A stretch of DNA of 42,242 nt from a virus. Position 1 is the stretch's first letter, and each line of letters starts with the position of its first letter. A program made the translations under genes and the position numbers. Location of the stretch: IMG/VR virus record IMGVR_UViG_3300042338_000752, positions 1 to 42,242 of that record; one strand, written 5' to 3'. This document shows positions 1-42,242 of this stretch, piece by piece. Under the pieces are notes generated by a model, which saw nothing but the letters and a program-made list of their open reading frames with translations, was not told where the DNA came from and searched no databases.

Positions 1-3000
1 GGTTTGGATGCGGAGAAGCTGGCCGAGGCCCTGACCAAGGGTGGGGTGCCCATGCAGCAGGCCGTGACTTCCATGCTTGCCGATGCGGGCGAGCTGGTCC
101 GACGCCAGCAGGATTGGACGGGGGTGGAAATGCAGTTCCTCGCCACGTCGACCGATGCCACGGCGGAAATCGAGGCGGCGGATACCTACACCGGCTTCAT
201 TCGCGATCTGATGACGTTGGCCAAGCTGGTCAACAGGGCGGCCAGCGCCTTGGAGGACGGAGAGAACCAGGTCCGGCCGGAGGATGCCCAAGTCAGGATG
301 GAGCCGATTACCTTCGGGTCGCGCCTGTTCAATCTCAGCAATCAGTACCTCCTCGCGCTGCGCGTGGACGCGATCGTCCGGCAGGCGACCGCCGAACTAA
401 AGGCGGGGCGCAAACCATTCATCGCGCTCTACAACACAATGGAAGGCCCGATCCAGGACCTCCAGGCGCGCAAGCTGCCCATTTCCTTCGCCGGCATGCT
501 GGCCCGGGAAATGTATAAGATGCTGACCATCACGGTGCGCGACCCGGCCGTCGAGTCGGGCAAGCGTTTCGTGGAATTGAAGCCCGAGGATTTGCCCGAC
601 GGGGGCGAGTACTTCCGCACGCTCGAACGGCAGGTCCTTGGCACCGACTTCTCGCGGTTCCCCATTTCACCGATCGATTCCATTCGCCGCGGCATCGAGT
701 CGGCGGGATACACCGTCGCCGAGCTGACGGCGCGCGACGGCGAGGTGGACGACACGGGCGAGGAGATCGTCCTGACGAAGCGCGACAAGACCGAGCGCAC
801 CAAGATCCTCAAGGCGTACAACGACGGGGACGTGGATGCCTTGATCGTGAACGGGTCCGGGTCCACCGGGCTATCGGCTCACACGGATCCGCGTTTCAAA
901 GACCAGCGGCAGAGAGCGATGATCGTTGGGCAGCCTGCCCCCGACATCAACGAGTTCATGCAGATGCTCGGCCGCGTGATGCGCTCTGGCCAAACGTCGC
1001 GCCCCATTTATCGAATCCTGAACACGGCCCTGGCTGCGGAGCGGCGGTTTGGAACGATGCTTCGGGGTAAGATGACCAGCCTCAACGCCAATACCACGGC
1101 GGAGGGGGAATCGAAGATGACCCAATCGGAGGGTTTCGCCTCCGACATCTTCAACGAGATCGGGGACAGGGTTGTGGCTCGGGTGATGCGGGCAAACCTA
1201 TTTCATGCGTTGCAGATGGACATTGTCGGGCTGGAAGGATTTGACGAGATGCCGGATTTTGCCCGTTACGCCACGGGTCGCTTCGTGCTGCTGCCCAACG
1301 AAGACGCACAACGGCTCTGGGATGAAATCGTGGCGGAGTACACCTTGGAGATTGAGCAACTCGACCAGGCCGGACAGAACCCATTGAAGGCCACGGCCGA
1401 GGACCTCCGGGCCAAGACGATTGAGGCGACGACCTTCGTGGAGGGCACGGGATCCACGCCGTTCGATGGTCCGGCCAATCTGGAGCGGGCATCCATTCGC
1501 CCGCCGGATCCGCCGCCGACTCACCAGGAGGCAGTGACCGAGGCGCAGGAGAAGATCCCGCAGGCGCGCACGCGGGCCCGGGAATTCCTCGGCAAAAGTC
1601 AGGATGCGCAGAATGCTCGGGTGCGGGACATGCGCCAAAGGGGGGCCACCGATGCGCAAGTGGAGCAAGCCGAGCAGCAATTCGCAAAGGTTCGGCAGGC
1701 GCTCAACGATGCGTTTCGCATGTTGGGAGACACCTGGGGTGTCGATGCCCTGGGCGATGGGGCATCGGCCTTCTTCGGTGTGGCGGTGGACCTGCGCTTG
1801 AGCATGGGGTCGGTCTCGGATTTTGCGTCCCTGTCGCGCCAGACGCTTGTCCTGCGGACCAACACGTACCGCGGCAAATATACCATCCCGCTGTCCAAGT
1901 TGTTCACCAAGGATGGATCGATGCTTCGCCCCGTCGACGAAGCGGAGGCGGCCGAAATGTTTGCCTCCACCGCAGAGAGAACGAGCGAGCGTTACATCGT
2001 AACGGGGAACCTCCTCCGGGGTTGGGAAGCGGCCTATCAGGCTTCTTCCGGCCGGGATGGGGGTCGCCCGCACGTGGCCATCTTCACGCGCGACGATGGT
2101 TCCTTGGCGACCGGCATCCTGATGCCGCCCAGTTGGAGCCCGGGAGAGAAGGCGGTGTTGCCGGTGCAAAGCGGCAATGAGTTCGTCGAACTGGTGCAGG
2201 CGGGCAATAGGCTGGGGGACACGTTGGGCAGTGCGGTGCGTGGAATCCAAATCGAACGCAGCGGCGACCGGGGGGTGTCGGCCGTTGTGCGTGTGCCTTC
2301 AAACATGGCGGGCAGAGTCCTGTGGGGGGATCCGATCTACCGCGGGTTCTTTGTTGGGCAGCCGGTGCAGCGAGGTGGAAAGTTTGTGGGAGAATTGGCG
2401 CTGACCGAAGGGGTGCGATTCTACGATTGGCTGGCAAGCAAAGGTGTGAAGCTCGCCGTGAAGCCGGCGGCGCCGCAGGCGGCCGAGCTGGCCTCACGCG
2501 GTGCCTTTGTCAGCACGTTCAGCCGCGGGCCCGGGTCCAAACCGCAGAACGTGCCGGTCACGTTTGGGGGCATGAACCTCGTGCGGCCTCTCGAGCTGCC
2601 CGAGCTGGTCCGCCTGGTGCGTTCGCTGACGGGGGAGTCCCCCGGGGTGGGGAGGGCGGGAAAGAAGGCCCTTGGAAAGTTTCAGGATGGGGCCATCACG
2701 CTGGATCCGCGCATCTTTCGTGACCCCGAGGTGGCGGCCATGGTGCTGGCGCACGAAATCGGGCACCTGGTGGACTACCTGCCGGACGCGGAGCTGCGCC
2801 GGGGCAACCTGTTGGGGCATCTGTTGGCCCTGCGGCGATTTCTCAACCACACGTTTGGACCGCTCAAAGCGGTCGAGCTGCGGACGGAATTGCTCGACGT
2901 GACCCGTTGGTGGCGGCCCTACGACCCGGCCGTGGATCCGCCCAGTTACGTGAAGTACCGGGAGACTCCCGAGGAGCTGTACGCGGATGCGTTGTCGGTC

Positions 3001-5592
3001 CTGTTTAACGCTCCAGCCGAATTGGAGCAGCGCGCGCCCAAGTTCTACGAAGCGTTTTGGTCAAACCTCGATCGCCGGCCCGAGGTGCGGGATGCGTTGT
3101 TCGCGCTCCAAGACCTGTTGGGCAAGGGCAAGGTGCAGGTCATCGACGAGCGTGCGCGCACCATCGAGCAGGCTTTTGCCGAAGGTGAGGCACGATGGAA
3201 ACAAGCTGTGGCCGATCGGGAGGCGGCGGCAAAGTCCTGGGATGGATGGTGGACGCGGCTCTGGCAGGAACTCTACTGGAACCACTTCCCCATGGAGCAG
3301 CGCGCGGCGCAGGTCGAGCGTCGTGGGGTGAAGCTGAAGCCCGAGGAGGATCCCCGGAAGTTCCTCGATGACCTGGGCTATAGGGACACCACGGTAATGG
3401 CCTGGGGCCGCCGGGTGTTTGAGCGGGTGATTCAACCGGTGGAGGCCTCGGGCATGACGATCGAGGACTTTGGCAAGTTCCTCCTCTACCAGCGCATCCT
3501 GAATGGGGACCGCAGTGGGTTGGCCAATCCGTCCGGCCTCACGCCGCAAGCGGCCCAGCTCGGCCTCCTGCGCATGAACCTGGACCTGGGCATCGATCGC
3601 ATGACGGTGCTGCGGGATGCCGTCAAACGGTTTCACGACGACGTCTTCACTCTGGCGGAGCAGGCCGTGCAGGTGGGCGCCTACAATCGCACCACGTTCA
3701 ACACGGTCATCAAGCCCAACCGGGACACCTACGCCACGTTCGCGGTCCTGGACTACGTCGACGACTGGATTCCGGCGGGCATCAAGGAACAGGTGGGTAC
3801 GCTCAAGGACGTGGCGAATCCGTTTCAGGCCACGATCCTCAAGAGCATTTCCCTCATCAACCTCATCGCCTACCAGCAGGCCAAGAACAAGACGGTGAAG
3901 TTCCTGACGGAGTACTTCCCTGACGAAATCACGCGGGGAGGTGAGGACAAGCCTGCCGCCCGCCGGGATAGGGCGCCCCTGATGGTCTTGGAGAACGGCA
4001 GGCCGGTGCACTACCAGGTCGATCCGTACATCGCTGAAGCGTTCGAACGTCGCAACCCGAAGGACCTGCATTGGCTGACAAAAGCGGCCGACGGTCTGTT
4101 CCGGCGGTTCGTGTACCCGTTCATCATCACCTACAACCCGGGGTTCCTCCTGTTCATGTCGCCGCTGCGCGATTTGCAGCGGACGGGTCGCAACCTGCCG
4201 GGCGCCTTTGGACGCCTGCGGCTCCTCCCGGAGTACGTCCGGCAATACCGGCAGGTGCGCCAGCGGTATTCCGGGGAATCGGGGCCGCTTATTCGCGAGA
4301 TGGAGGCCAACCTGGGGTTGGGCACTCCGTTCGATCAGATCACGCGCGCCAATCGGGACGACTTCGTGGGCGATCTTCTTCGGCGAATGCGGGTGATGCC
4401 CAACCACGAGATCCGGGGATTCCTTCGCACCAGGTTGTGGCGGCCCGTCACCGCGGCTCTCGACCAGCTTGAGGCGGTGGGCATGACTCTGGACACGCTC
4501 ACCAAGGTGAGCGCCTACAGCCTGCTGCGCCAGCAGGGCATGAAGCCCAAGGTAGCGGGCGCGTGGGTCCGCAACTACGCGGGGCTCCCCAACACCAACA
4601 AAAAGGGGCTGTGGATGCGGCAGGTGCGGGCGCTGTTCCCGTTCTGGAACGTCATGATTCAGGGGTGGCGGGCGGAGGGTCGAATGATGTCGCACCCGAC
4701 CACCCGAGGGGGATGGTGGTTCAAATACGCCACGACCAACGGCATCGCTCGTATCCTGACGGCGCTGGCGGCCACCGGTGTTCTCGGGCAGGCGCTCAAG
4801 GAGCTGTACGCGGCCATTTCCGGCTACGACCAGGCCAATTACATCACGGTCCCGGTGGGCAGCACGGAGGGCGGGGAGTTCGGCTCCCGGACCGCATACC
4901 TGCGCATCCCGGAATCCGAGACGGACCGCCTGTTGGGCGGCCTCATTTCGAACGGGATCAAGGCCGTGGCCGGGGATGACACGAAGCTCAGCGAAATCTT
5001 CGACTTCGGCATGGGGCAGTTCCCCACGCTCAATCCGATCGTGACCGTGCCGGCGGCCTGGGCGCAATTCGCCTCGGGTCACAATCCCCGGGACCCGTTC
5101 ACCGGCCGAGACATCGTTCCGTCTCGGGAGTGGGCCGCTGGCGGCATGGACTCGTTCGTGCCCATGGCGGGCTGGACGCTCAACCAGTCTGGCGTGGGGA
5201 ACTGGCTCCGGTGGGATCCTCGGTCGGAAACCACCTGGGAAGCTGTCCTGAGTGCCACCCCGGGCATCAACCGCGTCGCCAAGGTGTCCGACCAGGGCCT
5301 CCGGGAGCAGCAACGGGCCGGGATGGACGAGGAAGCGGCCCAGCGGGCTCGGGCCAAGCTGAAGCTGCCGGGGTCGGTGCAGGCCCTCGAAATGGAGTAC
5401 TTCCGGCTGAACCGGATCCCCAAGGAACGCCAGTCCCCGGCGCAGGCCGAGCGTCTGGTGGAGCTACGCGGCTGGTATCGGACGGTCTACAGTCCGGCCT
5501 GGCAGACGTTGGAGGAGGAGCAGAAGGCCGGGCGGGACACCGCCTCCCTCCGCCGCCGGCTGGAGGAGGACTCCAAGCCGTGGGCACGTTGA
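1..5592 (+). CDS. Large polyvalent protein, C-terminal part (helicase C-domain, zincin, LPD38-like); 5' end outside window
   Basis: The frame is open from base 1 to a TGA at 5590-5592 (1863 codons) and has no convincing start, so this is the C-terminal part of a larger protein whose N-terminal part is probably the gene at 38700. Residues about 1-420 resemble the Strawberry-notch-type helicase C-terminal half: motif V-like TGLSAH at 289-294 and motif VI-like QMLGRVMRSGQ at 321-331. About 640-820 (with VTGNLLRGWEAA and GILMP) looks like the extension usual in phage versions. HEIGH at 918-922 followed by ETPEELYAD at 988-996 is a zincin-type metallopeptidase signature. The last 500 residues (YNPGFLLF, FPFWNVMIQGW) resemble LPD38, a domain of large polyvalent proteins. 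Known family role: proteins packaged in virions and injected to modify or protect phage DNA. Substrate and peptidase activity are inferred only. Confidence 0.85.
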   Translation, partial: GLDAEKLAEALTKGGVPMQQAVTSMLADAGELVRRQQDWTGVEMQFLATSTDATAEIEAADTYTGFIRDLMTLAKLVNRAASALEDGENQVRPEDAQVRMEPITFGSRLFNLSNQYLLALRVDAIVRQATAELKAGRKPFIALYNTMEGPIQDLQARKLPISFAGMLAREMYKMLTITVRDPAVESGKRFVELKPEDLPDGGEYFRTLERQVLGTDFSRFPISPIDSIRRGIESAGYTVAELTARDGEVDDTGEEIVLTKRDKTERTKILKAYNDGDVDALIVNGSGSTGLSAHTDPRFKDQRQRAMIVGQPAPDINEFMQMLGRVMRSGQTSRPIYRILNTALAAERRFGTMLRGKMTSLNANTTAEGESKMTQSEGFASDIFNEIGDRVVARVMRANLFHALQMDIVGLEGFDEMPDFARYATGRFVLLPNEDAQRLWDEIVAEYTLEIEQLDQAGQNPLKATAEDLRAKTIEATTFVEGTGSTPFDGPANLERASIRPPDPPPTHQEAVTEAQEKIPQARTRAREFLGKSQDAQNARVRDMRQRGATDAQVEQAEQQFAKVRQALNDAFRMLGDTWGVDALGDGASAFFGVAVDLRLSMGSVSDFASLSRQTLVLRTNTYRGKYTIPLSKLFTKDGSMLRPVDEAEAAEMFASTAERTSERYIVTGNLLRGWEAAYQASSGRDGGRPHVAIFTRDDGSLATGILMPPSWSPGEKAVLPVQSGNEFVELVQAGNRLGDTLGSAVRGIQIERSGDRGVSAVVRVPSNMAGRVLWGDPIYRGFFVGQPVQRGGKFVGELALTEGVRFYDWLASKGVKLAVKPAAPQAAELASRGAFVSTFSRGPGSKPQNVPVTFGGMNLVRPLELPELVRLVRSLTGESPGVGRAGKKALGKFQDGAITLDPRIFRDPEVAAMVLAHEIGHLVDYLPDAELRRGNLLGHLLALRRFLNHTFGPLKAVELRTELLDVTRWWRPYDPAVDPPSYVKYRETPEELYADALSVLFNAPAELEQRAPKFYEAFWSNLDRRPEVRDALFALQDLLGKGKVQVIDERARTIEQAFAEGEARWKQAVADREAAAKSWDGWWTRLWQELYWNHFPMEQRAAQVERRGVKLKPEEDPRKFLDDLGYRDTTVMAWGRRVFERVIQPVEASGMTIEDFGKFLLYQRILNGDRSGLANPSGLTPQAAQLGLLRMNLDLGIDRMTVLRDAVKRFHDDVFTLAEQAVQVGAYNRTTFNTVIKPNRDTYATFAVLDYVDDWIPAGIKEQVGTLKDVANPFQATILKSISLINLIAYQQAKNKTVKFLTEYFPDEITRGGEDKPAARRDRAPLMVLENGRPVHYQVDPYIAEAFERRNPKDLHWLTKAADGLFRRFVYPFIITYNPGFLLFMSPLRDLQRTGRNLPGAFGRLRLLPEYVRQYRQVRQRYSGESGPLIREMEANLGLGTPFDQITRANRDDFVGDLLRRMRVMPNHEIRGFLRTRLWRPVTAALDQLEAVGMTLDTLTKVSAYSLLRQQGMKPKVAGAWVRNYAGLPNTNKKGLWMRQVRALFPFWNVMIQGWRAEGRMMSHPTTRGGWWFKYATTNGIARILTALAATGVLGQALKELYAAISGYDQANYITVPVGSTEGGEFGSRTAYLRIPESETDRLLGGLISNGIKAVAGDDTKLSEIFDFGMGQFPTLNPIVTVPAAWAQFASGHNPRDPFTGRDIVPSREWAAGGMDSFVPMAGWTLNQSGVGNWLRWDPRSETTWEAVLSATPGINRVAKVSDQGLREQQRAGMDEEAAQRARAKLKLPGSVQALEMEYFRLNRIPKERQSPAQAERLVELRGWYRTVYSPAWQTLEEEQKAGRDTASLRRRLEEDSKPWAR

Positions 5593-5642
5593 TTTCCCTG
5601 CCCCCGCTGAAAGTCGGGCTCATGTCCGTGTGCTGCCGACCG

Positions 5643-5672
5643 TGCAGCCTAGGCGGGTGGCGGGGTGCAGCC
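5643..5672 (+). repeat. TGCAGCC repeats, left attP arm
   Basis: TGCAGCC occurs at 5643-5649 and 5666-5672, in the same orientation as the copies on the other side of the tRNA-derived core. Candidate arm-type integrase binding sites; inferred from position and repetition only. Confidence 0.45.
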
Positions 5673-5745
5673 AATTGAGCAGCGCAAATGACAGGCTTGG
5701 CAAATACCGTTGGGCTCCATTAGGTTGCGCCCATGGATTGGCAGG

Positions 5746-5790
5746 CTCTTAATCAATTGGTTTCAGGTTCAAGTCCTGACCGGGGCACCA
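5746..5790 (+). other. attP core: 3' half of tRNA-Lys(CUU)
   Basis: The 45 bp fold as the 3' half of a tRNA: anticodon loop with CTT at 5748-5750, 3' anticodon stem 5753-5757, variable loop 5758-5762, T-stem 5763-5767 paired with 5775-5779, T-loop TTCAAGT at 5768-5774, 3' acceptor strand 5780-5786, discriminator A at 5787 and encoded CCA at 5788-5790. The bases before 5746 do not pair with the 3' anticodon stem, and no matching 5' acceptor strand or D-arm is visible. It is therefore not a tRNA gene but the identity block that restores the host tRNA on integration. The CTT anticodon and the resemblance to bacterial tRNA-Lys in this part identify the target. Confidence 0.85.
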
Positions 5791-5880
5791 TCCTCTCCCG
5801 CAGATACTTCCGCAGTAAATCACTCCCCAGCAACGCTTAACCGCATGCTGGAAACCGTATCAAAATCCTCAGAACCCCCT

Positions 5881-5952
5881 TCCGTTGGCGTCCGTTAGCG
5901 TCCGTTTGGGATGCAGCCGCGTGCAGCCAAGACGCAGCCAGTTCATGCAGCC
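5881..5952 (+). repeat. Phased 10-bp repeats, right attP arm
   Basis: TCCGTT occurs at 5881, 5891 and 5901, exactly 10 bp apart. It is followed at the same spacing by TGCAGCC at 5912 and 5922, a variant (ACGCAGCC) at 5931-5938, and another TGCAGCC at 5946-5952 that runs into the integrase 3' end. Two different motifs repeated at one helical turn suggest binding arrays for two proteins, such as integrase and an excisionase or accessory factor. The function is inferred. Confidence 0.5.
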
Positions 5953-7205
5953 CTCTCCATGGGCACGATGTTCGAGGGGGCCTCGGCGAGGGTAGACCAG
6001 CAGGGTGCCGCGGGAGCCTCGGGCATCCAGTCGAACAGGCCATCGCCCCCGAGGATGGCCAGCCGCTCCCCGTAGGTCCGGACCACAAGCCCGGGGCCGG
6101 ATCCCTGGCCCAGCTCCACGGCGATCGTGGCATCCTCAACCCCCTGGCTCCGGCGGACCCGGACGTAAAACGCGCGCATCCCATGCGGCTTACGCTTGGC
6201 CACCCCAATCGCTTCGGCGGCCTCGGAGAGGCTTCGGCCGAGGTGACTCTCGGCGACTGACCCGTACGGCACCAAGGGGAGCTTGGGGTCCGCGGGGTCC
6301 GGGAACAACCAAGGGCTCGTGGGCCACTTTGTGGCGGTGTACTTCCGCCAGACGGCGAGGAAGGCGCCGAGGGAAGGGTGGATCAGGACGGCCGGGTTGA
6401 TTCCGCCCTTGCACCGGCGTACCCGCATCAACTCCACCTCGGCGCCGTCGCGGCGGATGGTCAGGCGCCGACCCGGGTCATCGGCGCCGGCATCCCACCG
6501 CAGGGCCCCGGGTTCCCCGGGGCGCAGGCCGGTCATGGCCTGGAAGAGGAGGTGACCGCCGGCCACCACGGAAGCCGGATCCCCGGCGAACAGGTGCGCC
6601 ACGAGTCGGTGCAGCTCCTCGTCACTGGCTGGCATCGCGGCCGAGCAGTGAACAACGGCGGCGGCGTCCCGGTACGTCGGGCGGGCGGTAAAGGGATTCT
6701 CGGTCAGTCTGCCGGAGGACACCGCCCACGTGCAAAGTTGGTGCAGGGCCACCAGCTCAAGATCCGCCTGGCGCTCGCCGGTCCCCGATCGGGCGTTCTG
6801 CCGCTTGTGGGCGCCGAACGATTCGAAGTCCCGGGGGCCGATTCCGGCGGGGCTGCGGCTGCCCCACCAAGCGAGGGCGGTGCGGAGGAACACCTTCAAT
6901 CGCTTCTGCTGCGGTTCGGTGCGAGGGCGCCCCCCGGGCTTCGGCATGCCGGCCTCCAGCCATTCCTTCGCGACCTGGTCGAGGGTGATGGTGGCGCGCT
7001 GGCGGGTCCGGTCGATTTCCGCCCACCGGCCGGCCTGAACGGCGGCGCGCAGGTCGCGCTCCGCGCGTTCCGCGTCTCGGCGGGATCCGGAGAACGTGCG
7101 CGTGATGCGGCGGCCGCCGCCGGCGGGGACAACGATCGTCCATGAAGTTTCGTCCCGGACGATCGATCCGTCCGGGGCCCTACGGGTTCGATGGTAGATG
7201 CTCAT
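5943..7205 (-). CDS. int: Tyrosine recombinase (phage integrase)
   Basis: A 420-residue site-specific recombinase that would integrate the phage at tRNA-Lys and, with a directionality factor, excise it. The catalytic residues visible are Arg228 (TGLRPGE), Lys266 (RCKGG), His341 and Arg344 (HGMR), and the nucleophile Tyr378 (RTYG). The residue that is usually His or Trp in LGH is Gln367 here (LGQGSG), a tolerated but less common variant. The N-terminal 60 residues (YHR..., TFSGSRRDAERAERDL) look like an arm-binding domain, followed by a SAM-like core-binding domain at about 70-180. The gene ends 153 bp from the attP core and is transcribed towards it. It starts with ATG; an inverted repeat lies 4 nt upstream (7210-7226). 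Confidence 0.93.
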   Translation of the reverse strand: MSIYHRTRRAPDGSIVRDETSWTIVVPAGGGRRITRTFSGSRRDAERAERDLRAAVQAGRWAEIDRTRQRATITLDQVAKEWLEAGMPKPGGRPRTEPQQKRLKVFLRTALAWWGSRSPAGIGPRDFESFGAHKRQNARSGTGERQADLELVALHQLCTWAVSSGRLTENPFTARPTYRDAAAVVHCSAAMPASDEELHRLVAHLFAGDPASVVAGGHLLFQAMTGLRPGEPGALRWDAGADDPGRRLTIRRDGAEVELMRVRRCKGGINPAVLIHPSLGAFLAVWRKYTATKWPTSPWLFPDPADPKLPLVPYGSVAESHLGRSLSEAAEAIGVAKRKPHGMRAFYVRVRRSQGVEDATIAVELGQGSGPGLVVRTYGERLAILGGDGLFDWMPEAPAAPCWSTLAEAPSNIVPMERAA

Positions 7206-7209
7206 GCAA

Positions 7210-7226
7210 AAGTTCGTAAGGAACTT
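7210..7226. promoter_or_regulatory. Inverted repeat just upstream of int
   Basis: AAGTTC (7210-7215), a 5-bp spacer and GAACTT (7221-7226) form a perfect 6-bp inverted repeat ending 4 nt before the integrase ATG. It could be an operator or a small hairpin that limits ribosome access. The rest of the 132-bp space up to 7337 shows no gene and no clear promoter. Confidence 0.35.
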
Positions 7227-7337
7227 GCGGGAAATTCCGTTATCAGGGGGTGCAACACAGTACTTGGAAGGAGTTGCTTTCGTTAGGTCCCGACGAAGCC
7301 CTCCGGATTGCTGAAGAACTTGAGGGGGACGCCTTCA

Positions 7338-7898
7338 TTATTCGCCTGCTGGTTTGCGTCGTGCGATACGGCGACGAACGATCGCGTCAGCCTCTTCGGC
7401 GGCGATGTCGTTGGGAATTGAACTGAGCGCGTCGGCTGCGCGTTTGGTGCGCGTGGACTCTAAGGTCTTGGCAATTTCGGGATCCCCAAGAAAGCGGGCG
7501 GTGTACTTGATGGCGTCGCGCGCGTCGGCGTTGTCGAGAGCCAATGAGCTGAGAAGATCAATGGCCGAGCGAGTTTCAGGGTCTAACTGTTGCCACGAGC
7601 TTGGTGCGCGTTGTTTGAGTCGTCCGTCCTGACCATCGCAGGCTAGCCAAACCCCGATTTCGCCGCGCAGAGGTTGGGGAATAAGATCCCGCAAAAATGC
7701 TCCCACGAGCGAAGCGGCGACGGTTCGGGAAAGGTTCTTCGCCAAGAGCTGAAGCGTTTCCGCGCTCGGTGTTACTTCTTCACGCGCCAATCGGCTCACC
7801 GTCCCACTGTTGACGCCTGCCTCCTCGGCAAACCGGGCTTGGTTGCCGTCGTAATGGGACTGGAGGACGGCAAGGAGTTGGGTGGCGAATGCGCTCAT
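7338..7898 (-). CDS. XRE-family HTH regulator, probable lysogeny repressor
   Basis: A 186-residue protein using the ATG at 7898; an in-frame TTG at 7916 would add six residues but lies inside the palindrome discussed here. Residues about 14-55 (NQARFAEEAGVNSGTVSRLAREEVTPSAETLQLLAKNL) form a classic XRE helix-turn-helix. The rest is helical, with no LexA/CI-type Ser-Lys protease signature, so induction would need another mechanism than RecA-stimulated self-cleavage. The gene lies between the integrase (same strand) and the divergent early operon starting at 7979, the usual place of an immunity repressor. A palindrome at 7902-7916 directly upstream is a likely binding site. The repressor role is inferred from family and position. 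Confidence 0.72.
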   Translation of the reverse strand: MSAFATQLLAVLQSHYDGNQARFAEEAGVNSGTVSRLAREEVTPSAETLQLLAKNLSRTVAASLVGAFLRDLIPQPLRGEIGVWLACDGQDGRLKQRAPSSWQQLDPETRSAIDLLSSLALDNADARDAIKYTARFLGDPEIAKTLESTRTKRAADALSSIPNDIAAEEADAIVRRRIARRKPAGE

Positions 7899-7901
7899 CC
7901 G

Positions 7902-7916
7902 TTGCACGGTATGCAA
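7902..7916. promoter_or_regulatory. Candidate repressor operator (TTGCA-N5-TGCAA)
   Basis: TTGCAcggtaTGCAA is a perfect 5-bp inverted repeat, 3 bp upstream of the repressor ATG and in the divergent region facing the early operon. Further TGCAA half-sites occur at 7251, 7963 and 7981 and, next to the integrase start, at 7205. XRE repressors bind such short palindromes; no binding evidence exists here. No -35/-10 pair stood out well enough to report. Confidence 0.4.
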
Positions 7917-7978
7917 TTACTGAGATCGGGCAAGGATTTTTGTTGTCAGGATACTGTAAGCGTGCAAAAACTACAGAC

Positions 7979-8200
7979 ATGCAAGCCCGGTTGGACGTTC
8001 TCGAAGCCCTGGTCCGGTATTGCCGGATCCTTCGGCAGTCAGCGGATGTTGAGAGGGTGCGAGCGGTTCTCGATGTAGAGGAGGACCTCTCGAAGAAGTT
8101 GGTGTCGGCGGGCGGGACCGTTCCGCCGACGGCTGCCGAGCTTCATCCGGGCCGCGCGGTGCGGCGTGCGCGTCGCAACCTTGTCGCCGCGGGCAAATGA
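7979..8200 (+). CDS. Small helical protein, first gene of early operon
   Basis: A 73-residue protein from the ATG at 7979; an upstream in-frame ATG at 7889 would run back through the operator and into the repressor gene, so it was not used. It is mostly helical and charged (LDVLEALVRYCRILRQSADVERVRAVLD), with a basic C-terminus (RAVRRARRNLVAAGK). It is the first gene rightwards from the divergent switch region, where a Cro-like or excisionase protein is often found, but no HTH is evident. Its TGA overlaps the next start (ATGA at 8197). No family recognised. Confidence 0.6.
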   Translation: MQARLDVLEALVRYCRILRQSADVERVRAVLDVEEDLSKKLVSAGGTVPPTAAELHPGRAVRRARRNLVAAGK

Positions 8201-8433
8201 ACACCTCCCCTTCCGGCGCATGGCTGGTCGTGGGTCGGCGGACGTTCCCCGACGGAACCACCACGGAACTCACCGCCTCGTCTCTCGGTCGCACTGAGGA
8301 GCGGGCCCGAGCGTTTTACCAGAGGCTCCAGCTCACTGCCCCGCCGTCCCTCCACGAGGGGCCCCCGGCCATCTTCGCCGACCACGAGCTGCAATTCTTC
8401 CCTGTCCCCGTCGAAACCCCCGTCCTGCGATGA
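8197..8433 (+). CDS. Small hypothetical protein
   Basis: A 78-residue protein that starts in the stop of the gene before (ATGA at 8197) and whose own stop overlaps the next start (ATGA at 8430). The N-terminal part (GAWLVVGRRTFPDGTTTELTASSLG) looks like a short beta-hairpin unit, followed by a helix (EERARAFYQRLQL). The C-terminal part is proline-rich. No family or function recognised; operon position suggests an early accessory role. Confidence 0.55.
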   Translation: MNTSPSGAWLVVGRRTFPDGTTTELTASSLGRTEERARAFYQRLQLTAPPSLHEGPPAIFADHELQFFPVPVETPVLR

Positions 8434-8567
8434 AACCCAAAACCGACTTCATCCTCACCGAAACGAGTCTCCACGTGTGGCGCTCCCAGCCGTCGATCCC
8501 CGCATGGATCGGGCCGGCGCTGATTGCGGCCGGCATCATCGGCCTCCTGCTCATCCCCTTCCAATGA
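8430..8567 (+). CDS. 45-residue single-pass membrane peptide
   Basis: The frame from the ATG at 8430 to the TGA at 8565-8567 encodes 45 residues. The first half is polar (TDFILTETSLHVWRSQPS). The second half is one continuous hydrophobic helix (PAWIGPALIAAGIIGLLLIP), so an inner-membrane peptide with the N-terminus possibly in the cytoplasm is likely. Its start overlaps the stop of the gene before, as elsewhere in this operon. It resembles in kind the 55-residue membrane protein at 10422. The function is unknown; small early membrane peptides in phages may act in superinfection exclusion or host takeover, but nothing here shows that. Confidence 0.55.
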   Translation: MKPKTDFILTETSLHVWRSQPSIPAWIGPALIAAGIIGLLLIPFQ

Positions 8568-8585
8568 ACGATTGGCCGGGCACCC

Positions 8586-8672
8586 ATGGACTTCATGCAC
8601 TGGTCGGATTGTCTGCCGGCCGGAATTCCTTGGTTGGTTCCTTACGGGGTGCCCGGCTGCTTCCAAACATGA
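8586..8672 (+). CDS. Possible 28-residue micro-ORF
   Basis: The ATG at 8586 opens a 28-codon frame (MDFMHWSDCLPAGIPW at the start, Cys/Trp/Pro-rich and hydrophobic) whose TGA overlaps the next start as ATGA at 8669. The perfect overlap matches the pattern of the surrounding genes and is the main reason to list it. It has no visible ribosome binding site and is very short. The alternative is that the next gene really starts at the ATG at 8564, in which case this frame would be noncoding. Confidence 0.33.
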   Translation: MDFMHWSDCLPAGIPWLVPYGVPGCFQT

Positions 8673-9040
8673 ACTCACCTGTCTCCAATTCGTTTCTCTC
8701 CACGCTGCAAAGGCACCGTGGCGGCGGGCTGCTGGCTGATGCCAGCGACAAGCTGGCCGCCGTGGTCGCCGGGGTCCGGGCCACCGGTCGCCCCGGACAG
8801 CTCACTGTGAAATTGACGGTCAAACCCGCCCAGCGCGGGCAATCGGCCGTCGTCCTTACTGACGTCGTCGAAGCCAAAGCGCCTCGGGTCGAGGCGGAGG
8901 CCTCCTTCTGGTTTGCCGATGACGACGGGCTGCTCCGGACAACGGATCCCCGTCAAAAGGAGCTGCCGCTCCGCACGGTCACCGGATCGGTCATCGACGT
9001 GCCGAGTCCCGCCACCGAAGCCACGGCCGCCAACGCCTGA
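8669..9040 (+). CDS. Conserved phage protein, usual partner of DUF2303
   Basis: A 123-residue protein. A leading helical part (ADASDKLAAVVAGVRATGRPG) is followed by a beta strand pair (QLTVKLTVKPAQRG) and a section with FWFADDDGLLRTTDPRQ. I recognise this pattern from small proteins next to DUF2303 genes in many temperate phages; they have no established biochemical role but sit in recombination and early modules. An alternative in-frame start at 8564 would add 35 residues of poorer composition (MNDWPGTHGLHALVGL). The start at 8669 is preferred because it overlaps the preceding micro-ORF stop and fits the family start. Confidence 0.65.
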   Translation: MNSPVSNSFLSTLQRHRGGGLLADASDKLAAVVAGVRATGRPGQLTVKLTVKPAQRGQSAVVLTDVVEAKAPRVEAEASFWFADDDGLLRTTDPRQKELPLRTVTGSVIDVPSPATEATAANA

Positions 9041-9074
9041 TTCACCCTCATCCGAAACTCAACAGCCGAAAGCC

Positions 9075-9920
9075 ATGAACGAAAGAACCTATCCGCCAGT
9101 CCCGTCAGGCCCGCAAGAATCCCGAACGGATACCGACGCAATTATCGAATCCGCGCACGCCACTGGCGTGCCGCATGAACCGCCCGGACTCTGCGAAGGT
9201 GCGCCTGTCGTTGTGCTGCCCAAGGGCTACACGGCCACGCCGGTGCCGGGGTGGCGAAAGCAGCCCATACGGGCCAGTGGAACTGTCCAGTGCGAAACCC
9301 TGGAATCGCTGTGCCGGTACGTTTTGGAGTTCAAAACCCTCGATTCGCGGGTGTTCGTGTCCATGCAAAAAGGCGTGGTCACTGCCGTGCTCGATTATCA
9401 TGCGTCGGACGGGACCACTGGGGGATGGTGTGAGCACCGGTGCACCTTGGTGCCAATCAAGAGCGACGCCTTCGAACGATGGGAGAAGGTCAACGGCAAG
9501 CCGATGTCGCAGTCGGAATTCGCGTTGTTCTTGGAGAATAACCTTCAGCACATCTTTGAGCCCAGCGGCGCCGATCTCCTCGGCATCATCAATGCCTTCG
9601 AGGTGGATGGCGCGATGAGCTTCTCGAAGGTGCAGCGTCTCCAAGACGGGTCCGTCAAGATGGCGTTCTCCAACGAGACGCGGGCGAAGTCGGGCGACGT
9701 GAATGTTCCCACCAAGTTCGCGATCTCCGTCCCGATGTTCTTGGGTGACGACGCGATTCCGATTACCGCGAGGCTCCGGTACCGGCTGGGCGCTGGGGGT
9801 GACCTGAAGCTCTGGTTTGAGCTGGAGGAGCTGCCTGAAGCGCGCATGCGCGCGTTCAATGCGATGGTGGCCCGCATCGCGCAGGTCACCGAAATCGTCC
9901 CGTTCCTCGCCCAGGTGTGA
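9075..9920 (+). CDS. DUF2303 family protein (YfdQ-like)
   Basis: A 281-residue protein from the ATG at 9075. After a proline-rich leader of about 65 residues, the body matches the DUF2303 pattern: a helix/strand start (CETLESLCRYVLEF), VTAVLDYHASDGTTGGWCEHRCTL, then the helical part MSQSEFALFLENNLQHIFEPSGADLL, and a final beta-rich part (ISVPMFLGDDAIPITARLRYRL). DUF2303 proteins occur in early regions of many phages and cryptic prophages; their function is not established. It follows the usual partner gene and its TGA overlaps the GTG of the next gene. Confidence 0.85.
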   Translation: MNERTYPPVPSGPQESRTDTDAIIESAHATGVPHEPPGLCEGAPVVVLPKGYTATPVPGWRKQPIRASGTVQCETLESLCRYVLEFKTLDSRVFVSMQKGVVTAVLDYHASDGTTGGWCEHRCTLVPIKSDAFERWEKVNGKPMSQSEFALFLENNLQHIFEPSGADLLGIINAFEVDGAMSFSKVQRLQDGSVKMAFSNETRAKSGDVNVPTKFAISVPMFLGDDAIPITARLRYRLGAGGDLKLWFELEELPEARMRAFNAMVARIAQVTEIVPFLAQV

Positions 9921-10186
9921 GCACGGAGATTTCCACGAAGGAACTGATTCGGGCCGCGGCTGTCCTCTCGGACGCTGGGTTCCGTGTGGTCCCGCCGGCC
10001 GTGTGGCATCTGAGACTGCTCCGGCCGGCGGATGTGGGTGAGATCCTCGGCGTCTGCCAGCGGCGGGCGCGGGAGATCATGTTGGGGCTCCCCGGGACCG
10101 TGCGCCTCCCAGGTAACGATCTGCGCGCGCGGCCCGGGGAGTTGGAGCGGTGGATCAAGCAGCAGGAGATTCCAGGGGGCCTATGA
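9917..10186 (+). CDS. Excisionase-like HTH protein
   Basis: An 89-residue protein starting with GTG at 9917, in the stop of the DUF2303 gene. The central part LRPADVGEILGVCQRRAREIMLGLPGTVRL, followed by PGELERWIKQQ, matches the winged HTH of MerR/excisionase-type proteins: recognition helix, wing, then a helix often ending in a W. It is therefore a candidate directionality factor for the integrase or an early DNA-binding regulator. Two other genes here (13265, 19739) also encode HTH proteins of this general kind, so the excisionase cannot be assigned to one of them. Confidence 0.6.
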   Translation: MSTEISTKELIRAAAVLSDAGFRVVPPAVWHLRLLRPADVGEILGVCQRRAREIMLGLPGTVRLPGNDLRARPGELERWIKQQEIPGGL

Positions 10187-10425
10187 TCGAGCGGGAATTC
10201 AAGAAGTACCTGACCAGCGTGTACCCGATGGGAGTTCCTCCTCAGCAGGAGGCTGAAGTCCGGCAGGCATTCTTCGCCGGTGCGGCGGTCGCTATGTGCG
10301 AGATCGGGGTGGCGGCCGATGCGGGCGATAGGAATGGCGTGCGGGTCCTCAAAGAGTTGGATCGGGAGCTGGCTGAATATGTCGCGCTCCGGGCGGCCCA
10401 GCTCAAAAACCCTGCGCGATCATGA
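10183..10425 (+). CDS. Small hypothetical protein
   Basis: An 80-residue protein overlapping both neighbours by ATGA (10183 and 10422). It is helical: a first helix (REFKKYLTSVYP), an Ala-rich middle (EVRQAFFAGAAVAMCEIGVAADAGD) and a charged final helix (LKELDRELAEYVALRAAQL). Short proteins of this shape (LTSVYPMGVPPQQEAEVRQAFFAGA) occur in many phage early operons without a known function. Cytoplasmic by composition. Confidence 0.6.
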   Translation: MIEREFKKYLTSVYPMGVPPQQEAEVRQAFFAGAAVAMCEIGVAADAGDRNGVRVLKELDRELAEYVALRAAQLKNPARS

Positions 10426-10589
10426 GCATCCTCGATCTGTTCTTCTCTGGTGCGCGTCTGGGAATCGTGGTCGCCGGCGTGCTGTACGGATTCCTGCTCG
10501 CCTCGTGCGTCGTGTGGTTTTGGCTCTGGCTCCTCGTCGAGTCGGTGGGGTGGATCTGGGCGGGTGTGACGCGAAGGAGGAATCAATGA
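10422..10589 (+). CDS. 55-residue membrane protein
   Basis: The frame from the ATG at 10422 to the TGA at 10587-10589 encodes 55 residues. Residues about 10-46 are almost entirely hydrophobic and rich in Trp, Val and Leu (GIVVAGVLYGFLLASCV, VWFWLWLLVESVGWIW), enough for a long helix or a two-helix hairpin. The end is positive (TRRRNQ), suggesting a cytoplasmic C-terminus. It overlaps the genes on both sides by ATGA. The function is unknown. Confidence 0.6.
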   Translation: MSILDLFFSGARLGIVVAGVLYGFLLASCVVWFWLWLLVESVGWIWAGVTRRRNQ

Positions 10590-10819
10590 GTGCCAATTTC
10601 CAGCCCGGTCCGCGGCCCTTGCCTGAACTCGCAGCCTGCCCGTTTTGCGGATGCAGCGGTCACTGGGCTGTCCAGGTCGAGGAAGGCGAGTTCGCGATCA
10701 TCTGCTCAGTGTGCCACGCCCGAGGCCCCAAGGCCCCGCTGAGTGTGCTGGCCATTCACGCATGGAACCGGCGGCGCGAGCCCAATGAGCCCGTGCCGCC
10801 GGAAGGAGGGAAGGGATGA
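10586..10819 (+). CDS. Lar-like restriction alleviation zinc protein
   Basis: A 77-residue protein with the zinc-binding pattern of Lar-type restriction alleviation proteins: CPFCG at 18-22, CSVC at 40-43, then ARGP at 45-48 and the typical end AIHAWNRR at 56-63. In Rac prophage, Lar modulates type I restriction so that unmodified DNA survives; many phages carry short relatives whose activity has not been tested. The gene is preceded by AAGGAGG, one of the few clear Shine-Dalgarno sequences here, inside the end of the preceding gene. Its stop lies 2 bp from the stop of the converging minus-strand gene. Confidence 0.75.
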   Translation: MSANFQPGPRPLPELAACPFCGCSGHWAVQVEEGEFAIICSVCHARGPKAPLSVLAIHAWNRRREPNEPVPPEGGKG

Positions 10820-10821
10820 TC

Positions 10822-11652
10822 TCAGGCTACTTGGATAACTGCGCGGAAGGCGTGGGTGCGATCCTTGGCGCATACGTGTCCGACAAATTCGCGAGTGGTT
10901 GGCCATTGGCCGGTAGAGTTCACAGACACGGGGATGAGCGTTGGGTGCATCTGGGGAGCAATAGCGTCGCGAACTTGGGTGGCGATCCACGTGCTGTCCA
11001 ATGGGGGTTCGCCGGCGGTGTATTGGTAATCAAAATCGGCCTTTATTTCGCCGTCGATCGTGATGGCGATGCGCAGAAACGGGTTGTGGATATCGTGCAG
11101 GGTTTCCGCGTAATCGGTGGGGCGAACGGAGCGTCGGCCGGTGCTGCCGACGTAATGGATCGATCTTTCCCAAAGCACGTCCGGATCCGGGGCCGCGTGT
11201 TTGGATTCGGCGTGAAATCCGCGCGTGTGACTGTAGCGGATCACGGGATCATGGACGTTGAGCCCAAAAGCCTCGTCGATGGCATGGGCAAATCCGGTCC
11301 GGCCTCCTGTGAGAGAGTTTGGACGTCCGCCGCTGGCTCCGTTCGCCCGTGCCGCCGCTGCCTTCTGCGGGCTCCTCGACGAGCCTCCGCGTCGGGCCAG
11401 CACGCGGGCTGCGGCAATCGCGTCGCAGGCATCGTTGAGCGCGCTGCGCATGTCGGAGGGCGACATGATTTCATCGTCGGCGGGGCTGACGGGGCAAAGG
11501 ACCGTGACGCTGTCCCGATTGCGCGTCACGTATCTGTAGTTTCGTCCTGGAGAGGTAACGATGGTGCCGACGGCGAAGCCTCGAGGTACGCGCAGGGTTC
11601 GCTCGAAGAGATAGATGTCCGTCTCGGGTGTGTCGGTACTGGTGGTGCTCAT
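10822..11652 (-). CDS. Unrecognised protein of the minus-strand cassette
   Basis: A 276-residue protein, second gene of a two-gene minus-strand unit set inside the otherwise plus-strand early region. Residues about 20-60 look beta-rich (LRVPRGFAVGTIVTSPGRNYRYVTR). A helix follows (MRSALNDACDAIAAARVLARRGG), then a basic linker (SPQKAAAARANGASGGRPN) of a kind common in plasmid and phage DNA-binding proteins. The C-terminal half is mixed alpha/beta. No family recognised. A long plus-strand frame over the same DNA (10816-11970) has the look of an antisense shadow. The inverted orientation and separate control region suggest a moron, possibly expressed in the lysogen. Confidence 0.65.
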   Translation of the reverse strand: MSTTSTDTPETDIYLFERTLRVPRGFAVGTIVTSPGRNYRYVTRNRDSVTVLCPVSPADDEIMSPSDMRSALNDACDAIAAARVLARRGGSSRSPQKAAAARANGASGGRPNSLTGGRTGFAHAIDEAFGLNVHDPVIRYSHTRGFHAESKHAAPDPDVLWERSIHYVGSTGRRSVRPTDYAETLHDIHNPFLRIAITIDGEIKADFDYQYTAGEPPLDSTWIATQVRDAIAPQMHPTLIPVSVNSTGQWPTTREFVGHVCAKDRTHAFRAVIQVA

Positions 11653-11682
11653 GGTGTTTGGTCTTGGGGTTGGGACGGAGTT

Positions 11683-11919
11683 TTAGGGAGCGAGATTGTA
11701 GGCGTCCGGGATGTCATCGTATCGGACCAACCAACCTTGGCTCAACCCGTGCGCAATGGCAGCATCGGCGAGCTGGTAGCAGTTCTCTCGGGTCCCGTTT
11801 TGGGCCTGGATCCGGATTTCTCGGGCGATTTCATCCCGACCGACCGGACCGCAGGCGCGTACGATTTCAATCGTGGCGTCAATGTGGTTGTGGGTTGCGG
11901 GTGTCATGTGTGTGTCCAT
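11683..11919 (-). CDS. Small winged-helix-like protein of the minus-strand cassette
   Basis: A 78-residue protein from the ATG at 11919; the ATG at 11907 is also possible. A longer frame from 11955 would run through the 18-bp palindrome and was rejected. The pattern HIDATIEIVRACGPVGRDEIAREI, then ENCYQLADAAIAHGLSQGWLVRY, is that of a winged helix used in small transcription regulators. It is the first gene of the cassette and lies 12 bp from the palindrome, so it may autoregulate the unit. The function is inferred. Confidence 0.6.
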   Translation of the reverse strand: MDTHMTPATHNHIDATIEIVRACGPVGRDEIAREIRIQAQNGTRENCYQLADAAIAHGLSQGWLVRYDDIPDAYNLAP

Positions 11920-11931
11920 GGACAAAGAAAT

Positions 11932-11949
11932 AACCCAAGCGCTTGGGTT
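11932..11949. promoter_or_regulatory. 18-bp perfect palindrome, divergent operator candidate
   Basis: AACCCAAGCGCTTGGGTT is a perfect 18-bp palindrome between the divergent starts at 11919 (minus) and 11967 (plus). A homodimeric regulator could control both directions from here; the winged-helix-like protein at 11683 is the nearest candidate. The half AACCCAAG also matches one of the iterons in the replication gene (14133). No promoter hexamers are clear. Confidence 0.55.
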
Positions 11950-11966
11950 TGTCAAGGGGGTGCTGT

Positions 11967-12236
11967 GTGAGTGAAGAAATGGATGACATCGATTTCGCCG
12001 ACATAGCCGACGAAAGCCCGCTCGGGCCCCAGCGATGCCTATTCCCGCGGGAGTGTTTGATGCCGGGGCCGCACTACACGTGCGAATGCCACACGCTGGA
12101 CGATCTAATTGGCCCGGCCGAGGCGAAGAAGGTCCGGCGCATGGATCGCCTCACGCAGCGTGAAAGGCGCAAGGCGAGGCAACTGCGTGCCCTGGTGCAC
12201 CACCTGTGCGGTTCAGAGCCGAGGAGGAAGGCATGA
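11967..12236 (+). CDS. Small Cys-containing hypothetical protein
   Basis: An 89-residue protein. The GTG at 11967 is chosen because AAGGGGG ends 6 nt before it; an ATG at 11979 is four codons further in. The N-terminus is acidic (EEMDDIDFADIADE). A section with three cysteines follows (CLFPRECLMPGPHYTCEC), which could bind a metal, and then a very basic helix (KKVRRMDRLTQRERRKARQL) that could contact nucleic acid. The stop overlaps the next start (ATGA at 12233). No family recognised. Confidence 0.6.
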   Translation: MSEEMDDIDFADIADESPLGPQRCLFPRECLMPGPHYTCECHTLDDLIGPAEAKKVRRMDRLTQRERRKARQLRALVHHLCGSEPRRKA

Positions 12237-12472
12237 GTGACGCACTCCCCCAATCTGACCCGCGAGGGCTCGGTAAGTCCTATGATGATGTTTGCTGCAT
12301 CTATAATGGTAAACGCGTCCGAATAGCCGACTCCTACGCATTCGAACTGCGATGCACGCGGGCCGGAGGTTGGTCACTCTGGCATGTTTGGGGTGGGATC
12401 GAGCAAAGGCTTGCGGAGGAATTCGGCGAGCCGCGACTGCAAATTGAAGTGAGGGGAGTCCGCATACTGTGA
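12233..12472 (+). CDS. Small hypothetical protein
   Basis: A 79-residue protein with a good ribosome binding site (GAGGAGG, 5 nt before the start) and an ATGA overlap with the gene before. A short beta-rich body is likely (YNGKRVRIADSYAFELRCTRAGGWSLWHVWGG). Its first codons resemble those of the next gene: both encode MS, a short variable stretch and PQSDP, and both contain the DNA string CCCCAATCTGACCC. The DNA looks less GC-rich than its neighbours. The function is unknown. Confidence 0.6.
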   Translation: MSDALPQSDPRGLGKSYDDVCCIYNGKRVRIADSYAFELRCTRAGGWSLWHVWGGIEQRLAEEFGEPRLQIEVRGVRIL

Positions 12473-12473
12473 C

Positions 12474-13235
12474 ATGAGTGCCGATATTCCCCAATCTGAC
12501 CCTCTGGCGGTCGCTGAGTCAGTCAGCGCAGCCATGGTCCGCCAGCCGGACCTTTTCGCTGGTGAGGCCTTTTCGAGTTCTGAGCTGGAAATGGTCAGGC
12601 ATGCACGGAAAGGCAGGTACAACGGCGCCGTGACCACCCGGAGCGAGGCTCGTGTGGCTCTGGTGGTGGCCCTGCGGCAGATGGGATGCTCGCTGCGGGA
12701 GATCCAGCGGCGCACCGGGATGGACACCCGCTTGGTGCTCGTGGTCGTGCGGGAAGCCGAAAAGTGCGGTGTCGTACCAGCGATTAAAGAGGAGCTGGGA
12801 AGGCGACTGGCCGAGACGACCGAGCTTGCATTGGCCCGACTGGGTCAAGAGCTGGAGAAAGAGGAGCCGGATCACCAGTTGGTCCGGGCGCTTGGGGTTG
12901 TGGCGGGGATTGGCGCCGACAAGATGACGGCCGCCGGCGCGAGCGGCCCGGACCTGCATCTCCACCAGCACGTCCACCTGGCCGGTGCCGACCCGGCCCG
13001 CGACTACCTCATGAAGCGGGCTGCGGTGCTGGCAACTGAGTCGGAGTCAGCCCAGCAACCCACGGAATCCACGCCAATCTTGGCCGATGTCGATGCTGCC
13101 GCCGTGCTGGCTGCTCACGTCGGCAGCCGGACCGACTCGAGTCCTGATCCCGGACCGAACCCGGCACCCGCCTCGAACACCCCCGCCACCCCGGGGGGGG
13201 GGTCGCCGATTTTGGCGCCGGGCGCCACGCCGTAG
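12474..13235 (+). CDS. HTH protein, possible small-terminase-like or regulatory protein
   Basis: A 253-residue protein. Residues about 58-105 contain an HTH (VALRQMGCSLREIQRRTGMDTRLVLVVVREAE), followed by a long helical part with ELGRRLAETTELALARL and LVRALGVVAGIGADK. That combination is seen in phage HTH proteins sometimes labelled small terminase subunits, but the large terminase lies about 4.5 kb downstream, so this is uncertain. The last 60 residues are Pro/Ser/Thr-rich and disordered. A run of ten Gs (13193-13202) lies near the 3' end, and an adjacent frame stays open into the next gene. Confidence 0.65.
   Translation: MSADIPQSDPLAVAESVSAAMVRQPDLFAGEAFSSSELEMVRHARKGRYNGAVTTRSEARVALVVALRQMGCSLREIQRRTGMDTRLVLVVVREAEKCGVVPAIKEELGRRLAETTELALARLGQELEKEEPDHQLVRALGVVAGIGADKMTAAGASGPDLHLHQHVHLAGADPARDYLMKRAAVLATESESAQQPTESTPILADVDAAAVLAAHVGSRTDSSPDPGPNPAPASNTPATPGGGSPILAPGATP
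13193..13202 (+). repeat. Homopolymer of ten Gs
   Basis: G10 lies near the 3' end of the HTH gene. After the run, the frame of the next gene (starting at 13265) is open without a stop, so a one-base backward slip or one extra G would join both genes into one frame. It may be a slippage site or an indel-prone stretch. Confidence 0.6.
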
Positions 13236-13264
13236 TCGTCACCGTCAGAGAACTTTTTGCACAC

Positions 13265-13744
13265 ATGCCCGACCCCCAAACCAACCCCATCGAACCCGTG
13301 GACTCTGGCGAGCTGGCCTTGAGCCTCGGAATCACCATCCCCCTCCTTCGCACCCTGCGCCGCCAACACCTGGCCGAAGGTGCCGATTGGTTCCGCTCTG
13401 GTAACTCCGTGCTGATCCAGCCTGAAGGCGTCGAAAAGCTGCGGCTGGCGATCGGCTTGGACGCGGAAAAGGCGCCCCCCGCGGCGCCCCCCGCGGCGCT
13501 CAAGGCGGTGGTCGTGAGTTCGCCCCGGGCCTTCGGGAACGTCAGGAAGCACTTCCCGAACGCGGGCGTCATCCGCTGCGCGATCGAGGGCACGGGGGAA
13601 CTGGTCTGGGTCAGGGTCCGCAGCTCGGTCAATTACTTCCCCCGCCTCCGCAACGGGGATCCCATGATCCTCGAAGTCCAGAAACAGCCAGACGGACGGT
13701 GGCAAGCCCTGGGACGGGCGCCACGCTTCCCGGCTCGCTGGTAG
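13265..13744 (+). CDS. HTH-containing hypothetical protein
   Basis: A 159-residue protein from the ATG at 13265. The N-terminal part (DSGELALSLGITIPLLRTLRRQHL, then WFRSGNSVLIQPEGVEKL) looks like an excisionase/MerR-type HTH with its wing. An Ala/Pro linker follows (APPAAPPAALKA). The C-terminal part (VIRCAIEGTGELVWVRVRSSVNYFPRL) is beta-rich with a basic surface. It is separated from the gene before by 29 bp, unusual in this operon, and the frame is open upstream to the G10 run. A DNA-binding role is inferred. Confidence 0.6.
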   Translation: MPDPQTNPIEPVDSGELALSLGITIPLLRTLRRQHLAEGADWFRSGNSVLIQPEGVEKLRLAIGLDAEKAPPAAPPAALKAVVVSSPRAFGNVRKHFPNAGVIRCAIEGTGELVWVRVRSSVNYFPRLRNGDPMILEVQKQPDGRWQALGRAPRFPARW

Positions 13745-13791
13745 AGCCTTCCATCCCCCTTTCACCGCCAGACTCAACAGAAAGCCACCTC

Positions 13792-14853
13792 ATGATCGTC
13801 AAACCAAGCCTGTTGGATCACCCGAAGTTCCTGCGCCTGCAAAGACGACTCGGAAAAGACAGCCTGCACCTTCTGATCCGCATCTGGGCCCACTGCGAGA
13901 CGGATTGCAGGGGCGAAGTGTGGGCAGACAAGGATCCGGAATACCTCGAAGCCGTCGCCCGGTGGGAAGGCGAGGCAGGGTTTGCATTCAAGGCCTTCGT
14001 GGACGCCGGATTCATCGCCTACACCGGAGGCTCCATTTTGGTCCACGACTGGAACGAAATGAACGCCTCGCTGATCGCGTCCTGGACCAACGGGCGCACC
14101 GGAGGGAGGCCTTCCCGCAAAACCCACGGGGTAACCCAAGTGGGTGTTAACCAGAACCCAGCGGATAACCCATCGGTTTCGTCAAAAACAACCCACGGGG
14201 TAACCGGGGAGCAGGTTTCGGATAACCCAGAGGTTACCCCACGGGTAACCCACGGGTTGCAAGATGCGACTTCTTTGCAAAATGGCCAATCCACGGAACC
14301 CACGGGTAACCCACGGGTTTCCGAAACAGGCCAAATCGAAACCCGTGGGACCCCCGAGAAGAGAAGAGAAGAAGACACACTCGCGTGCGAGAGCCATTCA
14401 GCCTTCGCTGAGGCTCCGTCAGTCGAGGAAGTCTTGAGCTTTGGTTCCTCCTTCCGGGGGGAGATGGCAACAGGTGCCCCCGGGCCCATCGATCCGGCTT
14501 ACTGCCGCTCGTGGTGGGAACGGAAGGACAACTCGAGGAACGGGGGGTGGTCTACAATCCTCGACTGGCGCAGGGCACTGGTCTCGTCCTGGCGCGCAGA
14601 CTTCCGAAAGACCTTCTGGAAGGGCGGGAGCGCCAGCGCGTCTACGTCGACACCTGCGGAGCGCGCCGAATCGGTCCCCCTGGGCATCCGGATCCGCGAA
14701 CTCGAAAAGGCCGCCGAGGAGCACATTGGGAACCCCGAAAGCACGCGCGGCACCTTGGAGGCCAAGGCGAAGGCCAAGCCGGAGTGGTTGAAACTGAAAA
14801 AGCTGGTGCGGGAACTGCGCGGCCAGCTCGTTGGCACGGAGGTGGAGCCGTGA
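13792..14853 (+). CDS. Replication organiser / helicase-loader-like protein with intragenic iterons
   Basis: A 353-residue protein from the ATG at 13792. Residues 1-95 (MIVKPSLLDHPKFLRLQ..., LHLLIRIWAHC..., FKAFVDAGFI..., ILVHDWNEMNAS) match the winged-helix N-terminus common in phage replisome organisers. Residues about 105-190 are a linker encoded by the iteron array. The C-terminal part (PAYCRSWWERKDN..., WSTILDWRRALVSSWRADFRKTFWKGG) resembles the DnaD/DnaT-like or lambda O/P-type part that contacts the helicase. The DnaB gene follows about 900 bp downstream. By analogy with lambda O, the protein would bind its own intragenic iterons and recruit the helicase. The stop overlaps the GTG of the next gene. 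Confidence 0.75.
   Translation: MIVKPSLLDHPKFLRLQRRLGKDSLHLLIRIWAHCETDCRGEVWADKDPEYLEAVARWEGEAGFAFKAFVDAGFIAYTGGSILVHDWNEMNASLIASWTNGRTGGRPSRKTHGVTQVGVNQNPADNPSVSSKTTHGVTGEQVSDNPEVTPRVTHGLQDATSLQNGQSTEPTGNPRVSETGQIETRGTPEKRREEDTLACESHSAFAEAPSVEEVLSFGSSFRGEMATGAPGPIDPAYCRSWWERKDNSRNGGWSTILDWRRALVSSWRADFRKTFWKGGSASASTSTPAERAESVPLGIRIRELEKAAEEHIGNPESTRGTLEAKAKAKPEWLKLKKLVRELRGQLVGTEVEP
14121..14350 (+). repeat. Iteron array inside the replication gene, probable origin
   Basis: Eleven copies of a 10-13-bp unit with consensus AACCCACGGGT(T) start at 14121, 14133, 14155, 14167, 14190, 14224, 14234, 14247, 14297, 14308 and 14340. Five contain exact AACCCACGGG; the rest differ in the middle bases. 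Most copies are themselves imperfect inverted repeats (ACCC..GGGT). A purine-rich stretch (GAGAAGAGAAGAGAAGAAG) follows at 14356-14374. Iterons within the initiator gene are the lambda O-type arrangement of a replication origin. The origin role is inferred. Confidence 0.7.
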
Positions 14854-14996
14854 GTGGCCGAGGACACCGGAGCGGGCCGCAGGAGGACATGAAGAAGGCC
14901 GTCCGTGAACTGTGGAAGAGGGTGAAGCAGCGATCGGAGGAACGCTCGGTGGTGAAATTCATCCCTCACCCCAAGACCAGGAAGGAGGCGCGATGA
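14850..14996 (+). CDS. 48-residue basic protein
   Basis: The frame starts with the GTG at 14850, inside the stop of the replication gene, and ends with a TGA that overlaps the next start (ATGA at 14993). It encodes 48 residues rich in Lys and Arg (MKKAVRELWKRVKQRSEERS). An internal ATG at 14889 would give 35 residues. It is probably a small helical, nucleic-acid-facing or scaffold peptide. No family recognised; the double overlap supports it being a real gene. Confidence 0.55.
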   Translation: MSGRGHRSGPQEDMKKAVRELWKRVKQRSEERSVVKFIPHPKTRKEAR

Positions 14997-15457
14997 GTTC
15001 CACCAGTCCAATCCCGCCCGGCGCTCGTTGCGGTGGGTGCTGTCACTTTCTGTTTGGTGACCGAATGGCTCAAACCGGATTTTGCAGTTTGTTCATGAAG
15101 ACTACTGAACCAAACGCCGGATCCGCCTGCACTGCGTGGCAATCGCGGATTGGGTCGTGCGACCAGTCTTTCGGCCCAGCGGAACCTCCCCAATGCGGAA
15201 ACCGCGATACAACCGCAGGGAATGAGGACGCGCAAACCGCTGGGCCGGTCAAATGGTCGTACGAGATCTTTCGAAACGAATTGTTCGTGGGATCAGGTTC
15301 AGGGTTGCGCGGCATCGATGATGTTTTGGCTGCCGTCCGCCACGCGATGGTCACATCTGAGAAATTTGGCAATCAGCTGACGCGCGTCGTAGTTACTCGC
15401 CATGCGTCGCGGAACAACGCGATGAGCGCACGCGCCGCCACGGAGGCACCCCAATGA
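14993..15457 (+). CDS. Zinc-binding-like hypothetical protein
   Basis: A 154-residue protein from the ATG at 14993. The N-terminus has the spacing of a small zinc ribbon seen in phage proteins: CGGCCHF, then GFC, then SAC followed by TAWQ. The C-terminal part, after an Ala/Gly linker, is mixed alpha/beta (WSYEIFRNELFVGSGSGLRGIDDVLAAVRHAM). The DNA looks less GC-rich than the flanking replication genes, so it may be a recent addition to the operon. It overlaps both neighbours by ATGA. The function is unknown. Confidence 0.6.
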   Translation: MSSTSPIPPGARCGGCCHFLFGDRMAQTGFCSLFMKTTEPNAGSACTAWQSRIGSCDQSFGPAEPPQCGNRDTTAGNEDAQTAGPVKWSYEIFRNELFVGSGSGLRGIDDVLAAVRHAMVTSEKFGNQLTRVVVTRHASRNNAMSARAATEAPQ

Positions 15458-15741
15458 CCACCACCCCTATGCCACGCGAAGCCGTAGCCCAAGCCGCGGC
15501 TCGCTTCTGCAAGCCCAAGCCAACGCCTGAACGTGAGCCGGTGCGTCACTGGTTCAAGGTCCGGGAGCTTATGGCTACGGGTCCCAAGTCGTACCGCGAC
15601 GTTGCGGCGGCCCTGCTGCTGAATCCCTGGCACGCCAACACGCTGATTCGTCGGCTCGCCTGGGCGGGGCTGATTGAAGTTCACCAGCGCGGGCTGAAAG
15701 GCAGCCGGCGCCGGGCCACGACGTACAGGATCAAGCAATGA
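15454..15741 (+). CDS. Small winged-helix-like DNA-binding protein
   Basis: A 95-residue protein. The stretch WFKVRELMATGPKSYRDVAAALLLN, then HANTLIRRLAWAGLIEVHQRG and SRRRATTYRI, is typical of a winged helix: two HTH helices, a third helix and a basic beta wing. It lies directly before the helicase gene and overlaps it by ATGA (15738), so a role in replication control or helicase loading is possible. No named family recognised. Confidence 0.6.
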   Translation: MTTTPMPREAVAQAAARFCKPKPTPEREPVRHWFKVRELMATGPKSYRDVAAALLLNPWHANTLIRRLAWAGLIEVHQRGLKGSRRRATTYRIKQ

Positions 15742-17195
15742 GTGCCCCGAACGATCGGCTGCCACCTCACGCCCCGGATGCGGAGCGCGCTGTGCTCGGG
15801 TGCTGCCTTGAGGATCCCAGTCTGCTCGTGGTCGCCCAGCAGGCGCTCCACAACGGGGCCGAGGCGTTCTATGACCTGCGGCACCGGGAAATCTTCGCCG
15901 CCTTGGTGGCGATGGAGAACGAGGGTCGCGGCGTCGACATGATTGGGCTGATGTCTCGGCTGCGGGACATCGGGAAACTCGAAGCGGTGGGCGGCATTGT
16001 CTACCTCAACGAGATCGTGGACGGAGTCACCTCGACGCAGAACATCGAGGCGTACCTCTCGGACGTTCGCGACAAGGCGACGCTCCGGGCAATGATCCAG
16101 ACGTGCGTGGGCACGGTCTCTGCCGCCTACCAGCACGCCGGCCCGGTGATGGAGCTGGTGGGGCAATTCCAGTCCGAGGTGGGAAGCCTGACTCAGGCGC
16201 ACGTCAGATCGGCGGACGTGCCGATCGCCACGCCGATGATGGAGCTGGCGGCCATCCTCGACGAGCGATCCAGGGGCAAGCAGGCGATCACCGGCATCCC
16301 AACGCCGTGGTGGTATCTCAACAACATGACGTGCGGGCTCCAGCGGTCGGAGTACTACGTCATCGCGGCCCGGCCTTCGACGGGGAAGACCGCCATGGGC
16401 GTCGACATCGCGTTGCACGCGGCAATTACGGGCGTGCCGGTCCTGTTCTACTCCATAGAGATGACGGCCCGGGAGATCGCGCTGCGCATGCTGGCTAACC
16501 GGTCCAGGGTGAACGGCCTGAAGCTGCGAAATGGGTTCTGGCGAGAGAACAAGAAGGCGGACATCGCCGCTGCATCGGAGCAGATCGTGGGCCTCCCAAT
16601 CCGCATCGACGAACGGAAGTCCATGAGTGGGCAGGACATTCTCCTGGGCACCCGGCGGGCTGTGCGGGAGCACAACATCGGCCTCATCGTCGTGGACTAC
16701 ATCCAGAAGTTGACCGCCGTTAGGCAGCGAAACTCCCGCCACGAGGAACTCACCGAGGCCTCGGGCTACATGGCGCGCGTCGCCAAGGAGCTGAACATCC
16801 CCGTCGTGGTCTGCGCCCAGCTCAACCGCGATTCCGACAAGGACCGGGGCGGCAAGCGCCCCCTGCTGGCCGACATCAAGGACTGCGGCGCGATCGAGCA
16901 GGATGCCGACGTGGTCGGACTGCTGTGGGAGCCCAAGGTCGACGAGTCCGATCCGGAGGAAATGAAGTGGCTGGAGCATCACCAGCCCGACGACCCGAAG
17001 GACGACGGCAAATGGCATGCGGAGGGACCGGATGCCGGGTGGAGGGAGGAATTCCGGAGGATCAATTTCAGCATCGCGAAGAACCGCAACGGCCCCACGG
17101 GGGAGTGCGAACTGGTGATGCAGAAAGCCAGCGCGCGATTCGTGGACGCTCACTCTCCAAAGCGCGTGAAGGAGAAACAGGGAACCATCATCTGA
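15738..17195 (+). CDS. dnaB: Replicative DNA helicase, DnaB family
   Basis: A 485-residue hexameric helicase that unwinds DNA at the phage replication fork. The N-terminal domain (about 10-120) has the usual start (LPPHAPDAERAVLGCCLEDPSLL) and the RHREIFAAL helix. The RecA-like domain begins near 185 and contains the Walker A motif ARPSTGKT with Lys217 and Thr218, a Walker B-type strand with IVVDYIQKL (Asp320), and motif CAQLNRDSDKD followed by GAIEQDADVV. Length and domain order are normal for DnaB, with an insertion of about 30 acidic residues near 400-430 (DPEEMKWLEHHQPDD). Together with the replication organiser and its iterons it forms the replication module. Confidence 0.93.
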   Translation: MSAPNDRLPPHAPDAERAVLGCCLEDPSLLVVAQQALHNGAEAFYDLRHREIFAALVAMENEGRGVDMIGLMSRLRDIGKLEAVGGIVYLNEIVDGVTSTQNIEAYLSDVRDKATLRAMIQTCVGTVSAAYQHAGPVMELVGQFQSEVGSLTQAHVRSADVPIATPMMELAAILDERSRGKQAITGIPTPWWYLNNMTCGLQRSEYYVIAARPSTGKTAMGVDIALHAAITGVPVLFYSIEMTAREIALRMLANRSRVNGLKLRNGFWRENKKADIAAASEQIVGLPIRIDERKSMSGQDILLGTRRAVREHNIGLIVVDYIQKLTAVRQRNSRHEELTEASGYMARVAKELNIPVVVCAQLNRDSDKDRGGKRPLLADIKDCGAIEQDADVVGLLWEPKVDESDPEEMKWLEHHQPDDPKDDGKWHAEGPDAGWREEFRRINFSIAKNRNGPTGECELVMQKASARFVDAHSPKRVKEKQGTII

Positions 17196-17199
17196 AGCC

Positions 17200-17772
17200 A
17201 TGACACCCGAAGAACTCGTGACGGCGGTGCAGGTGGCCGGGGGTGGCGTGCGGAAGCTGGCTGATGGCCGGTTCTCTCTGTGGGGGCCGGTGCCGGACGC
17301 CATCGTCGAAGCCATCAAGGCCCAGCGAGACCAATTCGTCGAGGCGTGGGACGCGGAGCGCAACGACCGGTACCTACGTACCCCAACGACGGACATTAAG
17401 CTGCGGAAGGATCCGCCTCACCGCATGCGGGCCGCTCTGAAACGTCGCGTCCAACAGTACGTGCTGAACCAGTGCCCGGAGGTGTCGCGATACGCCTTCG
17501 ATCGGTCGATTCACTACCACGAGGTGCATCCGGAGTGGGGCGAGGGCGATTGCGCGACCGCCGCGGCGCTCGACGTCGTGGAGTGGCAGCTCGTGCGGCA
17601 CGAGGATCCTGTGGCGATGCTCGTCTCGCTCGGAGAAGCGTTCGACGAGATCATGATTTCCTCGGGGCAATGCGTCCAAACAGGAGTCGGACCCGGTTCG
17701 CCTGCTGGGTTGGGGAGCAAACGCATTCGCCGGCCGAATGGTACGGGTAACCCCGAGGATAACGATCGATGA
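17200..17772 (+). CDS. Protein with TubC-N-like N-terminus
   Basis: A 190-residue protein starting 4 bp after the helicase gene. The first 50 residues (MTPEELVTAVQVAGGGVRKLADGRF, then VPDAIVEAIKAQRDQFVEAW) match the small TubC N-terminal docking-type domain, which also appears at the front of many phage and plasmid proteins. The remainder (HRMRAALKRRVQQYVLNQC, HYHEVHPEWGEGDCATAAALDVVEWQ) is helical and unrecognised. It lies between replication and packaging genes and overlaps the terminase gene by ATGA. A role in replication or packaging is a guess. Confidence 0.6.
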   Translation: MTPEELVTAVQVAGGGVRKLADGRFSLWGPVPDAIVEAIKAQRDQFVEAWDAERNDRYLRTPTTDIKLRKDPPHRMRAALKRRVQQYVLNQCPEVSRYAFDRSIHYHEVHPEWGEGDCATAAALDVVEWQLVRHEDPVAMLVSLGEAFDEIMISSGQCVQTGVGPGSPAGLGSKRIRRPNGTGNPEDNDR

Positions 17773-19739
17773 CGTTCGAGGACCTCATCGCGCGAGAGCC
17801 GGATCATCCGCTCCTTCCGCTTCCGAGCGAGGCGGAGCTGGATCGGATGATCCGGCGGGCTGGTCCGGATCGGGCGCTCAAGGAGTGGGAGGACCTGTGC
17901 GAGATGCGGCGTCGCATCATCCGCAGTGCGGTGGATGATCCCGTGCGTTTTGCTCCTCGCCCGGTGTTCTGGCGCTCCGCTCGGCGCATGCTGCAAAACC
18001 CGACGACCAAGCTGCTGGTCATTCTGGGCGGCAACCGTTCAAGCAAGTCGTTCTTCGCCGCCTACACGCTCATGGAGACGGCGCTGGCCGTCACTGCTCC
18101 CGAGGTGGCGGTCAATGAAGGCGTGACGTTTCTGGTCACCTCGGAGTCGGAGGATTCATCGAAGGACACGGCCCAAAAGATCGTGTGGGGCCTGCTTCCG
18201 CAGCCGCTCAAGAAGCTGAACGGCAAGCGCGACCACACGACCTTCATTCACTACTCCGTAAAAAACGGGTTCACCGACAACGTGCTCGTGCTGCCCAGTG
18301 GCGTGAAGATCCAGTTTGCCACGTACAACCAAGACCCCGGGGAGTGGGAAGGGCGCGAGTTGGGTCTGAAACATCGGCGGGCGATGGCGTGGTGGGCGGA
18401 CGAGAACATGACGCTTCCGTGGTTCATGATGTTCCAGCGCCGCGGCAAGTACCGACCTGGCTTCGGACTGTGGTCGTTCACGCCGGTGAACGGAATCACG
18501 GCGACAATCAAGGAAGCGGTCGGGTCTGGGACCGTGCGCGTAACCCGGTCGGCGAAGCTGCTGCCCTTCGATCAAATCCTTGTGCCCGGTCTGAAGGCTG
18601 GCCGTGTGCCGTTCATCCAGGACGGGGCCGAGCCCACCACGGCGGTCATCTACTTTCATTCGGACCTGACCCCGTTCCGGTCGGGTGGTCGGAAGTACTC
18701 CGACCTCGTTGCCGAGCTGGTGGCGGGCAAGACCAAGGCGTACATCCTTGCCGTCTTCTACGGGTACACCGAGGACGTCGCGGGGCGCGCGTGGCCGAAG
18801 TACGCGCGCACGACGCACATGGTGCCCGTGTCCAGGCTTCCCGCGCGTGGGTCCAACTACCTCATAATCGATCCGGCGGGAGCGCGGTCGTGGTTCATGG
18901 TCTGGATCCGTGTGGAGCCCGGCAATCCCCGGCGCCTGTGGATTTATCGCGATTGGCCCGACAAACGGCGGCATGGCGAGTGGGCGGTGCCCACAACACG
19001 GCAAATCGGTCCGGACTCCCGGCGGGGGCGCGATGGCGACGCCGGCCCGGCTCAACGGAATCCAGGCTGGGGCGTGGCGAGGTACAAGCGGCAAATCCTC
19101 GCCGAGGAGACGATCGAGATGAAGGTGGGGGCGGATGGCCGTTGGCTGGATCCGGACCCGTATCGGCGGGACCGCCTCGACCAGGCGATGCGACTTGGCG
19201 CCAAACGCCCGTTGCGAACGGTCGTGCATCCCAACGGCGTCGAGGAATGTTGGTGGGGCAAGGCCGACGTGGAGGACGTCCGCACGAAGCTGAAGGAGCC
19301 AGTGCGCGAGGAGGTGGTGCTGCGGTTCGTTGACCCCCGTGCAGTGGGCCAGCCGCAGGCGGCCGAGAAGGGCGGGGTGACGTTGGTCACGTTGTTCGAA
19401 GACGAACAGCGGGCCCCGGACGGCACGATCGAAGGCCCGAGCATGCCCGTGATTCCGGCCTACTCGGGCCGAGATATTGAGGAGGGCATTCGGGCGGTGA
19501 ACGATCTGTTGGACTTCGACGAGGAGGCTCCGATCGTGCCGCTGCTCAACGAGCCAAGGCTTCGGATTTCCGAGAAGTGCGAACAGGTGGACTGGTCGCT
19601 CAGTCATTACACCGGGGAAGGCTCCGAGAGTGATGGCGGCAAGGACACGGCGGACGTCATTCGCTACGTGGCGATGACCGAAGACCTTCAATTCGTGGAC
19701 ACAAAATCAAGCCGCGTGCGTCGCGGATGGAGCTACTGA
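17769..19739 (+). CDS. terL: Terminase large subunit
   Basis: A 656-residue ATPase/nuclease that cuts and pumps DNA into the prohead. A Walker A-like loop ILGGNRSSKS is at 85-94 (Lys93), of the kind found in many TerL proteins. A Walker B-like stretch (RAMAWWADE) lies near residue 210. The C-terminal nuclease part begins near 365 with LIIDPAG, containing the first expected acidic metal ligand, and ends with an acidic/His section (GGKDTADVIRYV) that could carry the last ligand. It overlaps the gene before by ATGA and the next by TGATG. The portal gene follows after one small gene. Confidence 0.88.
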   Translation: MTFEDLIAREPDHPLLPLPSEAELDRMIRRAGPDRALKEWEDLCEMRRRIIRSAVDDPVRFAPRPVFWRSARRMLQNPTTKLLVILGGNRSSKSFFAAYTLMETALAVTAPEVAVNEGVTFLVTSESEDSSKDTAQKIVWGLLPQPLKKLNGKRDHTTFIHYSVKNGFTDNVLVLPSGVKIQFATYNQDPGEWEGRELGLKHRRAMAWWADENMTLPWFMMFQRRGKYRPGFGLWSFTPVNGITATIKEAVGSGTVRVTRSAKLLPFDQILVPGLKAGRVPFIQDGAEPTTAVIYFHSDLTPFRSGGRKYSDLVAELVAGKTKAYILAVFYGYTEDVAGRAWPKYARTTHMVPVSRLPARGSNYLIIDPAGARSWFMVWIRVEPGNPRRLWIYRDWPDKRRHGEWAVPTTRQIGPDSRRGRDGDAGPAQRNPGWGVARYKRQILAEETIEMKVGADGRWLDPDPYRRDRLDQAMRLGAKRPLRTVVHPNGVEECWWGKADVEDVRTKLKEPVREEVVLRFVDPRAVGQPQAAEKGGVTLVTLFEDEQRAPDGTIEGPSMPVIPAYSGRDIEEGIRAVNDLLDFDEEAPIVPLLNEPRLRISEKCEQVDWSLSHYTGEGSESDGGKDTADVIRYVAMTEDLQFVDTKSSRVRRGWSY

Positions 19740-19987
19740 TGGAACCTGCCGAGATCAAACGAATGCCGGAAACTGTGTCGCGCTCCGTGTTCTGCGAGGC
19801 AACGGGGCTGCCGCCCCGAACGGTGGCGAGGATGCGAGCGAGGGGTGAAATCAGGGCAATCCGGATCGGATCCCGCCACCGTTACCTGCGCTCGGAGATT
19901 GCCCGACTGGTCGGGGTGGGCTATCAGGGCCCGGACGTTTCGCCGAGGACGCCGCCAGCGCCCGCACTCGTAAGGAGCAAGGTATGA
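19739..19987 (+). CDS. Excisionase/MerR-type HTH protein between terminase and portal
   Basis: An 82-residue protein; the ATG at 19739 forms a TGATG overlap with the terminase stop, which is why the ATG at 19727 was not used. The body (VFCEATGLPPRTVARMRARGEIRAIRIGSRHRYLRSEIARLVG) is a clear excisionase-family HTH: first helix, recognition helix, wing and final helix. This position is unusual for a regulator or excisionase. It could be a small packaging-related DNA-binding protein, a late regulator or the real directionality factor. It overlaps the portal gene by ATGA. Confidence 0.7.
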   Translation: MEPAEIKRMPETVSRSVFCEATGLPPRTVARMRARGEIRAIRIGSRHRYLRSEIARLVGVGYQGPDVSPRTPPAPALVRSKV

Positions 19988-22113
19988 GTGACGACGAACA
20001 GGAATTGAGCTGCGACACCGTGGCTCCCCGCGTGGCGGAATTGATCGACGAGTATCGACGGTGCAGCCCGGAGACGGAGGCGTGGAATCGGTCGTCGGAC
20101 GCGGAGCGCGTTCGCTTCGCGCTCTGGGACAATCAATCGGCCGACGGCCGGAAACGATCCACGTCGACCGAGAAAGCCAAGCCCTGGGAGGGTGCCAGCG
20201 ATTTGCGGGTCTTCCTCGCCGACGACATCGTCAACGAGGAGGTGGCGGTCTGCTGCATGGCCTTCTGGCGTTCACTGCTGCGCACCGAAGGCGTGCAAGC
20301 AGACGATGCCGGGTCCGCCGCGGTGCTCACCCGCCTGCTTCACTGGCTGGTGAAGAACAAGCTCAGCGTCGATCTGCTGCGCGAGGTGGAGCTGAGTGCC
20401 CAATACCACCGCACCTATGGCTGGACGGCCTTGCATGTTACCTGGGTGCGCGAGATCGGGCGGCGCATGGAAACGGTCAGCCTTGAGACGTTGGCGCGAT
20501 TCTCGCCCGATTTGGCGCAGGCGATTGTGGATCCCCTACGCGAGGAGGAGGTGGTTGCGATGCTGTCCATGGCCTATGAGGCCTGGGGGAAGCAGATTGC
20601 CGAAAGCCTCGGGATTCCATCTGTGCCGGCGCTTTCCTCAAAGCGCATCCGCCGAGCGATTCGCGATCTGCGAGCGGACGGTCGGGCGGAACTGCCCGTG
20701 CCGGTCATCGTCAAGAACCAGCCGTCGATCGAGGCGCAACGCCCGTGGAGTGACGTGTTCATCCCGGACGAGATTGGGGATGCGCAACGCGGCCGGGTGT
20801 ACGTGAGGCAGTGGTTTCGCGACGAGGAACTGAAGGCCAAGGTGGCCACCGATGGGTGGAACGAGGAGTGGGTCGAGGAGGCCATCAAAACCAAAGGCAT
20901 GCAAACTGTCTGGGCCTCGGATCTGGTCACGCAACACTTCCAGGTCATCGAGAACAAAAATGATCCTTGGATCGAGGTAGTCACCGCCTACACGCGCCGC
21001 GTCGACGAGGATGGGGTGCCTGGGACCTACGTCACCGTGTTCTCGCCTCACCTGACGAAAGGTGATGATGGCCAAACTGAGTTGTGCGCCTCCCATGGCC
21101 AGCTCGATTTTGCGCACGGCAAAATCCCCATCGTGGTCGGTGTGCGCGAGTGGGTGTGTCGCTCGATCGCGGCATCGCGCGGGGTGCCCGAGCAGGCGGC
21201 GCCGTCGCAGCGGTTGGAGAAGGTCATGGCGGACGCGCTGATCGACCGCACGAGCCTCACCACGCTCCCCCCGAGGATTGTGCCGTCCCGGCTCATGGAC
21301 GAGGACCAGGAATTCGGACCCGGGGCAACCATCCCCATCATGCGCGGCGAGGAACCGCGATTCATGGACACGCCCGCCCGGGATGGCGTGGCCGAGGAAA
21401 TCCTCCGACTCACGCAGTCGCGCACGGACCAGTCGTTCGCCCGACTTTCGAACGAGGTGCCGCCGGCTCGGGTGCAGGTGCGCCAGCAGCACATGGTGAA
21501 CGGATTTTTGGGAATGTGGACGGAGGCATTCCGGCAGGCTGTGGCGCTCCTGCTTCAGTACCAGACGCCGGCAGAGTTCCAGCGCATCACGGGCTTTCCC
21601 AAGCCGCAGTGGTCCGCTGAGGAGATCGCCGGGCTGTACGACATCATCCTCACCATGGACGTGCGCGAGCTGGACAGTGAGTTTGCCGTCAAACAGCTCG
21701 AGGCGGTCAGCAAGTACGTCCTCCCAGAAGATTCCGCCGGGGTGGTGGACCGCTCGAAGCTGGTGCGTGCCAAGCTCCAGGCGATCAACCCGCTTCTGGC
21801 CCGGGATCTTGTCTCCGACCAGGCGGGCGCTCAGCAAAAGCTCTTTCGAGACGTGTCGGCGGAGATTGCCAGCATGTTTCTCGGGAACCCGCCGCAGCTC
21901 GTGGAGAACGATCCAACAGCGCCCATCCAACTCCAGTTTGCGGCGCAGATTCTCCAGAACAATCCCAACTACCAGGCCGCGCTCGGGCAGCAAGGGCGAT
22001 TCACCGAACTCATGCAGACGTGGGCCAAGAATCGCATGCAGAGCAAGGTGCAGCAGGAGAACAAGGTCGTGGGCCGCCTGGGAGTTCAACCTGTCCAATC
22101 CGCTCCGCAATGA
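19984..22113 (+). CDS. Portal protein
   Basis: A 709-residue protein, within the size range of podovirus-type portals (head-to-tail connectors), which form the ring through which DNA enters and leaves the head. Visible portal-like features are an acidic N-terminus, a helical clip/stem region near the middle (PSQRLEKVMADALIDRTSLTTLPPR), a glycine/proline section (GPGATIPIMRGEEPRFMD) and a helical C-terminus ending in a Gln-rich tail (LQNNPNYQAALGQQGRFTELMQ). The assignment rests on size, position directly after the terminase block and before the scaffold, and general similarity to the class. It overlaps the neighbouring genes by ATGA. Confidence 0.78.
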   Translation: MSDDEQELSCDTVAPRVAELIDEYRRCSPETEAWNRSSDAERVRFALWDNQSADGRKRSTSTEKAKPWEGASDLRVFLADDIVNEEVAVCCMAFWRSLLRTEGVQADDAGSAAVLTRLLHWLVKNKLSVDLLREVELSAQYHRTYGWTALHVTWVREIGRRMETVSLETLARFSPDLAQAIVDPLREEEVVAMLSMAYEAWGKQIAESLGIPSVPALSSKRIRRAIRDLRADGRAELPVPVIVKNQPSIEAQRPWSDVFIPDEIGDAQRGRVYVRQWFRDEELKAKVATDGWNEEWVEEAIKTKGMQTVWASDLVTQHFQVIENKNDPWIEVVTAYTRRVDEDGVPGTYVTVFSPHLTKGDDGQTELCASHGQLDFAHGKIPIVVGVREWVCRSIAASRGVPEQAAPSQRLEKVMADALIDRTSLTTLPPRIVPSRLMDEDQEFGPGATIPIMRGEEPRFMDTPARDGVAEEILRLTQSRTDQSFARLSNEVPPARVQVRQQHMVNGFLGMWTEAFRQAVALLLQYQTPAEFQRITGFPKPQWSAEEIAGLYDIILTMDVRELDSEFAVKQLEAVSKYVLPEDSAGVVDRSKLVRAKLQAINPLLARDLVSDQAGAQQKLFRDVSAEIASMFLGNPPQLVENDPTAPIQLQFAAQILQNNPNYQAALGQQGRFTELMQTWAKNRMQSKVQQENKVVGRLGVQPVQSAPQ

Positions 22114-22421
22114 ACCCGGAACTTCGCAAATCGTTGGAGGTGCTCCAAGGCACTCCCGCCGGTGCCGCCCTGCGCGCTCTGGTCTGGGAACATCGCAGGA
22201 ACCACATCGGTCAACTCCTGGCCGGGCCGGAGAAGACGACGGATCGGCAACGCGAGTACTCGGCGGGTGCCGTCGCCGGGCTGGAGGACCTCTATGCCGA
22301 CCTCCGCGAAATCTTGAAATGGGGGTCCGAGGCCAGTTCGCGAAATCCTGATCGCGACATTGTAGGGCCACAAGGGCCACAAGGGCCACAAGGGCCACCG
22401 TGGAACGGCGGAGGCTTGTGA
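22110..22421 (+). CDS. Small protein with a collagen-like tail
   Basis: A 103-residue protein from the ATG at 22110, overlapping the portal stop. The main part is helical (LRKSLEVLQGTPAGAALRALVWEH, and REYSAGAVAGLEDLYADLREIL). It is followed by four collagen-type triplets (GPQGPQGPQGPP) encoded by a 9-bp direct repeat, then a short WNGGGL end. Small helical proteins often sit between portal and scaffold genes in this kind of phage. Collagen-like repeats in phage proteins can form trimers; four triplets are probably too few alone, so they may be a linker. The function is unknown. Confidence 0.65.
   Translation: MNPELRKSLEVLQGTPAGAALRALVWEHRRNHIGQLLAGPEKTTDRQREYSAGAVAGLEDLYADLREILKWGSEASSRNPDRDIVGPQGPQGPQGPPWNGGGL
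22365..22400 (+). repeat. 9-bp tandem repeat encoding collagen triplets
   Basis: GGGCCACAA is repeated three times and a fourth unit reads GGGCCACCG, in frame with the gene at 22110. The codons are identical, which points to recent slippage expansion rather than old conserved structure. Confidence 0.85.
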
Positions 22422-22433
22422 GCTGACCGGCTC

Positions 22434-22461
22434 CCTCATTCATGATCCCGCGTGAATGAGG
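22434..22461. terminator. Hairpin between portal block and scaffold gene
   Basis: CCTCATTCA (22434-22442) and TGAATGAGG (22453-22461) form a perfect 9-bp stem with a 10-nt loop. No T-tract follows, so it could be a weak or factor-aided terminator, a processing site or a stabilising hairpin. It lies in the 124-bp gap before the scaffold gene, which otherwise shows no gene. Confidence 0.4.
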
Positions 22462-22545
22462 TGCTGGTCTGGCGGCCGGCCTCGGCGAACGGGAGGGCCC
22501 GATGAGTAGTCGGTGCCCTCCTCGACGCCAATCCGCCTGGCTCAC

Positions 22546-23604
22546 ATGGATAAGGCAATTGCTGGTAACGCGGGAACCAGCGCGGCGAACCCCGCGGATG
22601 GGACAGACAATGGCTCGATGGATTCCGGGGATCCGTTCGAGAGCTTGTCATTGTCCGGCACCAACGCTCCGGAAGCAGGAAACACCAGTGACGCGGGCGA
22701 GCTGCCCGAGGACGCCACTGGCAACAATGAATCACCCGCGACCGACGCAGGCGATCAAGGTTCGAATCCGGCCGAAGACGACGAAGGCCGGCCAAAACGG
22801 GACAGGTTCCAGGAGCGCATCGACAAACTCACCGCGGCGCGTAAGACCGCCGAGGAGGAGCTGGATAAGTCGAAGACGGAGCTGACGCAGCTTCGTAAGA
22901 AGTTGGAGGAGTACGAAGCGGGCGCAACGCCTGCCACGGCTGCTCAACCCTTCGACATGGTCGAGAGCGACGAGACGATGGTTCCCCTTCGTGAGGCGGT
23001 GAACAAGACCAAGGCGGAGGTGGACTCGGCTCGTGGTCTTCGAAAGCGCCTCAAGCAGGAGCCCGACGCGGTGTTGGAGCTTCTGCAATCCAAGGGGGTC
23101 AAGGTCGAGACGGCCGAGGATGCCGACGAGTGGCTGGACGATTACGTCACCACCCAACGGGAACGCCTCGGCCAAAAGCAGGCCGAAATGGCGGTGCATC
23201 GCTCCAAGCTGGAAGCGGTGGCAACGCAGCAGCGGGGAGCCTGGGACGCGGTGGCGCGCGAGGAATTCCCGTGGGTGGCAACGACTGAGGAGGATGATCC
23301 GCGACTGGGGATGCTCAAGAACGCCGAGAAGGCGCATCCGTGGATCGCGAAGATTCCCCAAGGTCGTGCGGCCCTGGCTGCTCTGGTGGACATCGTGTTC
23401 CGCCGGCAGAAGGCGGCCAACGGCAAGCCAGGCCCGAAACCCGGGGTGCGACCCTCCGCCGGCAACGGTGGTGGGGGTCCGGCAGCTCGACCGGCAACCA
23501 ACGGAACCGGCAAGGATCAACGCGCGGCCGCTGCGGCGAAGCGGCTGGATTCGAACCCTGATGACGATGCGGCGATGGCGGATTTCCTCGACGGCGCCCT
23601 GTAG
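22546..23604 (+). CDS. Scaffold-like head assembly protein
   Basis: A 352-residue protein from the ATG at 22546; an in-frame GTG at 22513 would add 11 residues. The first 75 residues are acidic and low in complexity (ADGTDNGSMDSGDPFESLS). Residues about 85-130 form a strong coiled coil (RFQERIDKLTAARKTAEEELDKSKTELTQLRKKLEEYE). The C-terminus is a basic, Gly/Ala/Pro-rich tail (GKPGPKPGVRPSAGNGGGGP) ending with an acidic helix (DSNPDDDAAMADFLDGAL). Acidic N-terminus, coiled coil and position directly before the capsid gene fit a scaffolding protein that guides prohead assembly and then leaves. No single sequence motif proves it. Confidence 0.7.
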   Translation: MDKAIAGNAGTSAANPADGTDNGSMDSGDPFESLSLSGTNAPEAGNTSDAGELPEDATGNNESPATDAGDQGSNPAEDDEGRPKRDRFQERIDKLTAARKTAEEELDKSKTELTQLRKKLEEYEAGATPATAAQPFDMVESDETMVPLREAVNKTKAEVDSARGLRKRLKQEPDAVLELLQSKGVKVETAEDADEWLDDYVTTQRERLGQKQAEMAVHRSKLEAVATQQRGAWDAVAREEFPWVATTEEDDPRLGMLKNAEKAHPWIAKIPQGRAALAALVDIVFRRQKAANGKPGPKPGVRPSAGNGGGGPAARPATNGTGKDQRAAAAAKRLDSNPDDDAAMADFLDGAL

Positions 23605-23631
23605 GGCTCCGGGGGAGACAGGAGAAACTCT

Positions 23632-24648
23632 ATGGCTGGTGGATTGATGGTGGATCAGGTGCTCGGGGCCCAGCGGTCGATTCTCGACCGCGTGGTCATC
23701 CGAAACGGCAAGAAGTGCCCGATCACGGCAATGATCGGGAAGGGGCCCACGGTCGACAACATGATGTACGAGTGGCCCGTGGACGTGTACTCGGACGCCA
23801 AGGACAACGCGGTGCCCGAGGGCAAAGACGTGGAGGCCTTCGACAATCAGGCGAAGGACTACGCGGTCGTCGCCAACCGGGTGCAGTGGCTTCGCCGCTC
23901 GTGGATGGTCGGCAAGCTGGCGCAGGAAGTTCAGAACCAGGCCGGCGTGCCCAACAAGCGCGCCTACCAGGTCAAGAAGGCGCTGGATCACCTCATGTTT
24001 GACATCGAGGCGACCATTTCGAGCGACAACGACGTCCAGGCGGGATCGGGCGCCAACCCGGACAAATGCCGCGGCATCGGCCGATGGTTGAGTGCTACGA
24101 TCGCCACGGCTGGCTATGCGGTGGACGCGAAGTATCTGCCGGCGGCGGCTCAAATCTTCTCGGCCGCGTTGTCTGGGCTCAACGATGACGCGCTCAACAC
24201 GCTGATGCGCGAAACGTGGCTGCGCGGTGGGACGCCCACCGATGACACGTTCAAGCTCGTCTGCGGCGCCACCCTGCGCGCGACGATCTCCGGCCTCACC
24301 AACATCGCCCGGTCGACCAACTACTACGCCCCCGTCCGCACCTACAGTGCGGATCTCAAGGGCAAAGTGCTGTATGCGACCGTGGATTCCTTCCAGGGCG
24401 ATTTCGGCAACATCGAGCTGATTCCGACCCACTGGAATGCCCACCCGAACGTCGGCGGATCGGCGGCGGCCAATCTGCGCCGCGGCTACGGGTTGAACCC
24501 GGACAAGTGGGACATCGTGTGGAAGCAGATGCCCAAGAATCAGGACCTTCCCGACCTGGGCGGCGGTCCGCGCGGCGCGATCGACGCGATCATCGGCCTC
24601 CGGGCCAAGGATCCCGCCGGCAACTTCGCCATCACGTCCACGAGCTAA
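23632..24648 (+). CDS. Major capsid protein (possible DUF5309/SU10-like)
   Basis: A 338-residue protein with a good ribosome binding site (AGGAGA before the ATG). The order of features fits DUF5309-type capsid proteins: an early EWPVD motif, then EGKD, then the stretch ANRVQWLRRSWMVGKLAQEVQNQAG, a helix ending in LDHLMFDIEATISS, and a beta-rich C-terminal half with a conserved-looking IELIPTHWN strand. It follows the scaffold gene and precedes small head proteins and a strong hairpin. The capsid role is well supported by context; the family name is less certain. Confidence 0.78.
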   Translation: MAGGLMVDQVLGAQRSILDRVVIRNGKKCPITAMIGKGPTVDNMMYEWPVDVYSDAKDNAVPEGKDVEAFDNQAKDYAVVANRVQWLRRSWMVGKLAQEVQNQAGVPNKRAYQVKKALDHLMFDIEATISSDNDVQAGSGANPDKCRGIGRWLSATIATAGYAVDAKYLPAAAQIFSAALSGLNDDALNTLMRETWLRGGTPTDDTFKLVCGATLRATISGLTNIARSTNYYAPVRTYSADLKGKVLYATVDSFQGDFGNIELIPTHWNAHPNVGGSAAANLRRGYGLNPDKWDIVWKQMPKNQDLPDLGGGPRGAIDAIIGLRAKDPAGNFAITSTS

Positions 24649-24685
24649 CCTCTGGCGCACCCGCAACCATACCAAGATCACCGAT

Positions 24686-25144
24686 ATGCAAGTCATCCCT
24701 CTCGTTGGACCGGAGACGTCGCGTGGCGCAACCCACGTGGTCAAAATCGTTCACACGGACCTCACCGACACGGCGGCCCTTACCAAAACGCTGCCGATTC
24801 TGCCGGGGCTCACGGGCACTCTGCCGGTGGGCACCATGGTCCGCTGCATCGGTCACCGCGTTGTGACCGCCTTCGTCGGACCTTCTGTCTCTGCGCTGAC
24901 CTTGCAGGTTGGCGATGGCTCGGACCCCGATCGTTACGCCACTGCGGCGCTGGATTCGATGCTCGCCACCGGCTACACCGCCGTGCCGGCAAGCGTCACG
25001 ACTCAGCCGTTTGCCTACGACACGGCTGACGCGGTGGACGCCCTGTTCACCGCAGTGGGTGCCAACCTTTCCGTCCTGACGGCTGGCGAGGTGCACGTGT
25101 TCCTTCAGGCTGTTCCGCTTAGCGAATTCAACGAGGTGCCGTAA
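24686..25144 (+). CDS. Virion protein, head decoration/stabilising candidate
   Basis: A 152-residue protein directly after the capsid gene. The sequence is beta-rich with many Thr, Val and Ala residues (HVVKIVHTDLTDTAALTKTLPILPG, LTLQVGDGSDPDRYATAALD), no Cys-rich or enzyme motif and no membrane segment. Small beta-rich proteins in this place often coat or cement the capsid. Followed by a strong hairpin at 25159-25199. No family recognised; the function is inferred from position. Confidence 0.6.
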   Translation: MQVIPLVGPETSRGATHVVKIVHTDLTDTAALTKTLPILPGLTGTLPVGTMVRCIGHRVVTAFVGPSVSALTLQVGDGSDPDRYATAALDSMLATGYTAVPASVTTQPFAYDTADAVDALFTAVGANLSVLTAGEVHVFLQAVPLSEFNEVP

Positions 25145-25158
25145 GGCGCCCCAATGAA

Positions 25159-25199
25159 CCGGGGCCCGCGTTTGCGGGGCAGGTGAGCGCGGGTCCCGG
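25159..25199 (+). terminator. Strong GC hairpin after capsid block
   Basis: CCGGGGCCCGCG (25159-25170) pairs over 12 bp (one G-U) with CGCGGGTCCCGG (25188-25199) around a 17-nt loop, followed by a pyrimidine-rich stretch (CTCCTCTCTT). It is probably a partial terminator or a hairpin protecting the abundant capsid mRNA, right after the capsid and decoration genes. Confidence 0.65.
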
Positions 25200-25210
25200 G
25201 CTCCTCTCTT

Positions 25211-25594
25211 ATGATCGGTGCGAACTTCCAAGTCCTCCTTGATTCGATTCCTCCCGATCTCATGCGGGACGTGGCGGAATTGTACCGTCAGGAGGCAGCC
25301 GCCGATGCGCTCCAGTGCGAAATGGAACGTGCCGAGCTTGGGCGGCTCAACGAAGCGTCGCCCTCCGGGCTGGTGACGGGTGTCGGCCAAGTCGTGCGCC
25401 GGGTGCACGCCACGGATTACTGGGCGCAACAAGTCATTCACCGGGCCCCGAATGATCCGGATCTCTGGAAGTGGTTCCTCAAGACGCCCGAGGGCGCTTA
25501 CGCGCGGGTGCGGTCGGATGGGCCCGCCAGAATCGTGGTGCCTGACTGGAAAGGTGGCCTCTGGTCCTCGGTCGCCGCGGGATTGGCCGCATAA
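25211..25594 (+). CDS. Unrecognised virion-region protein
   Basis: A 127-residue protein from the ATG at 25211. A helical N-terminal half (PPDLMRDVAELYRQEAAADALQCEMERAELGRLNEA) is followed by a mixed part with WAQQVIHRAPNDPDLWKWFLKTPEGAYARV and a short beta-type end. Proteins of this size and shape are found between capsid and tail-connector genes in similar phages; an adaptor or minor head protein is likely, but not shown by any motif. It is not overlapped by its neighbours; the hairpin lies just upstream. Confidence 0.6.
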   Translation: MIGANFQVLLDSIPPDLMRDVAELYRQEAAADALQCEMERAELGRLNEASPSGLVTGVGQVVRRVHATDYWAQQVIHRAPNDPDLWKWFLKTPEGAYARVRSDGPARIVVPDWKGGLWSSVAAGLAA

Positions 25595-25599
25595 TCGCC

Positions 25600-25899
25600 A
25601 TGGCATCCCAAGCCTACTTCGTCGACGACGGCAAAGGGGACTTCTACCAGTGCGTGGCTGGTGCGTCTGCTGGACAAAGCCCAGCGACTCATCCGGCCAA
25701 GTGGGTGAAGTTGGGGATCCCGGAGCAGTTCACGCCCTTCCTTGTCCATCGGGCGCTGGCGCTTGTTCTGACCGGCGAGGGGCAAGCCGACAAGGCGTTG
25801 GTGGCCGATGGCATTTCGACCAAGCGCCTTGAGGTGTTGGCCTTCGGCGATCGTATCGAGCGCGGCGGCCTCAACCGTCCCAACGTGTTCACCCGCTGA
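25600..25899 (+). CDS. Small virion protein with carbohydrate-binding-like motif
   Basis: A 99-residue protein. The first 35 residues (AYFVDDGKGDFYQCVAGASAGQSPATHPAKWVKLG) resemble the short aromatic-rich fold of CBM5/12-type chitin-binding modules, with the YQC...SP...W spacing also present in the next gene. The rest is helical with a basic end (LEVLAFGDRIERGGLNRP). Such modules can help virions hold on to polysaccharide, but they also occur as structural domains. It overlaps the next gene by TGATG (25897-25901). Confidence 0.6.
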   Translation: MASQAYFVDDGKGDFYQCVAGASAGQSPATHPAKWVKLGIPEQFTPFLVHRALALVLTGEGQADKALVADGISTKRLEVLAFGDRIERGGLNRPNVFTR

Positions 25900-26858
25900 T
25901 GCGCACCATTCCTTTCAGCGTCCTGGCTGGTAAGATCGCCAACCAACTGGGTTGGAAGCCGGCGGAGCTGAATGAGAAGCAGTTCGTGGCCCTTCGCGAT
26001 GCGGTGAGCCAAGCTCTGGCGGAAATCTGGGAAACCACCTGGTGGCGCGACCTCAAGCGCGTCCAGCGGCGGCAATTCCGCCCAGACTACGACGCGGTCG
26101 TGGAGTATGGCGCCGGGGACGAAGTCTATTATCCCGTTGCCGACGCCTACTTCGTGGCCATTCGGGCCACCACCGGCAACGCTCCGACCACGACGGCCGG
26201 GGCGGTCAATGCCGCGTACTGGGCCGAAGCGAAGACTGCCAACGCGGCCACGGCGTACTCCGCGACAACGACGTATGCAGTCGGCAATCAGGTTGCGTAT
26301 GCCGGCACCGTGTATCAATGCCACACGGCGTCCACCGGCAACCTGCCTACTTCAACGAGCTTCTGGGGGCCGGTCCCCGACTTTCTGCCCAATGTCGAGT
26401 GGTCCCAATCCGGGGAGGAACCTATTGGGAGGGTTCGGCGCATTTGGACCGATGATCCGCGCACGAATCGCAATGCGCTTCGACTCGAGTTCGAGTCCAC
26501 CGAGGAAGGCATCCAGTTGTTCGATTTGGCCGTGACCCGGCCGTGGGTGGAATACCGGCCTCGGCACCATGTTCTCAGCGGCGAGACCTGGGACCCCTCG
26601 TTGAGCTACGCAGCGGAGACTGGCGACCTGTCCACGGTGTTCGTCCCAATGGTAAGCACCGGGAGCTATCCGTCGTTCGCTACGGTTGGAGCCGCTCGGG
26701 CCTCGATCATTACGGCGGAGCGCGTGGACATTCTTTCGGACGCAAACGGATCTTTTGGAACATTCTTGGCGGACCCGTCCTATGTCGACGATGGGTTTAA
26801 TTCGACGGGATTTGTTGATTTTACGGGCAAGGCGTACCGCCGGGCCCAGCGCGTATGA
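25899..26858 (+). CDS. Tail/adaptor protein with two carbohydrate-binding-like repeats
   Basis: A 319-residue protein. Residues 1-60 are helical with aromatic residues (WETTWWRDLKRVQRRQF). Then follow two repeats of the CBM5/12-like pattern: one around 65-110 (YGAGDEVYYPVADAYFVAI...NAAYW) and one around 120-165 (TTYAVGNQVAYAGTVYQCH...TSTSFW). The C-terminal half is beta-rich (VRRIWTDDPRTNRNALRLEF). It is probably a connector or tail-side protein that positions the long fibre encoded next, with which it overlaps (ATGA at 26855). The function is inferred. Confidence 0.6.
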   Translation: MRTIPFSVLAGKIANQLGWKPAELNEKQFVALRDAVSQALAEIWETTWWRDLKRVQRRQFRPDYDAVVEYGAGDEVYYPVADAYFVAIRATTGNAPTTTAGAVNAAYWAEAKTANAATAYSATTTYAVGNQVAYAGTVYQCHTASTGNLPTSTSFWGPVPDFLPNVEWSQSGEEPIGRVRRIWTDDPRTNRNALRLEFESTEEGIQLFDLAVTRPWVEYRPRHHVLSGETWDPSLSYAAETGDLSTVFVPMVSTGSYPSFATVGAARASIITAERVDILSDANGSFGTFLADPSYVDDGFNSTGFVDFTGKAYRRAQRV

Positions 26859-29800
26859 AAGAGTGCATTTCCAAGCTGGGTCTTACTCTCTGGGTTGCCT
26901 TCTGTGTGCTGCCTGCGTTTGGTCAAATTCGACCCGTATTCACGCTCCAAGGCCTTGCTGAGTTACAAGCAAGGTATGGAGGCCTTGATGACGAAATTCA
27001 AATCCGGGTGAATCAAAGAGGGGTTCCGCTGGCCAAACCGCGCACATTCAGGCTCGCGCTCATCGCCACCAACGCCGTGGACGGTACCCACTGCGTGACC
27101 AATGCGAGCGGCACGAAGTACCTGTCGTCGGATAGATTTGCCGCGATCCAGGAAGCCGAATGGTTTGGCGCGACGGGGGATGGCACTACGGATTCCACCG
27201 CGGCCATCCGCTCGGCGATGCAATACTGCCTTCAGTCGGGGAGGCCTGGGCTGCGGTTCGGGGCGGGGACATTTCTGACCGACGGCGTCACAAACGTGGG
27301 GTCCAGCTTGATCGGAGGCATCGCCCTCCTGGGTGCGGAGGGGCAACGCACCATCCTACGCGCTCGCAGCGCCGGCACCGTGATGCAGTTTGCCAACATG
27401 CGCGCCGCAATCATCCGCGACCTGTGGATTGACGGGAACGGAGTCGGCACGCGGGGAATCGTGCTTTCGAATTGCACCCACTTCACCATCCAAAAGTGTG
27501 ACCTCTACAATCTGGCCGGCAAGGGCATCGAGTTTATCGGCGACAACAATTACGGGCACGTCGTGGATCAGTGCAACGTGCAGAACTGCGCCACTGTCGG
27601 AGTCCACCTGAACGCGATCAGCACCAGCGCAATCACCGTGCGGGACTCGACCTTCCAGGCCAACGCCCACTCAACGAACGCGGTCGGAATCAAGGTCACG
27701 GGCGGGTCGGTGAACATCCGCTATCGAGACAACGTATTCCAAAGTCTGAAGCACGGCATCTTGTTGGATGGGGCCTCGGGGGCCCTTCAGGTTGGGCAAA
27801 TCATCAAGGGTAACTACTTCGAAGTGTGCTCTGACGACTCGATCCATTTCGGGTCCGGCCAGCAGAACGGGGTAGTGATGACGGACAACTACTTTTACAC
27901 GGATTACACCACAAACCGGTGGGCCGTGCGAAGCGATGCGGGCGCCATCATCTACGGCCTAACCTGGCAAAGAAACGCGATCACCACGGACAGCGGCCGG
28001 GGACTGTGTTTGACCAACGCGATCGTGCGCAACTGGACCATTGACGCAGGATCGGTCGACATCGCGACCGACTACGAGCTGCCAGACAACGCCACGATGC
28101 TGATGTCGACTCCCAGCCAGCGTCTGGTGAGCGTGCTTGTCACCAATTTCAACGCGGCAGCTTCCACCAATTTCCAGCTCGCCGGGGACCTGCTTCCGAA
28201 CGTGGTGTCGCTGACGGCCAGCTCAAACATAGCCTTCCAGATTGTCGGAAGCCTGTACAAGAACACTGATCTCACCATCCGAAACGCCGGCACCAACGTG
28301 ATCCTGTTTCCCAGCACGGGGCATCTGGTCCGACCTGGCACGGAGGAACGATTCGTGGCCGCAAACGGCACTTGGTATCGGGAAACGGGTCCCTACTTGC
28401 GCGATTCCGGAGGCACTGTCTACGGAACGCTCAACGTCACGAACGATCTGAACGTCTTTCAGAATTCGATGATTTACGGGGGCTTGACCGTAAACGGGGT
28501 GTTCCAGCAGCCCTGGGGGTACACGTCCAGCGGCACCTATGGATCCACCAATGTAATGGCCCTGGGCGCAAAACCGGGCGCAATGGTCGGTCTGATTAAG
28601 GATGGCTTCTACTACGTGTTTGTCGGCACCAACGGAGCCACCCGCTTCACGACGGCCATCGAAAGCGTGGCCGCGACGAATGTGCTGACGCACGTGCTCG
28701 GATTTACGAACGACCCTGCGGCCGGCATCCAGCGGCAGCATTCGATCGCCGTAACGAATCTGGCCAATCTCCTCGGGGTCTCCGGCGGTGGGGGCGGCTC
28801 CGGTACAAATCGGTATGTCGAGCAAAGCATCACCGCGACGAACACGCCGATCGCCATCAACAACGCGCTGCAAACGACCTACGTCTTCACGGGCACCCAA
28901 ACCAACTCCCTGCCGATCTTCTACTACCTCCCGACAAACAGTGTGCCTTTGGGCGCGATTCTGCATTTGGTGATTCAGGGCACCAATGTGCATTCGGTGG
29001 GCGCGAGGCAGTACAGCTTCGTCGATCTCGCGACGGCAACCACCAACCGGCTGCGCGACACGAATGCGATCACGCTGAGCTACACGGGGAACCGATGGAT
29101 TCGGCATGGTTCATCGGATTGGACTTATCCCGGCGGGGACGATGGTTTGTTCTATGGCTGGATCAACGGGGGGCCTCAGCAAATCCCCATCCAAGGGGAT
29201 GCGCCGTTCGACGGCCTTGAGTACGTGCGAAAGAACCAGGCATGGGCCGTGGCCAGTGGTGGAGGCGGCGGCGGTGGCACCAATCACAACGCGCTCACCG
29301 GACTCCAGGGCGGCACGCCGGGCGAGTATTTCCACCTCACCTCCGCGCAACACACGGACCTGACCGATGCCGGAGACTCGACCTCCCACTACCACGCGTC
29401 CGACCGGGCACGGGGCAATCACACCGGGACGCAGCTCGCCAGCACGATCTCGGATTTCAGCACCAACGTCTGGGTCAAGATCCTCAGCTCTCTGCTGCGA
29501 GGGAACGGAATTCACTTTGCCACGAACGGGCCGAGCAACTCGCTCACCATCTCGGGTTGGAACCTTCCTGGATCCAACCTCACGGTCGTGACCAACAGCG
29601 ACGGTTCGCTTACCTGGTCCGCCGTGGCCAGCAGCAGCACCAACGGCACCCCGCTGAGCGTCAATGGGTCCTCCATCCTCTCGCTGGCCAATCTGCTGGA
29701 TACAGTCCCGGTTAAGTGGAGCGTGAGCGGTTCAAACATCACCCTCACGATCACCAACCTGCCCCAGGCTTCGGTCTCCAATCTGGTGGGAGACCTCGCC

Positions 29801-31447
29801 GCCAAGCAGGCCGCCAACACGAACCTCCTCCAAATCGCAACCGCGGCTGGCAGCCCCGGGGACATTCTGTATCGGCATGCCAGCGGAGTGCTGACCAATC
29901 TTCCGGCCGGCTCCAGTGGGCACGTGCTTACGGTCGCTTCCGGGGTGCCTTCGTGGCAGCCAACCAGCGGAGGCGGTGGTGGCGCTGGAACGAACCTGTT
30001 CGTCAACGGACTGTTGCGACAACCGGCCCGGATCACCAATTCCCCCACGGTCACGTGGGCCACCAACGCAAACGGAGACCTCGTTGCCAACGCCACCAAT
30101 GCCGCCGGCACCACCGCCGAAGTGATGCAGCGCGTGGGCTGGATCCTGTTCGATCTCTACACGGATGGTGGCACGGATCCGGTCCAGTCGGCCTGGTCCA
30201 ACTACGTGCAAAATGTTCAGGTCGGTGGAGTCGTTACTAACGCCTACCTGGTGGGCGGGCCCACCAACCTCGTCACTGCACGCTATTCCGGCGGCATCGA
30301 CGTTCAAATCAACCTTCCCCTCAGCGGCCTGGGCAGCACCAACATCATCGTCCAGGCGCAAGCGAGAACTCGGATCTCAACCAACAACGCCTACGCATCG
30401 ACATTCGTGGACGTGATCGGGGGATCCATTGCCACCACGAACATTCCGCTGATCGTCGGGACGACTCCAAACACGGGTTTCTCTTTGGGAGCGTCGAACA
30501 CGCCGGACTTTCACCGCTGGACCAACTCGTTTTACATAAACGTGTTCGCGCCCGCGACAGTGGGTGGATCCGGCGGAAACGCGGTGGCGCTCAACGGCTC
30601 GGGATACGTGACCAATCTGGCAACGGGATCGGATATATCATGGACGTCCTCGGGTGGCACAACGGCCACGCCGATTTTGACCGACAGCGGCACCGCGGGG
30701 ACTTTCACGAACCCCATCGTCACCACCACGGCGAAGGGTCGAATTTCATCCATTGTCTCGGGACCGGAACCAACCTCTCAATCCCGAAGCTCCTTCACGA
30801 TCTTTGACGAGCTGCTTTCTGGTACGGCCGCAAGCGGCGGGCAGGGCGCCGAAGGACTGAACAATTCCGGCACGGTGTCCACGACCACGGAGGCCGGGCG
30901 GCCTGGCGTCAAATTTGTCCGCACCACTGCGGCAGGCAATGGGGCGTTGATTGGCTGGCACTTCGTGGGCTCGGTGCGCGGGCCACCGGTGGGGTCTGTC
31001 GAGGATCTCTACTTTGAGGCCTCCGTGAAGGTTCCATCGACTCTCAGCGGCGCCGCCGGCACCGATCAGTACGCTCTCCAAGTCGGATTCAATTCGCTGG
31101 CGAGCACCACGAACACGCCTGGCGATGGGTCCTTCTTGGTCCACCAAACGAACCTGCTCGGCACGGTGAACTGGGCATTCATCACCACCTCCAACAGCGT
31201 CTCGGCCACCATCATCGACACGGGCGTGGCCGTCACCAACTCCACCTGGTACACGCTGGGGGTGTGGCTGGACGCGACCAATACCATCGCTTTCATCAAC
31301 GGGGTGCCCGTGGCCACCAACACCACGCGGCTGCCGCTGGGCCGCAACCTAAACGCGATCGTTCGCGCGCCTCGCTATTCTGGTACGACCACGATCGATG
31401 CACTGGTCGATTGGGTAAAAATCAAATGGGATGGAGCAGCACGATGA
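26855..31447 (+). CDS. Tailspike/fibre: beta-helix, Gly-rich linkers, lectin-like C-terminus
   Basis: A 1530-residue receptor-binding or depolymerising tail protein. Residues 1-23 look like a Sec signal peptide (KLGLTLWVAFCVLPAFG, then Gln24), unusual for a phage fibre. Residues about 100-400 form a pectate-lyase-like right-handed beta-helix (WFGATGDGTTDSTAAIRSAM at its start, then repeated G-I/V-x-N rungs). The middle is a series of Thr/Asn/Gly-rich beta modules separated by glycine linkers of the form SGGGGGxGTN at 28781, 29255 and 29965. The last 240 residues (about 1290-1530; FEASVKVPSTLSGAAG, WYTLGVWLDATNTIAFINGV) resemble a LamG/concanavalin-like lectin fold. The substrate is unknown. 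It overlaps the neighbouring genes by ATGA. Confidence 0.82.
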   Translation: MKECISKLGLTLWVAFCVLPAFGQIRPVFTLQGLAELQARYGGLDDEIQIRVNQRGVPLAKPRTFRLALIATNAVDGTHCVTNASGTKYLSSDRFAAIQEAEWFGATGDGTTDSTAAIRSAMQYCLQSGRPGLRFGAGTFLTDGVTNVGSSLIGGIALLGAEGQRTILRARSAGTVMQFANMRAAIIRDLWIDGNGVGTRGIVLSNCTHFTIQKCDLYNLAGKGIEFIGDNNYGHVVDQCNVQNCATVGVHLNAISTSAITVRDSTFQANAHSTNAVGIKVTGGSVNIRYRDNVFQSLKHGILLDGASGALQVGQIIKGNYFEVCSDDSIHFGSGQQNGVVMTDNYFYTDYTTNRWAVRSDAGAIIYGLTWQRNAITTDSGRGLCLTNAIVRNWTIDAGSVDIATDYELPDNATMLMSTPSQRLVSVLVTNFNAAASTNFQLAGDLLPNVVSLTASSNIAFQIVGSLYKNTDLTIRNAGTNVILFPSTGHLVRPGTEERFVAANGTWYRETGPYLRDSGGTVYGTLNVTNDLNVFQNSMIYGGLTVNGVFQQPWGYTSSGTYGSTNVMALGAKPGAMVGLIKDGFYYVFVGTNGATRFTTAIESVAATNVLTHVLGFTNDPAAGIQRQHSIAVTNLANLLGVSGGGGGSGTNRYVEQSITATNTPIAINNALQTTYVFTGTQTNSLPIFYYLPTNSVPLGAILHLVIQGTNVHSVGARQYSFVDLATATTNRLRDTNAITLSYTGNRWIRHGSSDWTYPGGDDGLFYGWINGGPQQIPIQGDAPFDGLEYVRKNQAWAVASGGGGGGGTNHNALTGLQGGTPGEYFHLTSAQHTDLTDAGDSTSHYHASDRARGNHTGTQLASTISDFSTNVWVKILSSLLRGNGIHFATNGPSNSLTISGWNLPGSNLTVVTNSDGSLTWSAVASSSTNGTPLSVNGSSILSLANLLDTVPVKWSVSGSNITLTITNLPQASVSNLVGDLAAKQAANTNLLQIATAAGSPGDILYRHASGVLTNLPAGSSGHVLTVASGVPSWQPTSGGGGGAGTNLFVNGLLRQPARITNSPTVTWATNANGDLVANATNAAGTTAEVMQRVGWILFDLYTDGGTDPVQSAWSNYVQNVQVGGVVTNAYLVGGPTNLVTARYSGGIDVQINLPLSGLGSTNIIVQAQARTRISTNNAYASTFVDVIGGSIATTNIPLIVGTTPNTGFSLGASNTPDFHRWTNSFYINVFAPATVGGSGGNAVALNGSGYVTNLATGSDISWTSSGGTTATPILTDSGTAGTFTNPIVTTTAKGRISSIVSGPEPTSQSRSSFTIFDELLSGTAASGGQGAEGLNNSGTVSTTTEAGRPGVKFVRTTAAGNGALIGWHFVGSVRGPPVGSVEDLYFEASVKVPSTLSGAAGTDQYALQVGFNSLASTTNTPGDGSFLVHQTNLLGTVNWAFITTSNSVSATIIDTGVAVTNSTWYTLGVWLDATNTIAFINGVPVATNTTRLPLGRNLNAIVRAPRYSGTTTIDALVDWVKIKWDGAAR

Positions 31448-31887
31448 ACCACGCCGTCACCTATTGGTCGGAAGATCCCGAAGGCCGCCCGGATGGCTGG
31501 CCGAAAACGATCCGGGATCTCGAAAACGCCACGGGTCCGCTCCAGCAGGGAGAGACCCTCGCCACCACGGATCAGCTCCAGGCGGCGATGGAGAACCTCA
31601 CGCCGGCCATGGTGGCGTGGGAAGCCGCGCGGAAAGCGGCTGAACCGTATGTGATCGTGGATTTCTTCGACCGCCTTTCGGCGGAGCAGCGCTCTACCAT
31701 CCGCCTCCTGGCCAAGACTTCGGAACCGATCGCGGACCTTTGGGACAATCTCCTCGCCCTCCGCGAGGGCGTGGAATGCCCGCCGGATGGCTCCACCCCG
31801 GGCCGCGCAAAATCGCAGGCCGCAAAGGCAGCGTGCGCCCAGATATTTGGGGAATCCGAAGCTCAACGTCTGTTTGCCCGTCCATGA
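31444..31887 (+). CDS. Helical protein after the tailspike, possible chaperone
   Basis: A 147-residue protein from the ATG at 31444, inside the stop of the tailspike. The N-terminal 40 residues contain YWSEDPEGRPDGWPKTIRDL. The rest is helical (QLQAAMENLTPAMVAWEAARKAAEPYVIVDFFDRLSAEQR, DLWDNLLALREGVE). Short helical proteins directly after a long fibre are often fibre chaperones or fibre-bound proteins, but no motif confirms it. It overlaps the lipoprotein gene by ATGA at 31884. Confidence 0.55.
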   Translation: MNHAVTYWSEDPEGRPDGWPKTIRDLENATGPLQQGETLATTDQLQAAMENLTPAMVAWEAARKAAEPYVIVDFFDRLSAEQRSTIRLLAKTSEPIADLWDNLLALREGVECPPDGSTPGRAKSQAAKAACAQIFGESEAQRLFARP

Positions 31888-32339
31888 GAAGTATTCTTAC
31901 CGTCCTGGTGTTTGCGGTCGTCGTCTGTGGATGCACGAGCGTCAATCGTGCCGCGACCACCCGGTTGCGATGGTCGGATGGGAAGCGCAAGTTTGAGTGG
32001 AGCAGCCCCAAGGATTACACGGTGGGACGGATGACTGTGGATCCTGAAACCGGTCGATTTCTGGTGACCGATCTTTCGGCCCAGGTCGATCAGGCCGCGG
32101 TGCAGGCCGCCCTGGAGGCGCGCAAAGCCGACGCTTCCGCCACGGCCGCCATTGTGACCGGGGCCTTGGGGTTGGCAGAGAACGCGCTGCGAGCCCGAGC
32201 GGGTGTGCAGCAAGCCATCAAGCCCAACGGCCAACCCAAAGACGATCCCAGCGTACCTGTATCCGTTATTCCCGACGGATTTCAGTTGGTGCCAATCCCC
32301 CCTAACCCACCCATCCCACCCATCGCACCCAAACCGTGA
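31884..32339 (+). CDS. Lipoprotein, outer spanin-like candidate
   Basis: A 151-residue protein with a lipoprotein signal: a hydrophobic start (MRSILTVLVFAVVVCGC) and a lipobox ending at Cys17, the expected lipidation site. After a short beta-type part (KRKFEWSSPKDYTVGRMTVD) comes an Ala-rich helix (VDQAAVQAALEARKADASAT) and a very proline-rich end (PIPPNPPIPPIAPKP). A lipoprotein with a Pro-rich tail beside a holin-like gene suggests an outer-membrane spanin component that helps disrupt the outer membrane at lysis. It is longer than typical Rz1 proteins, so another envelope or superinfection role is possible. Confidence 0.65.
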   Translation: MRSILTVLVFAVVVCGCTSVNRAATTRLRWSDGKRKFEWSSPKDYTVGRMTVDPETGRFLVTDLSAQVDQAAVQAALEARKADASATAAIVTGALGLAENALRARAGVQQAIKPNGQPKDDPSVPVSVIPDGFQLVPIPPNPPIPPIAPKP

Positions 32340-32704
32340 AATTCACCCCCTCTATCGCGGCGATTCTGATTCTGTGCTGCTCGGCGATTGCGGCCGACGT
32401 GGCGGCCCCGGCAGCGGCAAACCCGCTGGACGTTGGGCAGTTGATTGAGAAGGTCGGCATCATCGGCGTGCTCGGTGGCGCAGTCTTCTACCTCCAGCGG
32501 CGCAACGAGGCATCGGAGAAACGGTCCCAAGATTTTGCCGAGCGCGCTTTGTCAACGCTTGCAACGTCGACGGCGGCCATCGGCGAAATCACCGAGGCGC
32601 TGGCGGCTCTGAATCTGGCCATCGCCGCGGAGACCGAGGAGACGCGCGAGATGCGCAAGGCGATCCAGGAGTCCGGTCGGACCATGGCGCGCACCCAGGC
32701 GTAA
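32336..32704 (+). CDS. Holin-like / inner-spanin-like membrane protein
   Basis: A 122-residue protein starting with GTG in the stop of the lipoprotein gene (32336). Residues 1-19 are a signal-like hydrophobic segment (AILILCCSAIA), followed by a short linker, one transmembrane helix at about 38-54 (KVGIIGVLGGAVFYL) and a long coiled-coil tail (RRNEASEKRSQDFAERALSTL, AETEETREMRKAIQES). The order membrane helix, basic patch and coiled coil recalls BhlA/UviB-type holin-like proteins and also i-spanins. It is probably part of the lysis cassette with the lipoprotein. Which of the two it is cannot be decided from sequence alone. Confidence 0.6.
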   Translation: MKFTPSIAAILILCCSAIAADVAAPAAANPLDVGQLIEKVGIIGVLGGAVFYLQRRNEASEKRSQDFAERALSTLATSTAAIGEITEALAALNLAIAAETEETREMRKAIQESGRTMARTQA

Positions 32705-32705
32705 C

Positions 32706-34454
32706 ATGAACCGCCACCGTTCCTACGCTCCTCTGGACGACTCTCCGACGCCTGATGGCGATGGGCAGTTCGTCGGCGTGAACGCCCGACTCAACCCGGA
32801 GCGCGTCAAGGCGGGATACGTGGCGGAGGCGGTCAACATGCGGTTTGAGACAGGGGCGGTTGCCACCCGCAAGGGTGTGCGAATCATGGCCTGGGGGGCG
32901 GATGGCGATGTCAGCGCCAATCCGTCGATTGTCACGCCTTACGGCAGGGTCATCACCGCCGCTCCGTTCTCGGATCCTGTCTCCGGGATCGAGTGGCTCA
33001 TCATCGTGGCGGATTCGGGGGTGTATCGTGCGCGCCCGGGGACCATGGGCGCACGAGTCGCTGTGCAATCGGGGTTGGATACCTCCGCCGCCGTGCAATT
33101 GGTGCAGACGTTCAACGGCATGGTGATGCTGCGGGGCCGGGCTCTGCCGCCAATTGTCATGGCATCAGTCGACGACGGGTTCAGGGCAATGCCTGATGCG
33201 GATACTCTGAAGGTGGCTGTGCCGCCATCGCTCAATGGTATCTACTTTCAGAATCGCTTATTTGTCGTCGATGGGAGGACCAGTTCCCAATACGTGGACA
33301 GCGTGTGGGTGTCCGACTTTGGTGGGGCGGCCAGCGTGCTTCAGGGGGACGCCGTCTTTAACGCCTTCCGGATCAATCAGGGGTCAGCGGATCGCCTGAC
33401 GGCGCTGGCCAAGTTCAACGACACCACGCTCGTCGCCTGCAAAGAGCGGAGCGTCTACGTCGTGTCCCAAATCTATGGGACGAACGAGGAGCTGGCCGTC
33501 AATGCCCGGCTCGACGAAGTGACTCGCGAGTATGGTTCGCGGTCGCCCCGGAGCTTTGTGCAGGTCGGGTCCGATCTGTGGTTCATGGGGCATCGCAGGG
33601 GCGTCTGTTCACTGCGCCTCACCGAGCAGGGGGCCGTCCGCGGCGTCGACGTGGCGGTTTCGCGCGACATCCAAGGCATCATCGACCGAATCAATTGGGA
33701 GCAGGCTGGTGGAATTGTGGCGGCCTCCCACGACAATCGTGTCTATTTCGCCGTGCCGATCGATGGCGCATCGGCCAACAACGCGGTCCTCGTCTACTCC
33801 ACGGTGAATCAGGCCTGGGCCGGGTACGATGAAGGGCCGGCGATCCGGGTTCAGTCCTGGCTCAAGTTCTCCTACGGGGGAACCGTGCGGCTGGGGTTTG
33901 TCACGGACAACGGATTTATCGCTCTGTACGAAGATGGGTTCTACGACCACACGGGCGACGAGGATGGGGTCATCGCCTACAATGCCATCGCCTCGCGAGT
34001 GAAGACGCGCGCTTACGGCGGAGGGGTGGCGGGCCGCGAACAGTTTGTCGGCGTCGAGACCAAGGTCGCGACGTGGAACCCCGCGTACACCATTCGCATC
34101 CACCCTGACGGCGTTGGGGAGGGGGAGCTGGTCGAAACCGTCGCGCTGTCCAACACCCGGTACGAACGGCCGTACGGAAAGGCCAACTGGGATCCCGCCA
34201 ATCCGGCCGGTGATTGGGATACGCCCTGGCGTCAAGATTACTCCCTGCTCGTGGGCGGCGTGCAAGTCACCGATGCCGCCGGCGCGGGCATCGTGGCCTT
34301 CGATCGCCACCAAGAATCCGTCCGATCGACGTGGATCCGGGCCAACGCCAGTTCGGTGGCGATCGAAATTGCCACCACCCGCGGGCGAATCGAGTTGCAG
34401 GGCGTCGCCCTCCAGATGCAACGCGCCGGAACGCGAGACGGATACGACCTCTGA
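32706..34454 (+). CDS. Beta-propeller tail protein (nozzle/stabilisation-like)
   Basis: A 582-residue protein. Its start (GVNARLNPERVKAGYVAEAVNMRFETGAVATRKG) matches a pattern I know from podovirus tail proteins whose body is a beta-propeller forming the lower tail tube, such as T7-type nozzle proteins. The body has repeated blades with hydrophobic strands: WLIIVADSGVYRARPG, MVMLRGRALPPIVM, RLFVVDGRTSS, VVSQIYGTNEELAVN, RVYFAVPIDG. The C-terminal 150 residues form a separate beta domain. There is no tape-measure or tube gene in the window, which supports a short-tailed virion using such a nozzle. Confidence 0.7.
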   Translation: MNRHRSYAPLDDSPTPDGDGQFVGVNARLNPERVKAGYVAEAVNMRFETGAVATRKGVRIMAWGADGDVSANPSIVTPYGRVITAAPFSDPVSGIEWLIIVADSGVYRARPGTMGARVAVQSGLDTSAAVQLVQTFNGMVMLRGRALPPIVMASVDDGFRAMPDADTLKVAVPPSLNGIYFQNRLFVVDGRTSSQYVDSVWVSDFGGAASVLQGDAVFNAFRINQGSADRLTALAKFNDTTLVACKERSVYVVSQIYGTNEELAVNARLDEVTREYGSRSPRSFVQVGSDLWFMGHRRGVCSLRLTEQGAVRGVDVAVSRDIQGIIDRINWEQAGGIVAASHDNRVYFAVPIDGASANNAVLVYSTVNQAWAGYDEGPAIRVQSWLKFSYGGTVRLGFVTDNGFIALYEDGFYDHTGDEDGVIAYNAIASRVKTRAYGGGVAGREQFVGVETKVATWNPAYTIRIHPDGVGEGELVETVALSNTRYERPYGKANWDPANPAGDWDTPWRQDYSLLVGGVQVTDAAGAGIVAFDRHQESVRSTWIRANASSVAIEIATTRGRIELQGVALQMQRAGTRDGYDL

Positions 34455-34464
34455 AAGGTAACCC

Positions 34465-35448
34465 ATGCTGACCCTCTCCATTACGCGCGGCTACACCATG
34501 CAGGCCAACGTCGCCCCCTCGGTGGACGACTGGAATGCCGCGTTCCTGCCAAACGCCACGCTCGACGGATTTGTGGGGGCGTCGGACATTTCGGAGGACG
34601 CCATCTCGTTCAACCACCTGGGCGCCCAAGTCTTCAATGGGCTGAACACGCTGGCGGCATTGGCCGTGGGGGACAAGCTGCCGGTCTACGATCTCAGCGC
34701 CACGGACAACGCGGCGGTGACGGTCGCGGTGCTCATCAATGGCGTGTTCAGCCTGGCGGCCACCGCGGTCACGGCGTTCACCTCCTACACCGCCGACAAA
34801 TTCACCCTCCACAACGGCACGGCGGCCGTCACGATGACGCCCGCCATTCTGGCGGAGCAGCTCATTGCGCAGGCTCCGGCTCTCACGACCGTGGACCTCG
34901 CGGACGAGGTGGTGGTCCATGATGCCTCCGACCCGGACGGATCGCGGGCCAAGCGGGTCACCATCGCCAACATCCTCCCGGCAGTGGGCACCCCGGGGAT
35001 TTACAACGGAGTCATCGGCTTGGATACCGATGCAGTGGGCCGCGTGACTGCCGTCCGGACCTCCGGTGGCTCTGGGGCGCGGTATGATTCGCCGGCGTCG
35101 GTGACGTTGCCCACGGCTGCGGGCTGGGCCAATGGGGTCGACATCAACACCGGTCTGGGCGCGCGGCCTGGCATCGTGCAGGGGTGGCTGATTTGCAATG
35201 ATGCCGGCGGAGACGCTGGTTGGGCGCAGAACGACATCATTCCCATGGATTGGGTGGTGTTCGATACCACCGGATCCACCTACTTCAATGGCCGGTATGG
35301 GCTCGTGCCCAACGGCAGCGCTGGGGTGCTGCGATTGTTCCAGCCGGACAACGGGGGGACGGGGGCGCGCGTGCAAAACAAGACCACCGGCGATGACGCG
35401 GCAATCACCCTGACCAAATGGAAATGCCTGATTTCCGCCATTCGATGA
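34465..35448 (+). CDS. Tail appendage or fibre-like protein
   Basis: A 327-residue protein with a Shine-Dalgarno-like AAGG upstream. The first 50 residues contain VDDWNAAFLPNATLDGFVGASDISEDAISFNHL, similar to N-terminal virion-attachment parts of short fibres. It is then rich in Thr, Ala and Val beta strands (DNAAVTVAVLINGVFSLAATAV). A final beta-rich part (GVIGLDTDAVGRVTAVRTSGGSG, WVVFDTTGSTYFNGRYGLVPNG) looks like a small head or tip domain. No enzyme motif. It is probably a second, shorter appendage beside the large tailspike. It overlaps the next gene by ATGA (35445). Confidence 0.6.
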   Translation: MLTLSITRGYTMQANVAPSVDDWNAAFLPNATLDGFVGASDISEDAISFNHLGAQVFNGLNTLAALAVGDKLPVYDLSATDNAAVTVAVLINGVFSLAATAVTAFTSYTADKFTLHNGTAAVTMTPAILAEQLIAQAPALTTVDLADEVVVHDASDPDGSRAKRVTIANILPAVGTPGIYNGVIGLDTDAVGRVTAVRTSGGSGARYDSPASVTLPTAAGWANGVDINTGLGARPGIVQGWLICNDAGGDAGWAQNDIIPMDWVVFDTTGSTYFNGRYGLVPNGSAGVLRLFQPDNGGTGARVQNKTTGDDAAITLTKWKCLISAIR

Positions 35449-35648
35449 ACGACGATCGGCAATCTCTCCACCGACTCCTGACCGCAGACATGCGGTTTGG
35501 GGCCTTCCTGACGGCGTTTGCCGGGGGGTGGAGGGACTCCAATGGTCACGCTATCCCCAATGGTGGCCACCTCATGAAGCGGTTGCAGGACGAAGTGGAG
35601 GCCATGGAGCAGGCGCTTGCCCAAGCCAAGAAGGAGCTGGGCCTGTGA
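35445..35648 (+). CDS. Small helical protein
   Basis: A 67-residue protein from the ATG at 35445, inside the stop of the appendage gene. The first part (MNDDRQSLHRLLTADMRFGAFLTAFAGGW) includes an amphipathic helix. The C-terminal part is a charged coiled-coil-like helix (MKRLQDEVEAMEQALAQAKKELG). Its stop overlaps the GTG of the next gene (35645). It could be a small virion or assembly protein. No family recognised. Confidence 0.55.
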   Translation: MNDDRQSLHRLLTADMRFGAFLTAFAGGWRDSNGHAIPNGGHLMKRLQDEVEAMEQALAQAKKELGL

Positions 35649-36010
35649 AACTGCCCTGGCAGCGCGCCAAGGATTGGTGGGAACGATTCGGCGACGGGCA
35701 GCCCTTCGAGACGCTGCTGGGCCAGTACTTGGCTGGGGGGCACTACGTGTGGTCCAGTCCCACGGAGTTCGTCTTGGCTGCCGAGGTGCGGTTGGATGGC
35801 GACATCATGGTTCAGTCTGTCCGGCCCAATGCCTGGTTCCTCCACCTGGCGGCGGCAGCTCACGGCAAATTCGACCCTGCCGCCTTCCTCCGGCTTGCGC
35901 CGCGGTCCCATGAGGCCGTATGCTACCACCGACGCGGTCGCCTCCACGTCATTCGCTGGGTTCAATTCGCCGGCCGCCAGCCAGCTCCTCCCATGACAAA
36001 TGGGAAGTAG
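35645..36010 (+). CDS. Unrecognised protein before the internal virion genes
   Basis: A 121-residue protein from the GTG at 35645. It opens with KLPWQRAKDWWERFGDGQPFETLLGQYL and continues with beta strands (YVWSSPTEFVLAAEVRLDGDIMVQSV), a Trp/Phe-rich part (NAWFLHLAAAAHGK) and a final stretch with CYHRRGRLHVIRWVQF. Comparable small proteins occur just before internal virion genes in other phages with giant polyvalent proteins, but no function is known. Its last 11 bases overlap the next gene. Confidence 0.55.
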   Translation: MKLPWQRAKDWWERFGDGQPFETLLGQYLAGGHYVWSSPTEFVLAAEVRLDGDIMVQSVRPNAWFLHLAAAAHGKFDPAAFLRLAPRSHEAVCYHRRGRLHVIRWVQFAGRQPAPPMTNGK

Positions 36011-36824
36011 CGTATCGACCCCGCCCCCGCGCGACTACGCGCAGGAAACCCGCGACACGTTGCAGGCGCAGGTCGACCTCGCGCCCGAGCAATATGCCGC
36101 GGAGGCTCAATTCAGGCCCAAGTATGCGGCCCTCGACCTTGAAACCCTCGGCACCACGCTGAAGGGCAATGCCGCGTCCCCTGGGCTGCTCAGCCTGTTC
36201 GAGAATGACATTGCCCCGGTGCTTTCCCGGGTCGATGCCGGGGACCGCAAGGCCCGGACGGATTCCGATCTGGCCCTGATTCGGGATCAGGCTGGCAACG
36301 TCACCAAGGCTCTACGCACCGCCGCCGGCACGGACGGGCTGGTGACCGACATGGAGCGGCAGGCACGCGAAGGACTGGCCGCTGGCGCCGGCATGGATGC
36401 CAGCTTGGCCAACGAGGTGGAGCAGGGGGTCCGATCGGCGCAGGCGGCCCGGGGATTTGGATTCGGCGCTCCGGACGCTGTCGTAGAGGCTTTCGCCCGC
36501 GGCGATCGGGGCAATGCCCTTCGGCAGCAGCGACAACAGTTCGCCCAGCAGACGGTCGGCACTCTCCAGGCCACCGGTGGCGATCCGGTGATGGCCCTCC
36601 TCGGGCGGCCGTCGCAGGTCCTCGGCATGACTCCCGGCGTCGCGGCACAGGGAAGCGCCATGAATCCCGGCCGACTGTTCAATCCCGAGAGCGGGTACGC
36701 CAGCGACGTGTTCAACACCAACTTCAACGCCAAGGCGGCGGCAAAGATCGCACAGGCCAACAACGACACGGCCATCACCGCCGCCGGAATCTCCGCCGCC
36801 GGCAGCGCGGCCAGCTCCCTGTAG
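36000..36824 (+). CDS. Probable internal virion (ejection) protein
   Basis: A 274-residue protein from the ATG at 36000, overlapping the gene before by 11 bp. It is almost entirely helical and rich in Ala, Gln and Gly: TLQAQVDLAPEQYAAEAQF, then FENDIAPVLSRVDAGDRKAR, then a Gly/Ala-rich middle (GAGMDASLANEVEQGVRSAQAARGFGFG) and a C-terminal Ala-rich helix (KAAAKIAQANNDTAITAAGISAAG). Helical Ala-rich proteins placed just before a giant polyvalent protein are typically carried inside the head and ejected with the DNA. The role is inferred from context and composition. Confidence 0.6.
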   Translation: MGSSVSTPPPRDYAQETRDTLQAQVDLAPEQYAAEAQFRPKYAALDLETLGTTLKGNAASPGLLSLFENDIAPVLSRVDAGDRKARTDSDLALIRDQAGNVTKALRTAAGTDGLVTDMERQAREGLAAGAGMDASLANEVEQGVRSAQAARGFGFGAPDAVVEAFARGDRGNALRQQRQQFAQQTVGTLQATGGDPVMALLGRPSQVLGMTPGVAAQGSAMNPGRLFNPESGYASDVFNTNFNAKAAAKIAQANNDTAITAAGISAAGSAASSL

Positions 36825-36826
36825 CC

Positions 36827-37093
36827 ATGCCCTACAACGCACAAGCCAGCCTCGGGCGCCCGATCATGATGCCCCAGTCCAAGGGGGCGATGACCCCCGA
36901 AGACATCGAGGAGCGCCAAGCCAAACTCGACGCCATGGGCCTGGGCGATTCGCTGGCCGGGCAGCTCAACCAGTGGGCGGGCAAGATGGTCGCGCAGAAG
37001 TCCGCCGTGAAAGACTCGATTCTGCAATCCACCGGATCCTCGGCCATGACGGGGTCGGCGTTGTCCGGCATGGGTGCGGCTGCGGCTCTATGA
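36827..37093 (+). CDS. Small protein in ejection-protein cluster
   Basis: An 88-residue protein starting 2 bp after the previous gene. It begins MPYN, as does the protein at 37505. The first part is Pro/Met-rich (ASLGRPIMMPQSKGAM); the middle is helical (EDIEERQAKLDAMGLGDSLAGQLNQWAGKM); the end is Gly/Ser/Ala-rich (SSAMTGSALSGMGAAAAL). It could be a small virion or assembly protein. Its stop overlaps the next start (ATGA at 37090). Confidence 0.55.
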   Translation: MPYNAQASLGRPIMMPQSKGAMTPEDIEERQAKLDAMGLGDSLAGQLNQWAGKMVAQKSAVKDSILQSTGSSAMTGSALSGMGAAAAL

Positions 37094-37503
37094 CGTCCGC
37101 GTCGCCAATCCTGCGCGTCTACGCCATCGCCTCGAACGAGAACCCCGAGGCGTATCAGTGGCTCTGTGCCTGGCACGGCTGGTGCCATGCCATCGACGAC
37201 CACGTGGACGAACTGCGATCCCCTCGTGAAGTGGTCTCCCTGTGCGCTCGCGGGGCAGTCATCTTCTCGGCGCCCTTCTATCGCCGCCATGCGGAAGCCC
37301 TGGGGCCTTTGGTCGGCATCATCGCGGCTCAATACGAGAAGTCCCTCGAAGTGTCCGGCGTGCTCGCGGACGCCCTGCGCATCGCCGGCAATCAAATGGT
37401 GCTGGCCGTGGCCTATCTGACTGGCGGCACCGAGGGTGTGCGGCGAACCAGTGACGCCCTTTGGCCCGTGGTTGAGGCCACCCAACTCCAAACCAACCCC
37501 TGA
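37090..37503 (+). CDS. Helical phage protein with DDHVDE motif
   Basis: A 137-residue all-helical protein. It contains YQWLCAWHGWCHAIDDHVDE, an arrangement recalling the Asp-rich metal site of trans-isoprenoid synthases (YxxCRxVDDxVDE). A second helix block follows (VVSLCARGAVIFSAPFYRRHAEAL) and a third with ADALRIAGNQMVLAVAYLTGG. I know similar short proteins from internal-virion clusters of phages with giant polyvalent proteins. It lacks the size (about 250-300 residues) and the second Asp motif of real synthases, so enzymatic activity is unlikely. Its role is unknown. It overlaps the gene before by ATGA. Confidence 0.6.
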   Translation: MTSASPILRVYAIASNENPEAYQWLCAWHGWCHAIDDHVDELRSPREVVSLCARGAVIFSAPFYRRHAEALGPLVGIIAAQYEKSLEVSGVLADALRIAGNQMVLAVAYLTGGTEGVRRTSDALWPVVEATQLQTNP

Positions 37504-37504
37504 C

Positions 37505-38698
37505 ATGCCTTACAATCCGGGAATCCAGTATCGCGGCGACCAGTACCTCTTTGAGGGCATCGCCAGCGCCGGCAACAGTCTTGCGGGGGCCATCCGGGAG
37601 TATCGTGACACGCGGGAGAAATCGCGCGCGGCCGATACCGCCTTCGAAGGCTTGGCCGGATTGGCTGGGGAGCTGGCCAAAAACGGCTCGTTGCCTCCCA
37701 CGCTGCTGGAACAACTTCCGGATGCCGGCAAGTTCTCCGGGCTCTCGCTGTCGCAGAAGCAGGCGAAGCTGGGGTCGCTCACGGCCTCGATCGCGCAACT
37801 GGTCGCCGACTCAAACCAGCGGTCCGACCGCGAGATGCGGGGCGCGTACTTGGACCTGGCAACTCGGCAGGATGCTCGGAGCGCGCGGAAGGATGCGGTG
37901 GAGACGCCGTTGGTCCTGGAAGGGCTCAGGCTGAACAACGCCGCGGTGAAAGATGCCTCCGCGAGGCGCGAGACCGAGCAGTCGGCCAATGCCGGACTCC
38001 TGACCGATCTGCAGCGGTACGACGCCATGGCGGCCAACCCTCCGCTGGCGCTGGATCCGTCCATGCGCGACGCCCTGAAGCGCCCCGGTGGTGTTGAGCT
38101 GGCCGCCCTGGCGCGCAACCCCGGGGTGGATCCTGAGACGCGCCGGTCGCTGCTCGGGTACGCGCTCGATCCCCGCAAGAACCGTGAGAGCTGGAACCTG
38201 ACCCCTGGCCAACGGGTCGACTACGGCGACGGGAATGTGGGGCTCGCCATCAATCGCGACAACGTGGTGATTCCAAAGGCGGCGGCCAAAGAGAAGAAGC
38301 CGACGTTGAGCGCCACGCAGTCGAAGATTCTGGACGACGTTGCCGCAAGAAAGTCGTCGGCACGAAAGCAACGCGACGACGCGCAGGCCGAGGTGGATTC
38401 CGGCAACAAAAAGCCCGGTCCCGACTGGTGGCCCGGCGGGGGCAAGCCCTACGCCAAACAGGTCGAGGATCTCGACAAGGAACTGGTGGACCTCGAGGAG
38501 CGCATTGCCCAGATCCGGGGAGCTGGTGCCACCGAGGTGAAAGGTGGCGGAAAGCCCGAGGCGTCGTCCGCGGCGCCGGCACCGGTGGTGTCCGTGGCGG
38601 ATGAAACGGAACAGGCAAGGCAGGCGATTGCGAACGGAGCCAACCCGGCGGCGGTCGCAAGGCGGTTCAAGGAGCGAACTGGGAAGGACCTGATGTAA
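37505..38698 (+). CDS. Probable internal virion (ejection) protein
   Basis: A 397-residue protein from the ATG at 37505. The N-terminal half is helical (GIASAGNSLAGAIREYRDTREKSRAADTAFEGLAGLAGEL; MRGAYLDLATRQDARSARKDAVETPL). The middle contains PGVDPETRRSLLGYALDPRKNRESWNLTPGQRV. The C-terminal part has a coiled coil (KSSARKQRDDAQAEVDS, KQVEDLDKELVDLEERIAQI), a Pro/Ala linker and a final short motif (ARQAIANGANPAAVARRFKERTG) that reads like a small three-helix element. It lies directly before the giant polyvalent protein gene (1 bp gap), so the two may be packaged together. The function is inferred. Confidence 0.6.
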   Translation: MPYNPGIQYRGDQYLFEGIASAGNSLAGAIREYRDTREKSRAADTAFEGLAGLAGELAKNGSLPPTLLEQLPDAGKFSGLSLSQKQAKLGSLTASIAQLVADSNQRSDREMRGAYLDLATRQDARSARKDAVETPLVLEGLRLNNAAVKDASARRETEQSANAGLLTDLQRYDAMAANPPLALDPSMRDALKRPGGVELAALARNPGVDPETRRSLLGYALDPRKNRESWNLTPGQRVDYGDGNVGLAINRDNVVIPKAAAKEKKPTLSATQSKILDDVAARKSSARKQRDDAQAEVDSGNKKPGPDWWPGGGKPYAKQVEDLDKELVDLEERIAQIRGAGATEVKGGGKPEASSAAPAPVVSVADETEQARQAIANGANPAAVARRFKERTGKDLM

Positions 38699-38699
38699 C

Positions 38700-41600
38700 A
38701 TGGGAGCCTACGATGACCTCGTGCCGGTTGATTCTGGCGTTGATCCTTACGCGGACCTCGTTCCTCCCGCACCACGTCCTCGCACCACCGATAGCCCTGG
38801 TCGTGTCCGACTGGAATCGTACGCGGCCGGCATGGAGCGTCTCGGAGAGGAAACTCCATTGGGCGCCATCGGCCAACGGGTCGCCTTGGGTGGCAAAACC
38901 CTCCTGGCCGCCTTTGCGGACATGGCGACCGTCCTTCCGGGTGGGCCTGAACCGTCGGCCGAGAACCTTCGCGCGTACGCGCAAAATCCCGAGGCACCGC
39001 TCCCTGTCGAGGAAGGCCTGGCGGAAATGTCTGGCCTCGGCTCAATCCCGACCAAGGCGGCGGCAGGTTTGATTCGGACCGTGCCGGCTCTGGGGGCCAC
39101 CGCGTTGCTGGCGGGTGCCGGGGTGCCCAGCGCCTTGGCGGCGGCCATTCCCATGTCGGCCGACGAGCGCGGTGTCCCCGACCCCAAGGGGGTCGCTGTG
39201 GGCGCCATGCTGCCGGGGGTCAGTGCCGCCGGAGAGCGCGCGGTGGCCGCTGGGCTGGCGCGCCTACCCATGAAGGAAGTGGCCATCGTGCTCTCGCGCG
39301 ATCCGCTGCGCCTCAAGGGCAAGGTGGTGCAGAAGTTCGGTCCGGTGGATCTGTCTAACGACGTGTTCCGGCAGTGGATGGAGACGGGGGGAGGGGTCGC
39401 GAGTGCCAACGCTTTCCTGCTGGCGACACAGATTCCGGAGATTGCTGCGCTACCCGCGGAGCAACGAGTCGAGGCGGTCATCGATTCGATGGCTGCCAAC
39501 ATCGGGCCGAGCCTGCTGGGCTTCGTGGCGCGCAAGCCCATGTCGGGAGCCATGGAGCGCATGGCGCCCGAGATTATGCGGCGGGCCAAAGACGCTTTCA
39601 CTGCCAAGCCTCCGCCGCGGCGTGGGCCTGGGGGCCCCAACATGCCGGCCGAGGAAGGTGCTCCTGTCCCTCCTCCGGATCCTGCTGGGCCTTACGGCGA
39701 CTTGGTGCCAACAAAATTTGGGGGAGGTGAACCCAAACCGCAGGAGGCATCCCCAATGCCGCCAGCGCCGACGGGTGTGGTTGAGCCCGTCACACCACCG
39801 CGCGAGGAGGTGACCAGCAATGAGCAAGGCCAAACCCAAGAGCCGAAGCAAGAAGAAGGGGTATTGATCCCGCCGCCAGACAGTAAACCAGCGCCTCCGC
39901 CGGATGGCCCGGCGCCGGAACCCGTCAAGGTTCCAGCGCCGCTGCCTCCGACGCCTGCGACGCCTCCGGATCCGGCCGCCACAAACCCCGGTGAGCTGGT
40001 GGCCAATTTCGTGCGTAACTCGCTGGCGAACGGCGGAGCTGTTGGCCAGGCCGAAGTGCTGCGCATGGGAAAGGAGCTGGGGCTCGAAGAACGCGAGGCG
40101 GAGGAATGGGCGGAGCTTGGTTCCACGGAGGCCTCGAGGGGAATCGTGCAGACGGAGGACATGACGCCCCGCGAGAAGTTCGCGGCGCTGGTGTCGCTCT
40201 ACGACAAGATGCCTCGGGCTGCGACGCGCGACGTCGAGACCAAGGTCAATCAACAGTATTCCACCCCGCCGCCCCTGGCGTACGTCGCCAGCCTGCTCGC
40301 CGACATCCCGGGGGGAACAAGGGTGGTGGATCCAACTGCCGGGCACGGCATGCTCACGATCGCGACAAGCCCAAAAGCAAACGTGGTGCTCAATGAGTTG
40401 GCGCAAGGAAGGCTTGAGCGATTGACCCGATTTGTTCGGGGGTCCAATGCTTTCGTGTCCAACATGGACGCCACTTCCGCGGAATTCTTCGAAAGGCTTG
40501 CTCTCTCCCGGGTGGACCGGCTTGCCATGAATCCGCCCTTTGGGACCGTGATGGGGCCCGACGGCAAATCGATCTCCTGGCCCATTGCCAACCCGGCCCT
40601 GCCTCGGAACCAATCGACAGTGTCCATCGACCTGGCCATCGGGCTCAACGCCCTCGACAAGATGGCCCCGGATGGGAAGGCCTTCCTCATCATCGGGTCC
40701 AAGACCGGGACGCCCTTCGGCGAAATGAGCGAGGATCCGGCGCAACGGGCGAAGGACTACCAGCGCGGGGTCATGCTGGAATTCTTCCAGCGGTTCAACG
40801 TGGTCGATTGGTTCACCGTCGGGGGCGACCTCTACCGCAAAATGGGAGCGGGGTGGCCGGTGGACGTCATCATCGTTCACGGCAAGGGCAAGACCCCCTC
40901 GTCCAAAGAGGGAGGCATCGAGCGCCCTTGGATCAAACCTCCCCGCGTAATCGAATCCTGGGAGGAACTCGGCAAGCTGATTCCTGAAGCGAAACATGAA
41001 AGCATCCATTCCCCGAAACCCCAGCCCCGACCCGAAGCTGGTGGATCAAGCGGTCGATCTCCTGGCGGACGCTCTGACGGAAGTACTCCTGGAGCAGGAC
41101 AGGGAGGTGGGGAGCGATCCGGAGGCGAGGCGTTACCTGCTCCGCGACCTGAACGGATCCCTGCGGCAGGCGGGGGCGGGGACGGGGGCGGACGTCCGGC
41201 CGTCGATGCTGGACGACCCCGACCGCCTGCTCCGCCCGCACCTGCGGGCGTCCCTGGAGATTCCGGCGACGGAATTGGCAAGGGAAAGCCGGGAGCGCCT
41301 GGTCCAGTGGATCGAGTCGGCGCCCCCGCTCCGGAGCCCCGAGCGCCTGGGGTGGGCGAACGAAGCGCCCCACCTGCTCCGCGGCGAGACCTGACGCCGC
41401 AGCCTCCGACCGAGGGGCTGCCGGCGTCGCTCATGGTGCCCTACGTGGGGGCGTCCCGCGGGCCGTCGCTCAACCTCGTGGCGCCGCGAAACATCGCGTC
41501 GCAAATGCTCAACGCCCAACGCGCGCTTGAGCGCGAGGTGGGCATGCCGGTTGACGAGTACGTTGCGGGGAAGCTCGGCCGAGACCTGGCGACCCTCCAC

Positions 41601-42242
41601 AAACAGCTCGCCGGGGCGCAAATCGATGCGCTGGCCCTGGCGATCCGCAATATCGAGCGTGGCGCCGGCCTCATCACGGCCGACGAAACGGGCGTGGGTA
41701 AGGGCCGGGTGGTGGCGGGAATCATCGAGTACGCGCGCCAGCGGGGACTGGTGCCCATCTTCGTCACGGCCAAGAAGAACCTCTACAACGACATGGTTTC
41801 CCGCGACCTGGTCGCGCTGGGAAACACGGACTTCAAGCCGTTCATCACCGACAACCAGCATTATTACGAGGACGGCCGGGGCCGCGAGGTGAAGGTCAAT
41901 CGCAAGGCGAGCGTTGGGGCGGAGCTGATGGCCGATGTCGTCAAGACCGGCAACTTGCCGCAGGGAGCACAGGCGGTGTTCACCACCTACGCGCAACTCG
42001 GAGGCGATCGGCCAGCGGGGTACAAGGAAGACCCCAAAGCCAAGTTCAAGCGCAAGGCCAACCGCGAAGGCCGACCGGATGGTCCCCGGTGGGCCATGCT
42101 GCGCGCCCTGGCGCCGCGCTCCATCTTCATTCTCGACGAGGCGCACCTTGCGGCCGGCAACGATTCCGAGGTGAACCTCAAGTTTGGGCCCATTCTGCCA
42201 ACGGCCCGGGGCACGTATTATTCCAGTGCGACGTTTGCGAAG
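38700..42242 (+). CDS. Large polyvalent protein, N-terminal part (adenine MTase + SNO helicase ATPase); runs off the right edge
   Basis: The ATG at 38700 opens 1181 codons that reach the last base without a stop; the frame matches that of the C-terminal part starting at base 1. The leader carries a motif of the form Y-x-D-L-V-P at 4-9, 17-22 and again at 332-337. Residues about 120-155 are hydrophobic (LIRTVPALGATALLAGAGVPSALAAAI). Long Pro-rich linkers follow. The N6-adenine methyltransferase domain has DPTAGHG at 544-550 (SAM binding) and the catalytic NPPF at 611-614. The Strawberry-notch-type ATPase has DETGVGKG at 995-1002 (Lys1001) and DEAH at 1146-1149. P1 DarB, an injected antirestriction protein, is a known methyltransferase-helicase of this kind; the protective role here is inferred. 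Confidence 0.9.
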   Translation, partial: MGAYDDLVPVDSGVDPYADLVPPAPRPRTTDSPGRVRLESYAAGMERLGEETPLGAIGQRVALGGKTLLAAFADMATVLPGGPEPSAENLRAYAQNPEAPLPVEEGLAEMSGLGSIPTKAAAGLIRTVPALGATALLAGAGVPSALAAAIPMSADERGVPDPKGVAVGAMLPGVSAAGERAVAAGLARLPMKEVAIVLSRDPLRLKGKVVQKFGPVDLSNDVFRQWMETGGGVASANAFLLATQIPEIAALPAEQRVEAVIDSMAANIGPSLLGFVARKPMSGAMERMAPEIMRRAKDAFTAKPPPRRGPGGPNMPAEEGAPVPPPDPAGPYGDLVPTKFGGGEPKPQEASPMPPAPTGVVEPVTPPREEVTSNEQGQTQEPKQEEGVLIPPPDSKPAPPPDGPAPEPVKVPAPLPPTPATPPDPAATNPGELVANFVRNSLANGGAVGQAEVLRMGKELGLEEREAEEWAELGSTEASRGIVQTEDMTPREKFAALVSLYDKMPRAATRDVETKVNQQYSTPPPLAYVASLLADIPGGTRVVDPTAGHGMLTIATSPKANVVLNELAQGRLERLTRFVRGSNAFVSNMDATSAEFFERLALSRVDRLAMNPPFGTVMGPDGKSISWPIANPALPRNQSTVSIDLAIGLNALDKMAPDGKAFLIIGSKTGTPFGEMSEDPAQRAKDYQRGVMLEFFQRFNVVDWFTVGGDLYRKMGAGWPVDVIIVHGKGKTPSSKEGGIERPWIKPPRVIESWEELGKLIPEAKHESIHSPKPQPRPEAGGSSGRSPGGRSDGSTPGAGQGGGERSGGEALPAPRPERIPAAGGGGDGGGRPAVDAGRPRPPAPPAPAGVPGDSGDGIGKGKPGAPGPVDRVGAPAPEPRAPGVGERSAPPAPRRDLTPQPPTEGLPASLMVPYVGASRGPSLNLVAPRNIASQMLNAQRALEREVGMPVDEYVAGKLGRDLATLHKQLAGAQIDALALAIRNIERGAGLITADETGVGKGRVVAGIIEYARQRGLVPIFVTAKKNLYNDMVSRDLVALGNTDFKPFITDNQHYYEDGRGREVKVNRKASVGAELMADVVKTGNLPQGAQAVFTTYAQLGGDRPAGYKEDPKAKFKRKANREGRPDGPRWAMLRALAPRSIFILDEAHLAAGNDSEVNLKFGPILPTARGTYYSSATFAK

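Follow-up and report, generated by a model that had tools for sequence, protein, structure and literature searches.

An in-gene iteron array as the probable initiator-binding part of a replication origin in an uncultured phage

In-gene origins of lambda and SPP1 and the locus in the window

An origin design in which iterons lie within the initiator gene is already known from phages lambda and SPP1. The lambda iterons are 18-bp inverted repeats with hyphenated symmetry and an AT-rich region adjoining them (PMC7466680, PMC6022878), and oriL of SPP1 is located within gene 38, whose product, the replisome organizer gp38, binds direct repeats there (PMC6316719). Here, we describe an array of repeats within the initiator gene of an IMG/VR virus record, which was analysed over its whole length of 42,242 b and is called the window below. 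Both the initiator family and the repeat differ from those of lambda, the repeat being the tighter one in the window. Judging from the sequence and from analogy, the array is very probably (at a rough probability of 0.88) the initiator-binding part of a phage replication origin, placed among the codons for the linker of the initiator, in the manner of lambda ori and SPP1 oriL.

The initial annotation had likened the locus to the lambda O arrangement, with more, shorter and individually near-palindromic units. The layout proved to be comparable: in both cases the iterons separate the coding regions of the N- and C-terminal domains near the centre of the gene, and a purine run (18 nt in O and 20 nt in the window) comes after them; when lambda O was analysed with the same script, a repeat excess was found only in the linker, and the 18-nt run came after it. 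The units are indeed more numerous and shorter, since lambda ori has four 18-bp iterons (ATCCC...GGGA) at steps of about 20-24 bp, whereas the window has eleven 12-bp AACCCACGGGTT units, mostly at steps of 11-12 bp and their multiples. Near-palindromic units, however, are true of lambda too and constitute no difference. Lambda employs the loader P and the DnaB of its host, whereas the window phage has its own DnaB-like gene, and the AT-rich region alongside the lambda iterons contrasts with a tract in the window that is not strongly AT-rich. With regard to the protein, PF04492 (Phage_rep_O) had no match in the window protein or its relatives, while lambda O itself matched at 5.7e-36, and a profile comparison of the N-terminal domain family of the window with lambda O returned a probability of 0.6%. 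Membership of the lambda O family was therefore ruled out.

The arrangement is also like that of SPP1, in which the repeats of the replisome organizer lie within its own gene and the DnaB-type helicase is phage-borne (PMC6316719); SPP1 differs in having a second origin and the loader gp39. No separate helicase loader gene was identified near the initiator gene (rep) in the window. The protein gp65 of Paenibacillus phage Harrison is perhaps akin to the window protein, its N-terminal domain having been aligned with 29% identity, though the E value was no better than 0.09, and its linker shows a mild repeat excess, but of another sequence (GTCAC-type). The papers retrieved contained no description of the iterons of phrog_9474-type initiators.

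The initiator gene and its neighbourhood

The N-terminal half of the window protein (aa 6-145) matched the phrog_9474 profile, 'replication initiation protein', at E=3.3e-11, and the same profile was matched by all 8 members of relative group A1. Pfam searches gave no match above the cut-off for the initiator protein. The ATG at 13792 was preferred over the mechanical ORF start at 13699 because homologues also begin with MI[IV]. In many relatives, as in the window, a dnaB-like gene lies just downstream of rep. Positions 8792-19850 of the window are nearly identical to contig IMGVR_UViG_3300044731_001455 (29,020 b), with 99.97% identity over the 11,059 b compared.

AlphaFold, applied to the N-terminal domain of the window together with relatives (16), predicted the order H-E-H-H-E-E-H at a mean pLDDT of 70.8 (medium confidence). 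This order of helices and strands is typical of winged helices, so far as a predicted fold of medium confidence indicates. Compared with a viral fold library, the model had its best match in 'Replisome organizer' (E=4.4e-6), and 'Primosomal protein 1' was also matched. A PDB fold search with the model gave no match at E<0.05, and many of the best entries were winged-helix regulators; a PDB sequence search gave no significant match.

Table 1. Features of the initiator gene, its repeat array and the helicase gene in the window
Feature	Position	Strand	Remarks
Replication-initiator (replisome-organiser-like) gene, 353 aa	13792..14853	+	phrog_9474 match; homologues in >80 viral contigs
N-terminal domain (aa 1-110), putative iteron-binding domain with a predicted winged-helix-like fold	13792..14121	+	AlphaFold, viral fold match
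Iteron array, 11 units, consensus AACCCACGGGTT	14121..14351	+	between N-terminal domain and C-terminal part of initiator
Unit 1 AACCCACGGGGT	14121..14132	+	codon phase 2
Unit 2 AACCCAAGTGGG	14133..14144	+	weakest unit
Unit 3 AACCCAGCGGAT	14155..14166	+	codon phase 0
Unit 4 AACCCATCGGTT	14167..14178	+	codon phase 0
Unit 5 AACCCACGGGGT	14190..14201	+	codon phase 2
Unit 6 AACCCAGAGGTT	14224..14235	+	codon phase 0
Unit 7 ACCCCACGGGTA	14236..14247	+	codon phase 0
Unit 8 AACCCACGGGTT	14247..14258	+	codon phase 2
Unit 9 AACCCACGGGTA	14297..14308	+	codon phase 1
Unit 10 AACCCACGGGTT	14308..14319	+	codon phase 0
Unit 11, opposite centre, reads AACCCGTGGGAC on +	14340..14351	-	codon phase 2
All-purine run, 20 nt, candidate unwinding or entry tract	14356..14375	+	likewise placed in relatives and in lambda O
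C-terminal part, exchangeable module, contains YCRSWWERK...DWRRALVSSW	14428..14853	+	BLASTP to L104 C-terminus E=1e-8; C-termini unrelated among relatives
DnaB-like replicative helicase, probably the one that is loaded	15738..17195	+	PF03796 E=4.6e-66, PF00772 E=5.6e-24

The repeats exceed chance and are not forced by the protein

A site scan confirmed the eleven units that had been noticed in the linker-coding part of the gene, five of them with the exact core AACCCACGGG (those starting at 14121, 14190, 14247, 14297 and 14308), as well as the purine-rich stretch after them. The steps between units are mostly 11-12 bp and near multiples of this, the exceptions being gaps of 50 and 32. Sites scoring at least 10/12 numbered 9 inside the array and 4 in the remaining 42 kb of the window; the latter (13057, 13293, 17938 and 24730) were rejected as further iterons, as their number is at chance level. 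When a weight matrix was built from relatives only, the top 8 window sites on both strands all fell within the array. With the same matrix and a minimum of 8 bits, the array yielded 9 sites, compared with at most 3 per any 240 bp in 20 Markov sequences.

A synonymous-codon null, in which the protein was kept fixed and the codons were redrawn (5000 draws), was used to evaluate the contribution of coding. The array contains 10 palindromic sites, compared with 2.9 under the redraw (largest draw 9), and 72 identical 8-mer pairs, compared with 4.0 (largest draw 20), while the other coding stretches of equal length in the window (n=119) hold at most 1 palindromic site and 8 such pairs. In addition, the units stand in codon phases 0, 1 and 2, so one DNA repeat yields different peptides (THGVT, NPRV and EPTGN). 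The repeats are a DNA-level feature that the protein does not force, and the earlier proposal that the linker protein is shaped by the DNA repeat agrees with both results. It might be argued conversely that selection acted on the protein, a flexible NPxV/THGVT linker whose codons repeat by chance, as linkers are often repetitive and relative L096 has an in-frame 12-bp repeat. However, this explanation is contradicted by the different peptides from the three phases, the frame shift that every 11-bp step brings and the failure of synonymous redraws to yield the repeats, and we consider it the least probable of those weighed here, with hardly any chance of being correct.

Conservation and variation among relatives

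The full-length protein found no relative in the genome contigs and the phage collection; the relatives came from scans with N-terminal domain profiles, which returned 80 loci each, largely overlapping. Together, these scans revealed homologous N-terminal domains in >80 viral contigs, mostly at 37-46% identity, and nearly all of these contigs carry the same kind of repeat in the same place. The 23-mer AACCCACGGGTAACCCACGGGTT occurred in 12 viral contigs in an IMG/VR scan, one of which is the near-identical contig of the window; in each of the remaining 11, a homologous rep gene contains it, directly after ...NGxKGGRPKK at the end of the N-terminal domain. A significant DNA-level excess of repeated 8-mers (synonymous redraw) was detected in the same linker in 18 of 20 divergent relatives, the excess being weak in L109 and L111. 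Retention of the protein with scrambled repeats, the contrary case envisaged by the initial annotation, is thus not the pattern. Outside the viral contigs, the N-terminal domain profile detected one locus in a MAG of the Verrucomicrobia; in the class of that MAG, 5 of 288 genomes gave matches, of which three were strong, and these three have AACCC..GGGT-type repeats together with a purine tract.

Most relatives use the iteron form AACCC-A[CT]-GGGTT. Variants were observed in a subgroup with AACCGACCGGTT or AACCCACCGGTT, in L061 with TTGGGTTAACCCAA, in L101, which contains AACCCTAGGGTT, and in the divergent L020, the linker of which holds a tandem CACTGGCCCAAG array. L180 and L181 were weak hits that yielded no linker sequence. 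The start-to-start gaps between units in 56 distinct linkers are 11-12, 22-23, 33-34 and 44-45 with two exceptions; these linkers are related to one another, so the gap counts are not independent. Such spacing by the helical turn suggests that the sites are bound from one side of the helix. A symmetric change at iteron positions 5 and 8 in L041/L089-type relatives (AACCG..CGGTT) is suggestive of binding by a dimer, but the sequences that show it are few and related.

Two further observations were made in the relatives. The L020 contig (IMGVR_UViG_3300037137_002010) ends within a perfect tandem 12-bp array of GCACTGGCCCAA (8 copies) in the rep linker, and the tandem repeat probably broke its assembly. 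In L023, L041, L063 and L089, an identical copy of the AACCGACCGGTT-type iteron is present at rep nt 120, in the KTDRF codons of the N-terminal domain, some 200 bp before the array; it is possibly an extra site or a coincidence of the conserved peptide.

The N-terminal domain, the repeats and the purine tract as one module

The C-termini of the relatives form several unrelated groups, some of which match O-like or DnaD-like families. Between L066 and L098, the N-terminal domains are 93% identical and the iterons and purine tract are near-identical, while the C-termini are unrelated right after the tract. Because the N-terminal domain, the repeats and the tract are kept together while the C-terminal domains differ, they move as one module. 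The repeats would accordingly seem to belong with the N-terminal domain, as expected were that domain to read them. The position of this switch, immediately 3' of the purine tract, might also suggest that the array merely marks a junction of modules or a hot spot of recombination and is not a binding site. However, the junction lies after the repeats and not within them, the repeats are kept with N-terminal domains that are only about 40% identical, and helical phasing and near-palindromic units would be left unexplained; we therefore regard a mere junction as very improbable.

The 20-nt purine run is longer than under the synonymous redraw (9.4, p=0.006). Among the 40-mers of the gene, the tract is one of the lowest in GC in most relatives, as in lambda O; in the GC-rich window, unlike most relatives, it is not strongly AT-rich, and duplex stability near it lies at about the 88th-94th percentile of weakness, which is not extreme. 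A bolder and tentative idea, which we think may well be wrong, is that phages, some at least of Verrucomicrobia, trade the N-terminal domain, iterons and purine tract as an origin cassette complete in itself and join it to unrelated helicase-recruiting C-terminal domains, with the tract acting as a sequence-encoded, strand-specific opener and not merely as an AT-rich stretch. A short inverted repeat, CTCGCGTGCGAG, was also noted at about 14379-14390 of the window, just 3' of the purine run.

A putative mechanism of initiation and the operator alternative

From precedent and anatomy, we infer the following course of binding, dimerisation, unwinding and helicase loading at an origin. The N-terminal domain, with its predicted winged-helix-like fold, would bind the near-palindromic 12-bp units, probably in dimeric form, and since the units are spaced by roughly one turn of the helix, the bound proteins would sit on the same side of the DNA. 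The resulting nucleoprotein complex may then open the DNA at the adjoining purine-rich tract, where the C-terminal domain would help to place the phage DnaB-like helicase.

Initiator sites within a gene could also repress it, and the sequence cannot separate repression from initiation. The array might thus be an autoregulatory operator or roadblock at which Rep binds its own gene to limit expression, with the origin elsewhere. However, the sites lie >300 bp into the gene and not over its start, phased units with an adjoining purine/AT-rich tract suit an origin, and the comparable sites of lambda and SPP1 belong to origins (PMC7466680, PMC6316719); an operator at this place is unlikely, although it is the least improbable of the alternatives to an origin. 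The cumulative GC skew, which had been proposed as a check, shows no turn at 14.1 kb and is uninformative as origin evidence.

Read as part of an origin, the array makes for a clear prediction of where replication starts in a group of uncultured phages; the use of iterons within the gene would thereby reach an initiator family that lacks a lambda O match. In natural domain swaps of the L066/L098 type, origin recognition would have remained fixed while the C-terminal domain changed. The signature of iterons plus purine tract may also be usable for locating origins in other metagenomic phages.

Other repeats in the window

The initial annotation had suggested that one protein might recognise both the array and a palindrome at 11932, as one unit shares a short sequence with the latter. 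This suggestion did not hold. The 8-mer common to the palindrome and one weak unit, AACCCAAG, occurs at 39833 too, and the perfect 18-bp palindrome AACCCAAGCGCTTGGGTT (11932-11949) is present as a single copy in the window and absent from all fetched relatives save the near-identical contig. It sits between divergent ORFs (about 11683-11919 on the minus strand and from about 11970 on the plus strand), an operator-like place, and looks like an ordinary operator outside the iteron system. Elsewhere in the window, a perfect 9-bp tandem repeat, AGGGCCACA, is present in 3.9 copies at 22364-22398.
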